Part shown: in pieces, positions 1 through 64,000 of the stretch | Numbering within the stretch: the first letter of the stretch is position 1 | How the letters are laid out: the number at the start of each line of letters is the position of its first letter | Origin: Roseococcus suduntuyensis | GTDB taxonomy: Bacteria > Pseudomonadota > Alphaproteobacteria > Acetobacterales > Acetobacteraceae | Direction: 5' to 3' | NCBI RefSeq assembly: GCF_014196305.1 | Contig: NZ_JACIDJ010000006.1 | Span: forward strand, 186,001 to 250,000 | DNA: 64,000 bases | Position numbers and translations under genes: made by a program | The notes under the pieces: generated by a model | Database searches by the model: none | The model's input: the letters and a program-made list of their open reading frames with translations, nothing else | Told to the model about the DNA's origin: nothing

Positions 1-2
1 TC

Positions 3-146
3 GCTTCCGCCATGGCGATGGGCACCACGCACAACGCCTCGGAACGCGCCTATCTGGGCGCGCTGGCCAGCGCTTTGCGGCTGCCGCCCGAATTGCGCGC
101 GCAGCTCGACACCCAGCTGCGCGAGGCGGCGGGGGAAGGCGCCTAA
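3..146 (+). CDS. C-terminal end of a DUF533 (YebE-like) protein, truncated by window start
   Basis: Only the last 47 residues are inside the window; the reading frame runs from base 3 to a TAA at 144-146. The tail (ERAYLGALASALRLPPEL followed by a charged helix ending in EAAGEGA) has the look of the C-terminal helical part of DUF533/YebE-type proteins, a TerB-related family of inner-membrane-associated proteins of unclear function. The stop overlaps the stop codon of the convergent MFS gene by four bases. The family call rests on a short stretch and is tentative; the frame itself is well supported by codon use. Confidence 0.55.
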   Translation, partial: ASAMAMGTTHNASERAYLGALASALRLPPELRAQLDTQLREAAGEGA

Positions 147-1402
147 CCCAACCCCTCGGCCGCCCGCAGCGACGCCCGCCATCGCCACGCGATGTAGAGC
201 GTCGCCGCCAGGCCGAAGCCGGCGAAGAGCGTGGCCGTGCCCGCGAAGCCGATCCAGGCGATGCCGATTCCGGCCAGCAGCAACCCCATGGGCAGGCCGT
301 AGATGGCCAGCATGCGCAGCCCCATGACCCGCCCGCGGAAGGCGGGGGCCGTGATGCGCAGAATGAGCACCGAGAGCGGCACCATGCACAGGCTCTGCAG
401 AAACCCCGTCAGCAGCAGCAGCACCATGCCGAGCGCGGCCACCGCCACCCAGGCATAGACCAGCAGCAGCGCGAACCACAGCGCGGCCGAGGCCAGCATC
501 AGCCGTGCGGGCCATGGTCCCACCCCGCCCAGCCCGATCAGCAGCGACCCCATCAGCGCGCCGCCCGAGAAGCAGGCGAAGAGCGTGCCGAGCCCCGTCT
601 GCTCCAGCCCGTAGATGTCGCGCGCCACATGGGGCAGCAGCCCGCCCGTCAGCGGATAGGCCGCGAAATTGGTCAGGCAGGCCAGCGCCAGCAGCGCGAT
701 CAGCGCCGGGTTGTCCCGCGCATGGCCCACGCCGGCCGCGAATTCCCCCCAGACGGCGCCGGGCGAGGCGCGGGCACGGCCCGTGGCGTCGGGCGGCACC
801 TCGCGGATGCCGAACGCCAGCAGCAGGCTCGCGGCATAGAGGCAGGTCACCGCCAGATAGGCCGGCCCCATGCCGAGCCAGGCGACCAGGCCCGCGCCCG
901 TCAGCGCCCCCACCACACGGGCGCCATCCATGCTGACGCGCTCCACGCCCAGCGCGCGCGGCATCAGCGCGGCGGGCATGGTGGCCCCGATCAGCGCGTT
1001 GCGCACGCCGATGTCGGAGGGCCGCACCAGCCCCATCAGGAAGGCCATCACGAATACGGCCACCACGCCCAGGTTCCCGGTCAACACCAGCGCCGCCAGC
1101 ACCGCCGCCTGCACCACATAGAAGCCGCGCATCGCCAGCAGCACCCGCCGCTGCCCCACCCGGTCGCCCGCGACGCCATAGAGCGGCGAGATCAGCGTGC
1201 CCAGGAATTGCAGCGCGCCGAAGATGGTGAGCGCCACGACCGAACCCGTCTCCACCAGCACGAACCAGGCCAGCAGCAGGGTCTCCATCTCGAAGGCCCA
1301 GGAGGTGGCGAGGTCGGAAGGCCACTGGAAGCGAAAGCTGCGCTGGCTGAAGGGTGAGCGGGTTGGTGGGGCCACCGGGCGCGGAGCCCCAGCCTGACTC
1401 AT
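143..1402 (-). CDS. MFS transporter (EntS/MFS_3-like)
   Basis: A 419-residue integral membrane protein with about twelve hydrophobic segments and a loop 2-3 motif (GVAGDRVGQRRVLL) typical of the major facilitator superfamily. The N-terminal pattern, with an aromatic first helix followed by FEMETLLLAWFVL, resembles the MFS_3/EntS group of exporters; the substrate cannot be told from sequence. The frame is open upstream for another 75 codons, but the ATG at 1402 is preceded by a good ribosome binding site (GGAGGA, about five bases before the start), so this start was chosen. It is divergent from the histidine kinase gene and shares with it an AT-rich intergenic region holding a palindromic site. 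Confidence 0.8.
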   Translation of the reverse strand: MSQAGAPRPVAPPTRSPFSQRSFRFQWPSDLATSWAFEMETLLLAWFVLVETGSVVALTIFGALQFLGTLISPLYGVAGDRVGQRRVLLAMRGFYVVQAAVLAALVLTGNLGVVAVFVMAFLMGLVRPSDIGVRNALIGATMPAALMPRALGVERVSMDGARVVGALTGAGLVAWLGMGPAYLAVTCLYAASLLLAFGIREVPPDATGRARASPGAVWGEFAAGVGHARDNPALIALLALACLTNFAAYPLTGGLLPHVARDIYGLEQTGLGTLFACFSGGALMGSLLIGLGGVGPWPARLMLASAALWFALLLVYAWVAVAALGMVLLLLTGFLQSLCMVPLSVLILRITAPAFRGRVMGLRMLAIYGLPMGLLLAGIGIAWIGFAGTATLFAGFGLAATLYIAWRWRASLRAAEGLG

Positions 1403-1578
1403 CGTTTTCCTCCGAGGCACGGAAGGGGAGCGCGCCCTTTGGGAAATTCTACCCGTCCAAGCAGCGCAGGAAAGGGCTACCCCCGCTGACGCGGCAATCC
1501 CGGTACCGCAAATATCAACCAGAGAAAGTCTATCTATGGTAGAGGTTCTGTGTTGGGCGTGCGCCAGATGGTAAGGCG

Positions 1579-1602
1579 TTACGAAATATCGTAAATTTAC
1601 GA
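1579..1602. promoter_or_regulatory. Palindromic operator candidate between MFS and histidine kinase genes
   Basis: Three TTACGA half-sites follow one another in alternating orientation. TTACGA (1579-1584) and TCGTAA (1589-1594) form one inverted repeat with a four-base spacer; TCGTAAATTTACGA (1589-1602) is a perfect 14-base palindrome. The block is very AT-rich against the surrounding DNA and lies in the 294-base divergent spacer (1403-1696), which otherwise shows no gene. It could bind a dimeric repressor controlling one or both flanking genes. The regulator is unknown. Confidence 0.45.
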
Positions 1603-1696
1603 ACTTGCCGTCACATAAGCCCCGCACCAGGAGTTCAAAGGGTTTGCCTGTCGTCCCGTGCCGCTTCGCTGTCGTGCGTCCCGCGGGGGCCGGGCC

Positions 1697-5446
<3,750 letters not shown>

Positions 5447-5461
5447 TGCGCCCCGCGGCCC

Positions 5462-6256
5462 TCACTCCGTGAGGTCCGGCAGGCGATAGCGGTCCTGGGG
5501 GTCGTTCCAGCCCTTGAAGCGGGGCGGGCGCTTCTCCGCGAAGGCGGCGCGGCTTTCGATCAGGTCGCTTTTCGCGCCATGCTCGTGCAGCGCGGCGGCC
5601 AGCGTCCGCTGGGCGGGGCTGGGGGAAGGGCGCATGCGGCGCATCATGTGGACCGTGTTCACCCGCGCGGCGGGCGGCAGGGTGAGCAGGTGGCGGGCCA
5701 TGTCCAGCGCGGTGGGGATCAGTTCCTCCGGCGCCACGAGGCGGTTGAGGAAACCCAGCTGATAAAACCGCTCGGCGGTGAAGCGGTAGCCCAGCGCCAT
5801 TTCCATCGCGACGGGGTAGGGCATGTTGGCCAGGTGGCCGTGGTTGTAGCCGCCCAGCAGCCAGCGCTTCGCCTCCGAGACCTCGAAGATGGCGTTTGTG
5901 CTGGCCACCCGCAGGTCCGTGCGCTCCACCAGCATGAAGCCGCCGCCCATGGCGAAGCCGTTGATGGCGGCGATGACGGGCTTTTCCAGCGTGCCGGCGG
6001 CGAAGGGGTCCTCGATGTCCGGCCGACGGCCGCCGGGGGTGCCGTGGGCCAGGGATTCCTTCATGTCCTCGCCCGCGCAGAAGCCGCGGCCCGTGCCGGT
6101 CAGGATGGCCACCTCCAGCGCCGGATCGTGCCGGAAGTCGGTCCAGGCCCGCGCCAGTTCGGTGCGCATCTCGTGGTTCAGGGCGTTCAGGCGTTCGGGC
6201 CGGTTCATCCGGATGATGAGCACCTGGCCATGGGTTTCGGTCTCGACGGTGGGCAT
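5462..6256 (-). CDS. Enoyl-CoA hydratase/isomerase family protein
   Basis: A 264-residue crotonase-fold protein, normal length for the family. It carries the CoA-binding and oxyanion-hole region (FCAGEDMKE and INGFAMGGGF). It also keeps both glutamates used by classical enoyl-CoA hydratases: one in EVSEAKR and one in PVAMEMALG. This supports a true hydratase acting on 2-enoyl-CoA in fatty- or organic-acid breakdown, although the substrate chain is unknown. The gene is convergent with the histidine kinase (15 bases between stops) and stands alone on its strand, so there is no operon context. Confidence 0.85.
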   Translation of the reverse strand: MPTVETETHGQVLIIRMNRPERLNALNHEMRTELARAWTDFRHDPALEVAILTGTGRGFCAGEDMKESLAHGTPGGRRPDIEDPFAAGTLEKPVIAAINGFAMGGGFMLVERTDLRVASTNAIFEVSEAKRWLLGGYNHGHLANMPYPVAMEMALGYRFTAERFYQLGFLNRLVAPEELIPTALDMARHLLTLPPAARVNTVHMMRRMRPSPSPAQRTLAAALHEHGAKSDLIESRAAFAEKRPPRFKGWNDPQDRYRLPDLTE

Positions 6257-6341
6257 GGGCGTGTCCTCGCGCGGTTCGGGCCATGAAAGCGGAGGCGGGG
6301 GGCGGGGCCAACCCGGGCGCCCACCGCGCGTTCATCGCCGC

Positions 6342-6665
6342 ATGGACATGGAAGCGGCGCCGATCATCGGGGGGCTCGCCACCCTCGCCTCGGTGATCAG
6401 CTTCACGCCCCAGGCGTGGAAGGTGATCCGCACGCGCGACACCTCCAGCATCTCGACCGCCATGTATGCCGTGACGGTGGTGGGTTTCGCCCTGTGGCTG
6501 ACCTATGGCTGGCTGCTGGGGCAATGGCCGCTGATCGTGACCAACGGCGTGTGCCTGCTGCTGTCGGGCTTCATCCTCGTCATGAAACTGCTGCCACGAC
6601 GCGGGAAGAAGGCGGTGGCTGAGGCGCTGTCCGTGCCCCCGGCCGGAGAGCCTGACGCGCGCTAG
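6342..6665 (+). CDS. SemiSWEET-family sugar transporter
   Basis: A 107-residue protein with three predicted membrane helices, the size of a bacterial SemiSWEET (one PQ-loop triple-helix bundle that dimerises to form a sugar pore). The signature is FTPQAWKVIRTRDTSSIS in helix 1 and the following loop, followed by YAVTVVGFALWLTYGW and a third helix. The C-terminal 25 residues are polar and poorly conserved-looking. The first ATG with a plausible family start (MDMEAAPIIGG) is at 6342. It is divergent from the crotonase gene. The actual sugar is unknown. Confidence 0.85.
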   Translation: MDMEAAPIIGGLATLASVISFTPQAWKVIRTRDTSSISTAMYAVTVVGFALWLTYGWLLGQWPLIVTNGVCLLLSGFILVMKLLPRRGKKAVAEALSVPPAGEPDAR

Positions 6666-6783
6666 CTTCGGATTCGAGCGGGGGCGGGAACACACGCGGC
6701 ACGGCCCATGGGCCGGCCCCGCACAGCCTTACCTGGGCGGAAAGCTTCGCCGCGCCCCTTTCGCGCCGGATGACCTCTTGACG

Positions 6784-6805
6784 ATGCGAATGATTCGCAG
6801 TTGCA
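6784..6805 (+). promoter_or_regulatory. Fur-type operator upstream of the TonB-dependent receptor
   Basis: TGCGAATGATTCGCA (6785-6799) is a perfect 7-1-7 inverted repeat, the form expected for a Fur-family iron box in alphaproteobacteria, followed by GTTGCA. A possible -35 hexamer TTGACG (6778-6783) sits directly before it, so bound repressor would cover the promoter. A copy matching at 20 of 22 positions lies between yejA and yejB (11592-11613). Binding by Fur rather than another family member is inferred. Confidence 0.7.
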
Positions 6806-6836
6806 GTGTGGCCCTCAACCCTGGGAGAGCCACAAC

Positions 6837-9131
6837 ATGCCCCACCCGTCCCGCCGCCGGCGGCGGACCCCGCTTGCGATCGCATTGATCGCGGGCGGCC
6901 TCACCCCCATCGCCGCCTCGCCCTGGCACGCCGCCCGCGCGCAGACGCCCGAGCCCAATCCGGCCGATGTCCGCCTCGATGCCGGCATGCTGCTGCCCCC
7001 CGTGAACACCACCGCGCTGCGCAATGAGCGCCGCCTGTTCGACACGCCGGCCACCGTGGACGTGATCCCGGGCCGCGATCTGGATGAACGCATGGTGCGC
7101 AACGCCGAGGACGTGTTCCGCTACACCCCCGGCGTCTTCGTGAACCGCCAGACCAGCGGCACCGACCCCTTCCGCAGCCTGGGCGGCATCACCATCCGCG
7201 GCGTCGGCAGCAACCGCGTGCTGACGCTGGTGGACGGCTTCCGCACGCTGGAGCGCATCACCGACAACACGCGCGACGTGGTGGACCCCTGGAACCTCAG
7301 CCGCGTCGAGATCCTGCGCGGTCCGGGCTCGGTCCTCTATGGCTCGGACGCGCTGGGCGGCGTGGTGAACTACATCACCCGCAACCCCAACGACCTGATC
7401 CGGCCGGGGCGCACATGGGGCGGCGAGATCGGCACGAGCTGGGATTCGCTGGACAACAGCCTGGTCACCCGCGGCACCTATGCGGTGCGGGCGGGCGATG
7501 TCTCGGCCATGCTCTCCTACCAGCGGCGCGATGCGGATGAGCCGCGGCGCACCCGCTCGCGCTCGGTGGGCGGCATCTGGAACTGCCCCCGCAACCCACA
7601 GGCGACGCCCTGCGACCGCTTCGACCCGCTCGACATCAGCAGCAACAACGTCTTCGGCCGCATCGTCTGGGACCCCAACCCCGATGTGCGCCTGCGCGTG
7701 ACGGGCGAATGGCTGGACCGCAGCACCGATGTGGACCAGCGCTATGACCTGGGCGCGGCGACGGGGGGCATCACCAACCTCTCCTACCTCCGCAACCAGA
7801 CCATAAGGCGCGGGCTCTTCGCGGTGGACGGGCAGTATCGCCCGCAGGTCTCCTGGCTGGACGAGGTGCGCGTCATGCTGGGCTATTCGCCGCAGACCAT
7901 CGAGCGCACAGGCACGCGGCTGCGGCGCCTGGCCAATGGCCAGGAGCAGACGGTGCGTGACGCGCTGACCTATTCCGAGGACCTGCTCCAGGGCGAGGCA
8001 CAGTTCCGCTCCAGCTTCGACCTGCTGGGCGCCCGCCATGTGCTGACCTATGGCTTCGCGGGCAGCCTGACGGCCACCGACTATGCGCGCGAGGACGTGA
8101 CCACGAACCTCGCCACGGGTGTCGTCACCACCGCCCGCGCCGGCGGCTTCAACTTCGCCAATGCCGACACGCGCCGGCTGGAGGGCTTCCTCCAGGACGA
8201 GGTGACGCTGTTTGGCGGGCGCCTCACCCTCACCCCCGGGATGCGCCTGTCCAACACCAACATCACCCCACGCCCCGACGCGGATTATCGCCTGGTGACG
8301 GGGCGGGAGCCGCGGACGCTCGACCAGACGAACCTGGCTTTCGGCGTCGGCGCCATCCTGCGGCTGGATGAGCGTTTCTCGCTCTACGGAAACTACGGCG
8401 AGGGCTTCAAGATGCCCACCGCCGAGCAGCTCTTCACCTCGCTGCCCAGCACCACCTTCAACCTGATCCCCAACCCCAACCTGCGGCCCGAGCAGGTGCG
8501 CAGCTATGAGGCCGGCGTGCGGATGCAGTTGCAGAACGCCTGGCTCAGCCTGGGCGCCTTCCGTGGCGAATACACGGACTTCATCCAGAGCTTCGTCAGC
8601 ATCCCGAACAGCATCGACATCACCTACCAGAACCTCAGCGAGGTGACGTTGCAGGGCATCGAGGTGGCGGGCGCCTGGCGGGCGCATCCGCGCTGGCTCT
8701 TGCAGGCTTCCGCGTCCTGGCAGGAAGGAACGCAGCGCGTGACGCGCGGTGCGGCGCGCACCAATTTCGACGGCGCGCGCCCCTTCCTGATCAGCAGCGG
8801 CGTCACCTATGAGGACCCGGACCTCCGGCTGCGCGTCTCGCTCAACAACATCACCTCGGCCGGGGTGACGCAGGTCAGCGACCCGCAGCGCTACCGCCCG
8901 CCCGCCTACACCGTGTTCGACCTGACGGCGTCCTGGCGGCCCATCGAGCGGCTGGAGCTGAACGCCGGCGTCTTCAACCTGCTGAACGCCCGCTACGTGC
9001 CGCTGGCGCCGGGGGGGACGAGCTACAACCAGTCGCGCTTCACGACCGACGACACGAAGCGCGTGAACCCGATCGAGCTGCAGGTCGCACCCGGCACCAG
9101 CTTCCGCGTGGGTGCCCGCTACACCTTCTGA
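6837..9131 (+). CDS. TonB-dependent outer-membrane receptor, heme/hemoglobin type
   Basis: A 764-residue outer-membrane protein with an Arg-rich N-terminus, a hydrophobic signal segment ending near ARAQ, a plug domain (about 50-170) and a 22-strand barrel ending in the aromatic residue Phe (RVGARYTF). The plug shows ITIRGVGSNRVLTLVDGFR and LRGPGSVLYGSDALGGVVNY, as in the TonB-hemin/hemoglobin receptor group. In the barrel, FKMPTAEQLF and NPNLRPE correspond to the FRAP and NPNL boxes of heme receptors, but no histidine lies between them. It would use TonB-ExbBD energy to import heme or another iron ligand into the periplasm. A GGGAGAG sequence precedes the ATG at 6837, and a Fur-type box is 31 bases upstream of the start. 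Confidence 0.85.
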   Translation: MPHPSRRRRRTPLAIALIAGGLTPIAASPWHAARAQTPEPNPADVRLDAGMLLPPVNTTALRNERRLFDTPATVDVIPGRDLDERMVRNAEDVFRYTPGVFVNRQTSGTDPFRSLGGITIRGVGSNRVLTLVDGFRTLERITDNTRDVVDPWNLSRVEILRGPGSVLYGSDALGGVVNYITRNPNDLIRPGRTWGGEIGTSWDSLDNSLVTRGTYAVRAGDVSAMLSYQRRDADEPRRTRSRSVGGIWNCPRNPQATPCDRFDPLDISSNNVFGRIVWDPNPDVRLRVTGEWLDRSTDVDQRYDLGAATGGITNLSYLRNQTIRRGLFAVDGQYRPQVSWLDEVRVMLGYSPQTIERTGTRLRRLANGQEQTVRDALTYSEDLLQGEAQFRSSFDLLGARHVLTYGFAGSLTATDYAREDVTTNLATGVVTTARAGGFNFANADTRRLEGFLQDEVTLFGGRLTLTPGMRLSNTNITPRPDADYRLVTGREPRTLDQTNLAFGVGAILRLDERFSLYGNYGEGFKMPTAEQLFTSLPSTTFNLIPNPNLRPEQVRSYEAGVRMQLQNAWLSLGAFRGEYTDFIQSFVSIPNSIDITYQNLSEVTLQGIEVAGAWRAHPRWLLQASASWQEGTQRVTRGAARTNFDGARPFLISSGVTYEDPDLRLRVSLNNITSAGVTQVSDPQRYRPPAYTVFDLTASWRPIERLELNAGVFNLLNARYVPLAPGGTSYNQSRFTTDDTKRVNPIELQVAPGTSFRVGARYTF

Positions 9132-9139
9132 CGGCGCCA

Positions 9140-9838
9140 TCACCCCCCGCCGAGGGCCAGCACCTCGGCGGGGGAGAGGCCCGTCAGGCTCTCCCGCGCC
9201 TCGCCCAGCGGCGGGTCATCGGCCCGGCCCCATTGCACGATCAGGTTGCGGCGCGAACGGCCCGAAAGGTTGGGCGCGCCGCCATGCAGCACCCGCGAAT
9301 GGATCAGCACGATGCCCCCCGGCGGGCAGCGCGCCACCACCGCCGCCGCGCCTTCCGCCCCGTGCTGGGAGCCGGGACGGAAGGCGGTGCCGCCATTGGC
9401 CGCGTCCATCCCGTCCAGGCAGATCATGGCGCGCAGGAAGGTGCTGCGGGCGGTGGGCATGTAGCGGTTCAGCGCGTCGCGGTGCCAGGCGATGCCGCTG
9501 CCGCATCGCGCGGCCTTGATGGTGGCGTTGGTGAAGTGGCAGCGCAGTTCCGGGGTGCCGAGCAATTCGCTCGCCGCCGCGACCAGGGCCGGATGCGCGA
9601 AGCCCTCCGCGAAGACGGGATCGGCCCGGCAGGGGTCGCCCAGCAGGAAGACCGCATCGCCGGGTGCCGGCAGCCCCTGTCGCTGGCGGGGAGAGAGGTC
9701 CCGCTCCCAGGTCACCATGTCGGCGGGCAGCGTGGCCGCGCGGGCCAGCAGCGCGTCCAGCGCGGCCCCAAGGCGCCGGCGCAGCGCCGCGGGCAGGGGT
9801 GGCAGCACGGCATAGCCCTGGCATTGGAAACGCCTCAT
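9140..9838 (-). CDS. PhyH-family Fe(II)/2-oxoglutarate dioxygenase-like protein
   Basis: A 232-residue protein of the phytanoyl-CoA dioxygenase (PhyH) type. It has the iron-binding HxD (WHRDALNRY), the distal His in LIHSRVLHGGAPN and a following Arg-rich strand (SGRSRRNLIVQWG) that could bind 2-oxoglutarate. The start ATG overlaps the yejA stop codon in a 4-base ATGA, so it is translationally coupled to the transporter binding protein. An oxygenase in an iron-regulated uptake operon could modify the imported ligand, but nothing in the sequence names the substrate. It converges with the TonB receptor, eight bases apart. Confidence 0.75.
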   Translation of the reverse strand: MRRFQCQGYAVLPPLPAALRRRLGAALDALLARAATLPADMVTWERDLSPRQRQGLPAPGDAVFLLGDPCRADPVFAEGFAHPALVAAASELLGTPELRCHFTNATIKAARCGSGIAWHRDALNRYMPTARSTFLRAMICLDGMDAANGGTAFRPGSQHGAEGAAAVVARCPPGGIVLIHSRVLHGGAPNLSGRSRRNLIVQWGRADDPPLGEARESLTGLSPAEVLALGGG

Positions 9839-11607
9839 TCCGTCTCCCGGCACCACCAGGCGTCGTCACCATAGCCGAAGCGCGGCTGGCGCGGCGGCGG
9901 GGCGAAGCGTGCGGAGACGGCCAGGCGCCGCACCGGATCGTAGCGTCCCGGAACCACCAGCCATTGCCATTGCAGGGCGCGGTCCAGCACGCGGGCCGCG
10001 GTGACCAGGCTGGCGCGGTCGGGCGCGGCCTCCAGCCGGTCCAGCAGCAGGTCCATCTCCGGCCGCGCAAGGCCCGTGGTGTTGTTGGCGCCTGTCGAAC
10101 CCCACAGCGCGCGCTGTTCCGGCCCCGGCCATTCGGGCGGGATGGTGAAGCGATAGGCGAGGTCGAAATCATGGGCGCGCAGCCGCGCGGTGAAGCCGGG
10201 CGCGTCCAGCACCTCGAAGCGCGGTGCGATGCCCAGCCGCCGCAGCCCACGGAACCACACGCCCACCAGCGCCTGTTGCGCGTTGCTCTGCGCCAGCACC
10301 GAGAGCTGGAAGACCTCGCCCGTCTCGCGGTGCGCGAGGCGCCCATCCGTGGCGCGTGGCGCCCATCCGGCCGCGTCCAGCAGGCCCAGCGCGCGTTCCA
10401 GCAGGGTGCGGTCCCGGCCGGAACCATCGCTGGTGGGCGGCTGCCAAGGGCGCTGCCAGGCCTCGGGTGAGAAGAGGGCCGACACCTCGGCCATCAGCGC
10501 GCGTTCGGCGGCGTCCGGCGCCTCGGTGGCCGCCAGGTCGGAATTGAGGAAGAAGCTCCCGGCGCGCTCGCTTGCGCCCTGGAAGAGGGCGGCATTGGCC
10601 CACTCGAAATCCATCATCAGCGCCAGTGCCTCGCGCACCCGCACATCGGCGAAGCGGTCGCGGCGGAGGTTGAAGGCGAAGCCGTTCATGCCGGTGATGT
10701 GGCCGTGCCGCTGGCTGTGGCGGATGAGGCGCCCGTCATGCACCGCGGGCAGGTCATAGCCGGTGGCCCAGCGGCGGGCGTCGTTCTCCACCATCCAGTC
10801 CACGCGGCCGGCCGCCAGCGCCTCGAAGACGGCGATGCGGTCGCGGAAATAGCGCAGCTCGATCCGGTCCATATTGTGGCGGCCGCGCCCTGCGGCGGTG
10901 GCATCGCCCCACCAATCCGTGTTGCGGGCGAAGGTGACGCGCTGGCCCGCCTCCACCTCCACCACGCGATAGGGGCCGGAGCCCACGGGGGTTTCCAAGG
11001 TCAGCGCGCCGAAGTCGCGGCCCTGCCAGATGTGGCGGGGCAGGATGTGGACGTCGCCGATCTGCAAGGCGAGGCGCCGCGCATCGCCGGGTGGCAGCGC
11101 GATGCGGACCGTGCGCGCATCCTCGGCCACGGCATCGACGCGTTCCAGCAACGCGCGGTGGAAGGGGCGGCCGTGGCGCCCCAGGGTGGCGAAGCTGAAC
11201 ACCACATCCCCGGCCGTCACGGGCTGGCCATCATGCCAGCGGGCACCCTCGCGCAGCGTGAAGCGCAGGGTGCGCGTGGCCTCGTCCAATTCCACCGCCT
11301 CGGCCAGGTTCGCATAGCCCACCAGCACCTCGTCGGGCGCGGGCAGCAGCAGGGTTTCGTAGACCCAGCGCCAGACACCCATGACGAAGCGGCCGCGCAG
11401 GGTGAAGGGGTTCAGCGTGTCGAAGGTGCCCGCCTGCGCCATGCGGAGGGTGCAGCCGCGCGGCGCGTCGGGGCGCACATGGGGCCAATGGTTGAAGCCC
11501 GGCGGTAGGGCAGGGGTGCCGTGGACGGCCAGCGCGTCGGTGCGCGCCGCGGCGGGGTGCAGCAGCAGGGGAAGCAGGGCCAGGCCCCATATGCAAGTGC
11601 GAGTCAT
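9835..11607 (-). CDS. yejA: YejA-type extracellular solute-binding protein (SBP_bac_5)
   Basis: A 590-residue periplasmic binding protein, close to E. coli YejA (about 604). A signal peptide (TRTCIWGLALLPLLLHPAAA) is followed by the YejA-like opening FNHWPHVRPDAPRGCTLRMA and AGTFDTLNPFTLRGRF; the mature part is the cluster-C peptide-binding fold (family 5). In enterobacteria YejABEF takes up peptides and microcin C; here the neighbours point to heme or an iron ligand instead. Start codons at 11607 and 11613 (MRMTRTC) both lie inside the Fur-type palindrome, and neither has a ribosome binding site. The frame stays open far upstream but that part runs antisense to yejB and is not coding. It is divergent from yejB. 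Confidence 0.85.
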   Translation of the reverse strand: MTRTCIWGLALLPLLLHPAAARTDALAVHGTPALPPGFNHWPHVRPDAPRGCTLRMAQAGTFDTLNPFTLRGRFVMGVWRWVYETLLLPAPDEVLVGYANLAEAVELDEATRTLRFTLREGARWHDGQPVTAGDVVFSFATLGRHGRPFHRALLERVDAVAEDARTVRIALPPGDARRLALQIGDVHILPRHIWQGRDFGALTLETPVGSGPYRVVEVEAGQRVTFARNTDWWGDATAAGRGRHNMDRIELRYFRDRIAVFEALAAGRVDWMVENDARRWATGYDLPAVHDGRLIRHSQRHGHITGMNGFAFNLRRDRFADVRVREALALMMDFEWANAALFQGASERAGSFFLNSDLAATEAPDAAERALMAEVSALFSPEAWQRPWQPPTSDGSGRDRTLLERALGLLDAAGWAPRATDGRLAHRETGEVFQLSVLAQSNAQQALVGVWFRGLRRLGIAPRFEVLDAPGFTARLRAHDFDLAYRFTIPPEWPGPEQRALWGSTGANNTTGLARPEMDLLLDRLEAAPDRASLVTAARVLDRALQWQWLVVPGRYDPVRRLAVSARFAPPPRQPRFGYGDDAWWCRETE

Positions 11608-11613
11608 TCGCAT
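11592..11613 (-). promoter_or_regulatory. Second Fur-type operator, between yejA and yejB
   Basis: Read on the minus strand, TGCGAATGACTCGCA (11612-11598) differs at one base from the box before the TonB receptor, and the similarity continues through the flanking TTGCA. On the plus strand TATAAA (11613-11618) lies just beyond it and could be the -10 of yejB. The two candidate yejA start codons are embedded in the box, so operator and coding sequence overlap. The site could control both divergent operons. Confidence 0.68.
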
Positions 11614-11643
11614 ATAAAGCGGCGAAAGGAGCCCGCCGGCAAC

Positions 11644-12735
11644 ATGCCCTCCATGGTCCGCTACACCTTGCGCCGCCTGCTGCTGGTGCCGCCCACGCTG
11701 CTCGCCATCCTCGCGCTGAACTTCGCGGTGGCGCAGCTCGCCCCCGGCGGCCCGGTCGAGCACCTGCTGGCCACGCTGCAAGGCGATATGCAGGACGCCG
11801 CCGAGCGCGCGCTGGGCGGCCAGGACAGCACCGCGGCACCCGACCCCGCCTTCCGCCATCGCGGCGCCGAAGGCCTCGATCCGCGCCTGCTGGCCGAGAT
11901 CGAGGCGCAGTTCGGCTTCGACCGCCCGCCGCTGGAGCGCTTCTGGCACATGCTGACGCGGCTGCTGGTGTTCGACCTCGGGCGCTCCTTCTTCCTCGAC
12001 CAGCCGGTGGCGCAACTGCTGTGGGAGAGACTGCCGGTCTCCATCGCACTTGGCCTGTCCTCGGCCGTGCTGACCTATGTGCTGGCCATCCCGCTCGGCA
12101 TCGCGCTGGCCACGCGGCGCGGCACGGGCTTCGACCGGACGGCCACCGCGCTCACCGTGCTGGCCCATGCGGTGCCGGCCATGGTGGTGGCGGTGGCGCT
12201 GCTGGTGATCTTCGGCGGCGGGCGGTTCCTCGCCTGGTTTCCCTCGGGCGGCCTCGCCTCGCCGGAGGCCGCCGGCTGGGGCTGGCCCTGGCGTGTGCTG
12301 GACCTCGCCTGGCACCTCGCCTTGCCGGTGGCGGCGCTGGTGATCTCGGGCTTCTCCTCGCTCGCGCTGCTCACGCGCAACCTCTTCCTGGAGGAGATCG
12401 GCAAGCATTACGTCCTGCTGGCCCGCGCCAAGGGACTGGCACCCCGCCGCGTGCTGCTGGGCCATGTCTTCCGCAACGCCATGCTGCTGGTGGTGGCGGG
12501 CCTGCCCGGCGCGCTGCTGGGCGTGGTCTTCGGCGGCGGCGTGCTGATTGAGGCGCTGTTCGGGCTGCAGGGCCTCGGGCTGCTTGGCATCGAGGCCGCG
12601 CTCAGCCGGGACTTCCCCGTGATCTTCGGCACGCTCTGGCTGACGACCCTGGCGGGGCTGGTGCTGCACCTCGCTTCGGACCTTCTCTACGTGGCGGTGG
12701 ACCCGCGGATCGGCTTCGATGCGGCCCGGCGCTGA
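11644..12735 (+). CDS. yejB: YejB-type ABC transporter permease
   Basis: A 363-residue inner-membrane permease. The N-terminus (RYTLRRLLLVPPTLLAIL then APGGPVEHLLATLQGDM) and the cytoplasmic EAA-loop region (YVLLARAKGLAPRRVLLGH, then FRNAMLLVVAGLPGALLG) match YejB rather than generic DppB. It also has the long YejB periplasmic insertion after the first helix and the C-terminal DLLYVAVDPRIGFD. The ATG at 11644 has AAGGAG twelve bases before it. The next gene starts four bases after the stop, so the two are in one operon. It forms the membrane channel together with the YejE half of the fusion protein. Confidence 0.9.
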   Translation: MPSMVRYTLRRLLLVPPTLLAILALNFAVAQLAPGGPVEHLLATLQGDMQDAAERALGGQDSTAAPDPAFRHRGAEGLDPRLLAEIEAQFGFDRPPLERFWHMLTRLLVFDLGRSFFLDQPVAQLLWERLPVSIALGLSSAVLTYVLAIPLGIALATRRGTGFDRTATALTVLAHAVPAMVVAVALLVIFGGGRFLAWFPSGGLASPEAAGWGWPWRVLDLAWHLALPVAALVISGFSSLALLTRNLFLEEIGKHYVLLARAKGLAPRRVLLGHVFRNAMLLVVAGLPGALLGVVFGGGVLIEALFGLQGLGLLGIEAALSRDFPVIFGTLWLTTLAGLVLHLASDLLYVAVDPRIGFDAARR

Positions 12736-12739
12736 CCTG

Positions 12740-15208
12740 ATGCGGCGCCGCAGCCTCTGGGCGTTGGGCCTCGTGCTGCTGCTGGTGCTGCCGGCGGAGT
12801 TCGTGGCCAATGACCGGCCCATCCTGCTCTGGCTGGACGGGCGGCTGCTGGTGCCCGCGCTGCAACCCGTTACCGAGGCCATGCTGGGCGGGGCTCTGCC
12901 CATCCCCGCCGATTTCCACGACCCCGCCGTGGCGGCGCTGCTGGAGGCGCGGGGTGCCGTCAGCCTCTGGCCGCCCATCCCGCACGGGCCGGCCAGCATC
13001 CCGCCCGGCCTGCCCGCCGCAGCGCCCGCGCCGCCCTCGGCGCTGCATTGGCTCGGCACCGACGACCAGTCGCGCGACGTGCTGGCGCGGCTGATCTGGG
13101 GGGCGCGGCTTTCCCTCGTTTTCGCCGTGATCGTGACCGCGGCCTCCTTGCTCATCGGCCTGCCGCTGGGCGCCTGGCAGGGCTATGCGGCGGGGCGCAC
13201 CGACCTCGTGCTGCAACGCCTGACCGAAATCTGGTCCGGGGTGCCGCTGCTGTTCCTGCTGATGATCGTGGTGGCGGCGCTGGCCCCTTCGGTCTGGGTG
13301 CTGGCGGCCACCATGTCGCTGTTCTTCTGGATGGGCATCGCGGGCGTCACGCGCGCCGAATTCCTGCGCCTGCGCGCGCAGGATTTCGTGCGCTCGGCGC
13401 TGGCGGCCGGGGCGGGGCCCGCGCGGATCATGCGCGTCCATATCCTGCCCAACGCCATGGGCCCTGTGCTGGCCATGCTGCCCTTCCTGATGGCGGGTGC
13501 GATGACCATGCTGGCGGGGCTCGACCTGCTCGGGCTCGGCCTGCCGCCGGGCACGCCCTCGCTCGGCGAGGCCTTGGCCCAGGCGCGCAACAACCTCCAG
13601 GCGCCCTGGCTCGCGCTCGGTGCCATCGCGGCCCTGGGCGGCCTGCTGCTGCTGCTGACGCTGCTGGGCCAGGCGCTGCGCGACGCCATGGACCCGCGCC
13701 TGCCCGCACGCCGCACTGCCGTCACGCCGGGTGCGGCCATGGTGCCGGAAGGCGCGGTGCTGGCCATCACCGAAGTGCGCGCGGGCTTCACCGCCGCACC
13801 CGTGCTGCACGGCGTCACCCTGGCGTTGCGGCCGGGCGAGGCGGTGGCGCTGCTGGGCGAATCCGGTTCGGGCAAGACGCTGACGGGGTTGATCGCGGCG
13901 GGGCTCGCGCCGCCGCAGCTCGGTTTCATCAGTGGGTCGGTGCGGCTGATGGGCGCCGAGATGCTGGGCGCGCCCGAACCCCGCCGCCGCGCCGCGCTGC
14001 GCCGGCAGCTGGGCCTGGTCTTCCAGGAACCTGGCGCCGCGCTCAATCCGCTGCACGCCCTCTACCGCCAGGTGCGCGAGGCGGTGGAGGCCGGCGGGCT
14101 GCACGGCGCCGCCGCACGTGCCGAAACGGATGCCTTGCTGCGCCGCGTGGGCCTGCCCGAGGCCAGTCGCCGCCCACGCGCGCTGCCGCACCAGTTCTCG
14201 GGAGGGCAACAGCAGCGCGCCGTCATCGCCATGGCCATCGCCCGGCGCCCCGCCTTGCTGGTGGCGGACGAGCCCACCGCCTCGCTCGACGCGCCGCTGC
14301 GGGCGGGGCTGCTCGACCTTCTGGCCGGGCTGGTGCGGGAGCGGGGCATGGCCCTGCTGCTCATCACCCACGACCTCGACGCCGCCCGCCGGGCCACCAC
14401 CCGTGTGGCCGTGATGGGGGAGGGGCGCATCCTGGCCGACCTGCCCTGGGAGGTGGCGCTGCGCGCGCCCCCGCCCGCGCTGCACCGCCTCATGCCGCGC
14501 CCGCCCGCGCGCGCGCGCGCCGTCGCCCCGGCCGCCGCCCCGGTGCTGGAGGCGCGGGACATGACCCTCGCCTTTCCAGGAGCCGCGCCGTTGATCGAGG
14601 GATTGGAGCTGCAACTCCATGCCGGGCGCACGCTGGCCGTCACCGGCCCCTCCGGCTGCGGCAAGACGAGCCTGGCGCTGGCCCTGCTGGGGCTGTTTCC
14701 CGGCGCGGTGCGGGGCCAGGTGCTGCTGCATGGGCGGCCGCTGGTCGAAGACCCCGGCTGGCGTCGCCGCGTGCAGATCGTCTTCCAGAACCCTGCCACC
14801 AGCCTCTCGCCGCGGCTTTCCGTGCGCGACATCGTGCTGGAACCCTTGCTGCTGGCGGGCGAGCGACGGCCGGGCGATGCGCGGCTGGTCGGTGCCCTGG
14901 CCGAGGTGGGCCTGCCCCCCACCCTGGCCGACCGGCGCCCGCACCAGCTCTCCGGCGGGCAGCGGCAGCGCGTGGCGCTGGCCCGCGCCCTCATCACCCG
15001 GCCGGAGGTGCTGGTGCTGGACGAACCCACCTCCGCCCTCGACCGCCATGTGGAGGCGGAGGTGCTGCGGTTGCTGGCCGCGCTGCAGGCCCGGCACGGC
15101 TTCGCCGCCCTGCTCATCACCCATGATCCCCGCGTGGTCGCGGCGCTGGCGCATGACGTGCTGGCGCTCGGTGCGCCCACGCCCTTGCCCGAGGAACACG
15201 CCGCATGA
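12740..15208 (+). CDS. YejE-YejF fusion: ABC permease joined to a tandem ATPase
   Basis: An 822-residue protein. Residues 1 to about 320 are a YejE-type permease (LPAEFVANDRPILLWLDG, LGTDDQSRDVLARLIWG, then VWVLAATMSLFFWMGIAGV and GLPPGTPSLGEALAQARNN, ending ALRDAMDPRLPA). Two ABC ATPase domains follow, as in YejF. The first has Walker A GESGSGKT near 373, signature FSGGQQQR near 487 and Walker B LLVADEPTASLD. The second has GPSGCGKT near 635, LSGGQRQR near 737 and VLVLDEPTSALD. In E. coli these are separate YejE (341) and YejF (529) proteins whose summed length is close to this one. Both ATPase halves look intact. The stop overlaps the next start in ATGA. Confidence 0.9.
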   Translation: MRRRSLWALGLVLLLVLPAEFVANDRPILLWLDGRLLVPALQPVTEAMLGGALPIPADFHDPAVAALLEARGAVSLWPPIPHGPASIPPGLPAAAPAPPSALHWLGTDDQSRDVLARLIWGARLSLVFAVIVTAASLLIGLPLGAWQGYAAGRTDLVLQRLTEIWSGVPLLFLLMIVVAALAPSVWVLAATMSLFFWMGIAGVTRAEFLRLRAQDFVRSALAAGAGPARIMRVHILPNAMGPVLAMLPFLMAGAMTMLAGLDLLGLGLPPGTPSLGEALAQARNNLQAPWLALGAIAALGGLLLLLTLLGQALRDAMDPRLPARRTAVTPGAAMVPEGAVLAITEVRAGFTAAPVLHGVTLALRPGEAVALLGESGSGKTLTGLIAAGLAPPQLGFISGSVRLMGAEMLGAPEPRRRAALRRQLGLVFQEPGAALNPLHALYRQVREAVEAGGLHGAAARAETDALLRRVGLPEASRRPRALPHQFSGGQQQRAVIAMAIARRPALLVADEPTASLDAPLRAGLLDLLAGLVRERGMALLLITHDLDAARRATTRVAVMGEGRILADLPWEVALRAPPPALHRLMPRPPARARAVAPAAAPVLEARDMTLAFPGAAPLIEGLELQLHAGRTLAVTGPSGCGKTSLALALLGLFPGAVRGQVLLHGRPLVEDPGWRRRVQIVFQNPATSLSPRLSVRDIVLEPLLLAGERRPGDARLVGALAEVGLPPTLADRRPHQLSGGQRQRVALARALITRPEVLVLDEPTSALDRHVEAEVLRLLAALQARHGFAALLITHDPRVVAALAHDVLALGAPTPLPEEHAA

Positions 15209-15924
15209 CCGGAACCGACCAGCCGACCCGCCAGGAACTCACCGCCAGCCCTGCCGAGATCGGACTGCTGCTGCCCGGATTGGGGCGCGTCATGGTGGCG
15301 CTCTCCGTGGGCAGTGCCGCGCATGAGCGCATCGGTCGCATCGCGCATGTGGCCCGGCGCGGCGGCGCGCTGTGCCTCGGCGGGGAGACGGAGCTTGATC
15401 TGGGCGCCGTGCGGCGTGTCGTCCTGGACCGCGGCTCGGTCATGCGGGGGCAGGTCTATCCGCGCCTCGAATTCCAGGATGGTGCCGGGACGGTGCTGAT
15501 GCGGGTGGTGGGCATGGAGGGCGAGGCGCCCTTCGAGACGAACCTGGCGCACCTGCTGGGCCCGGCCCTCACGCCGGAGGAGGCCGCGCCCACCCCTGCC
15601 GCCGAGGCGGGCCCCGAGGTCGCCGCGGAAGATTGCGCCGCCACCGCCCTGCTGCGCCGCCTGCATGCCGCGGGCGGGCCGGTGCGGGTGGCGCTGCGGA
15701 CGGGCCCGGCCTGGCAGGCCTGGGAGGGGGTGCCGCCGGAACCGCGCCTCGTCATGGGGTATGTGAACCTCATCGCGCCCAGCTTCCACCTGCATCTCAG
15801 GCTGGGCAGCGTGGCCGGCTTCCATGTGTCGGAGGAGGGCTGGGAGGCGGTGGACGGCGCCGGCGCGCGCTTTGGGCTGACCCTGCGCCCCCTCGACGCG
15901 GCCGCGCTGGAGGGGATGGGCTGA
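15205..15924 (+). CDS. Compact HmuS/ChuS-like heme-handling protein
   Basis: A 239-residue protein that reads as two short copies of the HmuS/HemS/ChuX heme-carrier repeat. The first half has LGRVMVALSVGSAAHERIG, then LCLGGETELDLGAVRRV and RLEFQDGAGTVLMRV. After an Ala/Pro-rich linker (about 112-140) the second half has VALRTGPAWQAWEG, GYVNLIAPSFHLHLRLGSV and WEAVDGAGARFGLTLRP. Family members carry or degrade heme in the cytoplasm and are usually near 345 residues (two repeats) or 165 (ChuX), so this is a shortened double form. Its start overlaps the transporter stop by ATGA, which ties the YejABEF-type importer to heme. The assignment is from motif recall and deserves a profile search. Confidence 0.7.
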   Translation: MTGTDQPTRQELTASPAEIGLLLPGLGRVMVALSVGSAAHERIGRIAHVARRGGALCLGGETELDLGAVRRVVLDRGSVMRGQVYPRLEFQDGAGTVLMRVVGMEGEAPFETNLAHLLGPALTPEEAAPTPAAEAGPEVAAEDCAATALLRRLHAAGGPVRVALRTGPAWQAWEGVPPEPRLVMGYVNLIAPSFHLHLRLGSVAGFHVSEEGWEAVDGAGARFGLTLRPLDAAALEGMG

Positions 15925-15959
15925 AACCCTGGGAAACACCACTAAGTGCTTGATTTGGA

Positions 15960-16034
<75 letters not shown>

Positions 16035-16116
16035 GGGCCGTAGCCGGTGGCACCCTGTAGCGAAACCGAGGCCGCCCTGCAACCCTGGCGCCCGCCGGTT
16101 TCGCCGCCACATCCGC

Positions 16117-16299
16117 ATGATGCAGACCCCGCCCCAGGCCATCGCCCGCCTGCTCGACCGCGCCACCTATGAGGGCTATCGCCTCGGCTTCGAGGCGGCG
16201 CGCGCGGAAGCGGTCCTGCTGGCCGAACATGCGGGGCAGGCGGCCCTGGCCGCGCGGCTGCGCGCCATGGCCGCCCTGCCGGACCGGAACGCGCAATGA
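16117..16299 (+). CDS. Small hypothetical helical protein (60 aa)
   Basis: A 60-residue Ala/Arg-rich, probably all-helical protein (ATYEGYRLGFEAARAEAVLL) with no signal peptide or membrane segment. It is accepted because codon use is typical of the genome (G/C third positions) and because its stop codon overlaps the start of the next small gene in ATGA, a coupling seen repeatedly in this window. ATG codons at 16117 and 16120 are both possible. No function can be assigned. Confidence 0.5.
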   Translation: MMQTPPQAIARLLDRATYEGYRLGFEAARAEAVLLAEHAGQAALAARLRAMAALPDRNAQ

Positions 16300-16460
16300 C
16301 CCGCGAAGGCCCGCGCGACTGCCCCCATTGCGGCGAGGTGACCATGGCCAACCGCCTTCCCGATGGAAGTGTGGTCTGCTCCTGCCCTGCCATGCGCGAC
16401 CTGCCCTCGGGCCCCGTCAGGCCCGCCGCAGCGACGCCCCCAACGCCCGCCAGGCGATGA
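16296..16460 (+). CDS. Small putative zinc-ribbon protein (54 aa)
   Basis: A 54-residue protein too short for common gene-calling limits. It contains CPHCGE near the N-terminus and CSC about 20 residues later (DCPHCGEVTMANRLPDG, then SVVCSC), which could form a zinc-binding knuckle. Its start overlaps the stop of the upstream 60-residue gene (ATGA). The last 44 bases run antisense to the 3' end of the Bcr/CflA transporter gene. The low-complexity Pro/Ala tail lies mainly in this overlap. Function unknown. Confidence 0.4.
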   Translation: MTREGPRDCPHCGEVTMANRLPDGSVVCSCPAMRDLPSGPVRPAAATPPTPARR

Positions 16461-17598
16461 AGCCACACAGGCCACCTCCCGCCATCACGGCCGCCATGGG
16501 CAGCGCCGTGCCGTCATGCAGGAGTGCCAGCGCCAACCCGGCCACGGCGCCCAACGCGAATTGCAGCGTGCCGATCAGCGCGGAGGCCGTGCCGGCCATG
16601 TGCGGAAAGGGCGTGATGGCGATGATGCCGCCCAGCGGCAGCGCCAGCCCGATCAGGCAGAGATAGGCCAGCAGCGCCGCATAGAGCGCCCAGAAGCCCA
16701 GGCCCAGCGCCACCGTCGCCGCCCCGATCACACCCGCGCAGGACAGCCCCAGCAGCGCCAGCCCATAGACCCGCGCGCGCCCGAAGCGCTGCGCGAGCGG
16801 CCCCGCGAGCTGCCCGCAGCCGATCACCCCCGCGGCACCCGCGCCGAAGAGCCAGCCGAAATTCTCGGGCGCCACGCCGTGCAGCTCGATGAAGACGAAG
16901 GGCGAGCCCGCGATATAGGCGAACATCCCCGCGATGGCGCAGCCCGAGCCGAGGGCGGCCGCCATGAAGGGCGCGGTCGCCAGCAGCCCGCCGAAATCGC
17001 GCGCGATCTGCGGCGTGGTGACGCGGCGGCGGCGCTCCATGGGCAGGGTCTCGGGCAGGAAGCGCCAGGCGAGGAGCAACGCCGTCACCCCCACCAGGGC
17101 AAGGAAGCCGAAGATGGCCCGCCAGCCCAGCCAGGCCGCAACCCAGCCCCCCAGGAGCGGCGCCAGCATGGGCGCCACCCCCATGATGAGGAACAGCCGC
17201 GCCATCATCCGCACCGGGTCCATCCGGTCGGCCAGGTCGCGCACCACGGCGCGCGAGATCACCATGCCCGCGCAGCCGCCCAGCGCCTGCAACAGCCGGA
17301 AGGCGATGAGCCAGCCCATGCCCCAGGCCAGGGCGCAGAGCACCGAGGCCAGGATATAGACGCCCAGCGCGGCAAAGAGCGGCCGCCGCCGCCCGTAGCG
17401 GTCGGCCAGCGGCCCGTGCAGCAACTGTCCCGCCGCCATGCCCAGGAAGAAGACGGCGAGCGTGAGCTGCGCGCCTTCCATGCTGCCCCCCAGCTCGGCC
17501 GCGATGGCCGGCAGGGCGGGCAGGTACATGTCGATGGACAGCGGCGCGAAGGCCGCCAGCAGCGCCAGGATGGCGATGACGACCCGTAGGCGGATCAT
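16417..17598 (-). CDS. Bcr/CflA-family multidrug efflux transporter
   Basis: A 393-residue MFS exporter with twelve predicted helices. Helix 1 and the following segment (FAPLSIDMYLPALPAIA) and the loop GPLADRYGRRRPLF are hallmarks of the Bcr/CflA drug-resistance (DHA1) group. Helix 5 has the antiporter-like GWVAAWLGWRAIF. Its ATG overlaps the stop of the cupin gene in ATGA, so it is the last gene of the minus-strand hydrolase-liv-cupin operon. It probably exports a toxic substrate or metabolite of that pathway, an inference from position only. Confidence 0.85.
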   Translation of the reverse strand: MIRLRVVIAILALLAAFAPLSIDMYLPALPAIAAELGGSMEGAQLTLAVFFLGMAAGQLLHGPLADRYGRRRPLFAALGVYILASVLCALAWGMGWLIAFRLLQALGGCAGMVISRAVVRDLADRMDPVRMMARLFLIMGVAPMLAPLLGGWVAAWLGWRAIFGFLALVGVTALLLAWRFLPETLPMERRRRVTTPQIARDFGGLLATAPFMAAALGSGCAIAGMFAYIAGSPFVFIELHGVAPENFGWLFGAGAAGVIGCGQLAGPLAQRFGRARVYGLALLGLSCAGVIGAATVALGLGFWALYAALLAYLCLIGLALPLGGIIAITPFPHMAGTASALIGTLQFALGAVAGLALALLHDGTALPMAAVMAGGGLCGFIAWRALGASLRRA

Positions 17599-18035
17599 CC
17601 CGGAGGCGGCAGGAAGTCCACCTCGCACTCGGCCGAGATGCGGACCACCTGCTCGGGGTCCGTCAGGTTGTGGATGCGGCTGAACAGCTCGAACAGCTTG
17701 CGCGACGGCGCCACCCAGAACAGCGCCCGGACCGGCGCGCTGGACTTGTTGAAGATGCCGTGCGGCAGGCCCATGGGCAGGCGGATGAGGTCGCCCGGGC
17801 CGCTATGTGCCACCTGGCCATCCAGCAGGAATTCGAAGTTCCCCTCCAGGATGTGGATGTATTCGTCCTGGGTGGTGTGGATGTGCGGCGGCACGAAGGT
17901 GCCGGGCGGGAAGAGCGTATCGAAGGCGAAGCTGTTCGCGGAGAGCTGCCGCGGCTTGTAGGTCTGGCCCAGGATGTTCCAGACGACGCCGCCGATGCCT
18001 TCGCCGGCGGGCGTGATTCCTGCGGTTTCCTGCAT
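17595..18035 (-). CDS. Cupin-domain protein
   Basis: A 146-residue single-domain cupin. Motif 1 (PPHIHTTQDEYIHILEG) supplies two His and a Glu, and motif 2 (LPMGLPHGIFN) the third His, so a metal site is complete. It resembles quercetinase-like small cupins, which may act as dioxygenases or isomerases on small aromatic or keto compounds; the true reaction is not visible. It lies 24 bases after the livF-like gene and overlaps the exporter gene, so it is part of the same operon. Confidence 0.8.
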   Translation of the reverse strand: MQETAGITPAGEGIGGVVWNILGQTYKPRQLSANSFAFDTLFPPGTFVPPHIHTTQDEYIHILEGNFEFLLDGQVAHSGPGDLIRLPMGLPHGIFNKSSAPVRALFWVAPSRKLFELFSRIHNLTDPEQVVRISAECEVDFLPPPG

Positions 18036-18059
18036 GTGTTCCTGGCCTTCCTTCGATGT

Positions 18060-18760
<701 letters not shown>

Positions 18761-18761
<1 letters not shown>

Positions 18762-19516
18762 CACGCGGCCTCGTCCTCGCCTAGATAGGCCTCGCGCACG
18801 GCGGGGTCGGCGCGGATGTCGTCGGGCGTGCCGGTGGCGATGACGCGGCCTTGCGCCAGGACGGAGATGCGGTCGGCCAGCGCGAAGACGGCCTGCATGT
18901 CGTGCTCCACCAGCAGCACGGCATAGCGCGCGCGCAGGCCCGACAGCAGGCGGATGAGGCGCTCGGCCTCCTCCGGCCCGGTGCCGGCGAGGGGTTCGTC
19001 CAGCAACAGGGCGCGGGGCCGCATGGCGAGCGCGATGGCGATTTCGAGCTGGCGCCGCTCGCCATGGCTGAGCGCGGCGGCGGGGGTGGCGGCGCGGGCG
19101 TCGAGCCCTACCTCGGCCAGCGCCGCAATGGCTTCGGCGTTCAACGCGGCCTCGCGCGACGCGGCCCGGAAGAAGCGGAAGGAGGAGCCCTGGCGCGCCT
19201 GCACCGCCAGCGCCGCATTCTCCAGCGCCGAGAAGGAGGGGATCACGCTCGTGATCTGGAAGCTGCGCGCCAGCCCCCGCCGCGCGCGGGCGGGCATGGA
19301 GAGCGCCGTGATGTCCTCGCCCAGGAAGCGGATGCGGCCGGCATCGGGCGCCAGCGTGCCGCTGACCTGATGGATCAGCGTGGTCTTGCCCGCGCCATTG
19401 GGGCCGATCAGCGCATGGATTTCCCCCTGGCGGACGTCGAGCGTCACGTCATCCGTCACCAGCAGCCCGCCGAAGCTCTTTCGCAACCCATGCAGAGCGA
19501 GAATGGTCTCAGCCAC
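18761..19516 (-). CDS. livG: Branched-chain amino acid/amide-type ABC transporter ATPase (LivG-like)
   Basis: A 251-residue ATPase with Walker A GPNGAGKT, the LivG-specific segment ARRGLARSFQITSVIPSFS and a signature degenerated to LSHGERRQLEIAIAL (His for the first Gly, as often in LivG). Walker B is ALLLDEPLAGTGPEE, followed by EHDM. The C-terminal ADPAVREAYLGED is typical. The gene overlaps livM by eight bases and livF by one, so the transporter genes are one transcription unit. Confidence 0.9.
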
Positions 19517-20432
19517 GGCGCAACAGCCCCACGATGCCGCCCCGCAGGAAGAACACGCAGAGGATCAGAAGCGGGCCGAAGACCAGGCGCCAATGCTCCA
19601 TGGCATGGGAGAGCCACTCCTCCACCAGCACGAAGGCCAGCGCGCCGACCAGCGCGCCATGCGGCCCGGCGAGCCCGCCCAGGATCACCATGAACAGCAG
19701 ATCGCCGCTGCGCTGCCAGGCGAGGTAGGCGGGGGCGACGAATTCGGCGGAATTGGCCAGCAGCACGCCGGCGAGCCCACCCATGGCGCCCGCGATGACA
19801 TAGGCCAGCAGGCGATAGGGGTAGGGGGAGAAACCGAGTGCCCGCGCGCGCGTCTCGTTCTCGCGCGATGCGCGCAGCACGCGGCCGAAGCGGCTTTCCA
19901 GCAGCACCTGCACCAGCGCCCAGCAGGCGACCAGCAGGCCGAGGCAGACGAAATGGAAGACCAGACGATTTTCCAGCCAGCGCGCGCCGAAGACCTCGGT
20001 GCGGTTGAACAGGGTGTAGCCGTCATCCCCGCCATAGAGCGCGAGCGAGGAGGTGGTGAAGAAGGCCATCTGCCCGAAGGCCAGCGTGATCATGATGAAG
20101 TGCACGCCCGATGTGCGGATGGCGATGGCCCCCGTCAGCAGCGCGAAGAGTGCCGCGGCCAGGATGCCGGCGGGAAAGACCATCCAGGCCTCGGTCATGC
20201 CGGCATGGTCCAGCACCACCACCGCATAGGCGCCCATGCCCATCATCGCCGCGTGGCCCAGGCTGACCAGCCCCGCTCCCCCCACCAGCAGCATGAGCGA
20301 GACGGCGGCCAGGCCGAAGATCATGCCGCGCGCCAGCAGCGTCAGCGAATGGCCCTGGCCCAGCCCCAGGAAGGGCGCCGCCGCCAGCCCCGCGAAGACC
20401 AGCAGCGGCAGCCAGAGCCGCGGGTTGCTCAT
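19509..20432 (-). CDS. livM: Branched-chain amino acid/amide-type ABC transporter permease (LivM-like)
   Basis: A 307-residue permease with eight to ten hydrophobic helices. The family core is clear: GAGLVSLGHAAMMGMGAYA near the N-terminus and RENETRARALGFSPYPYRLL followed by AYVIAGAMGGLAGVL. It forms the membrane channel with the LivH-like protein. It overlaps livH by four bases and livG by eight. No truncation is seen. Confidence 0.9.
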   Translation of the reverse strand: MSNPRLWLPLLVFAGLAAAPFLGLGQGHSLTLLARGMIFGLAAVSLMLLVGGAGLVSLGHAAMMGMGAYAVVVLDHAGMTEAWMVFPAGILAAALFALLTGAIAIRTSGVHFIMITLAFGQMAFFTTSSLALYGGDDGYTLFNRTEVFGARWLENRLVFHFVCLGLLVACWALVQVLLESRFGRVLRASRENETRARALGFSPYPYRLLAYVIAGAMGGLAGVLLANSAEFVAPAYLAWQRSGDLLFMVILGGLAGPHGALVGALAFVLVEEWLSHAMEHWRLVFGPLLILCVFFLRGGIVGLLRRG

Positions 20433-21349
20433 GCGCGGGCCGGGAACAGCCCGGCCGGGCGGAAGGCGAGGATGGCGGCCATCACGATATAGACCAGCAT
20501 GGATGCCAGCGCCGCCCCGGTCTGCCGCGCGGAGGAGGCGTCCATGAACAGGCGCATCAGGTCCGGCATCAGGCCGCGCCCGATGGTCTCGACCAGGCCC
20601 ACCAGCAGGGCCGCCACGAAGGCGCCGCGCACCGAGCCGATGCCGCCGATGACGATGACCACGAAGGCGAGGATGAGCAGGTTGTCGCCCATCCCCGGCT
20701 CCACCGAGAGGATGGGTGCCGCCATGACCCCCGCGAAGCCCGCCAGCATGGCGCCGAAGCCGAAGACCAGCATGAACAGCCGCCGGATATCCACGCCGAG
20801 TGCCGCGACCATCGGCGCGTTGGTGGCGCCGGCCCGCACCAGCATGCCCGCCCGCGTCCGCTCCACCAGGAACCAGAGCAGGGCGGCGGTGGCCAGCCCC
20901 GCGGCCAGGATGGCGAGGCGATAGGTGGGGTAGAGCAGCCCATCCATCAGCGGCACGCCGCCCGAGAGAAGGTCCGGCACCGGCATCTGCATGGGAGCGG
21001 CGCCGAAGACGACCTTCACGCCTTCGTTCAGGAAGAGGATCACGCCGAAGGTGGCCAGCACTTGCGAGAGATGGTCGCGGTCATAGAGGTGGCGGAACAC
21101 CAGGAATTCCAGCACCAGCCCGAAGACCAGCGCCGCCGGCAGCGCCAGCAGCAGCCCCAGCCAGAAGCTGCCCGTCAGCGCCGCCAGCGAGGCCCCCAGA
21201 TAGGCGCCCACCATGTACTGCACGCCGTGCGCGAGGTTGATGAAGTCCATCACCCCGAAGACGAGGGTGAGCCCGGCCGCGACAAGGAACAGCAGCACGC
21301 CGAACTGCAACCCGTTCAGCCCCTGCACAAGAAGCAAGGTGGTGTTCAC
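20429..21349 (-). CDS. livH: Branched-chain amino acid/amide-type ABC transporter permease (LivH-like)
   Basis: A 306-residue permease with the LivH pattern GLNGLQFGVLLFLVAAGLTL, then VFGVMDFINLAHGVQYMVGA. Later it has the EAA-like region RAGATNAPMVAALGVDIRRL and GGIGSVRGAFVAALLVGLVE. The GTG at 21349 was chosen because AAGGTGG lies just before it and the protein then begins at the usual family position; an ATG at 21376 is possible. It is separated from livK by about 150 bases that hold two hairpins, the only large gap in this operon. Confidence 0.85.
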   Translation of the reverse strand: MNTTLLLVQGLNGLQFGVLLFLVAAGLTLVFGVMDFINLAHGVQYMVGAYLGASLAALTGSFWLGLLLALPAALVFGLVLEFLVFRHLYDRDHLSQVLATFGVILFLNEGVKVVFGAAPMQMPVPDLLSGGVPLMDGLLYPTYRLAILAAGLATAALLWFLVERTRAGMLVRAGATNAPMVAALGVDIRRLFMLVFGFGAMLAGFAGVMAAPILSVEPGMGDNLLILAFVVIVIGGIGSVRGAFVAALLVGLVETIGRGLMPDLMRLFMDASSARQTGAALASMLVYIVMAAILAFRPAGLFPARA

Positions 21350-21401
21350 GAAACCACCTTCCCCGACGCGCCGCATGGCGCGTCACTCCGCCCCCTGCAA
21401 T

Positions 21402-21426
21402 CCTTCGCGGGCTTCGCCCGCGAAGG
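21402..21426. terminator. Strong hairpin between livK and livH
   Basis: CCTTCGCGGGC (21402-21412) and GCCCGCGAAGG (21416-21426) form a perfect 11-base-pair stem with a TTC loop. There is no T-run on either side, so it is not a standard intrinsic terminator; it may cause partial termination or block 3' exonucleases between the binding-protein and permease parts of the operon. Confidence 0.5.
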
Positions 21427-21448
21427 CCACGCCATCGTACCAAGATAA

Positions 21449-21500
21449 AGCGCCAAACCGGGGCCCCCGCGAAATTGCGAAGCGATTTCGTGGGGAAGCG
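21449..21500 (-). repeat. REP-like palindromic repeat, copy 1 (after livK)
   Basis: These 52 bases match 58108-58159 on the opposite strand at 46 positions, with all six differences being transitions. Each copy contains an inverted repeat (CCCCACGAAA and TTTCGTGGGG in the other copy; this copy has one mismatch) around a CGCTTCGC loop, then GGGGCCCCGG. It begins directly after the livK stop codon, as the other copy nearly does after its gene, so it probably protects or ends the upstream mRNA. Confidence 0.65.
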
Positions 21501-22724
21501 CTATATGCGCGCCGGCATGCGGCACTGCGCCGCCCAGGGGTCCACATTGGCCTCCAGCACGCGGCGCACCGTCTGCGTCTGGAACTTCCCATCGGGCCGG
21601 CGCACCACCTGGCACAGCCAGAAATCCTGCACGGGATACTGGTTGGCGCCGAAGCGGAAGCCGCCGCGCACCGAGGTGAAGTCGGCCGCTGCGATGGCCG
21701 CGCGCAGCGCGTTCTTGTCGCCGAGGTTGCCCCCCACCTTCCGCACCGCGCTGTCCAGCAGCATGGCCGTGTCATAGCTCTGCGCGGCATAGGTGGCGGG
21801 GACGTAGTTGAACGCCGCCTCGAAGTCCCGCACGAAGCGGGTGTTCTGCGCGTTGTCCATGTTGGGCGCCCAGTTGGCGCCGCTGTAGAAACCGAGTGCC
21901 GCCTCGCCCTGCGCGGGCAGCGTCGCCTCGTCCACGGTGAAGGTGGACAGGAAGGGGATGTTGGCCAGCCCCGCCTGCCGGTACTGCCGCACCAGGTTCA
22001 CGCCCAGGCCACCCGGCATGAAGGTGAAGATGGCGTCCGGCCGCAGCGAGGCGATGCGCGCCAGCTCCGCCGAGAAGTCCAGCTGGGTGAGCGGCACATA
22101 GACCTCGTCCAGCACCTCCCCCTGGAAGCGGGACTTGAAGCCCGCCATGGCGTCGCGGCCGGCCTGGTAGTTGGGCGTCATCAGGAAGACGCGGCGATAG
22201 CCGAGATCCTGCGCCGCCTGGCCCATCACGGAATGGACCTGGTCGTTGTTGTAGCTGGTGTTGAAGAAGAAGGGGCTGCAGCCGCGCCCGGCGAAGGTGG
22301 AGGGGCCGGCGTTGGAGGAGATCAGGAAGGTCCCGCTCTCGGTCACCGGCCGCATGATGGCCTGCAGGATGTTCGAGAAGACGACACCCACCACGAAATC
22401 CACCCGGTCGCGCTCCAGCGCGGCGCGGACCTTGGTGACGGCGACATCGGGGCGGAGTTCGTCGTCAATCACCAGCGTCTCGACCGCGCGGCCGCCCAGC
22501 TGGTTGTTCAGGTGCCGCAGCCCCATGGTCCAGCCGTCGCGCAGCTGGGTGCCCAGCGCCGCCTGTGGGCCGGTCTGCACCGCGACCACGCCCACCTTGA
22601 TGGGGGCGGCCTGCGCGTGAAGGGCAGGGGCGGCCAAGGGGGTGGCGAGCACGCCCGCGCCCGAGGCCAGCAGCAGTCCACGGCGGCTGGTGCCCGTCTT
22701 GTGGCCGGATTCCTGGAACGCCAT
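21501..22724 (-). CDS. livK: Branched-chain amino acid/amide-type ABC transporter substrate-binding protein (LivK-like)
   Basis: A 407-residue type I periplasmic binding protein. The N-terminus has a twin-arginine-like export signal (TSRRGLLLASGAGVLATPLA, cleavage near LHAQA). The mature part begins APIKVGVVAVQTGPQAALG, typical of Peripla_BP_6. The ATG at 22724 has GGGAGA at good spacing; another ATG at 22748 is less likely. It lies 42 bases after the hydrolase gene. It should select the ligand for the LivHMGF-type importer. The family is broad and the ligand unknown. Confidence 0.88.
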   Translation of the reverse strand: MAFQESGHKTGTSRRGLLLASGAGVLATPLAAPALHAQAAPIKVGVVAVQTGPQAALGTQLRDGWTMGLRHLNNQLGGRAVETLVIDDELRPDVAVTKVRAALERDRVDFVVGVVFSNILQAIMRPVTESGTFLISSNAGPSTFAGRGCSPFFFNTSYNNDQVHSVMGQAAQDLGYRRVFLMTPNYQAGRDAMAGFKSRFQGEVLDEVYVPLTQLDFSAELARIASLRPDAIFTFMPGGLGVNLVRQYRQAGLANIPFLSTFTVDEATLPAQGEAALGFYSGANWAPNMDNAQNTRFVRDFEAAFNYVPATYAAQSYDTAMLLDSAVRKVGGNLGDKNALRAAIAAADFTSVRGGFRFGANQYPVQDFWLCQVVRRPDGKFQTQTVRRVLEANVDPWAAQCRMPARI

Positions 22725-22766
22725 CACCGCTCTCCCGTTTCGTGTCATCGAAGGTTGTTTTGTGCC

Positions 22767-23564
22767 TCAGGCCTCGGTTAGCCCGGCGCCCGCATGCCAT
22801 GCAAGCCGGGCGGCGCGCTGGGTCAAGGGGTGAGCCGGGTCTTCCAGCGGCGCCAGCACGGTGAAGTGGTTCAGCCCGGGCAGGGCCTCCTGGCTGCCGC
22901 CCCACAGGGTGGCGAATTCGCGGGTCTGGCGCAGGAACTCATCGCTCTCCGCGCCGCCCACCACCGCGTGCAGCGGGCGGCCCGGCGAGGGCAGCAGGGC
23001 GGGGGAGAGGCCGCGCGCCGTGGCTACGTCGAGCCCAAGCTTGTCGTTGATGGAAGTGGCGAGCAGTGGCTCCAGCCAGAACAGGCCGGAGATGGGCAGG
23101 GCCGCCGCGACCATGTGTGCCGGCAGTCGCGCCAGCAGCATCGCGGCAAGATGCCCGCCGGCCGAATGTCCCATGGCCAATGCTGGCCGCCCCATGCGCG
23201 CGTGCAGGGCGTGGGCCGCCGCCTCGGCCTGGGCCAGGATGCGCGCGAGCGGCACCTCCGGGCAGAGGTCATAGGAGGGGACGGCCACCGCCACCCCCTG
23301 CGCCAGCAGCCCCGCCGCCACATGGCTGACGGCCCGCCCGTCCAGCGCCTGCCAGTAGCCGCCATGGAAGAACAGCGCGACGGGCGGCCGCGCCACGCCG
23401 GCGGGAAGGAAGAGGTCCATGACCTCCCGCGGGCCCGGCCCGTAGGCCAGGGTCTCGGGGGGGTGCGCCAGGCGGAAGGCCTCCGCCGCCTGCATCCAGC
23501 GGGCGATGATGGCCCCGCTCTCGGGCACGCGGGCGCGGTTGTTGTATTCGATTTCGAAACCCAT
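22767..23564 (-). CDS. Alpha/beta hydrolase, arylformamidase-like
   Basis: A 265-residue alpha/beta hydrolase. HGGYW (in VALFFHGGYWQALDG) forms the oxyanion hole, GHSAGGHL holds the nucleophile Ser, and GGAESDEF plus NHFTVLAPLED supply the acid and His. The opening EYNNRARVPESGAII and the HGGYW form are those of kynurenine formamidase (arylformamidase)-like enzymes rather than the HGGG of hormone-sensitive lipases. It is the first gene of the operon that contains the HAAT importer, cupin and exporter, suggesting it hydrolyses an imported amide or ester. No kynurenine genes are nearby. Confidence 0.8.
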   Translation of the reverse strand: MGFEIEYNNRARVPESGAIIARWMQAAEAFRLAHPPETLAYGPGPREVMDLFLPAGVARPPVALFFHGGYWQALDGRAVSHVAAGLLAQGVAVAVPSYDLCPEVPLARILAQAEAAAHALHARMGRPALAMGHSAGGHLAAMLLARLPAHMVAAALPISGLFWLEPLLATSINDKLGLDVATARGLSPALLPSPGRPLHAVVGGAESDEFLRQTREFATLWGGSQEALPGLNHFTVLAPLEDPAHPLTQRAARLAWHAGAGLTEA

Positions 23565-23623
23565 GGCCCGGATGATAGGGGCAGGCGTGAGGCCTAGGCA
23601 AAGCGAGGGGCAAGGACAGGTCC

Positions 23624-24154
23624 ATGCGTATCTACCTGGCCGGGCCGGAGGTGTTCCTGCCGGATGCGCTGGCCATCGGCGCGGCGAAGAAGGCGCTCTG
23701 CGCGCTCCATGGGTGGGAGGGCGTCTTTCCCATGGACCCGCCCACCCTTTCTCCCTCGGGCGAGATGGACTGGCGGCGCATCCATGCCGCGAATGAGTTG
23801 CTGCTGCGCGGGTGCGACGCCCTGGTGGCGAACCTCACCCCCTTCCGCGGTGTGGGCGCCGACCCGGGCACGGTGTTCGAACTGGGCTTCCTGCGCGCCC
23901 TGGGCCGGCCCGTGCATGGCTACACCCATGACCCGCGGCCGCACCGCGCGCGGGCGCCCGAGGCCCGGCTGGTTCAGGGTGTCTGGGAGGACGCGCAGGG
24001 CCTGCGCGTGGAGGATCACGGCCTGTCGGAGAACCTGATGCTGGAAGGCGCCATCCGCGCGGGCGGGGGCGTGATGCTGCGGGCCGAGGCCGCGCTGGAT
24101 TGGCGCGACCTCTCGCTGTTCACGCGCTGCCTCACGGAGATCGCGCGGGTCTGA
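23624..24154 (+). CDS. Nucleoside 2-deoxyribosyltransferase-like protein
   Basis: A 176-residue protein that opens with MRIYLAGPEVF and contains DALVANLTPFRGVGADPGT followed by FELGFLRALGRPV, the pattern of the nucleoside 2-deoxyribosyltransferase family (COG3613). Family enzymes transfer or hydrolyse deoxyribosyl groups of nucleosides or clean up damaged nucleotides. The expected catalytic Glu is probably in TVFELGFLRA. It is divergent from the hydrolase gene and stands alone. Between its stop and the next gene an imperfect inverted repeat (GTCGGCTGG and CTCAGCCGATC, 24170-24208) may end both convergent transcripts. Confidence 0.85.
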   Translation: MRIYLAGPEVFLPDALAIGAAKKALCALHGWEGVFPMDPPTLSPSGEMDWRRIHAANELLLRGCDALVANLTPFRGVGADPGTVFELGFLRALGRPVHGYTHDPRPHRARAPEARLVQGVWEDAQGLRVEDHGLSENLMLEGAIRAGGGVMLRAEAALDWRDLSLFTRCLTEIARV

Positions 24155-24215
24155 CGCCCTGCTTGCGGGTCGGCTGGTTCACGCCTTCGGTGCGTCCCCC
24201 TCAGCCGATCAAACG

Positions 24216-25004
24216 CTACGCCCAGCGCGGCTTGCGCTTTTCCCGGAAGGCCGCCAGCCCCTCGCGCCCTTCCTCGGAGGCGCGCTGCGTCCAGCTTTCA
24301 TAGGCGAGCTGGTCCATGGTCCGCGCGTCCAGCAGCCAGCCATTGGCGCCCAGCATGCTGCGCTTGGTCATGGCGATGGCGGTGGGGGCGGAGAGCATCA
24401 TGGCGGAGATGATCTCCTCCAGCCGCGCCTCGATGGCGTCGGGCGCCAGCACCTCATGCACCAGGCCGATCCGCATGGCCTCCTCCGGCCCGAAGCGCTC
24501 GCCGGTGATGGCGTAGCGGCGGGTGTGGCGCACGCCCATGGCATGGACCATGTGGGTCGAGATGGGGGTGGGGGCCACGCCCACCCGCACCTCGCTGATA
24601 CCGAAGCTGGCTTCCGTGGTGGCCAGCGCCACGTCCACGCAGCAGGCGATGCCGGTGCCGCCGCCGAAGCAGGCGCCATGGATCACGGCGAAGGTGGGCT
24701 TGGGGAACTCGTTCAGCACCTGCATGGCGCGGGTGGTCAGCATGGAGGCGGCGTGGGCGGCCTCGGGGGTGGCGCCGGCCGCCTCGTTCAGCCAGTTGAT
24801 GTCGGCACCCGCCTGGAAATGCCGCCCCGCGCCCCGGATGACCAGGCCGCGCACGGCAGGGTCATCCGCCATGGCCTCCATGCCGGAGATCAGCGCCTCC
24901 AGCATTTCGCCGTTATAGGCGTTGTTCAGCTTGGGCCGGTTGAGAGTGGCGGTGACGATGCCGCGGGCGTCGCGTTGCGTCAGCAGGACGGGTTCGGTGT
25001 TCAT
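24216..25004 (-). CDS. Enoyl-CoA hydratase/isomerase, LiuC (methylglutaconyl-CoA hydratase)-like
   Basis: A 262-residue crotonase with oxyanion-hole motifs FQAGADINWLNE and IHGACFGGGTGI. The first catalytic Glu is present (GISEVRVGV), but the second position, Glu in classical hydratases, is Arg here (RRYAITGERF). An Arg at that place is recalled from LiuC-type methylglutaconyl-CoA hydratases of leucine and isoprenoid catabolism, hence the label. The ATG at 25004 follows an AAGCTT-rich leader. It is divergent from the E1-like gene with 124 bases between starts. No other liu genes are in the window. Confidence 0.75.
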   Translation of the reverse strand: MNTEPVLLTQRDARGIVTATLNRPKLNNAYNGEMLEALISGMEAMADDPAVRGLVIRGAGRHFQAGADINWLNEAAGATPEAAHAASMLTTRAMQVLNEFPKPTFAVIHGACFGGGTGIACCVDVALATTEASFGISEVRVGVAPTPISTHMVHAMGVRHTRRYAITGERFGPEEAMRIGLVHEVLAPDAIEARLEEIISAMMLSAPTAIAMTKRSMLGANGWLLDARTMDQLAYESWTQRASEEGREGLAAFREKRKPRWA

Positions 25005-25128
25005 GCGGCGAAGCTTCCGCCCGCCCCGGCACTTGGACAAGGGGCCCCGGCAAGGGGGGGGCCGGCAAAGGGGGCGCTTGGAGATGGGCGGCCACGGCCT
25101 TAGCCTGCCCTGAAGCGGAGGGTTTTCC

Positions 25129-27519
25129 ATGACGGTCCAGGGCATCAGCACAAGGTCGGAGACGCCGGACGAGGCGCGGCGCCTCGCCATGCTCCATGCG
25201 GTGGAGCGCAAGCTGCTCTGGCTTTCGGCCTGGATGATCCATCACGCCAACCATATCCGCCCCAACCGCGACGGGCTGAAGGTGGGGGGGCACCAGGCCT
25301 CCTGCGCCTCGGTCATCTCCATCATGACCGCCCTCTATTTCGACATCCTGAAGCCCGCCGACCGGGTGGCGGTGAAACCGCATGCGGGGCCGGTCTTCCA
25401 CTCGATGAACCTGCTGCTGGGGCGGCAGAGCGCCGAGCGCCTGTCCACCCTGCGGCAATTCGGCGGGATCCAGCCCTACCCCTCGCGCATGAAGGATGGG
25501 GGCGAGGTGGATTTCTCCACCGGCAGCGTGGGGCTGGGGGTGGCACTGACCAGCTTCGGGTCGCTGGTGCAGGATTATGTGCGGCTGAAGAAGCTGGCGC
25601 CCGAGGGCCTGCCCGCCGGCCGCCACGTCGCCATCGTGGGCGATGCGGAACTGGACGAGGGCAACATCTACGAGGCCCTGCTGGAGGGCTGGAAGCACGA
25701 CATCCGCAATGTCTGGTGGGTGATCGACTACAACCGCCAGAGCCTGGACAGCGTGGTGCAGGACCGCCTCTTCGGTCGCATCGAGGGGCTGTTCCGCGAC
25801 ATGGGCTGGAATGTCGTCACCCTGAAGTATGGCCGGCGCCTCTCGGCCGCCTTCGCCAGGCCGGGCGGCGAGGCGCTGCGCCGCTGGATCGATGACTGTC
25901 CCAACAGCCTCTACGCCGCGCTGACCTTCCAGGGGGGGGCGGCCTGGCGCGCGGCCCTGATGGCGGAGCTGGGGCGCGAGGACGGGGTGCGCGCCATCAT
26001 CGACCCTCTCTCCGACGACGAGTTGGCGGCGCTGATGACCAATCTCGGCGGCCATGACATCGAGACGCTGATGGAGGCCTTCCGCGCCCAGGACGCGGCC
26101 GGCGACCAGCCCACCTGCTTCATCGCCTACACCATCAAGGGCATGGGCCTGCCCTTCGCCGGGCACAAGGACAACCATGCCGGGCTGATGACCAAGGAGC
26201 AGATGGAGGGCTTCCGGGCCGAGATGGGCATCCGCCCCGGTCATGAATGGGACGAGTTCGAGGGGCTGGAATTCTCCTCGGCCGACATGCGCGCCTTCGT
26301 GAACAGCGTGCCCTTCGCGCAGAAGCTGACGCCCGAGGGGCGGCGCCTCGCCTCCCCCACCATCCATGTGCCGGCACGGCTGCCGGTGCCACGGGTGCCG
26401 GCGGGGCGGAAACTCTCCACCCAGGCGGCGTTCGGGGAGATCCTGGCGGGCATCGGGCGCGGGGAGGGAGAGTTCAAGGACCTTGCCTCCCGCATCGTCA
26501 CCACCAGCCCGGACGTGACGGTCAGCACCAATCTCGGCCCCTGGGTGAACCGGCGCGGCATCTTCGACCGGCACCTCAAGAATGACGTGTTCCGGGACGC
26601 GAAGCTGGCTTCCGCGCAGCGCTGGGGCATGTCGCCCGAGGGGCAGCACGTGGAACTGGGCATCGCCGAGCAGAATCTTTTTCTTGTCCTGGCGGCGCTG
26701 GGATTGGCCGACAAGCTCTATGGCGCGCGGCTGCTGCCCATCGGGACCGTCTATGATCCCTTCGTGAATCGCGGCCTCGATGCGCTGATCTATGGTTGCT
26801 ACATGGATGCGCGCTTCCTGCTGGTCTCCACGCCTTCAGGCCTGACCCTGGCGCCCGAAGGCGGCCAGCACCAGAGCGTGAACACCCCCCTCATCGGCAT
26901 GGCGCAGGACAGGCTGGCGGCCTATGAGCCCGCCTTCGCCGATGAACTCGCCATCCTGATGCGCCACGCCTTCGCGCATATGCAGGCGGAAAACGGGTCC
27001 AGCGTCTGGCTGCGCCTCTCCACCCGCGGGCTGGAGCAGCCGGAGCGCACGCTCGACCCGGCGGCCGTCATCGCCGGCGGTTATTGGGTGACGCCGCCCG
27101 CGCCGGGCGCGCGCATCGCCATCGCCTACCAGGGTCCGCTGGCGCCCGAAGCCATGGCGGCCTTCGCCACCCTGCGCGAGGAGGAGCCCGGCGCCGGCCT
27201 GCTGGCCGTGACCAGCCCGGACCGGCTGCACCAGGGCTGGATCGAGGCGCGGAAGCGGGCGCGGCAGGGGCCTGGGGGTGCGCCATCGCACATCGAGACT
27301 CTGCTGGCGCCGCTGGCGCGGGATGGGGGGATTGTCACCTTGTTGGACGGGCACCCGGCCGCGCTGGACTGGATGGGGGCCGTGCGCGGGCAGCGGGTGG
27401 CGGCCCTGGGTGTGGACCGCTTCGGGCAGGCGGGGGACATCCCGGCGCTTTATGCGGAATATGGTCTGGACGAGGCGGCCATCCTGGATGCCTGTGCGGA
27501 GGTGCTGGTCGGTCAGTAG
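25129..27519 (+). CDS. Transketolase-like 2-oxoacid dehydrogenase E1 (AceE/MdeB type)
   Basis: A 796-residue thiamine-diphosphate enzyme. The N-terminal part has HHANHIRPNRDGLKVGGHQA and the TPP/magnesium motif GDAELDEGN with DYNRQ about 30 residues on. A second transketolase pyrimidine domain follows (STQAAFGEILAGIG, VELGIAEQNLFLVLAALGL), then a C-terminal domain. The order matches single-chain homodimeric E1 (pyruvate or 2-oxobutyrate dehydrogenase, AceE/MdeB), but it is about 90 residues shorter than AceE (887). No E2 or E3 gene is adjacent, so it either uses a distant E2 or has another role. The ATG is preceded by GGAGGG. Confidence 0.8.
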   Translation: MTVQGISTRSETPDEARRLAMLHAVERKLLWLSAWMIHHANHIRPNRDGLKVGGHQASCASVISIMTALYFDILKPADRVAVKPHAGPVFHSMNLLLGRQSAERLSTLRQFGGIQPYPSRMKDGGEVDFSTGSVGLGVALTSFGSLVQDYVRLKKLAPEGLPAGRHVAIVGDAELDEGNIYEALLEGWKHDIRNVWWVIDYNRQSLDSVVQDRLFGRIEGLFRDMGWNVVTLKYGRRLSAAFARPGGEALRRWIDDCPNSLYAALTFQGGAAWRAALMAELGREDGVRAIIDPLSDDELAALMTNLGGHDIETLMEAFRAQDAAGDQPTCFIAYTIKGMGLPFAGHKDNHAGLMTKEQMEGFRAEMGIRPGHEWDEFEGLEFSSADMRAFVNSVPFAQKLTPEGRRLASPTIHVPARLPVPRVPAGRKLSTQAAFGEILAGIGRGEGEFKDLASRIVTTSPDVTVSTNLGPWVNRRGIFDRHLKNDVFRDAKLASAQRWGMSPEGQHVELGIAEQNLFLVLAALGLADKLYGARLLPIGTVYDPFVNRGLDALIYGCYMDARFLLVSTPSGLTLAPEGGQHQSVNTPLIGMAQDRLAAYEPAFADELAILMRHAFAHMQAENGSSVWLRLSTRGLEQPERTLDPAAVIAGGYWVTPPAPGARIAIAYQGPLAPEAMAAFATLREEEPGAGLLAVTSPDRLHQGWIEARKRARQGPGGAPSHIETLLAPLARDGGIVTLLDGHPAALDWMGAVRGQRVAALGVDRFGQAGDIPALYAEYGLDEAAILDACAEVLVGQ

Positions 27520-28055
27520 GGGACCAGCGCCGCATCCTTGCGTTGGTAGAGCGGGTGCTTCGGGCTGCCATCGGCATTCCGCCCGAAGCACATGAGGTGC
27601 ACCCCGGCGCCCGCCAGCATCGCCGCCACCGCCGGCCCCCGTGCCGCGAGTGACTTCGGCGGCTGCCCCCAGGCCGCCACCACAAGCGGCGCGCCCTGGC
27701 ATAGCCTGACAATGGTCGCGTCATTCTCCACCCCCACCGGGTCATCCACCTCCAGCAGCCGCAGCTTGTCGGTCGCCCGATAGGCGAAGGCGTTCAGCAT
27801 GATCAGCCCCGGCAGCCCCCAGAGGTGCCGCGCCCGCCACATCACGCCCGCCACCGTCGGGTCATCGGCCGTCTCATCGGCCACCGAGGGGTTCATCCCG
27901 ATCACCACCCCCGGCCCCGGGCTGCCCAAAGGCGCCCCGTCCCAGCGGCGTTCCAGCCACCAGCGCCAGCGCCGGCAGGCGGAGAATCCGGCCGCCGAGA
28001 CCACATCCGCCGCCAGCCGGCGGCGCACCTTCCCACCCGGGTCGTGCAAATCCAT
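27513..28055 (-). CDS. DUF1643 family protein
   Basis: A 180-residue soluble protein with the DUF1643 hallmark GMNPSVADETADDPT, followed by LIMLNAFAYRATDK and VVAAWGQPPKSLAARG. The function of the family is unknown. It is convergent with the E1-like gene and overlaps it by seven bases. Start ATG at 28055; no operon partners. Confidence 0.85.
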   Translation of the reverse strand: MDLHDPGGKVRRRLAADVVSAAGFSACRRWRWWLERRWDGAPLGSPGPGVVIGMNPSVADETADDPTVAGVMWRARHLWGLPGLIMLNAFAYRATDKLRLLEVDDPVGVENDATIVRLCQGAPLVVAAWGQPPKSLAARGPAVAAMLAGAGVHLMCFGRNADGSPKHPLYQRKDAALVPY

Positions 28056-28122
28056 CCCCCCAGTATTGGCGGGATGCGGCCTTTCGGCTACACGCGCCCC
28101 TTCCTACCGGCAGCGCGGCTCC

Positions 28123-28207
28123 GCGGGCGTGGTGGAATTGGCAGACACGCTGGATTTAGGTTCCAGTGGCGCAAGCCGTGGGGGTTCAAGTCCCTCCGCC
28201 CGCACCA
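28123..28207 (+). tRNA. tRNA-Leu(TAG)
   Basis: Acceptor GCGGGCG (28123-28129) pairs with CGCCCGC (28197-28203). The anticodon stem-loop CTGGA-TTTAGGT-TCCAG gives TAG. A long variable arm (TGGCGCAAGCCGT) and the T-arm GGTTCAAGTCC follow, and CCA is encoded at 28205-28207. It is 85 bases including CCA, class II as expected for leucine. Confidence 0.95.
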
Positions 28208-28243
28208 CTGAGCCACCGGCAATCACTGGAACGGATTGCGCTG

Positions 28244-29566
28244 ATGCAGGTGACCGAGGTCGCGAACGAAGGGCTCAAGCGGGCCTATACCGTGGTGGTG
28301 CCCGCCGCCGCCATCGCCGCGGAGAAGGACAAGCGCCTCGCGGAACTCGCCAAGGACATGAAGATCCCCGGGTTCCGTCCCGGCAAGGTGCCCCAGAAGA
28401 TCGTCCAGGCCCGCTACGGCCAGGCCGTGATGGGCGAGGTGCTGGAAGCCTCCGTGCAGGACGCCACGGGCAAGGTGGTGGAGGAGCGCGGCCTGCGCCC
28501 CGCCGTCCAGCCCAAGATCGAGCTGGTGAAGTTCGATGACGGCGCGGACCTGGAGTTCCGCCTCGATGTCGAGGTGATGCCCGAGATACCCATGCCGGAC
28601 TTCGCCTCCATCACGCTCACGCGCCTCAAGGCCGAGGTGGGCGAGGAGCAGATCTCCAAGACGCTGGAGACCATCCAGTCCCGCAACGCGACCCTGGAGG
28701 ACGCCGAGCCCCGCGCGGCCGCCAAAGGCGACGTGCTGGTCTGCGACTTCGTGGGCCGCATGGACGGCACCGAATTCGAGGGCGGCGCCGCCCAGGACAT
28801 GCCGATCGAGGTGGCGGGCCAGGGCTTCATCCCCGGCTTCACCGAGCAGCTGGAAGGCATGGCCCCGGGCGAGGAGCGCGTCATCAAGGTGAGCTTCCCC
28901 GCCACCTATGGCGCCGCCAACCTGGCCGGCAAGGATGCCGAGTTCACCATCACGGCCAAGGCGCTCAAGACCAGCGTGAAGCCCGCGCTGGACGATGAGT
29001 TCGCGAAGAAGCTGGGCCTCGACGACCTGGCCAAGCTGCGCGAGGCCATCACCGAGAGCCTGCAGCGCGAATATGACGGTCTGAGCCGGCTCGCCATCAA
29101 GCGCCGCCTGCTGGACGCGCTGGCCGAGCGCGCCAGCTTCACCGTGCCCGAAGCCATGGTCGAGGGCGAGTTCGCCGAGATCTGGCAGCGCGTGGAGGCC
29201 GACATGAAGGCCGGCCGCCTGGACGGCGAGGACGCCGGCAAGGACGAGGACACGCTGAAGGGCGAGTACCGCACCATCGCCGAGCGCCGCATCCGCCTGG
29301 GCCTACTGCTGTCCGAGATCGGCCGCACCAACAACATCCAGGTGGGCCGCGACGAGCTGTCCAAGGCGATGATGACCGAGGTGCAGCGCTATCCCGGCCA
29401 GGAAAAGCAGGTCATCGAGTATTTCCAGAAGAATCCCCAGGCGATGGAGCAGCTTCGCAGCCCGCTCTTCGAGGAGAAGGTGGTGGACTTCATGCTGGAG
29501 CTCGCCCAGGTGACCGATGAGACGGTGACGCCCGAGGCCCTGGCCGAGGCGTCGCAGAAGGCCTGA
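28244..29566 (+). CDS. tig: Trigger factor (ribosome-bound chaperone/peptidyl-prolyl isomerase)
   Basis: A 440-residue protein of normal trigger-factor length. The ribosome-binding domain has the signature GFRPGKVPQKI (near residues 45-55). The FKBP-type isomerase domain follows (GDVLVCDFVGRMDGTEFEGG, about 150-240), then the helical C-terminal substrate cradle. It acts on nascent chains at the ribosome exit. It heads the tig-clpP-clpX-lon-hupB chaperone/protease block, a conserved alphaproteobacterial order. The ATG at 28244 begins the family-typical MQVTEVANEGLKRAY. Confidence 0.96.
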   Translation: MQVTEVANEGLKRAYTVVVPAAAIAAEKDKRLAELAKDMKIPGFRPGKVPQKIVQARYGQAVMGEVLEASVQDATGKVVEERGLRPAVQPKIELVKFDDGADLEFRLDVEVMPEIPMPDFASITLTRLKAEVGEEQISKTLETIQSRNATLEDAEPRAAAKGDVLVCDFVGRMDGTEFEGGAAQDMPIEVAGQGFIPGFTEQLEGMAPGEERVIKVSFPATYGAANLAGKDAEFTITAKALKTSVKPALDDEFAKKLGLDDLAKLREAITESLQREYDGLSRLAIKRRLLDALAERASFTVPEAMVEGEFAEIWQRVEADMKAGRLDGEDAGKDEDTLKGEYRTIAERRIRLGLLLSEIGRTNNIQVGRDELSKAMMTEVQRYPGQEKQVIEYFQKNPQAMEQLRSPLFEEKVVDFMLELAQVTDETVTPEALAEASQKA

Positions 29567-29583
29567 CCCGCAGGCGCGGGCGT

Positions 29584-29602
29584 GGCGGGGGCTTCCCCCG
29601 CC
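29584..29602 (+). terminator. Hairpin after tig
   Basis: GGCGGGGG (29584-29591) and CCCCCGCC (29595-29602) form a perfect stem with a short loop, 17 bases after the tig stop codon. No T-run follows, so it may be a weak or factor-assisted terminator, separating tig from clpP transcription. Confidence 0.5.
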
Positions 29603-29712
29603 GGGCAGGATGCCCACATGCTGTCACGAACTTGGGGTGAGGGGCGGATTCGCCCCCGCCCCGGACCCCCGCGCCCATTCCGGGGCGGGGCGTCATGATG
29701 GGAAGCCGAGCC

Positions 29713-30351
<639 letters not shown>

Positions 30352-30520
30352 TGCCCTGCCGCAGCCGTAACGAATTGGCTGCATTGACCGGGCATTAGGT
30401 GTTTATGTGGTGCCCTGGCGGCAGCGCCAGGGTAGCGCTTCCCCCGGGAGGACCGGGGGTCTATTCTTTGCCGACGCGCCATCCAGCCCGCCGGGGCCGG
30501 ACAGGGAGCGAGGAGTGGGC

Positions 30521-31777
30521 ATGAGCAAATCGGGCGACAGCAAGAACACCCTTTACTGCTCCTTCTGCGGGAAGTCGCAGCATGAGGTCCGCAAGCTGAT
30601 TGCGGGACCGACGGTGTTCATCTGCGATGAATGCGTCGAACTCTGCATGGACATCATCCGTGAGGAGCACAAGACGCATCTCGTCAAGACGCGGGATGGG
30701 GTGCCCACGCCGAAGGAGATCTGCAAGGTCCTCGATGACTACGTCATCGGGCAGGACCATGCGAAGAAGGTCCTCTCGGTCGCGGTCCACAATCATTACA
30801 AGCGGCTGGCCGCGGGCGCCAAGAACAACGACGTCGAGATCGCCAAGAGCAACATCATGCTGCTGGGCCCGACGGGCTCGGGCAAGACGCTGCTGGCGCA
30901 GACCCTGGCGCGTATTCTCGACGTGCCTTTCACCATGGCGGACGCGACCACGCTGACCGAGGCCGGCTATGTGGGCGAGGATGTGGAAAACATCATCCTC
31001 AAGCTGCTCCAGGCCGCGGACTACAATGTGGAGCGCGCCCAGCGCGGCATCGTCTACATCGACGAAGTGGACAAGATCAGTCGCAAGTCGGACAACCCCT
31101 CCATCACCCGCGACGTGAGCGGGGAGGGCGTCCAGCAGGCGCTGCTCAAGATCATGGAGGGCACGGTCGCCTCCGTGCCGCCCCAGGGCGGCCGGAAGCA
31201 CCCCCAGCAGGAATTCCTGCAGGTGGACACGACCAACATCCTCTTCATCTGCGGTGGCGCCTTCGCCGGCATCGAGCGCATCATCGGCGCGCGCGGCAAG
31301 GGCTCGGGCATCGGCTTCGGCGCCGAGGTCCGCTCACCGGAGGATCGTCGCACCGGCGCCGTCTTGAAAGAGGTGGAGCCCGAGGACCTGCTGAAGTTCG
31401 GCCTGATCCCGGAGTTCATCGGACGCCTGCCCGTGGTCGCCACGCTGGAAGACCTCGATGAGCGCGCGCTGATCGAAATCCTGACGCGCCCGAAGAACGC
31501 CCTGCTGAAGCAGTACCAGCGCTTGTTCGAGATGGAGGGCGCCAAGCTCACCTTCACCGAGGACGCGCTGAAGTCGGTTGCGCAGCGGGCCATCCAGCGC
31601 AAGACCGGCGCGCGCGGCCTGCGTTCGATCATGGAGAGCATCCTGCTGTCCACCATGTTCGAACTGCCGGGCCTGACCGACGTCGAGGAGGTGGTGGTGA
31701 ACCGGGAGGTGGCCGAGAGCCGCGCCCAGCCCCTCTTCATCTACGGCGAGAAGGCCGCGGAACAGAGTTCCGCCTGA
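30521..31777 (+). CDS. clpX: ATP-dependent Clp protease ATP-binding subunit ClpX
   Basis: A 418-residue AAA+ unfoldase. The N-terminal zinc domain has CSFCGKSQ and CDECVELC. The AAA+ core shows Walker A GPTGSGKT, Walker [11 protein letters not shown], the pore loop GYVGEDVEN and the IGF-type loop (GIGFGAEVR) that docks on ClpP. The ATG at 30521 has AGGAG eleven bases before it. It delivers tagged substrates to ClpP, encoded 169 bases upstream; the gap suggests clpX has its own promoter as well. Confidence 0.97.
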
Positions 31778-31786
31778 TGGCTGTGC

Positions 31787-31818
31787 GGCGGCCCCCCTGC
31801 CCCCCGGGCGGGGCCGCC
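31787..31818 (+). terminator. GC-rich hairpin after clpX
   Basis: GGCGGCCCC (31787-31795) pairs with GGGGCCGCC (31810-31818), nine perfect base pairs, ten bases after the clpX stop codon. No T-run follows. It probably limits read-through into lon. Confidence 0.5.
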
Positions 31819-31937
31819 TGTCATCCCGGCGACTTGTTTGCCCGGGGTTCCAACCCACATCCAATGTTTTCCCGTGGTGCCGGCGGGCGTGCCTGTCCAG
31901 GGCGCCTGACCCACCGACTGTCCCTCGTGAGGTCCAA

Positions 31938-34334
31938 ATGACGGAAGTTCCCCCAGGCGAGCTGCACCCGGTCCTGCCGCTGCGCGACATCGTCGTCTTC
32001 CCCCACATGATCGTGCCGCTCTTCGTGGGCCGCGAGAAATCCGTCCGCGCACTGGAAGCGGTGATGCGGGAGGACAAGCAGATCCTCCTCGTCGCGCAGA
32101 AGAACGCGCAGCAGGATGATCCGGGTGCGGAAGACCTGTTCCAGCTCGGTACCGTTTCCACGGTGCTGCAGCTGCTCAAGCTGCCCGACGGCACGGTGAA
32201 GGTGCTGGTGGAGGGGCTGAAGCGCGCCCGCATCCACAGCTTCAAGGAGAATGAGAGCCACTTCGAGGCCTATGTCCAGGCCGTGGAGGAGCCGGCCTCG
32301 GAGAAGCGCGAGGTCGAGGCGCTGATGCGCTCGGTCATCTCGCAGTTCGAGGGCTACATCAAGCTCAACAAGAAGATCGCGCCCGAGGTGCTGGTCTCGG
32401 TCAACCAGATCGACGACCCTGGCAAGCTCGCGGACACGGTGGCGAGCCACCTCTCCATCAAGATCGCCGAGAAGCAGGAGCTGCTGGAGATCGCCTCCGT
32501 GGCCCAGCGGCTGGAACGCGTCTTCGCCCATATGGAGGGCGAGATGAGCGTGCTGCAGGTGGAGAAGCGCATCCGCAACCGCGTGAAGCGGCAGATGGAG
32601 AAGACGCAGCGCGAATACTACTTGAACGAGCAGCTCAAGGCGATCCAGAAGGAGCTGGGCGAGGGAGAGGAAGGGCGCGACGAGGTCGCGGAGCTTGAGG
32701 CCAAGATCAAGGCCACCAAGCTCAGCAAGGAGGCCTCCGACAAGGCGCTGGCGGAGCTGAAGAAGCTGCGCTCCATGTCGCCCATGTCGGCCGAGGCGAC
32801 CGTGGTGCGGAACTACCTGGATTGGATCCTGTCCATCCCCTGGAAGAAGCGCAGCAAGGTCCGCAACGACATCACCGCGGCCGAGGCCGTTCTCAATGCC
32901 GACCATTATGGGCTTGAGAAGGTGAAGGAGCGGATCATCGAGTACCTGGCGGTCCAATCGCGCTCGAAGAAGATCCGCGGGCCCATTCTGTGCCTGGTGG
33001 GGCCGCCGGGCGTCGGCAAGACCTCGCTGGGCAAGTCCATCGCCAAGGCGACGGGACGCGCCTTCGTGCGGATGTCTTTGGGCGGCGTGCGGGACGAGGC
33101 CGAGGTGCGCGGCCACCGGCGCACCTATATCGGCTCCATGCCCGGCAAGGTGATCCAGGGCATGAAGAAGGCCAAGACCTCCAACCCGCTCTTCTTGCTG
33201 GACGAGATCGACAAGCTCGGTGCCGATTGGCGCGGCGACCCGTCGAGCGCGCTGCTGGAGGTGCTGGACCCCGAGCAGAACTCGACCTTCGCGGACCACT
33301 ACCTGGAGGTGGACTACGACCTTTCGGACGTGATGTTCGTCACCACCGCCAACTCGCTCCGCATGCCCCAGCCGCTGCTGGACCGCATGGAGATCATCCG
33401 CATCCCCGGCTACACCGAGGAGGAGAAGCTCGAGATCTGCAAGCGGCACCTGATGAAGAAGGTGACCGACGCGAATGGGCTGAAGCCGGGCGAATGGTCG
33501 GTGACGGACGATGCGCTGCGCGACCTCATCCGCTACTACACGCGTGAGGCCGGCGTGCGCAGCCTGGAGCGCGAGGTGGGCGGGCTGGCCCGCAAATGCG
33601 TGAAGGAGATCGTGAGCGGCAAGGCCAAGAAGGTCGCCATCACCCGCAAGAACCTCGAGAAATACGCTGGCGTGAAGAAGTTCCGCTATGGCGAGACCGA
33701 GAGCGAGGACATGGTGGGCGTCGTCACCGGCCTCGCCTGGACCGAGGTGGGGGGCGACATCCTCTCCATCGAGAGCGTGGTGGTGCCCGGCAAGGGCAAC
33801 ATCAAGCCCACGGGCCAGCTCGGCGACGTGATGAAGGAAAGCGTGAGTGCGGCACTCTCCTATGTTCGCTCGCGTTCGGCGCAGTTTGGCCTGAAGCCCA
33901 CGCTGTTCGAGAAGCGCGACATCCATGTCCACGTTCCCGAGGGCGCGACGCCCAAGGACGGGCCGAGTGCGGGTGTGGCCATGGCCACTTCCATCATCTC
34001 GGTGCTGACGGGCATCCCGGTGCGGCGCGACGTGGCCATGACGGGCGAGATCACGCTGCGCGGTCGGGTGCTGCCCATTGGCGGCCTGAAGGAGAAGCTG
34101 CTGGCGGCCCTGCGTTCGGGCATCACCACGGTCTTCATCCCGAAGGACAATGAGAAGGACCTGGTGGACATTCCGGAATCCGTCCGGAAGGCGCTGACCA
34201 TCATTCCGGTCAGCCATGCCGACCAGGTCATTGGCAAGGCGCTCGTCCGGGCGCCCGAGGCCATCACCTGGGTGGAGCCGGAGGAGGCGCCTGTGACGCC
34301 GCCCGCGGCCGAGAGCGGCGTCCGCCCGCATTAA
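31938..34334 (+). CDS. lon: ATP-dependent protease Lon
   Basis: A 798-residue Lon protease of the bacterial LonA type. An N-terminal substrate-binding LON domain (LPLRDIVVFPHMIVPLFVGR) leads to a coiled-coil middle part (EKTQREYYLNEQLKAIQKEL). The AAA+ module has Walker A GPPGVGKTSLGKS and Walker B PLFLLDEIDKLG. The protease domain has catalytic Ser in PKDGPSAGVAMA and Lys in GGLKEKLLAALRSG. It removes misfolded and short-lived regulatory proteins. It has its own upstream region of 160 bases after clpX. Confidence 0.97.
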   Translation: MTEVPPGELHPVLPLRDIVVFPHMIVPLFVGREKSVRALEAVMREDKQILLVAQKNAQQDDPGAEDLFQLGTVSTVLQLLKLPDGTVKVLVEGLKRARIHSFKENESHFEAYVQAVEEPASEKREVEALMRSVISQFEGYIKLNKKIAPEVLVSVNQIDDPGKLADTVASHLSIKIAEKQELLEIASVAQRLERVFAHMEGEMSVLQVEKRIRNRVKRQMEKTQREYYLNEQLKAIQKELGEGEEGRDEVAELEAKIKATKLSKEASDKALAELKKLRSMSPMSAEATVVRNYLDWILSIPWKKRSKVRNDITAAEAVLNADHYGLEKVKERIIEYLAVQSRSKKIRGPILCLVGPPGVGKTSLGKSIAKATGRAFVRMSLGGVRDEAEVRGHRRTYIGSMPGKVIQGMKKAKTSNPLFLLDEIDKLGADWRGDPSSALLEVLDPEQNSTFADHYLEVDYDLSDVMFVTTANSLRMPQPLLDRMEIIRIPGYTEEEKLEICKRHLMKKVTDANGLKPGEWSVTDDALRDLIRYYTREAGVRSLEREVGGLARKCVKEIVSGKAKKVAITRKNLEKYAGVKKFRYGETESEDMVGVVTGLAWTEVGGDILSIESVVVPGKGNIKPTGQLGDVMKESVSAALSYVRSRSAQFGLKPTLFEKRDIHVHVPEGATPKDGPSAGVAMATSIISVLTGIPVRRDVAMTGEITLRGRVLPIGGLKEKLLAALRSGITTVFIPKDNEKDLVDIPESVRKALTIIPVSHADQVIGKALVRAPEAITWVEPEEAPVTPPAAESGVRPH

Positions 34335-34344
34335 CGCCAGGACA

Positions 34345-34365
34345 GGGAGGGGCGCACCCCCTCCC
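34345..34365 (+). terminator. Hairpin after lon
   Basis: GGGAGGGG (34345-34352) and CCCCTCCC (34358-34365) form an eight-pair stem ten bases past the lon stop codon, with no T-run. It may act as a weak terminator. Confidence 0.45.
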
Positions 34366-34457
34366 GATCCGGGTCACGGCCGGCCGCGATGCCGCGGCGC
34401 AGCGGGGTTTCCCCCAGAAAACCGCGGCAATCCGCCAGGAATCCGGTCACGCCGTGA

Positions 34458-34487
34458 TTGACGTGGCGGAAAACCGCCCCCTACTGT
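34458..34487 (+). promoter_or_regulatory. hupB: Possible promoter of hupB
   Basis: TTGACG (34458-34463) is a good -35 hexamer. TACTGT (34482-34487), 18 bases on, is a weak -10. The site is 66 bases before the HU start codon, in the 219-base lon-hupB gap. The -10 is poor, so this is tentative. Confidence 0.35.
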
Positions 34488-34553
34488 CCGCTTCGGTTCG
34501 CGGACGGGGAATCGGTCCCGTCGCCGACAGTTTCACGGAAAGGGGATCATCCC

Positions 34554-34826
34554 ATGAACAAGCAGGACCTGGTGGCCGTTGTCGCGGACTCGGGTGAACT
34601 CTCCAAGGCCAAGGCCGGCGACGTGCTGGACGCGGTGTTCGAGGCCATCACGAAGGCGCTGAAGAAGAAGCAGGAGGTCCGTCTGGTGGGCTTCGGCACC
34701 TTCAGCACCAGCAAGCGCAAGGCCGGCAAGGGCCGCAACCCGCGCACCGGCGAGGAGATCAAGATCCCCGCCTCCACCACCGTCCGCTTCAAGGCCGGCA
34801 AGGGCCTCAAGGACGCGGTCAACTGA
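34554..34826 (+). CDS. hupB: DNA-binding protein HU
   Basis: A 90-residue histone-like protein of exact family length. It begins MNKQDLVAVVADSGELSKA, has the VRLVGFGTFSTSKRKAGKG beta-sheet region and the DNA-inserting arm with the conserved Pro (RNPRTGEEIKIPAS), and ends FKAGKGLKDAVN. It bends and compacts DNA as a dimer. AAAGGGGAT precedes the ATG at 34554. The hupB-after-lon order is common in proteobacteria. A GC-rich hairpin (GCGCCC and GGGCGC, 34831-34854) follows the stop codon. Confidence 0.97.
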   Translation: MNKQDLVAVVADSGELSKAKAGDVLDAVFEAITKALKKKQEVRLVGFGTFSTSKRKAGKGRNPRTGEEIKIPASTTVRFKAGKGLKDAVN

Positions 34827-34867
34827 GTTGCGCGCCCTGGGCTTGCCCGGGGCGCCACTTCGCGGGC

Positions 34868-34942
34868 GGGCGCTTAGCTCAGAGGTAGAGCGCCTGCTTT
34901 ACACGCAGGATGTCGGCGGTTCGACCCCGTCAGCGCCCACCA
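34868..34942 (+). tRNA. tRNA-Val(TAC)
   Basis: Acceptor GGGCGCT (34868-34874) pairs with AGCGCCC (34932-34938). The anticodon stem-loop CCTGC-TTTACAC-GCAGG gives TAC, and CCA is encoded at 34940-34942. It is 75 bases including CCA. The acceptor stem is identical to that of the tRNA-Val(GAC) at 15960-16034. Confidence 0.96.
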
Positions 34943-35013
34943 CGAAACCATCTGAAAATGCCGGCCCCTTGGTTGACAGGTGCCGGTTCGGGGCCTAAAC
35001 GCCCCAGCACTGC

Positions 35014-35090
35014 GCGGGTGTAGCTCAGTCGGTTAGAGCGCCGGCCTGTCACGCCGGAGGTCGCGGGTTCGAGCCCCGTCACTCGCGCCA
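35014..35090 (+). tRNA. tRNA-Asp(GTC)
   Basis: Acceptor GCGGGTG (35014-35020) pairs with CACTCGC (35080-35086) with one G-U pair. The anticodon stem-loop CCGGC-CTGTCAC-GCCGG gives GTC, the T-arm has GGTTCGAGCCC, and the 3' GCCA is encoded. It is 77 bases including CCA and is probably co-transcribed with the tRNA-Val 71 bases upstream. Confidence 0.96.
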
Positions 35091-35339
35091 GTACACCGCA
35101 CAAGCGGACCGCCCATTAGGGCTTCCTTTCCTTTCAAAGCTTGATCATTTCGACCGCTGAGGCACGCCCAGGCGGCTCCGTGAACTGGTCCTTGCATCCC
35201 GGTCATCCGTATGCGGGCCTATGGCGGAAATGGGCGCGCCTCTGTATGGTGCGCCGCGTCACGCCCCCGGGAACAGGGGTGGGACCAAGCGCGGCTCACG
35301 CGTCTCTTGAGGCAAAGTTTACAAAGGCAAGGCCGGACA

Positions 35340-35708
35340 ATGACCCAGCCCCTGCTCGCGCAGTATTTCCCGATCCTGGTCTTCCTGGGAATCGCGGGTG
35401 GCATCGCGCTCGCCATGGTGGGCGGCAGCATGCTGCTGGCCCGGCAGAAGCCCGATGCCGAGAAGCTGTCGGCCTATGAGTGCGGCTTCGCCCCCTTCGA
35501 CGACACGCGCCGGCGCTTCGACGTGCGATTCTACCTGGTCGCCATCCTCTTCATCATCTTCGACCTGGAGGTGGCCTTTCTTTTCCCCTGGGCGGTGACG
35601 CTGGGGCAGATCGGCTGGCTGGGGTTCTTCTCCATGATGAGTTTCCTCTTCGTGCTGACGGTTGGCTTCATCTACGAGTGGCGCAAAGGCGCGCTGGACT
35701 GGGAGTGA
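35340..35708 (+). CDS. nuoA: NADH-quinone oxidoreductase subunit A
   Basis: A 122-residue membrane subunit of complex I with three helices. The conserved loop [20 protein letters not shown] and the helix [21 protein letters not shown] are diagnostic. The ATG at 35340 is preceded by AAGGCCGGACA. It is the first of fourteen nuo genes in A-to-N order. The 249 bases between tRNA-Asp and this gene hold its promoter, but no clear -35/-10 pair could be picked out. Confidence 0.96.
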
Positions 35709-35713
35709 GCGCC

Positions 35714-36259
35714 ATGAACGAGATCAGCTGGAACAAGGCCGCGACCCCCCCGGGGGCCGAGCAGGACGCCGTGATCCGCGCCGTCACCGGCGAGATCGAG
35801 GAAAAGGGCTTCGTCGTCGCCAACCTGGACAAGGTGGTGAACTGGGCCCGCACCGGCAGCCTCTGGCCGATGACCTTCGGCCTGGCCTGCTGTGCCGTGC
35901 CGATGATCCACGCCTACATGGCGCGCTACGACCTGGACCGCTTCGGCATCATCCCCCGCGGGTCGCCGCGGCAGTCGGACGTGATGATCGTCGCCGGCAC
36001 GCTGACCAACAAGATGGCCCCCGCGCTGCGCAAGGTCTACGACCAGATGAGCGAGCCGCGCTGGGTCATCTCCATGGGCAGCTGCGCCAATGGCGGCGGC
36101 TATTACCATTATTCCTACAGCGTGGTGCGCGGCTGCGACCGCATCGTGCCGGTGGACATCTACGTGCCCGGCTGCCCGCCGACCTCGGAGGCGCTGGTCT
36201 ACGGCATCCTCCAGCTCCAGAAGAAGATCCGCAGGACGGGGACCATCCTCCGTGGTTGA
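35714..36259 (+). CDS. nuoB: NADH-quinone oxidoreductase subunit B
   Basis: A 181-residue peripheral subunit that carries iron-sulfur cluster N2 next to the quinone site. The four cysteine ligands are visible as the tandem CC in [10 protein letters not shown], the Cys in [10 protein letters not shown] and the Cys in [11 protein letters not shown]. The gene starts five bases after nuoA and overlaps nuoC by eight bases. Confidence 0.97.
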
Positions 36260-36899
36260 CGCGCTCGAAGAGGCCATCCGCGCCGCCCTCGCCGACCGGG
36301 TGCCCGTCACCTATGGCCGTGCCCGGTTTGGGCATGAGCTTGTGCTGCATGTGCACCGCGAGGCGCTGCTGCCGCTGCTCATCGTGCTGCGCGACGCGCC
36401 CGAGCTCGACTTCGCGCAATGCATGGACATCTGCGGCGTGGACTGGCCGGAGCGGCCCGAGCGCTTCGACGTGGTCTACAACCTGCTCAGCCTCACGCGG
36501 AATGCGCGCGTCACCGTCATCACCACGACGGACGAGACGCTGCCCGTGCCGAGCGTGTCCCTGCTCTGGCCGAGCGCCACCTGGTTCGAGCGCGAGTGCT
36601 GGGACATGTATGGCGTGGTCTTCGCGGGCCTCGATGACCTGCGGCGCCTGCTGACCGATTACGGCTTCGAGGGCCACCCGCTCCGCAAGGACTTCCCGCT
36701 GACCGGCCATGTGGAGGTCCGCTACGACGCCGAGGCTGGGCGCGTCGTGCAGGAACCCGTGAAGCTGACGCAGGATTTCCGAAGCTTCGACTTCCTGAGC
36801 CCGTGGGAGGCAATGACCACCCTGCCGGGCGACGAGAAGGTGCATCTGAACCGCATCCCCGGCCTGGCCGTGGACGGGACGAAGGGCGACCAGAAGTGA
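36252..36899 (+). CDS. nuoC: NADH-quinone oxidoreductase subunit C
   Basis: A 215-residue peripheral 30-kDa-type subunit, separate from NuoD (not a NuoCD fusion). Signatures are [24 protein letters not shown] in part and [10 protein letters not shown] with [12 protein letters not shown]. No ATG is available; translation most likely starts at GTG 36252, inside the nuoB end. The stop overlaps the nuoD GTG start (GTGA). Confidence 0.95.
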
Positions 36900-38107
36900 G
36901 CGTCACCACGAACAACGCGGCGACCACCACCGTCGAGGTGGACAGCCACACCATCAATTTCGGGCCGCAGCACCCGGCCGCGCATGGCGTGCTGCGCCTC
37001 ATCCTGGAGATGAAGGGCGAGGTGGTGGAGCGCGCCGACCCGCATATCGGCCTGCTGCACCGCGGCACCGAGAAGCTGATCGAGCACAAGACCTACCTGC
37101 AGGCGCTGCCCTATTTCGACCGGCTGGACTACGTCAGCCCCATGGCGATGGAGCATGGCTTCGCGCTCGCCACGGAACGCCTGCTGGGCATTGACGCGGA
37201 CGTGCCGGAGCGCGCGCGCTACATCCGCGTGCTGTTCAGCGAGATCACGCGCATCCTGAACCACCTGCTGAACGTGACGACCTATGCGCTGGATTGCGGC
37301 GCCATCACGCCCTCGCTCTGGGGCTTCGAGCAGCGCGAACACCTGCTCGAAATGTACGAGATGACGTCCGGCAGCCATTACCACGCGAACTACTTCCGCC
37401 CCGGCGGCGTGGCGAAGGACATCCCGGCCGCCCTGCCCGAGAAGATCCACAACTGGGCGCGCGCCTTCCCGGCCTTCCTCGACGACCTGGAAGGCCTGCT
37501 GACCGAGAACCGCATCTTCAAGCAGCGCACCGTGGATATCGGCGTGATGTCGGCCGAGGACGCCATGGCCTGGGGCTTCTCCGGCCCCTGCCTGCGCGCC
37601 AGCGGCGTGGCCTGGGATCTGCGCAAGTCGCAGCCCTATGAGGTCTATGACCGCATGGAGTTCGACATCCCCGTGGGCCGCCATGGCGATTGCTATGACC
37701 GGTATCTGGTGCGGATGCAGGAGATGCGGCAGTCCATGCGCATCATCGACCAGTGCCTGGCGCAGATGAAGCCAGGCCCGATCAAGATCGCGGACAACAA
37801 GATCGTGCCGCCCACGCGCGGCGAGATGAAGCGCTCGATGGAGGCGCTCATCCACCACTTCAAGCTCTACACCGAAGGCTATCACGTGCCGCAGGGTTCG
37901 ACCTATTCCGTGATCGAGGCGCCGAAGGGCGAGTTCGGCGTCTATCTCGTGGCCGATGGCACCAACAAGCCCTACCGCTGCAAGATCCGCGCGCCGGGCT
38001 ATGCGCATCTCCAGGCCATCGAGGCGCTGAGCAAGGGCCACATGCTGGCGGATGCGGTGGCCATCATCGGCAGTCTCGACATCGTCTTCGGGGAGATCGA
38101 CCGATGA
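36896..38107 (+). CDS. nuoD: NADH-quinone oxidoreductase subunit D
   Basis: A 403-residue 49-kDa-type subunit that lines the quinone pocket. Motifs are [34 protein letters not shown] and the C-terminal [11 protein letters not shown]-like end ([11 protein letters not shown]) typical of the family. Start is the GTG overlapping the nuoC stop; its stop overlaps the nuoE ATG, so C, D and E are translationally coupled. Confidence 0.96.
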
Positions 38108-38766
38108 GCGGGCATGGTCCCGGTGGCGGTTTCCGCGCCACGCACGCGGTGGGCAAGGCCGAGGCGGCGCAACCCACGGAATTCGCCTTCGACGCGGCCA
38201 GCGAGGCCGAGATCGAGAAGATCATCGCGCGCTATCCGGCCGGCAAGCAGGCCAGCGCCGTCATCCCGCTGCTCTACATTGTGCAGCGGCAGATGGGGCG
38301 CGTGACCGGCAGCGCCTGGGTGCCGCGGGTGGCCATGGACGTGATCGCGCAGCGCCTCTCCATGCCGCCCATGCGCGTCTATGAGGTCGCGACCTTCTAC
38401 CTGATGTTCAACACCAAGCCGATCGGCCGCTATCACCTGCAGGTCTGCGGCACCACACCCTGCATGCTGCGTGGCAGCGACGACGTGCTGGCGGCCTGCA
38501 AGAGCGCGGGCGGCCTCAAGGGCTATGGCGACACCAGCGCGGACGGGCTGTTCACGTTGACCGAGGTGGAATGCCTCGGTGCCTGCGTGAATGCGCCCAT
38601 CCTGCAGGTGGATGACGACTATTACGAGGACATGGACCACGACAGCACCGTGCGGCTGATCGAGGCGCTGAAGCGCGGCGAACGTCCGCCGCATGGCAGC
38701 GCCATCGGCCGTCAGGCGGCGGCCCCCGTGGGCGGGCCCATGGTTCTCACCGGTTCGGAGGATTGA
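38104..38766 (+). CDS. nuoE: NADH-quinone oxidoreductase subunit E
   Basis: A 220-residue 24-kDa-type subunit of the NADH module. The [2Fe-2S] cluster N1a ligands are visible in [11 protein letters not shown] and [11 protein letters not shown]. The N-terminal helical part ([18 protein letters not shown]) and [18 protein letters not shown] are also typical. A Gly/Pro-rich N-terminus and a 30-residue C-terminal extension lie outside the core domain. Confidence 0.96.
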
Positions 38767-38769
38767 GCC

Positions 38770-40065
38770 ATGGCGCTCTCGGACAAGGACCGCATCTTCA
38801 CCAACCTCTATGGCACGCAGCCCTGGAACCTCTCGGCCGCGCGCATGCGCGGCGACTGGGACGGCACACGCGAGTACATCGCGAAGGGCCGCGACTGGCT
38901 GATCGACGAGGTCAAGAATTCGGGCCTGCGCGGCCGCGGCGGCGCGGGCTTCCCCACCGGCATGAAGTGGTCCTTCATGCCCAAGCAGACCGATGGCCGC
39001 CCTTGCTACCTGGTGGTCAATGCCGATGAATCCGAGCCTGGCACATGCAAGGACCGCGACATCATCCGCCACGATCCGCACAAGCTGATCGAGGGCTGCC
39101 TGATCGCGGGCTTCGCCATGGGGGCCAGCGCCGGCTACATCTACATCCGCGGCGAATACTACAACGAGAGCGTGGTGCTCGAAGCCGCCATCGCCGAGGC
39201 CTATGAGGCCGGGCTGCTGGGCAAGAACGCGTGCGGCTCGGGCTATGATTTCGAGCTCTACGTCCATCGCGGCGCCGGCGCCTATATCTGCGGCGAAGAG
39301 ACGGCGCTGATCGAGAGTCTCGAAGGCAAGAAGGGCATGCCGCGCCTGAAGCCGCCCTTCCCGGCGGCGGTGGGCCTCTATGGCTGCCCGACCACGGTGA
39401 ACAATGTCGAGACCATCGCGGTGGTGCCGACCATCCTGCGGCGTGGCCCCGGCTGGTTCTCCTCCTTCGGGCGGGAGCGCAATGCGGGCACCAAGGTGTT
39501 CTGCATCTCGGGCCATGTGAACAAGCCCTGCAATGTCGAAGCCGAGATGAGCATCCCTCTGCGGGAACTCATTGACCGCTATGCCGGCGGCGTGCGCGGC
39601 GGCTGGGATAATCTGCTCGCGGTGATCCCGGGCGGTTCGTCCGTGCCGCTGCTGCCCAAGCACATCTGCGACGACGTGCTGATGGATTTCGACGCGTTGC
39701 GTGAGCACAAGTCGGGCCTCGGCACGGCGGGCGTCATCGTGATGGACAAGTCCACCGATGTGGTGCGCGCCATCGCCCGCCTGGCGCATTTCTACAAGCA
39801 TGAAAGCTGCGGCCAGTGCACGCCCTGCCGCGAAGGCACGGGCTGGATGAAGCGCGTGATGGACCGGATGGTGCGCGGCGACGCCGAGATCGAGGAAATT
39901 GACATTCTCGAACAGGTCACGCGGCAGGTCGAAGGCCACACCATCTGCGCGCTGGGCGATGCGGCGGCCTGGCCCATCCAGGGGCTGATCCGGCACTTCC
40001 GGCCCGAGATGGAGCGGCGCATCCGCGAGCGTCATGCCACGACAACCCCTCTGGCGGCGGAGTAA
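38770..40065 (+). CDS. nuoF: NADH-quinone oxidoreductase subunit F
   Basis: A 431-residue 51-kDa-type subunit that binds NADH and FMN and holds cluster N3. The nucleotide motif is [16 protein letters not shown], the FMN region includes [13 protein letters not shown] and [19 protein letters not shown]. The [4Fe-4S] site is [12 protein letters not shown] with a further Cys near CALGD. It starts three bases after nuoE. Confidence 0.97.
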
Positions 40066-40070
40066 GCACG

Positions 40071-42083
40071 ATGGCCAAGGTCACCGTGGACGGCATCGAG
40101 GTCGAGGTCCCGAACGGCGCCTCCGTGCTCCAGGCCTGCGAGGCCGCGGGCAAGGAAGTGCCGCGCTTCTGCTATCATGAGCGGCTGTCGGTCGCCGGCA
40201 ATTGCCGCATGTGCCTGGTGGAAGTCGAGAAGGCGCCCAAGCCCGTCGCCTCCTGCGCCTATCCGGTCATGGATGGGATGAAGGTCTTCACCGACACGCC
40301 CGTGGTGCGCAACGCGCGGCGCGGCGTGATGGAATTCCTGCTGATCAACCACCCGCTGGACTGCCCCATCTGCGACCAGGGTGGCGAATGCGACCTGCAG
40401 GACCAGGCGATGGCCTATGGCCGCGACCTCTCGCGCTATGACGAGGGCAAGCGGGCGGTGAAGGACAAGTATGTCGGGCCGCTCATCAAGACCGTGATGA
40501 ACCGCTGCATCCATTGCACGCGTTGCGTCCGCTTCGCGGCCGAGGTGGCGGGCGTGCCCGAGATGGGCGCCACGGGCCGCGGCGAGGGCATGGAGATCGG
40601 CACCTACGTCGAGAAGGCGCTGAGCAGCGAACTCTCCGGCAACCTGATCGACATCTGCCCGGTGGGCGCGCTGACCAGCCGGCCCTACGCCTTCGTCTCC
40701 CGCCCCTGGGAGCTGCGGAAGACCGACAGCGTGGACGTGCTCGACGCCGTGGGCGCCGCCATCCGCGTGGATGTGCGGGGCGGCGAGGTGCTGCGGATCA
40801 TGCCGCGCGTGCATGACGACGTGAACGAGGAATGGCTGGGTGATCGCGGCCGCTTCTCCTTCGACGGGCTGAAGCGCAACCGCCTCGACCGCCCCTGGGT
40901 GCGGCGCGACGGCAAGCTGCAGCCAGCCAGCTGGGCCGAGGCGCTGGGCGCCATCGCGCGCGCCCTGCCGGGCAAGCGCGTCGGCGCCATCGCGGGCGAC
41001 ACCATGGACGCCGAAGCCATGTTCGCCCTGAAGGGCCTGATGGCCGCGCTGGGCAGCACGAACCTGGATTGCCGCCAGGATGGCGCGAAGCTCAATGCGT
41101 CGCGGCCGGACTACTACCTGTTCAACACGGGTATCGCCGGCATCGAGCAGGCGGATGCCATCGTCATCATCGGCAGCAATCCGCGCGTCGAGGCGCCGGT
41201 GCTGAATGCGCGTATCCGCAAGCGCTGGATGACGGGTGCCCTGCGCGTGGGCGTGGTCGGTCCCATGGCGGACCTGACCTATCCCACCCAGGCGCTGGCG
41301 TTGCGCGAGGCGGGCGCCTTCCTCGAGGGCGCCAAGAACCCCATGGTCATCCTGGGCCGTGGCGCGCTGGCGGGCGAGGATGGCGCGGCGGTGCTGGCCG
41401 CCGCCTGGGATCTGGCGAAGCAGGCGGGCGGTCTGCGCGAGGACTGGCACGGGTTCAATGTCCTGCACCAGTTCGGTGGCCAGGTGGCGGCGCTCGACCT
41501 CGGCTTCCTGCCGGGTGAGGGCGGGCAGGACCTCGCGGGCATGCTGAGCGGCGGCGTGGACGCGCTGTGGCTGCTGGGCGCCGATGGTTTCGATGCGTCA
41601 CGCATCGCGCCCGGCACCTTCGTGATCTACCAGGGCCATCACGGCGAGGCCGTGGCCGCGCGCGCCGACGTGATCCTGCCGGGTGCCGCCTACACCGAGA
41701 AGGATGGCACCTACGTCAACACCGAGGGGCGCGTGCAGCGCGGCCGCATGGCCGTGACGCCGCCCGGCGAGGCGCGCGAGGATTGGAAGATCATCCGCGC
41801 CGCCTCCCAGATGCTGGGTGTGACGCTGCCCTATGATTCGCTGGAGGCGCTGCGGGCCGAGATGGCCGCGGCGCACCCCGTCTTCGCGCGGCTGGACCAG
41901 GGCCCGCTGCCCGGCTGCACCGATGATGCGGGGCCGGTGGCGACGGGCGCGCTGGGCATGGCGCCCTTCCAGCTTCCCATCCAGAACTACTGGCAGGTGG
42001 ACCCCATCACGCGCGCGAGCCCGACCATGGCCGAGTGCGCGGCGACCTACCTGCAGCCCAAGCCGCTGCTGGCGGCGGAGTGA
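40071..42083 (+). CDS. nuoG: NADH-quinone oxidoreductase subunit G
   Basis: A 670-residue 75-kDa-type subunit, the short alphaproteobacterial form (E. coli NuoG is about 908). The N-terminal [2Fe-2S] ferredoxin has [19 protein letters not shown]. The His-Cys site is [20 protein letters not shown] and the [4Fe-4S] cluster is [11 protein letters not shown] molybdopterin-oxidoreductase-like domain without cofactor follows. It starts five bases after nuoF. Confidence 0.96.
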
Positions 42084-42087
42084 GGCG

Positions 42088-43098
42088 ATGACGGAGTTCC
42101 TCAACACGCCGCTGGGCGTGCTCGCGCTGACGGTGGCGCAGGCGCTGGCCCTGCTGGTGCCGGTGCTGATCGGCGTGGCCTACCTGACCTGGGCCGAGCG
42201 CAAGGTGCTGGCCGCGATGCAGATGCGCCGCGGGCCGAATGTGGTGGGGCCCTTCGGGCTGCTCCAGCCCTTCGCCGACGCCATCAAGATGCTGATGAAG
42301 GAGACGATCATCCCGTCGGGCGCCTCGCGGGTGCTCTTCCTGGCGGCGCCGATCCTGACCTTCGTGCTGGCCATGATCGCCTGGGCGGTGATCCCGGTGG
42401 CGGATGGCTGGGCCATCGCCGACATCAATGTGGGTATCCTGTACCTCTTCGCCATCAGCTCGCTCGGCGTCTATGGCGTGATCATCGCGGGCTGGGCGTC
42501 CAATTCGAAATACGCCTTCCTGGGCGCGCTGCGCTCCGCCGCGCAGATGGTGAGCTACGAGGTCTCGATCGGCTTCGTGATCGTGACCGTGCTGCTCTGC
42601 GTGGGGTCGCTGAACCTGACCGAGATCGTCCGCGCGCAGACGACGGTGTGGTTCGTCATCCCGCTCTTCCCCATGTTCGTGATCTTCTTCATCAGCGCGC
42701 TGGCCGAGACCAACCGGGCGCCCTTCGACCTTCCGGAGGGCGAGAGCGAGCTGGTGGCGGGCTTCTTCGTCGAATACAGCAGCATGTCCTTCGCGCTGTT
42801 CTTCCTCGGCGAATACGCGAACATGATCCTGATGAGCGCGCTGGCCACCATCCTCTTCCTGGGGGGCTGGCTGCCGCCGCTGGACATCGCGCCTTTCAAC
42901 TGGGTGCCTTCGCCCATCTGGTTCGCGCTGAAGGTGGCCGCCTGCCTCTTTGTCTTCATCTGGGCGCGCGCCACCTTCCCGCGCTACCGCTATGACCAGC
43001 TGATGCGGCTGGGCTGGAAGGTCTTCCTGCCGTTCAGCCTGCTCTGGCTGGTGCTGACGGCCGCGGTTCTCAAGCTGACGGGGTGGCTGCCGGCATGA
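42088..43098 (+). CDS. nuoH: NADH-quinone oxidoreductase subunit H
   Basis: A 336-residue membrane subunit with about eight helices at the interface with the quinone site. Diagnostic segments are [20 protein letters not shown], then [36 protein letters not shown] and [18 protein letters not shown]. The stop overlaps the nuoI ATG (ATGA). Confidence 0.97.
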
Positions 43099-43583
43099 CC
43101 ACATTGGACCGTTTCGCGCGCTCCTTCCTGCTCACCGAGATCGTGGGCGGCATGGCGTTGACGCTGCGCTATTTCTTCAGCCGCAAGGCGACGCTGAACT
43201 ACCCCTATGAGAAGACGCCGCTCTCGCCGCGCTTCAAGGGCGAGCACGCGCTGCGCCGCTATCCCAATGGCGAGGAACGCTGCATCGCCTGCAAGCTGTG
43301 CGAGGCGGTGTGCCCCGCGCTCGCCATCACCATCGAGGCCGAGCCGCGCGAGGATGGCAGCCGCCGCACCACGCGCTACGACATCGACATGACCAAGTGC
43401 ATCTACTGCGGCATGTGCGAAGAGGCCTGCCCGGTGGATGCCATCGTTGAGGGGCCGAACATGGAGTTCGCGACCGAGACGCGCGAAGAGCTGATGTACG
43501 ACAAGGAGCGCCTGCTGGCCAATGGCGACCGCTGGGAAAGCGAACTCGCCAAGCGGCTGGAACTGGATGCCCCCTACAGGTGA
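43095..43583 (+). CDS. nuoI: NADH-quinone oxidoreductase subunit I
   Basis: A 162-residue ferredoxin-like subunit that carries clusters N6a and N6b. The two [4Fe-4S] motifs are [12 protein letters not shown] and [12 protein letters not shown]. An amphipathic N-terminal helix ([18 protein letters not shown]) anchors it to the membrane arm. The ATG at 43095 overlaps the nuoH stop. Confidence 0.97.
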
Positions 43584-43656
43584 TGCAAGACGGCCGCGCC
43601 GAAGCGGCCCTGGGAAGGTTTGTTGAGATGGCCAGCTTCACGGAAGGACGGGTGCG

Positions 43657-44337
43657 ATGATCGCAGGGCTCGCCTTCTATTTCTTCGCCTTCATCCTGAT
43701 CGCGTCGGCGGTGACGGTCGTCACCGCGCGCAACCCGGTCCATTCGGTGATCTGGCTGATCGCGGCCTTCTTCAACGCGGCCGCGCTGTTCCTGATCGCG
43801 GGCGCCGAGTTCCTCGCGATGATCCTGGTCATCGTCTATGTGGGCGCGGTCGCGGTGCTGTTCCTCTTCGTGGTGATGATGCTGGACGTGGACTTCGCCC
43901 AGCTCCGCGAGGGCGTGCAGCGCTACGCGCCGATTGGCGCGGTCGTGGGCGGCATCCTCTTCCTGGAGCTGCTGCTGGTGCTGTCGGTGTGGCGCTTCGC
44001 GCCCGATGCGGCGGCGCTGCGCATGGCGCCGATGCCGGAAGGCATCACGAACACCGAGGCCATCGGGCGCATCCTCTACACGGACCACATCTACCTCTTC
44101 CAGATCTCGGGGCTGATCCTGCTGGTGGCGATGATCGGCGCCATCGTGCTCACCCTGCGCGAACGTCCGGGCACCAAGCGCCAGGACGTGGCCACGCAGA
44201 TCGCGCGGACCAGCACGGTCGCCATGGCGCGGCCTGAACTCGGCGAGGGCATCCGGCGCGAGGACATCCTGCGGCCCCTGCCGCCGCCGGCGAAGGAAGC
44301 ACCCAAGCCCGTCACGCATGAGGGGGGGCACCACTGA
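43657..44337 (+). CDS. nuoJ: NADH-quinone oxidoreductase subunit J
   Basis: A 226-residue membrane subunit with five helices. The third helix has [20 protein letters not shown], the conserved pi-bulge helix region of NuoJ. The C-terminal 50 residues are polar and Pro-rich ([13 protein letters not shown]). It follows nuoI by 73 bases, the longest spacer in the nuo operon. AGGACG precedes the ATG. The TGA overlaps the nuoK ATG by one base. Confidence 0.94.
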
Positions 44338-44648
44338 TGCTCGACATCGGCCTCACCCACTACCTGGTGGTTAGCGCGATCCTCTTCGTGCTGGGCGTCT
44401 TCGGCATCTTCATGAACCGCAAGAACGTCATCGTGATCCTGATGAGCGTGGAGCTGATCCTGCTCTCGGTGAACCTGAACCTGGTGGCCTTCTCGGCGCA
44501 GCTCGGCGACCTCACGGGCCAGGTCTTCGCCATGTTCATCCTGACCGTGGCAGCGGCCGAGGCGGCCATCGGGCTCGCCATCGTCGTCATCTACTTCCGC
44601 AACCGCGGCAGCATCGAGGTCGAGGACATCTCGACCCTGAAGGGCTAG
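44337..44648 (+). CDS. nuoK: NADH-quinone oxidoreductase subunit K
   Basis: A 103-residue membrane subunit with three helices, MrpC-like. The conserved glutamates of the proton path lie in [20 protein letters not shown] and [16 protein letters not shown]. It starts at the ATG that shares its A with the nuoJ stop (TGATG). Confidence 0.96.
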
Positions 44649-44652
44649 AACG

Positions 44653-46563
44653 ATGTTCGTTGGGGCGGTCTTCTTCCCGCTGCTGGGCGCCTGTGTCAGC
44701 GGCTTCCTGGGGCGCTGGCTCGGCGACCGGGTGGCCATGTGGTCCACGGTCTTCTTCATGGCGCTGGCGGCCATCTGCGGCCTGCTGGCCTTCTGGCAGG
44801 TGGCGCTCGGCGGCCAGCCGCAGACGGTGGTGCTCTTCACCTGGATGCAGGTGGGAGAGCTCTCGTTCTCCTGGTCGCTGCGCTACGACACGCTGGCCGC
44901 GATCATGGTCGGCATGGTCACGTTGATCTCGACGCTGATCCACCTCTACTCGATCGGCTACATGTCGCATGACGCGACGCCCTCGCGCTTCTTCGCCTAC
45001 CTGTCGCTCTTCACCTTCATGATGTTGATGCTGGTGACGGCGGACAACCTGGTGCAGCTCTTCTTCGGCTGGGAGGGTGTCGGCCTCGCGAGTTATCTGC
45101 TCATCGGCTACTGGTATGAGAAGGACAGCGCGAACGCCGCCGCGATGAAGGCCTTCATCGTGAACCGGGTGGGCGACGTCTTCTTCATGCTGGGCATGGC
45201 GCTGACCTTCTTCACCTTCGGCAGCCTGGAATTCGACGCCATCTTCGGCGCCGTTCAGAACCATGTGAACGACGTGTTCCTGGGCATCCCCTCGCTCGAA
45301 CTGATCGGCGTGCTGCTCTTCCTGGGCGCCTGCGGCAAGTCGGCGCAGCTTGGCCTGCACACCTGGCTGCCGGACGCGATGGAGGGGCCGACGCCCGTCT
45401 CCGCGCTGATCCATGCGGCGACGATGGTGACGGCGGGCGTCTTCCTGATCTGCCGCATGTCGCCGGTGATGGAATTCGCGCCGGTGGCGCTGGCCATCGT
45501 GACGGTGGTGGGCGCCTCGACCGCGCTGTTCGCGGCCACCATCGGGTGCGTGCAGAACGACATCAAGCGCATCATCGCCTACTCCACCTGCTCGCAGCTC
45601 GGCTACATGTTCTTCGCGGCGGGTGTGGGGCTCTATCAGGCGGCCATGTTCCACCTCTTCACCCACGCCTTCTTCAAGGCGCTGCTCTTCCTGGGCGCCG
45701 GCAGCGTGATCCACGCGATGTCCGATGAGCAGGACATTCGCAAGATGGGCGGCATCTGGAAGAAGATCCCCGTCACCTATGCGGTGATGTGGATCGGCTC
45801 GCTGGCCCTGGCGGGCATTCCCTTCTTCGCGGGCTACTACTCCAAGGACGCCATTCTGGAGGGCGCGGTCGCGGCCGGTACGGGTGTGGGCATGTATGCC
45901 TTCGTCTGCGGCGCGGTGGCAGCCTTCCTGACCGCCTTCTATTCCTGGCGCCTGCTGATCCTGACCTTCCACGGCAAGCCCCGCGCCGACCACCACACCA
46001 TGGAGCACGTCCACGAAAGCCCGCTGGTGATGCTGGTGCCGCTGCTGCTGCTGGCCGTCGGTGCCATCACCACGGGCTTCGTCTTTGCGCCCTATTTCAT
46101 CGGTGATGCGGCGACCGCCTTCTGGAACGGCGCCATCTACAACCTGCCGGCCAAGGACATGATGGAGGCGCTGCACCATGCGCCGCATTGGGTGCCGACG
46201 CTGGCCAAGACGGTGGCCATCAGCGGCATCCTGCTCGCCATCCTGATCTATGGCTTCCTGCCGCACATCCCCGGCCGGGTGGCGGCGGCGGCCCCCGGGC
46301 CGTACCGCTTCCTGCTGAACAAGTGGTATTTCGACGAGCTGTATGACCGCATCTTCGTCCAGCCGGCGCGGCGCCTCGCGGTGCAGCTCTGGCAGGTGGG
46401 CGATGCGCGCATCATCGACGGCATGCCCAATGGCGCGGCGGCACTCGCCGCCGGGGCCTCGCGCGGCACGGTGCGGCTGCAGACGGGCAAGGTCGCCAGT
46501 TATGCCTTTGCCATGATCATCGGCCTTGTGGTCTTCGTGACCCTCTTCCTGACGGGGCGCTGA
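44653..46563 (+). CDS. nuoL: NADH-quinone oxidoreductase subunit L
   Basis: A 636-residue proton-pumping subunit of the antiporter-like family. It includes LFFGWEGVGLASYLLIG (pump Glu), GLHTWLPDAMEGPTPVSALI with HAATMVTAGVF, and ITAYSTCSQLGYMF-type segment (IIAYSTCSQLGYMFFA). A long lateral helix should occupy the C-terminal part. It starts four bases after nuoK. Confidence 0.96.
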   Translation: MFVGAVFFPLLGACVSGFLGRWLGDRVAMWSTVFFMALAAICGLLAFWQVALGGQPQTVVLFTWMQVGELSFSWSLRYDTLAAIMVGMVTLISTLIHLYSIGYMSHDATPSRFFAYLSLFTFMMLMLVTADNLVQLFFGWEGVGLASYLLIGYWYEKDSANAAAMKAFIVNRVGDVFFMLGMALTFFTFGSLEFDAIFGAVQNHVNDVFLGIPSLELIGVLLFLGACGKSAQLGLHTWLPDAMEGPTPVSALIHAATMVTAGVFLICRMSPVMEFAPVALAIVTVVGASTALFAATIGCVQNDIKRIIAYSTCSQLGYMFFAAGVGLYQAAMFHLFTHAFFKALLFLGAGSVIHAMSDEQDIRKMGGIWKKIPVTYAVMWIGSLALAGIPFFAGYYSKDAILEGAVAAGTGVGMYAFVCGAVAAFLTAFYSWRLLILTFHGKPRADHHTMEHVHESPLVMLVPLLLLAVGAITTGFVFAPYFIGDAATAFWNGAIYNLPAKDMMEALHHAPHWVPTLAKTVAISGILLAILIYGFLPHIPGRVAAAAPGPYRFLLNKWYFDELYDRIFVQPARRLAVQLWQVGDARIIDGMPNGAAALAAGASRGTVRLQTGKVASYAFAMIIGLVVFVTLFLTGR

Positions 46564-46566
46564 GCC

Positions 46567-48081
46567 ATGAACGCCGCGGGTTTCCCCATTCTCTCCCTGG
46601 TCACCTTCCTGCCGCTGCTGGGGGTGCTGGTCATCCTCACCGTGCGGGGCGAGGAGGCGGTGGTCGCCTCCAACGCGCGCTGGACCGCGCTTTGGACCAG
46701 CCTCGTCACCTTCGCGTTGTCGCTGGTGCTGTGGTTCCAGTTCGACCGCAACAGCCCGGACTTCCAGTTCGTCGAGCGGCTGGAGTGGCTGCCCGATTAC
46801 GGCGTCTCCTACATGATGGGCGTGGACGGCGTGTCGGTGCTGTTCGTGCTGCTCTCCACCGCGCTGACGCCGCTGTGCATCCTGGCTTCGTGGGAGTCGG
46901 TGCAGAACCGCGTGCGCGAATACATGATCGCCTTCCTGGTCCTCGAGACCATGATGGTCGGCATGTTCTGCGCGCTGGACTTCATGCTGTTCTACATCTT
47001 CTTCGAAGCCGTGCTGATCCCGATGTTCCTCATCATCGGCGTGTGGGGCGGGGCGCGGCGGGTGTACGCGGCCTACAAGTTCTTCCTCTACACCTTCCTC
47101 GGCTCGGTGCTGATGCTGCTGGCGATCATCGCCATCTGGTACCAGTCGGGCACGACCAGCATCCCCGAGATCTACGAGTTCGACATTCCCTTCGCGATGC
47201 AGGTCTGGATCTTCCTGGCCTTCTTCGCCTCCTTCGCGGTGAAGGTGCCGATGTGGCCCGTCCACACCTGGCTGCCGGACGCGCACGTGGAGGCGCCGAC
47301 GGCGGGCTCCGTCATCCTGGCCGGCGTGCTGCTGAAGATGGGCGCCTATGGCTTCCTTCGCTTCAGCCTGCCCATGCTGCCCGACGCGTCGCAGTATTTC
47401 GCGCCGATGATCTATGTGCTGAGCGTGGTGGCGGTGGTCTACACCAGCCTGGTCGCGCTCGCGCAGCAGGATATGAAGAAGCTCATCGCCTATTCCTCCG
47501 TGGCGCATATGGGCATCGTCACGCTGGGCATCTTCACCTTCAACCAGCAGGGCATCGAGGGCGCGCTCTTCACCATGCTGGCGCATGGCGTGGTCTCGGG
47601 CGCGCTCTTCCTCTGCGTGGGCGTGCTCTATGACCGCGAGCACACGCGCGAGATCGCGCGCTATGGCGGGGTCGCCAAGATCATGCCCGCCTATGCGCTG
47701 GTGTTCATGCTCTTCACCATGGCCTCGGTGGCGCTGCCGGGCACGGCCGGCTTCCCGGGCGAGTTCCTGGTCATCGTGGGCGCCTGGGCGGTGAACCCCT
47801 GGGTGGCACTCGGCGCCGCCACGGGCATGGTGCTGGGGGCCTGCTATATGCTGCGCCTCTACCGCGGCGTGGCTTTCGGGCGGATCACGCGCGAGGACCT
47901 CAAGCGCCTGCTCGACCTCAGCCCGCGCGAATACACGACCTTCGCGCCGCTGATCGTGCTGACGCTGTGGATGGGCGTCTATCCGCAATCCTTCCTCTCC
48001 TTCTTCTCCGCCACGGTGGCGCAGATGGTGGCCCAGCATCAGGCCGCCATTTCCGCCGCGTCGCGCTTCGCGGGGCTGTAA
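46567..48081 (+). CDS. nuoM: NADH-quinone oxidoreductase subunit M
   Basis: A 504-residue antiporter-like proton-pumping subunit. Diagnostic segments are [20 protein letters not shown] (pump Glu), [20 protein letters not shown], then [18 protein letters not shown] and [16 protein letters not shown]. It starts three bases after nuoL and ends three before nuoN. Confidence 0.96.
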
Positions 48082-48084
48082 GCC

Positions 48085-49506
48085 ATGAACTGGACCCTCG
48101 CCCTGCCGGAGATCGTGCTGGCGCTCTCCGGCCTCGCCATCCTGGTGGCCGGCGTGCTGCCCCGGCGCGACATGACCTTCCCCTGCACCATGATGGTGCT
48201 GGGCGCCTTCCTGCTCGCCGGCGCCTTCGTGCTGGCGCAGCCCGATGGCATGGCCTTCGCTGGGCAATATATTGCCGACGCCTTCGCCCGCTTCATGAAG
48301 GTGTTGGTGCTGGCGGGCGCCGCCTTGGCGCTGCTGCTGGCGCTGGACTGGAATCGTGCCGAAGGCCTGTCGCGCTTCGAATACCCCGTGCTCGTGCTGT
48401 TCGCGACGCTGGGCATGATGGTCATGATCTCGGCCAATGACCTGATGAGTCTCTATCTGGGGCTCGAACTGCTGTCGCTGCCGCTCTACGTCATGGCCGC
48501 CTTCCACCGCGACAACGCCCGCAGCTCCGAGGCCGGCCTCAAGTATTTCGTCCTGGGCGCGCTGTCCTCGGGCCTCATGCTCTACGGCATGTCGCTGGTC
48601 TATGGCTTCGCGGGCACCACCAATTTCGCGCAGCTGGGCCAGACGTTGGGCGGCGGCGCGCCGATCTCGGCGGGCGTGGTGGTGGGCATCGTTTTCATCA
48701 TCACTGGCCTCTGCTTCAAGGTCGCGGCCGTGCCTTTCCATATGTGGACGCCCGACGTCTACGAAGGCGCGCCCACCAGCGTCGTCGCCTATTTCGCGAC
48801 GGCCACCAAGGTCGGCGCCATCGCGGCCATCGTGCGGGTGCTGTCCGGTCCCTTCGGCGGCGCGGTGGACCAGTGGCAGCAGGTGATCGTGCTGGCCTCC
48901 ATCGCCTCCATGATCCTGGGTGCCTTCGCGGCCATCGGCCAGACCAACATCAAGCGGCTGATGGCCTATTCCTGGATCAGCCACACGGGCTTCGTGCTGA
49001 TGGGCCTTGCCGTCGGCACCGAGGCCGGCCTGCGCGGCGTGCTGATCTACACGCCCATCTACCTGATGATGAGCCTGGGCGCCTTCAGCGTGCTGGTGGC
49101 CATGCGGCGCAATGGCCGCGCGGTCGAGAACATCCAGGACTTGGCGGGCCTCGGCCGCACCGACCCCGCGATGGCGCTCGGCATGGCCATCTTCATGTTC
49201 GCCATGGCGGGCATTCCGCCGCTCTCGGGCTTCTTCGCCAAGCTCTATGTGCTGCTGCCGGCGGTGGAGGCGGGCTTCTGGCTGATGGCGGTGGTGGCCG
49301 TGCTGTCGTCCGTGGTCTCGGCCTACTACTACCTCCGCGTGGTGAAGGTGATGTATTTCGATCACCCCGCGGGCGCTCTCGATGCGCGCACCGCCGGCGT
49401 CTCCTTCGTGCTGGCCGGCACGGGCCTCTTCACCATGTTCTTCTTCCTGATGCCCGCGCCGCTGCTCGCGGCCGCGCGCCAGGCGGTGGCGGCGCTGATC
49501 GGGTGA
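48085..49506 (+). CDS. nuoN: NADH-quinone oxidoreductase subunit N
   Basis: A 473-residue antiporter-like proton-pumping subunit, the last of the nuo set. Segments are SLYLGLELLSLPLYVMAAF (pump Glu), FKVAAVPFHMWTPDVYEGAP with TSVVAYFATATKVGA, and MAYSWISHTGFVLMGLA. The stop overlaps the GTG start of the biotin ligase gene, so the transcript continues into birA. Confidence 0.96.
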   Translation: MNWTLALPEIVLALSGLAILVAGVLPRRDMTFPCTMMVLGAFLLAGAFVLAQPDGMAFAGQYIADAFARFMKVLVLAGAALALLLALDWNRAEGLSRFEYPVLVLFATLGMMVMISANDLMSLYLGLELLSLPLYVMAAFHRDNARSSEAGLKYFVLGALSSGLMLYGMSLVYGFAGTTNFAQLGQTLGGGAPISAGVVVGIVFIITGLCFKVAAVPFHMWTPDVYEGAPTSVVAYFATATKVGAIAAIVRVLSGPFGGAVDQWQQVIVLASIASMILGAFAAIGQTNIKRLMAYSWISHTGFVLMGLAVGTEAGLRGVLIYTPIYLMMSLGAFSVLVAMRRNGRAVENIQDLAGLGRTDPAMALGMAIFMFAMAGIPPLSGFFAKLYVLLPAVEAGFWLMAVVAVLSSVVSAYYYLRVVKVMYFDHPAGALDARTAGVSFVLAGTGLFTMFFFLMPAPLLAAARQAVAALIG

Positions 49507-50213
49507 GCGGGCTGGCCTGGCGGCTCTCCATCGAGGAGAGCCTGCCCAGCACCCAGACCCTGGTGGCCGAACGCGCCGAGGCGGGGGAACCCGCGGGCCT
49601 TGCCATCATGGCCCGCCTTCAGACGGCTGGGCGCGGCCGCGCCAGCCGTGGCTGGAGCAACCGCCCCGGCAACCTCGCCATCTCCATCCTGGTGCGGCCC
49701 GAGGCCGAGGCGCGCGCAGCCGGGCAGTTCGCCCTGCTTGCCGCCGTCGCGCTGCACCAGGTGGCCGTGTCCCATGCCGCCGTGCGGCTGCGCTGGCCCA
49801 ATGACCTCATGCTGGGCGAGGCGAAGGTGGCCGGCATCCTCACCGAGGCCTCGCTCCGGCCCGGCGGGGCGATCGCGCATGTCATCTTCGGCATTGGCGT
49901 GAATCTGGCCCACGCGCCCCCGGTCGAGGGCCGCGCCACCGCCTGCCTCGGCCCCATCCCGCCCGAGCGCTTCGCCTGGGCGCTGCTGGAGGCGCTGGGC
50001 CAGTGGCTGGACCGCCAGGCGCGGGAGGGCTTCGCGCCCATCCGCGCTGCCTGGATGGCAGCTGGCCCCCCGCCGGGCACGCCCCTTTCGGTGCGGCAGG
50101 GCGACAGTTTCATCCGGGGGCGCTACGAAGGTCTCACCGAGGCGGGCGCGCTGCGCCTGCTCACGGAAGAAGGCCCGCGCAGCTTCCATGCGGGCGAGTT
50201 GGGAGAGGTCTGA
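49503..50213 (+). CDS. birA: Biotin--[acetyl-CoA-carboxylase] ligase (catalytic only)
   Basis: A 236-residue biotin protein ligase without the N-terminal helix-turn-helix of E. coli BirA, so it is not expected to act as a repressor. The biotinyl-AMP site is TAGRGRASRGWSNRPGN; further marks are RLRWPNDLMLGEAKVAGIL and IFGIGVNLAHAP. The GTG start overlaps the nuoN stop and the stop abuts the coaX ATG. The nuo-birA-coaX-RNase J order is well known in alphaproteobacteria. Confidence 0.92.
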   Translation: MSGLAWRLSIEESLPSTQTLVAERAEAGEPAGLAIMARLQTAGRGRASRGWSNRPGNLAISILVRPEAEARAAGQFALLAAVALHQVAVSHAAVRLRWPNDLMLGEAKVAGILTEASLRPGGAIAHVIFGIGVNLAHAPPVEGRATACLGPIPPERFAWALLEALGQWLDRQAREGFAPIRAAWMAAGPPPGTPLSVRQGDSFIRGRYEGLTEAGALRLLTEEGPRSFHAGELGEV

Positions 50214-51008
50214 ATGCTTCTGGCCGTGGATGCCGGCAACACCAACGTGGTCTTCGCCGTGCATGACGGGGCGGAATGGCGCGGCCGCTGGCGCATCGCC
50301 ACCGATCCGCAGCGCACCAGCGACGAATACGCCGTGTGGCTGCTGACCCTGATGCAGCATGCGGGGTTGCGCCCCGCGGACATCACGCGCTGCGTCATCG
50401 GCACGGTGGTGCCGGCCGCGCTCTACAACCTCCGCCGCCTCAGCCGTGACTGGTTCGGGGCGGAGCCGCTGGTGGCGCGTTCCACCCTCGACTGGGGCTT
50501 CCACATCGACGTGGAACGGCCGCAGGAGGTGGGGGCGGACCGTCTGCTGAACGCGCTGGCGGCGCATCACCATTACTCGGGCCCGCTCATCGTCATCGAT
50601 TTCGGCACGGCCACCACCTTCGACGTGGTCGCGGCCGACGGCGCCTATCTGGGCGGCGTCATCGCGCCGGGCATCAACCTTTCCATCGAGGCGCTGCACC
50701 GCGCGGCCGCCCGGCTGCCGCGCATCGGCATCGGCCGCCCGCAATCGGCCATCGGGCGCGACACGGTGGCCGCCATGCAATCCGGCATCTTCTGGGGCTA
50801 TGTGGGACTGATCGAGGGCATCGTGTCCCGCATCCGCGGCGAGGCCGAGCTCCCAGGCATGAAGGTGATCGCCACCGGCGGCCTCGCGCCTCTGCTGGCC
50901 GAGGGCACCACCATGATCTCCCGCGTGGACCAGGACATCACCCTTGAGGGGCTTCGCCTGTTGGCAGGCCGTAATCCCGCCCCCATCTCACAAAAAGACA
51001 TGATGTGA
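50214..51008 (+). CDS. coaX: Type III pantothenate kinase
   Basis: A 264-residue ASKHA-fold kinase for the first step of coenzyme A synthesis. The phosphate loop is [18 protein letters not shown]; further motifs are [28 protein letters not shown] and [11 protein letters not shown]. It starts directly after birA and its stop overlaps the RNase J GTG start. Confidence 0.95.
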
Positions 51009-52657
51009 CGAATTCCCAAGATATGAACGACCTTGCCTTCATCCCCCTCGGCGGCACCGGGGAAATCGGGATGAACCTCAACGTGTATCGCTGCGATGGC
51101 CAGTTGCTGGCCGTGGATTGCGGCATCGGTTTCGGCGGCCCGGACAACCCGGCCGTGGACATCATGGTGCCCGACCCAGCCTGGCTGGCCGAGCGGCGCG
51201 ATGTGCTGCAAGCGCTGGTCATCACCCATGCGCATGAGGACCATGTGGGCGCGGTGGCCCATCTCTGGCCCTCGCTGCGCTGCCCGGTGGTGGCGGGGCC
51301 CTTCGTCTCCGCGGTGCTGCGGCGCAAGCTGGCGGAGGCCGGCCTGTCGCAGGAGGTGCAGATCATCACCATCCCAGCGCCCGGCCGGCGCAGCTTCGGG
51401 GCCTTCGACCTCGAATTCCTGCGCGTCGCACATTCGGTGCCGGAGGCCAGCGCCGTTGCCATCCGCACGCGCCATGGCATGGTGGTCCATACCGGTGACT
51501 GGAAGCTCGACCCCTACCCGCTGATCGGCCCGCCCACGGACGAGGCCGGCTTCGCGCGCCTGGGCGAGGAGGGCGTGCTGGCCATGGTGTGCGACAGCAC
51601 CAACGCCATGGTGGAAGGCCATTCGGGCAGCGAGGCTGATGTGCGTCGCAACTTCGCCGCTCTCATCAGGGGGCTGAAGGGGCGCGTGGCGGTCAGTTGC
51701 TTCTCGACCAACCTGGCCCGAATCGAATCGATCGCCCTTGCCGGGATCGCGGCGGGGCGCGACGTGGCGCTGTTCGGGCGGTCCTTGCGCAACGCCGTGC
51801 AGGCCGCGCGGGAATGCGGTTATCTCGAAGCCGTGCCCGACTTCCTCTCCGAGGAGGAGGCGGATTCGCTGCCTGACGACAACCTGCTCATCATCTGCAC
51901 CGGCAGCCAGGGCGAGGAGCGCAGCGCGCTCGCCAAGATCGCGGGCGACACCCACCCCAACATCTCGCTGGGCAAGGGCGACACGGTCATCTTCTCCTCG
52001 CGCATGATCCCGGGAAACGAGCGCGCCATCCTGCGCGTCCAGGACGAGCTGTCGCGCCGCGGCTGCCGGGTGATGACGGCCGATGACCATGCGGTGCATG
52101 TCTCCGGCCATCCGGCGCGGGATGAGCTGAAGCGCCTCTACGCCCTGGTGAAGCCGCGCTTCGCCATCCCGGTGCATGGCGAGTGGCGGCATCTTTCCGA
52201 ACACGCCGCCCTGGCGCGCGATTGCGGGGCCGAACCCATCCTGATCGAGGATGGCGACCTGGTGCGCCTCAGCGGCAACAAGCCCGAGGTCGCGGGCAGC
52301 GTGCCCGTTGGGCGCCTTGCGGTGGATGGCAACCGGCTGCTGCCCTTGCAGGGCGGGCTGATCGGCGCGCGCAAGCGCATGCTGTTCAACGGGATCGTGA
52401 TGGCAAGCCTGGCGGTGGATGCGGAGGGGCGGGTCATGGGCCGCCCGCGTGTCTCCGCCCCCGGCCTGTTCGACGCCGAGGGGCCGGAGCCGCAGCAATT
52501 GGCCGATGAGCTGGCCCGCGGCATCAACGACCTGCCCAAGGGGCTGCGCCGCGAGGACGACTCGCTGATGGAGGCGGCCCGCGGTGTGCTGCGCCGCGCG
52601 CTGGGCCGGCGCCTGCGCAAGCGGCCAAATGTCGAAGTCCACCTTCTGCGGGTCTAG
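51005..52657 (+). CDS. rnj: Ribonuclease J
   Basis: A 550-residue metallo-beta-lactamase-fold nuclease of the beta-CASP group. The metal site is [12 protein letters not shown] with later His/Asp in [11 protein letters not shown]. The beta-CASP region has [13 protein letters not shown] and [15 protein letters not shown], and the C-terminal His is in [12 protein letters not shown]. It matures or degrades RNA from the 5' end. The GTG at 51005 overlaps the coaX stop; an ATG at 51023 (MNDLAF) is possible, neither with a strong ribosome binding site. Confidence 0.93.
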
Positions 52658-52660
52658 GCC

Positions 52661-52936
52661 ATGACGTTTTCGATGGGTTGGTTCATCAGCTTCGTCATCT
52701 TCGCCCTGGTGTGGTGGACGGTGCTGTTTTGCGTGCTGCCGGTGGGGGTGAAGCCCGATGTGCAGGGCGACATCGAGGCCGGCGGCTGGCGGGGCGCACC
52801 CACCAAGCCGATGATCTGGCGAAAGCTGCTCTGGACCACCGTCATCTCGGTGGTGCTCTGGGTGGCCATCGTTCTGCTGGTGGACAGCAACATCATCAGC
52901 TTCCGCGATGAGTGGCTGGCGATCCCTGATCGCTGA
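52661..52936 (+). CDS. DUF1467 family membrane protein
   Basis: A 91-residue protein with two membrane helices (ISFVIFALVWWTVLFCVLPVG and LLWTTVISVVLWVAIVLLVD) around a conserved hydrophilic loop (VGAPTKPM-like, here RGAPTKPMIWRK). This is the alphaproteobacterial DUF1467 family of unknown function, usually placed after RNase J or near proS as here. It is the last gene of the long nuo transcript and is followed by terminators. Confidence 0.88.
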   Translation: MTFSMGWFISFVIFALVWWTVLFCVLPVGVKPDVQGDIEAGGWRGAPTKPMIWRKLLWTTVISVVLWVAIVLLVDSNIISFRDEWLAIPDR

Positions 52937-52953
52937 GATCCGCACAAGAAAAA

Positions 52954-52990
52954 GGCGGCTGCTGGATTTTTACCAGCTTGCCGCCTGCGT
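52954..52990. terminator. Hairpin with flanking A/T runs after DUF1467
   Basis: GGCGGC-T-GCTGG pairs with CCAGC-TT-GCCGCC (52954-52985). It is followed by TGCGTTTT on the plus strand and preceded by an A-run that reads as TTTTTCTT on the minus strand, so it could work in both directions. It marks the end of the nuo-to-DUF1467 transcript. Confidence 0.7.
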
Positions 52991-52993
52991 TTT

Positions 52994-53022
52994 GGGCAAT
53001 CGCGTTGGGTTGCCCGTTTTTT
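52994..53022 (+). terminator. Intrinsic terminator
   Basis: GGGCAA (52994-52999) and TTGCCC (53010-53015) form a stem, followed by G and six T residues (53017-53022). This is a standard Rho-independent terminator on the plus strand, a second stop for the long upstream operon. The 401-base stretch 52937-53337 has no protein gene; it holds this terminator, the one before it and a candidate small RNA. Confidence 0.75.
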
Positions 53023-53023
53023 C

Positions 53024-53176
53024 GCCGTCTGCTGACCCGTTTTGCCGTTGAGCGACACCGGGCCTTTGCGGCATTTTCCACGTCAGAGAGAGGGCTTTCC
53101 TCTTTCTGCCGTGTGACTGGCGTTTCCTCCCTTAACTTGGGCCGCTCCCTGACGGGGGTGGCCCTTTCTTTTTTTT
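53024..53176 (+). ncRNA. Candidate small RNA with CCUCCC motif and intrinsic terminator
   Basis: Between two terminators lies a stretch that folds like a small RNA. A 14-pair stem-loop runs from CACG at 53079 to CGTG at 53113 (CAGAGAGAGG pairs with CCTCTTTCTG, one G-U pair and one T-C mismatch). An unpaired CCTCCC follows (53126-53131), then a Rho-independent terminator. The 5' end is not fixed by a clear promoter. An exposed CCUCC can pair with Shine-Dalgarno sequences, as in alphaproteobacterial CcsR-type RNAs. It matches no RNA family I recognise. Confidence 0.4.
53139..53176 (+). terminator. Strong intrinsic terminator before proS
   Basis: GGGCCGCTCCC (53139-53149) pairs with GGGGGTGGCCC (53154-53164) with two G-U pairs and a TGAC loop, followed by TTTCTTTTTTTT (53165-53176). 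The plus-strand T-run makes it a clear Rho-independent terminator. No protein gene ends just before it, which suggests it ends an RNA gene. Confidence 0.8.
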
Positions 53177-53337
53177 AACTGGTTGCGCCCCCGAACATCA
53201 AGACATTTTTGGGATTAATTTGATGCTGCGGCGCAGCATTCTTGCGTGCGGCGCGTGGGTTCCGCAGCGATGTCGCCGCCCGGCCAGGGCGATTTGAGGC
53301 CGGCCCGATCTGCGCTACAGCAGACGCGACCTGCCCC

Positions 53338-54678
53338 ATGTGGCACTTTCCCGGGAACCAGACCTTGCGCCTTACCCGTGCCTTCCTGCCCACGCTCAAG
53401 GAAACGCCTGCCGAGGCGCAGATCGTCTCGCATCGCCTCATGCTGCGCGCGGGGCTGATCCGGCAGACCTCGGCCGGCATCTACACCTGGCTGCCCGCGG
53501 GCCTGCGCGTGCTGAACCGCGTGGCCGACATCGTGCGCGAGGAACAGGACCGCGCCGGCGCGCAGGAGGTGCTGATGCCCACCATCCAGCCCGCCGAACT
53601 CTGGCAGCGTTCCGGCCGCTACGAGGATTACGGCAAGGAGATGCTGCGCATCCGCGACCGGCACGACCGCGAGATGCTCTACGGCCCCACCAATGAGGAA
53701 ATGATCACGGACGTGTTCCGTGGCTATGCCACCTCTTACCGGGACCTGCCGCGCAACCTCTACCACATCCAGTGGAAGTTCCGGGATGAGGTGCGCCCCC
53801 GCTTCGGCGTGATGCGCGGCCGCGAATTCCTGATGAAGGACGCCTATTCCTTCGACCTGACGGCCGAGGGTGCCCGCCACAGCTACCGCCAGATGCTCTA
53901 CGCCTACCTCCGCACCTTCCAGCGGATGGGCCTGCGCGCCCTGCCGATGCGCGCCGATACCGGCCCCATCGGCGGCAATCTCAGCCACGAATTCATCATC
54001 CTGGCCGAGACGGGCGAGAGCACCGTCTTCTACGACGCCGCTCTGGAGGAGATTGACTGGGCCGCCAAGGCCTTCGACTTCGACAGCCAGGCCGACATGG
54101 AGGCCTGCTTCAACCTCGCCACCTCCGCCTATGCCGCGACCGAGGAGATGCAGGACGAGGCCGAATGGGCCAAGGTCCCCGCCGAGCGCCAGCGCACCGG
54201 GCGCGGCATCGAGGTCGGCCACATCTTCTATTTCGGCACCAAGTATTCCCAGCCCATGGGCCTCTCCGTCGCCGGGCCGAATGGCGAGGCGGTGGTGCCC
54301 GAGATGGGCAGCTACGGCATCGGCGTCTCCCGCCTGGTGGCCGCGCTGATCGAGGCCAACCACGACGAGGCCGGCATCAAGTGGCCCGACGCCGTCGCGC
54401 CCTGGAAGCTCGCCATCCTGAATCTCAAGCCTGGGGACGCCGCCTGTGACGCGCTCTGCGAGAAGCTGCATGCCGCCTTCCCCAACCAGGCCATCTATGA
54501 CGACCGGCCGGAGCGCGCGGGCGTGAAGTTCAATGACGCCGACCTGATGGGCTTCCCCTGGCAGGCCATCATCGGCCCGCGCGGGGCGGCCGCCGGCCGC
54601 GTCGAGTTGAAGCGCCGCATGACGGGCGAACGCCTTGAATGCAGCTTCGACGAGGCGTTGGCCAAGTTGGGCGCCTGA
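53338..54678 (+). CDS. proS: Prolyl-tRNA synthetase (short alphaproteobacterial type)
   Basis: A 446-residue class II synthetase without the roughly 180-residue insertion (editing) domain of E. coli ProS, the usual alphaproteobacterial form. Motif 2 is [20 protein letters not shown] and motif 3 is [17 protein letters not shown]; an anticodon-binding domain closes the protein. The ATG at 53338 is used; the family core begins at [19 protein letters not shown], nine residues on, where a TTG (53365) could also serve. Its stop overlaps the lolC ATG. Confidence 0.94.
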
Positions 54679-55920
54679 TGTTCAACGCCTTCGAACGCAA
54701 GGTCGCGGCGCGCTACCTGCTCTCGCGGAAAAGTGATCGGTTCACCTCGGTGATCGCGACCTTCTCCTTCCTCGGCATCATGCTGGGGGTGGCGACGCTG
54801 ATCATCGTGATGTCCGTCATGGGTGGGTTCCGGCAGGAATTGCTGGGCCGCATCCTGGGGCTGAACGGCCATATGGGCGTCTATGCGGCCGAGCGGGGCA
54901 ACCTGACCGAGTTCGACGCCGTGGCCGCGGCCATCCGCCGAGTCCCCGGCGTGACGATCGCGACCCCGGTGGTCGAGGGCCAGCTTCTGGTCACCAGCGA
55001 CGCTGGAGGTGCCACGGGCGGCCTCGCCCGAGGCATCCGGCCTGACGATCTGCGCGCGCGCCGCATCATCGCCGACAACATCCGCGCCGGCAGCCTCGCG
55101 CAGTTCGAGGGCGATGACGCGGTGGCCATCGGCACGCGGCTGGCGCTCAGGCTCGGTGTGAATGTGGGTGACCGCGTCACCCTGGTCAGCCCGCAGGGCC
55201 GCACCACCGTCATCGGCACCGTGCCGCGCCTGCGCGCCTATCGGGTGGTGGCGCTCTTTGAAGTGGGCATGAACGAATACGACAGCGGCTACGTCTTCAT
55301 GCCGATGCAGGCCGCCCAGCTCTATTTCCAGACGGGCGATGCCGCCACCCAGGTCGAGGTCTTCGTGGAAGACCCCACGCGGGTGCGCGCGGTGAACCAG
55401 GCCATCCGCGCGGCCCTGGACCGACCCGTGCGCATCCTGGACTGGCAGGACGCCAATTCCAGTTTCTTCGCCGCGGTGCAGGTGGAACGGAACGTCATGT
55501 TCCTGATCCTCACCCTCATCATCATCGTGGCGGCCTTCAACATCATTTCCTCGCTGATCATGCTGGTGAAGGACAAGGGGCGCGACATCGCGGTGCTGCG
55601 CACCATGGGCGCCACGCAGGGCGCCATCCTGCGCATCTTCCTGTTGTGCGGCGCTTTGATCGGGGTGGTGGGCACCACGCTCGGCTTCATCCTGGGGGTG
55701 GTGTTCTGCCTGAACATCGAGAGCATCCGGCAGTTCATCCAGACGCTGTCGGGGGCCGAGCTGTTCAGCGCCGAGATCTACTTCCTGACCCAGCTTCCCG
55801 CCGTGCTGAACTGGCGCGAGGTGGCGCAGGTGGTGGCGCTGGCTTTGTCGCTCTCGCTGCTGGCCACCATCTATCCTTCCTGGCGCGCGGCGCGCACCGA
55901 TCCGGTGGAGATGCTGCGCA

Positions 55921-55928
<8 letters not shown>
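54678..55928 (+). CDS. lolC: Lipoprotein-releasing ABC transporter permease LolC/E
   Basis: A 416-residue inner-membrane protein with four helices and a large periplasmic domain between helices 1 and 2. The start [20 protein letters not shown], with [24 protein letters not shown], and the FtsX-like C-terminal part ([20 protein letters not shown]) are diagnostic for LolC/E. With LolD it extracts lipoproteins from the inner membrane for transport to the outer membrane. A single LolC/E-type gene beside lolD is usual in alphaproteobacteria. It starts at the A of the proS stop (TGATG). Confidence 0.94.
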
Positions 55929-56598
<670 letters not shown>

Positions 56599-56629
56599 GG
56601 GGCGGTGGACAGCGGCGCCGCGCCGCCCC
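56599..56629 (+). terminator. Hairpin after lolD
   Basis: GGGGCGG (56599-56605) pairs with CCGCCCC (56623-56629), beginning on the base after the lolD stop codon; the loop region contains a further GC-rich inverted repeat. Only a short pyrimidine stretch follows, so termination strength is uncertain. Confidence 0.45.
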
Positions 56630-56662
56630 ACCTTTGCTCCACAGCCAGGAAGGAAACACGAC

Positions 56663-58102
56663 ATGGCCGAATACCCCAATGTCCAGCTTCACATCGCCGG
56701 CCAGTGGCGCGGTGGTGAGGGCGGCAAGACGATCGACGTGCTCAACCCCGCCAGCGAGGAAGTGGTCGGCACCGTCGCCCATGCCAGCCAGCGCGATCTG
56801 GACGCGGCACTGGAGGCCGCCGAGCGTGGCTTCGCCGCCTGGCGCAAGGTCAGCGCCTATGAGCGCAGCAAGACCATGCGCAAGGCCGCCGACCTGCTTC
56901 GCAGCCGTGCCGACGCCATCGCCCGGCTGATGACGCTGGAGCAGGGCAAGCCCGTCGCCGAAGCCAAGATGGAGGTGATGGCCGCCGGCGACATCATCGA
57001 GTGGTTCGCCGAGGAATCGCGCCGCACCTATGGCCAGGTGATCCCGGCGCGCGGCCCGGGCATCTACCAGCTCGCGATCAAGGAGCCGGTGGGCCCCGTC
57101 GCCGCCTTCACGCCCTGGAACTTCCCGATCAACCAGGTGGTGCGCAAGCTGTCGGCCGCGCTGGCCGCCGGTTGCTCCATCATCGTGAAGGCCCCGGAGG
57201 AGACGCCGGCCAGCCCCGCCGAACTCATCAAGTGCTTCCTGGAAGCGGGCGTGCCGGGCGACGTGATCGGCCTCGTCTACGGCGTGCCCAGCGAGATCAG
57301 CAGCTACCTCATCGCGCACCCCACCATCCGCAAGGTGACGTTCACGGGCAGCACGCCCGTGGGCAAGATGCTGAGCGCCATGGCCGGGCAGCACATGAAG
57401 CGCGTGACGATGGAGCTGGGCGGCCATGCGCCGGCCATGATCTTCGACGACGCCGATGTGGAGCTCGCGGCCAAGACGCTCGCCATCGCCAAGTTCCGCA
57501 ACGCTGGGCAGGTCTGCGTCAGCCCCACGCGCTTCCTGGTGCAGGAGAAGGTGTACGACCAGTTCGTGGCCAGCTTCGTGAGCCACGCCAAGGCCATCCA
57601 GGTGGGCGACGGCATGGCTGCCGGTACCACCATGGGGCCCATGGCCAATGAGCGCCGCGTGCCGGTGATGGAAACGCTGATCGCCGACGCGAAGGGCAAG
57701 GGTGCCGAGATCGTCACCGGCGGCAACCGCATCGGCAACAAGGGCTATTTCTTCGAGCCGACGGTGGTGGCCGGCGCCACGACCGACATGCGCGCCATGA
57801 ACGAGGAGCCCTTCGGCCCCGTCGCCCTCATGCGCCCCTTCAAGGACCTGGAGGAAGTGGTGGGCGAAGCCAACCGCCTGCCCTTCGGCCTGGCCAGCTA
57901 CGCCTTCACCAGCAGCGGCAAGACGGCGCAGGCGCTGGCGGCCGGGGTCGAGGTGGGCATGATGACCATCAACCACCTGGGCCTCGCGCTTCCGGAAGTG
58001 CCCTTCGGCGGCGTGCGCGACAGCGGCTATGGCACCGAGGGCGGTTCGGAGGCCATCGACGCCTATCTGAACACGAAGTTCGTCAGCCAGTTCGGGCTTT
58101 GA
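56663..58102 (+). CDS. NAD(P)-dependent aldehyde dehydrogenase (succinate-semialdehyde dehydrogenase-like)
   Basis: A 479-residue aldehyde dehydrogenase of normal length. The catalytic Cys is in [12 protein letters not shown] and the general-base Glu in [13 protein letters not shown]. The cofactor region has [20 protein letters not shown]-like sequence and [11 protein letters not shown]. Overall it resembles the GabD/SSADH group, which oxidises succinate semialdehyde or related short aldehydes; substrate is not proven. AGGAAGGAAA precedes the ATG. It sits between lolD and dnaE and is followed by a palindromic repeat. Confidence 0.87.
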
Positions 58103-58107
58103 CGCTT

Positions 58108-58159
58108 CGCTTCCCCACGAAATCGCTTCGCGGTTTCGTGGGGGCCCCGGCCTGGCGTT
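58108..58159 (+). repeat. REP-like palindromic repeat, copy 2 (after aldehyde dehydrogenase)
   Basis: This copy forms a perfect ten-pair stem, CCCCACGAAA (58113-58122) with TTTCGTGGGG, around an 11-base loop containing CGCTTCGC, followed by GGGGCCCCGG. It matches the repeat after livK (21449-21500, opposite strand) at 46 of 52 bases. It starts five bases after the stop codon. A second GC-rich inverted repeat (CCGCGGCAAAGCCGCGG, near 58187-58203) lies further on in the 162-base gap before dnaE. Confidence 0.65.
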
Positions 58160-58264
58160 GATCCTGGGCGGGGGCACCGCGTTGCCGCGGCAAAGCCGCG
58201 GCGCCGCCCAAGGGGGCGTCACGGCCTCCGGCGCGCTACACTGGGCGCAGTCTCGGAGTCGCGC

Positions 58265-61200
58265 ATGGGCTTTGTCCACCTCCACACCCACTCCGCCTAT
58301 TCGCTGAGCGAGGGCGCCATCAAGGCCGAGAAGCTCTCGGCGCTGGCGCTGGCCGCGAACATGCCGGCGGTGGCGCTGACCGACACGGCCAATCTCTTCG
58401 GCGCGCTGGAATTCGCGCAGGCGGCGGCCGGCAAGGGCATCCAGCCCATCATGGGCTGCCAGCTCTGGCTCTCGCGCGGGGAGTCGCACAGCGACCCCAA
58501 CCGCAACGGCGCGGATGTGGTGACCGCGCTCGCCATGGATGCGGAGGGCTGGGGCAATCTCCAGCGACTTTCCTCGCTGGGTTGGCTGGGCACCGACATC
58601 TCGGGAAAGCCCGCTGTCACGCTGGACCAGCTTCTTGCCCATGGGGCGGGCATCTTCCTGCTGACGGGGGGCGACCATGGCCCGCTGTCGCGCCTGCTGG
58701 CCGAGGGGCGGCGCGATGCGGCGGGGCAGGTGTTGCACGCGCTGCGGGAGGGCTTCGACGGGCGCCTCGCGGTGGAGCTGATGCGCCACCACACCGACCG
58801 CCAGGCCGCCCTCGAACCCGGCCTGCTGCGTCTGGCCGATGAGGCGGCGCTGCCCATCGTCGCCACCAACGACGTCTATTTCGCCGAGGCCAAGATGCAC
58901 GAGGCGCATGACGCGCTGCTTTGCATCGCCGAGGGCCGGCTCATCACCGAGGCGCAGCGCCGGCGTGTCACGCCCCACCACTGGTTCAAGCCCGCGGACC
59001 AGATGCGCGCCCTGTTCCAGGATCTCCCCGAGGCCTGCGACAACACGCTCGCCATCGCGCGGATGTGCGCCGTGATGGCCGAGGTGAAGAAGCCCGAACT
59101 GCCGATCTGCCCCAAGGTCCAGCCCGGCCGCACCGAGGCCGAGACGGTGGCCGACATGGCCCGCACGGGCCTCGCGCGCCGCTTCCCCGAGGGCGTGCCG
59201 CCCGTCCACGCCGAACGGCTGGAATACGAGCTCACCGTCATCGAGCAGATGGGGTTCTCGGGCTACTTCCTGATCGTGGCCGACTTCATCCAGTGGGCGA
59301 AGGCGCAGGGCATCCCGGTGGGGCCGGGCCGCGGTTCGGGCGCGGGCTCCGTCGCGGCCTGGGCGCTGTCCATCACCGACCTCGATCCGCTGCGCTTTGG
59401 TTTGCTGTTCGAGCGCTTCCTGAACCCCGAGCGCGTCTCGATGCCGGACTTCGACATCGACTTCTGCCAGGACCGGCGCGACGAGGTGATCGACTATGTC
59501 CGCCGCGAATATGGCGAGGAGCGCGTCGCGCAGATCATCACCTTCGGCAAGCTGCAGGCCAAGGCGGCGGTGCGCGACGTGGGCCGCGTGCTGGGCATGC
59601 CCTATGGCCAGGTGGACCGCATCGCGAGTCTGATCCCGAACAACCCCGCCAACCCGGTCAGCCTGAAGGATGCCATCGCGGGCGAACCGCGCCTCAAGGA
59701 CATGCAGGCGAGCGACGAGGCCGTGGCGCGGCTGCTCGACATCGCGCTGCAGGTGGAGGGGCTCTATCGCAACGCCTCCACCCACGCGGCGGGCGTGGTC
59801 ATCGGCCGGCGGCCGCTGATCGAGATCACCTCCATCTACCGCGACCCGCGTTCGCCGCATCTCATCACCCAGTATTCGATGAAGCATGTCGAAAACGCCT
59901 CGCTGGTGAAGTTCGACTTCCTGGGTCTCAAGACGCTGACGGTGCTGCAACGCGCCGTGGCCCTGCTGAAGGCGCAGGGCATCACGGTGGACATCGACGC
60001 CCTGCCGCTCGATGACGCGCCCACCTATGCCATGCTGGCGCGCGGCGATGCGGCGGGCGTGTTCCAGTTCGAAGGCCAGGGGATGCGGGACTGCCTGCGG
60101 TCCATGCGCCCCGATCGCTTCGAGGACCTGATCGCCGCCGTCTCGCTCTACCGACCCGGCCCGATGGAGAACATCCCGGCCTATTGCGCCCGCAAGCATG
60201 GCGAGACGTGGGAGGCGCCGCACCCCTCCATCCAGGACATCCTGGGCGAGACCTATGGCATCATGGTCTACCAGGAACAGGTGATGCAGATCGCCCAGGC
60301 CATGGCGGGCTATTCGCTCGGCGGCGCCGACCTGCTGCGCCGCGCCATGGGCAAGAAGAACAAGGAGGAGATGGCGAAGCAGCGCGACATCTTCTGCGAG
60401 GGCGCCGCGAAGAACGGCGTCTCGGCGGCCAAGGCCGGCGAGGTCTTCGACCTCATGGAGAAATTCGCCAATTACGGCTTCAACAAATCTCACGCCGCGG
60501 CCTATGCGCTGGTGGCCTACCAGACGGCCTGGCTGAAGGCGAACCACCCCGTCGCCTTCCTCGCCGCCTCCATGACGCTGGACATGGACAAGACCGACAA
60601 GCTCGCCTCCCACATGCAGGAGGCCGCGCGCCTCGGCATCAAGGTGCTGCCGCCGGACATCAACCGCTCCGCCGCTGAATTCACCATTGAGGCGCATGAC
60701 GGCAAGCCCGCCATCCGCTTCGCCCTCGCCGCCATCAAGCGGGTGGGGCTGGCCGCCATGCGCGACCTTGTGGACGCGCGCGGTCAGGGCGGAGATTTCA
60801 CCAGCCTGGCCGATTTCGCCGCCCGGGTGGACCCGCGGCTGCTCAACAAGATGCAGCTGGAGAACCTGGCCAAGGCCGGCGCCTTCGACAGCCTGGAAGG
60901 CAACCGTGCGCGCCTGGTCGCCGGTGCGGAGACCGTGCTGCGGCGCGCGCAAGCCAGCGCGGAGGACCGCGCCAGCAACCAGATCGGCCTCTTCGCCGAG
61001 GTGGAGCAGGGCCCGCCCATGCTGCGCCTGCCCGAGATGCCGGACTGGCCCACCCTGGACAAGCTGGGCTTCGAGGCGGAGGCGGTGGGCTTCCACCTCT
61101 CCGCCCACCCGCTCGACACCTACAAGATGGCGCTGCGCCGGCTGGGCTGCACGCCCTCGGCCCTCATCGCGGAGAAGGCGCGGGCGGGGTCCACGCGGCT

Positions 61201-61675
61201 GAAGCTCGCCGGTACCGTCACCGCGCGCAAGGAACGCAACACCAAGACCGGCAGCCGCATGGCCTGGGTCAGCCTCTCCGACCAGACGGGCGGTTATGAG
61301 GTCACCTTCTTCAGCGAGGTGCTGAACCGCGCACGCGAATTGCTGGAGGATGGGAAGGCCGTGCTCGTCACGGCCGAGGTCCGGCTGGAGGGCGAGGCGC
61401 TGCGCCTCACCGCCCAGGACATCGAGGCGCTGGACAAGGCGGCGGCCGGGGTGGGGCAGGGGATGCGCATCATCCTGGAAGCCGCCAGCGCCCTGCCCGA
61501 TATCCGTGCTCTGCTGGAGCGCGACGGGCGCGGCCGCGGGCGCGTGAGCCTCGTGCCGCAACTTGGGCCCGGCCAGGATGTGGAGATCACGCTGCCGGGC
61601 GGCTGGAATGTCTCGCCGCGGATGATGCAGGCGCTCAAGGTGCTGCCCGGCGTGGCCAATGTGGAGGAGGTGTAG
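58265..61675 (+). CDS. dnaE: DNA polymerase III alpha subunit
   Basis: A 1136-residue replicative polymerase of DnaE1 length. The N-terminal PHP domain begins FVHLHTHSAYSLSEGA. The polymerase core has GPGRGSGAGSVAAWAL and the catalytic acidic motif MPDFDIDFCQDRRDEV, then GVFQFEGQGMRDCL, and NKSHAAAYALVAYQTAWL. A helix-hairpin-helix and OB-fold region complete the C-terminus (LAGTVTARKERNTKTGSRM). The ATG at 58265 is the first in a family-consistent position. Confidence 0.97.
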   Translation: MGFVHLHTHSAYSLSEGAIKAEKLSALALAANMPAVALTDTANLFGALEFAQAAAGKGIQPIMGCQLWLSRGESHSDPNRNGADVVTALAMDAEGWGNLQRLSSLGWLGTDISGKPAVTLDQLLAHGAGIFLLTGGDHGPLSRLLAEGRRDAAGQVLHALREGFDGRLAVELMRHHTDRQAALEPGLLRLADEAALPIVATNDVYFAEAKMHEAHDALLCIAEGRLITEAQRRRVTPHHWFKPADQMRALFQDLPEACDNTLAIARMCAVMAEVKKPELPICPKVQPGRTEAETVADMARTGLARRFPEGVPPVHAERLEYELTVIEQMGFSGYFLIVADFIQWAKAQGIPVGPGRGSGAGSVAAWALSITDLDPLRFGLLFERFLNPERVSMPDFDIDFCQDRRDEVIDYVRREYGEERVAQIITFGKLQAKAAVRDVGRVLGMPYGQVDRIASLIPNNPANPVSLKDAIAGEPRLKDMQASDEAVARLLDIALQVEGLYRNASTHAAGVVIGRRPLIEITSIYRDPRSPHLITQYSMKHVENASLVKFDFLGLKTLTVLQRAVALLKAQGITVDIDALPLDDAPTYAMLARGDAAGVFQFEGQGMRDCLRSMRPDRFEDLIAAVSLYRPGPMENIPAYCARKHGETWEAPHPSIQDILGETYGIMVYQEQVMQIAQAMAGYSLGGADLLRRAMGKKNKEEMAKQRDIFCEGAAKNGVSAAKAGEVFDLMEKFANYGFNKSHAAAYALVAYQTAWLKANHPVAFLAASMTLDMDKTDKLASHMQEAARLGIKVLPPDINRSAAEFTIEAHDGKPAIRFALAAIKRVGLAAMRDLVDARGQGGDFTSLADFAARVDPRLLNKMQLENLAKAGAFDSLEGNRARLVAGAETVLRRAQASAEDRASNQIGLFAEVEQGPPMLRLPEMPDWPTLDKLGFEAEAVGFHLSAHPLDTYKMALRRLGCTPSALIAEKARAGSTRLKLAGTVTARKERNTKTGSRMAWVSLSDQTGGYEVTFFSEVLNRARELLEDGKAVLVTAEVRLEGEALRLTAQDIEALDKAAAGVGQGMRIILEAASALPDIRALLERDGRGRGRVSLVPQLGPGQDVEITLPGGWNVSPRMMQALKVLPGVANVEEV

Positions 61676-62203
61676 CTACTCCTTGGCCCGCGCATCCTTC
61701 GCCAGCAGCTTGGCCTGGGACTGCATGCGATCCAGCAGCCCCAGTCCCAGCGCGCCGGCCACGAAGGTGACATGGATGCCGATGGCCCAGCCCAGTTCCC
61801 GGTCCGAGAGCGAGGCGATGTCCATGAATTTCTGCAGCAGGTGGATGGAGCTGATCGCCACGATGGCGATGCCGACCTTCAGCTTGAGGTTGCCCGGGTC
61901 GAGGTTGGACACCCACTCGATCTTGGAGGCGCCCTTCGCATCCGTCAGCCGCGAGACCAGGCTGTCATAGGAGGAGATGGCGACCATCGCGACCAGTGAG
62001 GCGACCAGCGCGCTGTCCACCAGGTAGAGCAGGCCGAGCAGCATCTGCGCGTCAGAGGTGGGGGTCAGCGTGTCCGCCGCGAACTTCCAAACCTTCACCA
62101 GGAAGCGCACGGCATAGGCCGCCAGCGCCACCGCGAGGCCGAGATAGAAGACCACCAGAATGTACCGGCTGGCCAGCACCGCCCGGTCGGATAGATTTTG
62201 CAT
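61676..62203 (-). CDS. UPF0114 (YqhA) family membrane protein
   Basis: A 175-residue membrane protein with four predicted helices. SRYILVVFYLGLAVALAAYA at the start, VDSALVASLVAMVAISSYD, and SNLDPGNLKLKVGIAIVAIS followed by SSIHLLQKFMD are the UPF0114/YqhA pattern; the function is unknown. Starts at 62212 and 62239 are possible, but 62203 (MQNLSDRAV) gives the usual family N-terminus. It converges with dnaE with no gap and is divergent from the RidA-family gene. Confidence 0.85.
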   Translation of the reverse strand: MQNLSDRAVLASRYILVVFYLGLAVALAAYAVRFLVKVWKFAADTLTPTSDAQMLLGLLYLVDSALVASLVAMVAISSYDSLVSRLTDAKGASKIEWVSNLDPGNLKLKVGIAIVAISSIHLLQKFMDIASLSDRELGWAIGIHVTFVAGALGLGLLDRMQSQAKLLAKDARAKE

Positions 62204-62242
62204 GGGACGCATCGCCGCGTTCAGGGATGAAGGAACCATAGA

Positions 62243-62593
62243 ATGATTCAACGTCTGGCCGAAGAGGGGCGCCTGTCGGGTGCCGTGGTTCATGGCGGGC
62301 TGGTCTATCTCGCGGGGCAGGTGGCCGATGACGCCACCCTCGATGCCGAAGGCCAGACCGCCGACATCCTGCGGCAAATCGATGCGCTGCTGGCCGAGGC
62401 CGGCACCAGCAAGAAGAACTTGCTGAGCGTGCAGATCATCTTGGCCGATATCCGCGACGCGCCGGCGATGAACCGCGCATGGGACGCCTGGCTGGACCCC
62501 ACCGCCAAGCCCGCCCGCATGACCATCCAGGCCCCCTTGGTGGATCCGGCGTGGAGGGTGGAAATTACGGGCATCGCCGCCATCGCAGGATAG
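62243..62593 (+). CDS. RidA/YjgF-family protein
   Basis: A 116-residue protein of the RidA (Rid/YER057c/UK114) family: AVVHGGLVYLAGQVADD near the N-terminus, then QTADILRQIDALLAEAGTSK and WDAWLDPTAKPARMTIQA. The substrate-binding Arg of RidA deaminases aligns with KPARMTIQAPL. Family members hydrolyse reactive enamine/imine intermediates, although this looks like one of the archaic Rid subfamilies rather than canonical RidA. It stands alone and divergent from the UPF0114 gene. Confidence 0.85.
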   Translation: MIQRLAEEGRLSGAVVHGGLVYLAGQVADDATLDAEGQTADILRQIDALLAEAGTSKKNLLSVQIILADIRDAPAMNRAWDAWLDPTAKPARMTIQAPLVDPAWRVEITGIAAIAG

Positions 62594-62732
62594 CGCCCGG
62601 CCGGACTCCGGCGGCGGGCAACGGAAGGGTCGTGGCAGCGTTTCGTGTAGCGTAGATTCCGCCACCCCTTCACCCCCATTTCGCCGCATTGCCGATCATG
62701 ATGTGACAGCATAAGCAAAGTGAAGAACGCAA

Positions 62733-63734
62733 GTGACACCCGGCACCCCTGATTTCTGGCACCGCAAGCGCGTCCTCGTGACCGGCGGCGCAGGCTTCCT
62801 CGGCTCCAACCTCTGCCATGCCCTGGCGGGGCTCGGGGCGCGGGTCACCGCGCTCGACGCCATGCTGCCCGATGGCGGCGCCAACCCCGCCAATCTGGAA
62901 GGTGCCGGAGTGATGCTGGTGCGCGGGGATCTGCGCGACACGGAACTCGCCACGCTCTGCCAGGGCACCGAGGTACTGTTCAACCTGGCCGCCCAGACCA
63001 GCCATATGGGCGGCCAGCGTGACCCGGTGGCGGACATCGCCATCAACGCCGTGGCTCAGGTGCGGCTGGTGCAGGCCATGCGCGAGGCGGCGCCGGAGGC
63101 CGCGGTGGTCCATGCCTCCACGCGCCAGTTCTACGGCCGCCCCATCAGCCTGCCGGTGGACGAGCTGCACCCCGTCAACCCACCCGACGCCAATGGTGTC
63201 TCCAAATGGGCGGGCGAGCAGTATTGGCTGCTGGAAAGCCGCGTGCTGGGCCGGCCCGTGGTCTCGCTGCGCCTGACCAACTGCTATGGCCCGCGGCTTC
63301 GCATCGCCGATGCGCGGCAGACCTTCCTTGGCATCTGGATGCGCCGGGTGCTGGAAGGCGAATCCTTCGAGGTGTGGGGCGGCGCCCAGCTGCGCGACCT
63401 CGCCTATGTGGACGACGTGACCCGCGCCTTCCTCACGGCCGCTGAACAGGCCGGCAAGAGCGATGTGACGGGGCGTGCCTTCAACCTCGGCGGCGCGCCG
63501 CCCATCTCGCTGCTGGACCTCGCGGAGTTGCTCATCAAGGCCAATGGCGGCGAGGGAAGCTACGTCACCCGCGAGTTCCCGGCCGACCGCGCCCCCATCG
63601 ACATCGGCAGCTACCACGCCGACGACCGTGCCTTCCGCGCCGCCACCGGCTGGGCGCCGCGCGTTTCCCTGGATGATGGCCTCAAGCGCAGCCTCGAATG
63701 GTATCGTGCGCGCATGGCCGACTACGCCTTCTGA
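62733..63734 (+). CDS. NAD-dependent epimerase/dehydratase (extended SDR)
   Basis: A 333-residue sugar-nucleotide SDR. The Rossmann motif is VLVTGGAGFLGSNLCHAL; a SxxxYG-like strand is present (HASTRQFYGRP), and the C-terminal part has YVDDVTRAFLTA. At the active site the usual YxxxK reads NGVSK (PDANGVSKWAGEQYW), with Asn in place of the catalytic Tyr. This NG-x-x-K form is seen in some O-antigen SDRs from memory. Translation starts at GTG 62733. It is followed 14 bases later by a DegT-family aminotransferase, pointing to amino-sugar or surface-glycan synthesis. Confidence 0.85.
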   Translation: MTPGTPDFWHRKRVLVTGGAGFLGSNLCHALAGLGARVTALDAMLPDGGANPANLEGAGVMLVRGDLRDTELATLCQGTEVLFNLAAQTSHMGGQRDPVADIAINAVAQVRLVQAMREAAPEAAVVHASTRQFYGRPISLPVDELHPVNPPDANGVSKWAGEQYWLLESRVLGRPVVSLRLTNCYGPRLRIADARQTFLGIWMRRVLEGESFEVWGGAQLRDLAYVDDVTRAFLTAAEQAGKSDVTGRAFNLGGAPPISLLDLAELLIKANGGEGSYVTREFPADRAPIDIGSYHADDRAFRAATGWAPRVSLDDGLKRSLEWYRARMADYAF

Positions 63735-63748
63735 AGGACGACCCACCG

Positions 63749-64000
63749 ATGAACGCCCCCCATGCCATGCTGCCCTTCGCCGACCCGGGTGCGGGCTATC
63801 GGGCCTTGCAGCCCGAGATCGATGCCGCCGTGGCCCGTGCCCTCGCCTCGGGATGGTACATCCTGGGCGCTGAGGGCGAGGCCTTCGAGCGGGAATTCGC
63901 CGAGTGGCTGGGCCTGCCGCGCGCCGTGGGCTGCGCCAATGGCACGGATGCGCTGATGCTCATCCTGCGCGGCATGGGCATCGGCCCGGGCTGCACCGTT
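63749..64000 (+). CDS. DegT/DnrJ/EryC1/StrS-family aminotransferase, truncated by window end
   Basis: The first 84 residues of a PLP-dependent sugar aminotransferase: PFADPGAGYRALQPEIDAAV, then ASGWYILGAEGEAFEREFAEW and GCANGTDALMLILRGMGIG, the classical N-terminal pattern of the family. AAGGACG precedes the ATG at 63749. It lies directly after the SDR epimerase gene, and the pair probably makes a nucleotide-linked amino sugar. The PLP Lys is beyond the window. Confidence 0.92.
   Translation, partial: MNAPHAMLPFADPGAGYRALQPEIDAAVARALASGWYILGAEGEAFEREFAEWLGLPRAVGCANGTDALMLILRGMGIGPGCTV

What the first reader, a model, noticed from the sequence alone, without database searches (positions are those of the whole stretch)
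6784..15924. Apparent heme-uptake locus that uses a YejABEF-type importer instead of HmuTUV
Seen: a heme-type TonB receptor, a YejA/YejB/YejE-F importer and an HmuS/ChuS-like protein lie within 9 kb. Two near-identical palindromic operators link receptor and importer, and the HmuS-like gene overlaps the transporter stop (ATGA). No HmuT, HmuU or HmuV is present. Known: YejABEF imports peptides and microcin C, and a peptide importer (Dpp with a heme-binding protein) can carry heme in some bacteria. Inferred: here the Yej-type system carries heme or a heme-like iron ligand over the inner membrane. I know of no described system with this exact set.
Basis: partly seen in the sequence, partly recalled or inferred. 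Interest (0 to 1): 0.78.

Follow-up and report, generated by a model that had tools for sequence, protein, structure and literature searches.

The report
Iron-uptake locus using peptide importer
A bacterium carries, beside a normal heme-uptake gene set, a second and probably iron-controlled uptake locus in which a peptide importer seems to bring in a heme-like, perhaps peptide-linked, iron source; relatives of the locus in other bacteria use a different peptide importer.

Summary
In detail: heme-family TonB receptor, YejA, YejB, fused YejE-YejF and a short HmuS-fold protein lie together with two Fur-box-like operators. The absence claim fails genome-wide: an hmu cluster (tonB, receptor, HmuS, HmuT/U/V types) and a second yej-type cluster lie elsewhere. 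This is an additional system.

Comparison shows a conserved module. Relatives of the 239-residue protein lie in 27 of 31 public loci with an SbmA/BacA-type ABC importer, in 2 of 31 with Yej. In the order, 10 of 395 genomes hold it nearly full-length, all 10 beside YejEF. A ChaN-type gene belongs too: here it lies on another contig behind the same operator; 9 of the 10 genomes have it, 8 of 9 with the operator.

The HmuS-like protein lacks the part that carries HemS's heme-ligating histidine; 37 of 38 receptors lack histidine in both stretches where the genome's own hmu receptor has it; the ChaN-type protein keeps a TIKI-type 2His/2Glu set. Two unrelated peptide importers plus these losses favour a peptide-like heme ligand over free heme. 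Substrate untested.

The parts
6785..6799 (.). Fur-box-like operator TGCGAATGATTCGCA in front of the receptor gene
   Evidence: a box with up to 3 mismatches lies in front of the receptor in 8 of 8 complete Yej-type loci
6837..9131 (+). TonB-dependent receptor, hemoglobin/transferrin/lactoferrin family (open frame from 6801)
   Evidence: TIGR01786 326.6 bits over cut-off; closest solved structure PhuR
9140..9838 (-). PhyH-family dioxygenase, start overlaps yejA stop
   Evidence: PF05721 69 bits; present in 7 of 10 Yej-type loci
9835..11613 (-). YejA-like periplasmic binding protein
   Evidence: SBP_bac_5; closest solved proteins 4ony, MbnE 5icq, 7z8e, then entries named YejA
11598..11612 (.). 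Fur-box-like operator TGCGAATGACTCGCA (- strand), between yejA and yejB, overlapping the assumed yejA start
   Evidence: a box at this place in 6 of 8 complete loci
11644..12735 (+). YejB-like permease
   Evidence: NF011712 370 bits, cut-off 445
12719..15208 (+). YejE-YejF fusion: permease plus two ATPase domains
   Evidence: BPD_transp_1 and two ABC_tran stretches; NF011713 and NF011596 below cut-off
15205..15924 (+). short HmuS-fold protein without the axial-histidine part; HERIG and FHLHL motifs

Best explanation
A dedicated iron-starvation uptake module for a heme-type iron ligand with peptide character, most likely heme-carrying peptides (fragments of c-type cytochromes or other hemoproteins). 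The TonB receptor takes the ligand across the outer membrane. A peptide importer (YejA + YejB + YejEF here; an SbmA/BacA-type ABC protein in rhizobia, Devosia and Rhodobacterales) takes it across the inner membrane. In the cytoplasm the short HmuS-fold protein receives it; having lost its own axial histidine, it would rely on a ligand supplied by the substrate or on the new invariant His195. The ChaN-type protein, a TIKI-superfamily protein with a kept 2His/2Glu set, would cut the peptide or ester part. A Fur-type repressor controls receptor, importer and chaN through one operator type. Shown: gene set, conservation, shared operator, predicted folds, missing and kept motifs. Inferred: iron and heme nature of the ligand, hemopeptide as ligand, cytoplasmic place of ChaN, order of steps, regulator identity.
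For: Receptor family and closest structure are heme receptors. HmuS fold, pLDDT 93.1, best PDB matches ChuS, PhuS, HemS. Importer is a peptide type in both versions: 27 of 31 loci SbmA/BacA-type, 2 of 31 Yej; Yej-linked members form one group, 98% of 200 bootstrap trees. SbmA and YejABEF take up the same peptide, corramycin (PMC10099666, passages); the BacA homologue Rv1819c takes up corrinoids (PMC3603451, abstract). ChaN-type gene: 28 of 31 loci; 9 of 10 Yej-type genomes, in 8 of these 9 on another contig or far away; hypergeometric P 1e-14, not corrected for kinship; operator with up to 2 mismatches in front of it in 8 of 9. The same operator type stands by the genome's hmu cluster, a FecCD-type ABC, another TonB receptor and an SBP_bac_6 protein. 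E39, H41, E69, H215 invariant in 17 of 17 ChaN-type proteins; the first three have the spacing of the 2His/2Glu set of a TIKI endopeptidase (PMC6254334, passages). Precedent: Pden_1323, in an opp cluster, lost its ligating His and degrades c-type hemopeptides (PMC8131568, abstract and passages).
Against: No ligand data at all. The genome also has hmu genes, so free heme is probably already served; that fits another ligand but also allows a non-heme one. 37 of 38 receptors lack the histidines of the hmu receptor, so even heme binding by the receptor is unproven. ChaN of Campylobacter binds heme (title of 2g5g) and I found no peptidase activity reported for a ChaN. No PF01126 heme oxygenase in the genome; HugZ-type enzymes were not searched. 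ChaN was not found in G383. None of 7 SbmA/BacA-type loci scanned has the operator (up to 3 mismatches), so the shared operator is shown only for the Yej-type version.
Confidence: 0.55

Rival explanations
1. Free heme b is the ligand: the Yej-type importer is a second heme permease, and the HmuS-like protein binds heme through a relocated ligand such as the invariant His195 of FHLHL. (This overlaps with the best explanation, which leaves free heme open.)
For: Heme-family receptor and HmuS fold. FHLHL stands where PhuS has FNLHL and HemS and ChuS have FTLHL, a plausible new ligand. A peptide-type importer can carry a tetrapyrrole-like compound: the BacA homologue Rv1819c carries corrinoids (PMC3603451, abstract).
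Against: hmuTUV-type genes in the same genome. Axial-His part skipped by the family profile. No His in the two receptor stretches in 37 of 38, while the hmu receptor has one in each. The hydrolase-fold ChaN partner has no obvious task with free heme.
Confidence: 0.25
2. The ligand is a peptide- or ester-containing siderophore or other iron-peptide complex, not a tetrapyrrole. The ChaN-type hydrolase opens it in the cytoplasm, as Fes-type esterases do for enterobactin (recalled), and the HmuS-like protein has been reused to hold the complex.
For: Peptide importers in both versions; the ChaN-type model matches EreC and RRSP after ChaN itself; heme ligands lost in receptor and HmuS-like protein; Fur-box-like operator; YejA-like protein scores higher with MbnE than with the entries named YejA, though the genome's other YejA does too.
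Against: Receptor, HmuS-like and ChaN-type proteins come from heme-handling families; closest solved receptor is PhuR. Siderophore synthesis or reductase genes were not sought.
Confidence: 0.25
3. Chance neighbours: an ordinary peptide importer happens to lie between a receptor and a decayed HmuS gene.
For: YejB and YejEF score below the curated cut-offs of the Yej models, so membership by model is not given.
Against: YejEF adjacent in 10 of 10 genomes of the order with the protein, operators conserved, ATGA overlap, parallel SbmA/BacA-type version in 27 of 31 loci, invariant motifs in the HmuS-like family.
Confidence: 0.03

Closest known systems
HmuRSTUV / PhuRSTUVW heme uptake
   Same: TonB receptor of a heme family, HmuS-fold protein, Fur-box-like operator
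   Different: No HmuT/U/V in the module; peptide importer instead; HmuS-like protein about 100 residues shorter than the genome's own HmuS (239 against 345) and without the axial-His part; ChaN-type and PhyH partners
YejABEF peptide/microcin C importer
   Same: YejA-, YejB-, YejE-, YejF-like parts
   Different: YejE and YejF fused, yejA divergent from yejB, Fur-box-like operator, tied to a TonB receptor; the genome holds a second yej-type cluster
SbmA/BacA-type ABC importers such as Rv1819c
   Same: Occupy the importer's place in 27 of 31 public loci
   Different: Not seen in the Yej-type loci
Pden_1323 c-type heme oxygenase in a Paracoccus denitrificans opp cluster (PMC8131568)
   Same: Peptide importer genes beside a heme-handling protein that lost its ligating histidine
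   Different: HugZ-type fold, not HmuS; the main text does not name TonB
ChaN of Campylobacter jejuni (2g5g)
   Same: Best structural match of the module's ChaN-type protein
   Different: Here no evident signal peptide, judged by eye on 17 N-termini, 16 of 17 without any Cys in the first 30 residues

Membership tests
HmuRSTUV-type heme uptake system | heme/hemoglobin-family TonB receptor | tested here: met
   TIGR01786 326.6 bits over cut-off 323.75; TIGR01785 298.5 below 316.85
HmuRSTUV-type heme uptake system | HmuT, HmuU, HmuV in the locus | tested here: not met
   locus has SBP_bac_5, BPD_transp_1 and Opp/Yej-type ATPases; hmuTUV-type genes lie on another contig
HmuS/HemS/ChuS family | two-domain HemS fold | tested here: met
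   AF2 model to ChuS E 1.2e-14, TMq 0.75; single-sequence Pfam score below gathering
HmuS/HemS/ChuS family | axial histidine (HemS His196) | tested here: not met
   profile alignment goes from HemS 184 to 222; the DVHEFF helix lies between; His in 8 or more of 32 rows only at 40, 195, 197. His196 as ligand is recalled
HmuS/HemS/ChuS family | heme binding | not testable with these tools
   needs purified protein
YejABEF importer | YejA, YejB, YejE, YejF parts | tested here: met
YejABEF importer | score over the curated models for YejB, YejE and YejF | tested here: not met
   NF011712 370 of 445; NF011596 280 of 439; NF011713 357 of 834
TIKI/ChaN superfamily (gene outside the window) | 2His/2Glu residues | tested here: met
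   PF04187 182 bits; E39, H41, E69, H215 invariant in 17 of 17, by comparison with PMC6254334; the second His is spaced differently
Fur regulon | Fur binding at the operator | not testable with these tools
   box near iron-type genes and three FUR-family genes in the genome; binding not tested

The most novel reading that the evidence does not exclude
A complete hemopeptide-uptake pathway: TonB receptor, an exchangeable peptide importer (SbmA/BacA-type or Yej), a cytoplasmic HmuS relative that lets the peptide's own histidine ligate the heme iron, and a cytoplasmic TIKI hydrolase that trims the peptide, in the Yej version all under one iron-responsive operator type.
Probability: 0.3. Interest if true: 0.87.

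Novelty: new variant of a known kind. Interest (0 to 1): 0.67.

Why it matters
If right, bacteria own a dedicated route for iron from heme-bearing peptides, the form in which c-type cytochromes would leave degraded cells, and the module gives a ready set of genes to test it. It would also explain why peptide importers and HmuS relatives that lack the heme ligand occur side by side, and suggests an enzyme role for some ChaN-family proteins.

Tried and rejected
Rejected: 'no hmuTUV in the organism' (only the ATPase exceeds a heme-specific cut-off, the HmuT- and HmuU-like genes are named by family and place); 'the locus is the cell's only Yej'; 'the HmuS label is chance'. A class-wide survey found the protein in 1 of 385 genomes, our own, and a family-wide single-sequence survey in 2 of 120; the other alphaproteobacterial members therefore come from the plasmid search and the genome-contig scan, whose two short patterns limit what it can find. 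In the surveys only 6 or 7 candidates per genome were scored, so misses are possible. L039 is an orphan relative without receptor or importer hit in its 20.6 kb and L033 starts at a contig edge. Promoter scans at both operators gave no sigma-70 match; one terminator-like site lies at 11620-11638, - strand. Paper searches (20 of 266 listed; 17; 0; 0; 1) gave no description of the module in titles and abstract starts shown; they cover open-access PMC only. Searches were for BacA/B12, HmuS ligands and TIKI. VIA-align was not available. A first test of the PhuR ligand columns was weak, because the genome's own hmu receptor has no His in the first column either; I replaced it by the stretch test.
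Full report
WHAT IS THERE. The window (G000:C6:186001-250000) holds three gene groups around two operators. Rightward from the first operator: the receptor, open frame 6801-9131 with a likely start at 6837. Leftward from the second: yejA (9835-11613) and a PhyH dioxygenase (9140-9838), overlapping by four bases. Rightward from the second: yejB (11644-12735), a yejE-yejF fusion (12719-15208) and the HmuS-like gene (15205-15924), whose ATG overlaps the fusion's stop. A tRNA-Val follows at 15960-16034 on the other strand. Among the loci fetched, the nearest named one is Roseococcus thiosulfatophilus RB-3, whose HmuS-like protein is 94% identical.

OPERATORS. TGCGAATGATTCGCA and TGCGAATGACTCGCA resemble a 7-1-7 Fur box (resemblance recalled). 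In the window they are beyond chance (0 of 100 shuffles). In the whole genome the pattern TGCGAATGAYTCGCA has three places without mismatch: receptor, yejA-yejB, and C10:25176 (23 strand matches with up to 2 mismatches against 3 for the control pattern read backwards). The third lies directly in front of a ChaN-family gene (L057 3029-3859, PF04187 182 bits). Sites with one or two mismatches lie by the hmu cluster (C5:302351, about 290 bases before the hmu receptor frame), a Peripla_BP_2-FecCD ABC (C9:102425), a TonB receptor with a PKHD oxygenase (C9:106146) and an SBP of the SBP_bac_6 kind (C6:261466). Two one-mismatch sites lie by genes with no evident iron link (C1:744095, C4:289341). The genes at C1:923607, C1:1069882, C2:68545 and C4:210899 were not identified. 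Three FUR-family genes exist in the genome. I infer iron control; no binding was tested.

THE REST OF THE GENOME. C5:296000-308539 carries an exbB/tolQ-type gene, tonB, a receptor over both heme-receptor cut-offs (TIGR01785 514 bits), a full-length HmuS (356 bits to PhuS), and HmuT-, HmuU- and HmuV-type genes; only the last exceeds a heme-specific cut-off (NF010068, 305 of 261), the other two match BtuF/BtuC-type models below cut-off. A second yej-type cluster lies at C5:105-112 kb: YejA 41%, YejB 53%, YejE/F 44% identical to the window's. Its YejA scores 568 bits with 7z8e and 448 with the entries named YejA, the window's 352 and 312. So the window's importer is an additional, more diverged copy.

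THE MODULE ELSEWHERE. tblastn of plasmids found 5 records; 4 were opened and show receptor, SbmA/BacA- or ABC-type importer, this protein and ChaN in 4 of 4. A scan of genome contigs gave 31 loci, one of them (L036) the plasmid again. By tblastn with module proteins: 27 of 31 have the SbmA/BacA-type importer (in L027 not adjacent), 2 of 31 have Yej (L011, L028), 2 of 31 neither (L033 cut by the contig end, L039 orphan); ChaN in 28 of 31 (not L011, L037, L039); receptor in 29 of 31, that of L037 only weakly similar (26%). Pfam was run on 3 plasmid-borne importers: PF06472, PF05992 and PF00005 over cut-off in 3 of 3. In the order, 14 of 395 genomes matched at E<=1e-8; 10 over nearly the full length, while 4 had only short matches inside longer frames and were dropped as probable ordinary HmuS. 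All 10 have YejEF next to it; 8 of 10 show receptor, YejA, YejB and YejEF, 2 are cut by contig ends (G044 is read through L011, G196 through L063, the same contig as L028). PhyH is in 7 of 10. The receptor has a box (up to 3 mismatches) in front in 8 of 8 complete loci, yejA-yejB in 6 of 8; none of 7 SbmA/BacA-type loci scanned has one. In a tree of 40 rows the 10 Yej-linked proteins form one group (support 99/91, 98% of bootstraps); the root is unsure because the HmuS outgroup branch is very long, and the 29 other rows, labelled SbmA there, include the orphan L039. One importer exchange is the simplest reading; its direction is not settled.

CHAN. 13 of 395 genomes of the order have a match at E<=1e-20, one of them in two pieces (G399). 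9 of the 10 HmuS-like genomes are among them; G383 is not, also when searched alone. In 8 of these 9 ChaN lies on another contig or far off; some contigs are short, so adjacency cannot be excluded everywhere. Of the 14 same-genus genomes listed, 3 of 3 with the HmuS-like gene have ChaN and 0 of 11 without it do (0.0027; kinship not corrected). In front of ChaN the box, with up to 2 mismatches, stands in 8 of 9 (not G311); none in G043 and G049. G264, one of the four ChaN genomes without an HmuS-like hit, has ChaN next to a receptor, YejA and YejB of this type, with N from just after yejB and two boxes of 3 mismatches, so its lack of a hit cannot be judged. The ChaN-type proteins have no evident signal peptide (by eye, 17 N-termini), so they are probably cytoplasmic, unlike the name 'ChaN family lipoprotein' in records. 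The model of our ChaN (pLDDT 91.6) matches ChaN 2g5g first and then HopBA1, erythromycin-esterase-type proteins and the RRSP domain. E39, H41, E69 and H215 are invariant in 17 of 17; the spacing of the first three equals that of Glu3900, His3902, Glu3930 of the TIKI endopeptidase RRSP, the fourth is spaced differently (PMC6254334, passages).

THE HMUS-LIKE PROTEIN. 32 of 32 aligned members match Pfam HemS. Invariant in all 32: HERIG (40-44), Q171, W173, N188, F194, H195, H197, L198 among others. The model matches ChuS, PhuS and HemS over both domains. The profile aligns to HemS 41-184 and 222-293; the part between holds the DVHEFF helix with His196 (sequence; that His196 is the heme ligand is recalled). 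The column that I align to HemS Arg102 (also recalled) is R in 15 of 32 and E in the window. New against HemS, ChuS and PhuS is His195, where these have Thr or Asn.

THE RECEPTOR. Closest solved structure is PhuR, 188 bits over most of its length. At the columns of PhuR His124 and Tyr519 (ligands recalled; the numbering fits a constant offset) the window has Thr and Phe; over 38 receptors there is His in 0 and Tyr in 8, but the genome's hmu receptor also lacks His in exactly that column. Counted over the two stretches (plug DG to RD, and FKMP to NPNL) 37 of 38 have no His in either, while the hmu receptor and the weakly related L037 have His in both. Several of the 38 are near-copies.

READING. 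Two unrelated peptide-importer families occupy the same place among the same receptor, HmuS-like and ChaN partners. SbmA and YejABEF are known to share a peptide substrate (PMC10099666, passages); a BacA homologue carries corrinoids (PMC3603451, abstract). The heme-ligating residues of the known relatives are gone where a substrate with its own ligand would make them dispensable, as described for Pden_1323 (PMC8131568, abstract and passages). A hydrolase-fold partner is conserved. I therefore favour a heme ligand with peptide character, with free heme and a peptide or ester siderophore as live rivals.

NOVELTY. Each part belongs to a known family; the combination, the exchange of importers and the unlinked ChaN behind the same operator I did not find described (listings only; open-access papers).

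Noticed in passing
L060 2916-9682 (G000:C9): A Fur-box-like site lies at a Peripla_BP_2/FecCD ABC, and another at a TonB receptor followed by a PKHD-type 2OG oxygenase, paralleling the PhyH oxygenase next to the receptor in the window.
   Followed up: partly
window 9140-9838: PhyH dioxygenase kept in 7 of 10 Yej-type loci but moved: between receptor and yejA in the 3 Roseococcus-type loci, behind the HmuS-like gene in the other 4; its role is unexplained.
   Followed up: partly
L039 9968-10708: Orphan HmuS-like relative with HERIG and a FHFHL motif but no receptor, importer or ChaN hit nearby.
   Followed up: partly
L006 11859-17480: On the Paracoccus aminophilus plasmid an ABC set (SBP, two permeases, two ATPases) with a DUF1684 gene lies a few kb beyond the SbmA-type module.
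   Followed up: no
window receptor residues C262 and C271 (frame from 6801): Two cysteines are conserved in 37 of 38 aligned receptors and absent from the genome's own hmu receptor, possibly a loop disulfide.
   Followed up: no
G000:C1:744095 and C4:289341: Operator-like sites with one mismatch near genes without evident iron link (N-formylglutamate amidohydrolase some 1.6 kb away; histidine phosphatase and HAD hydrolase).
   Followed up: partly
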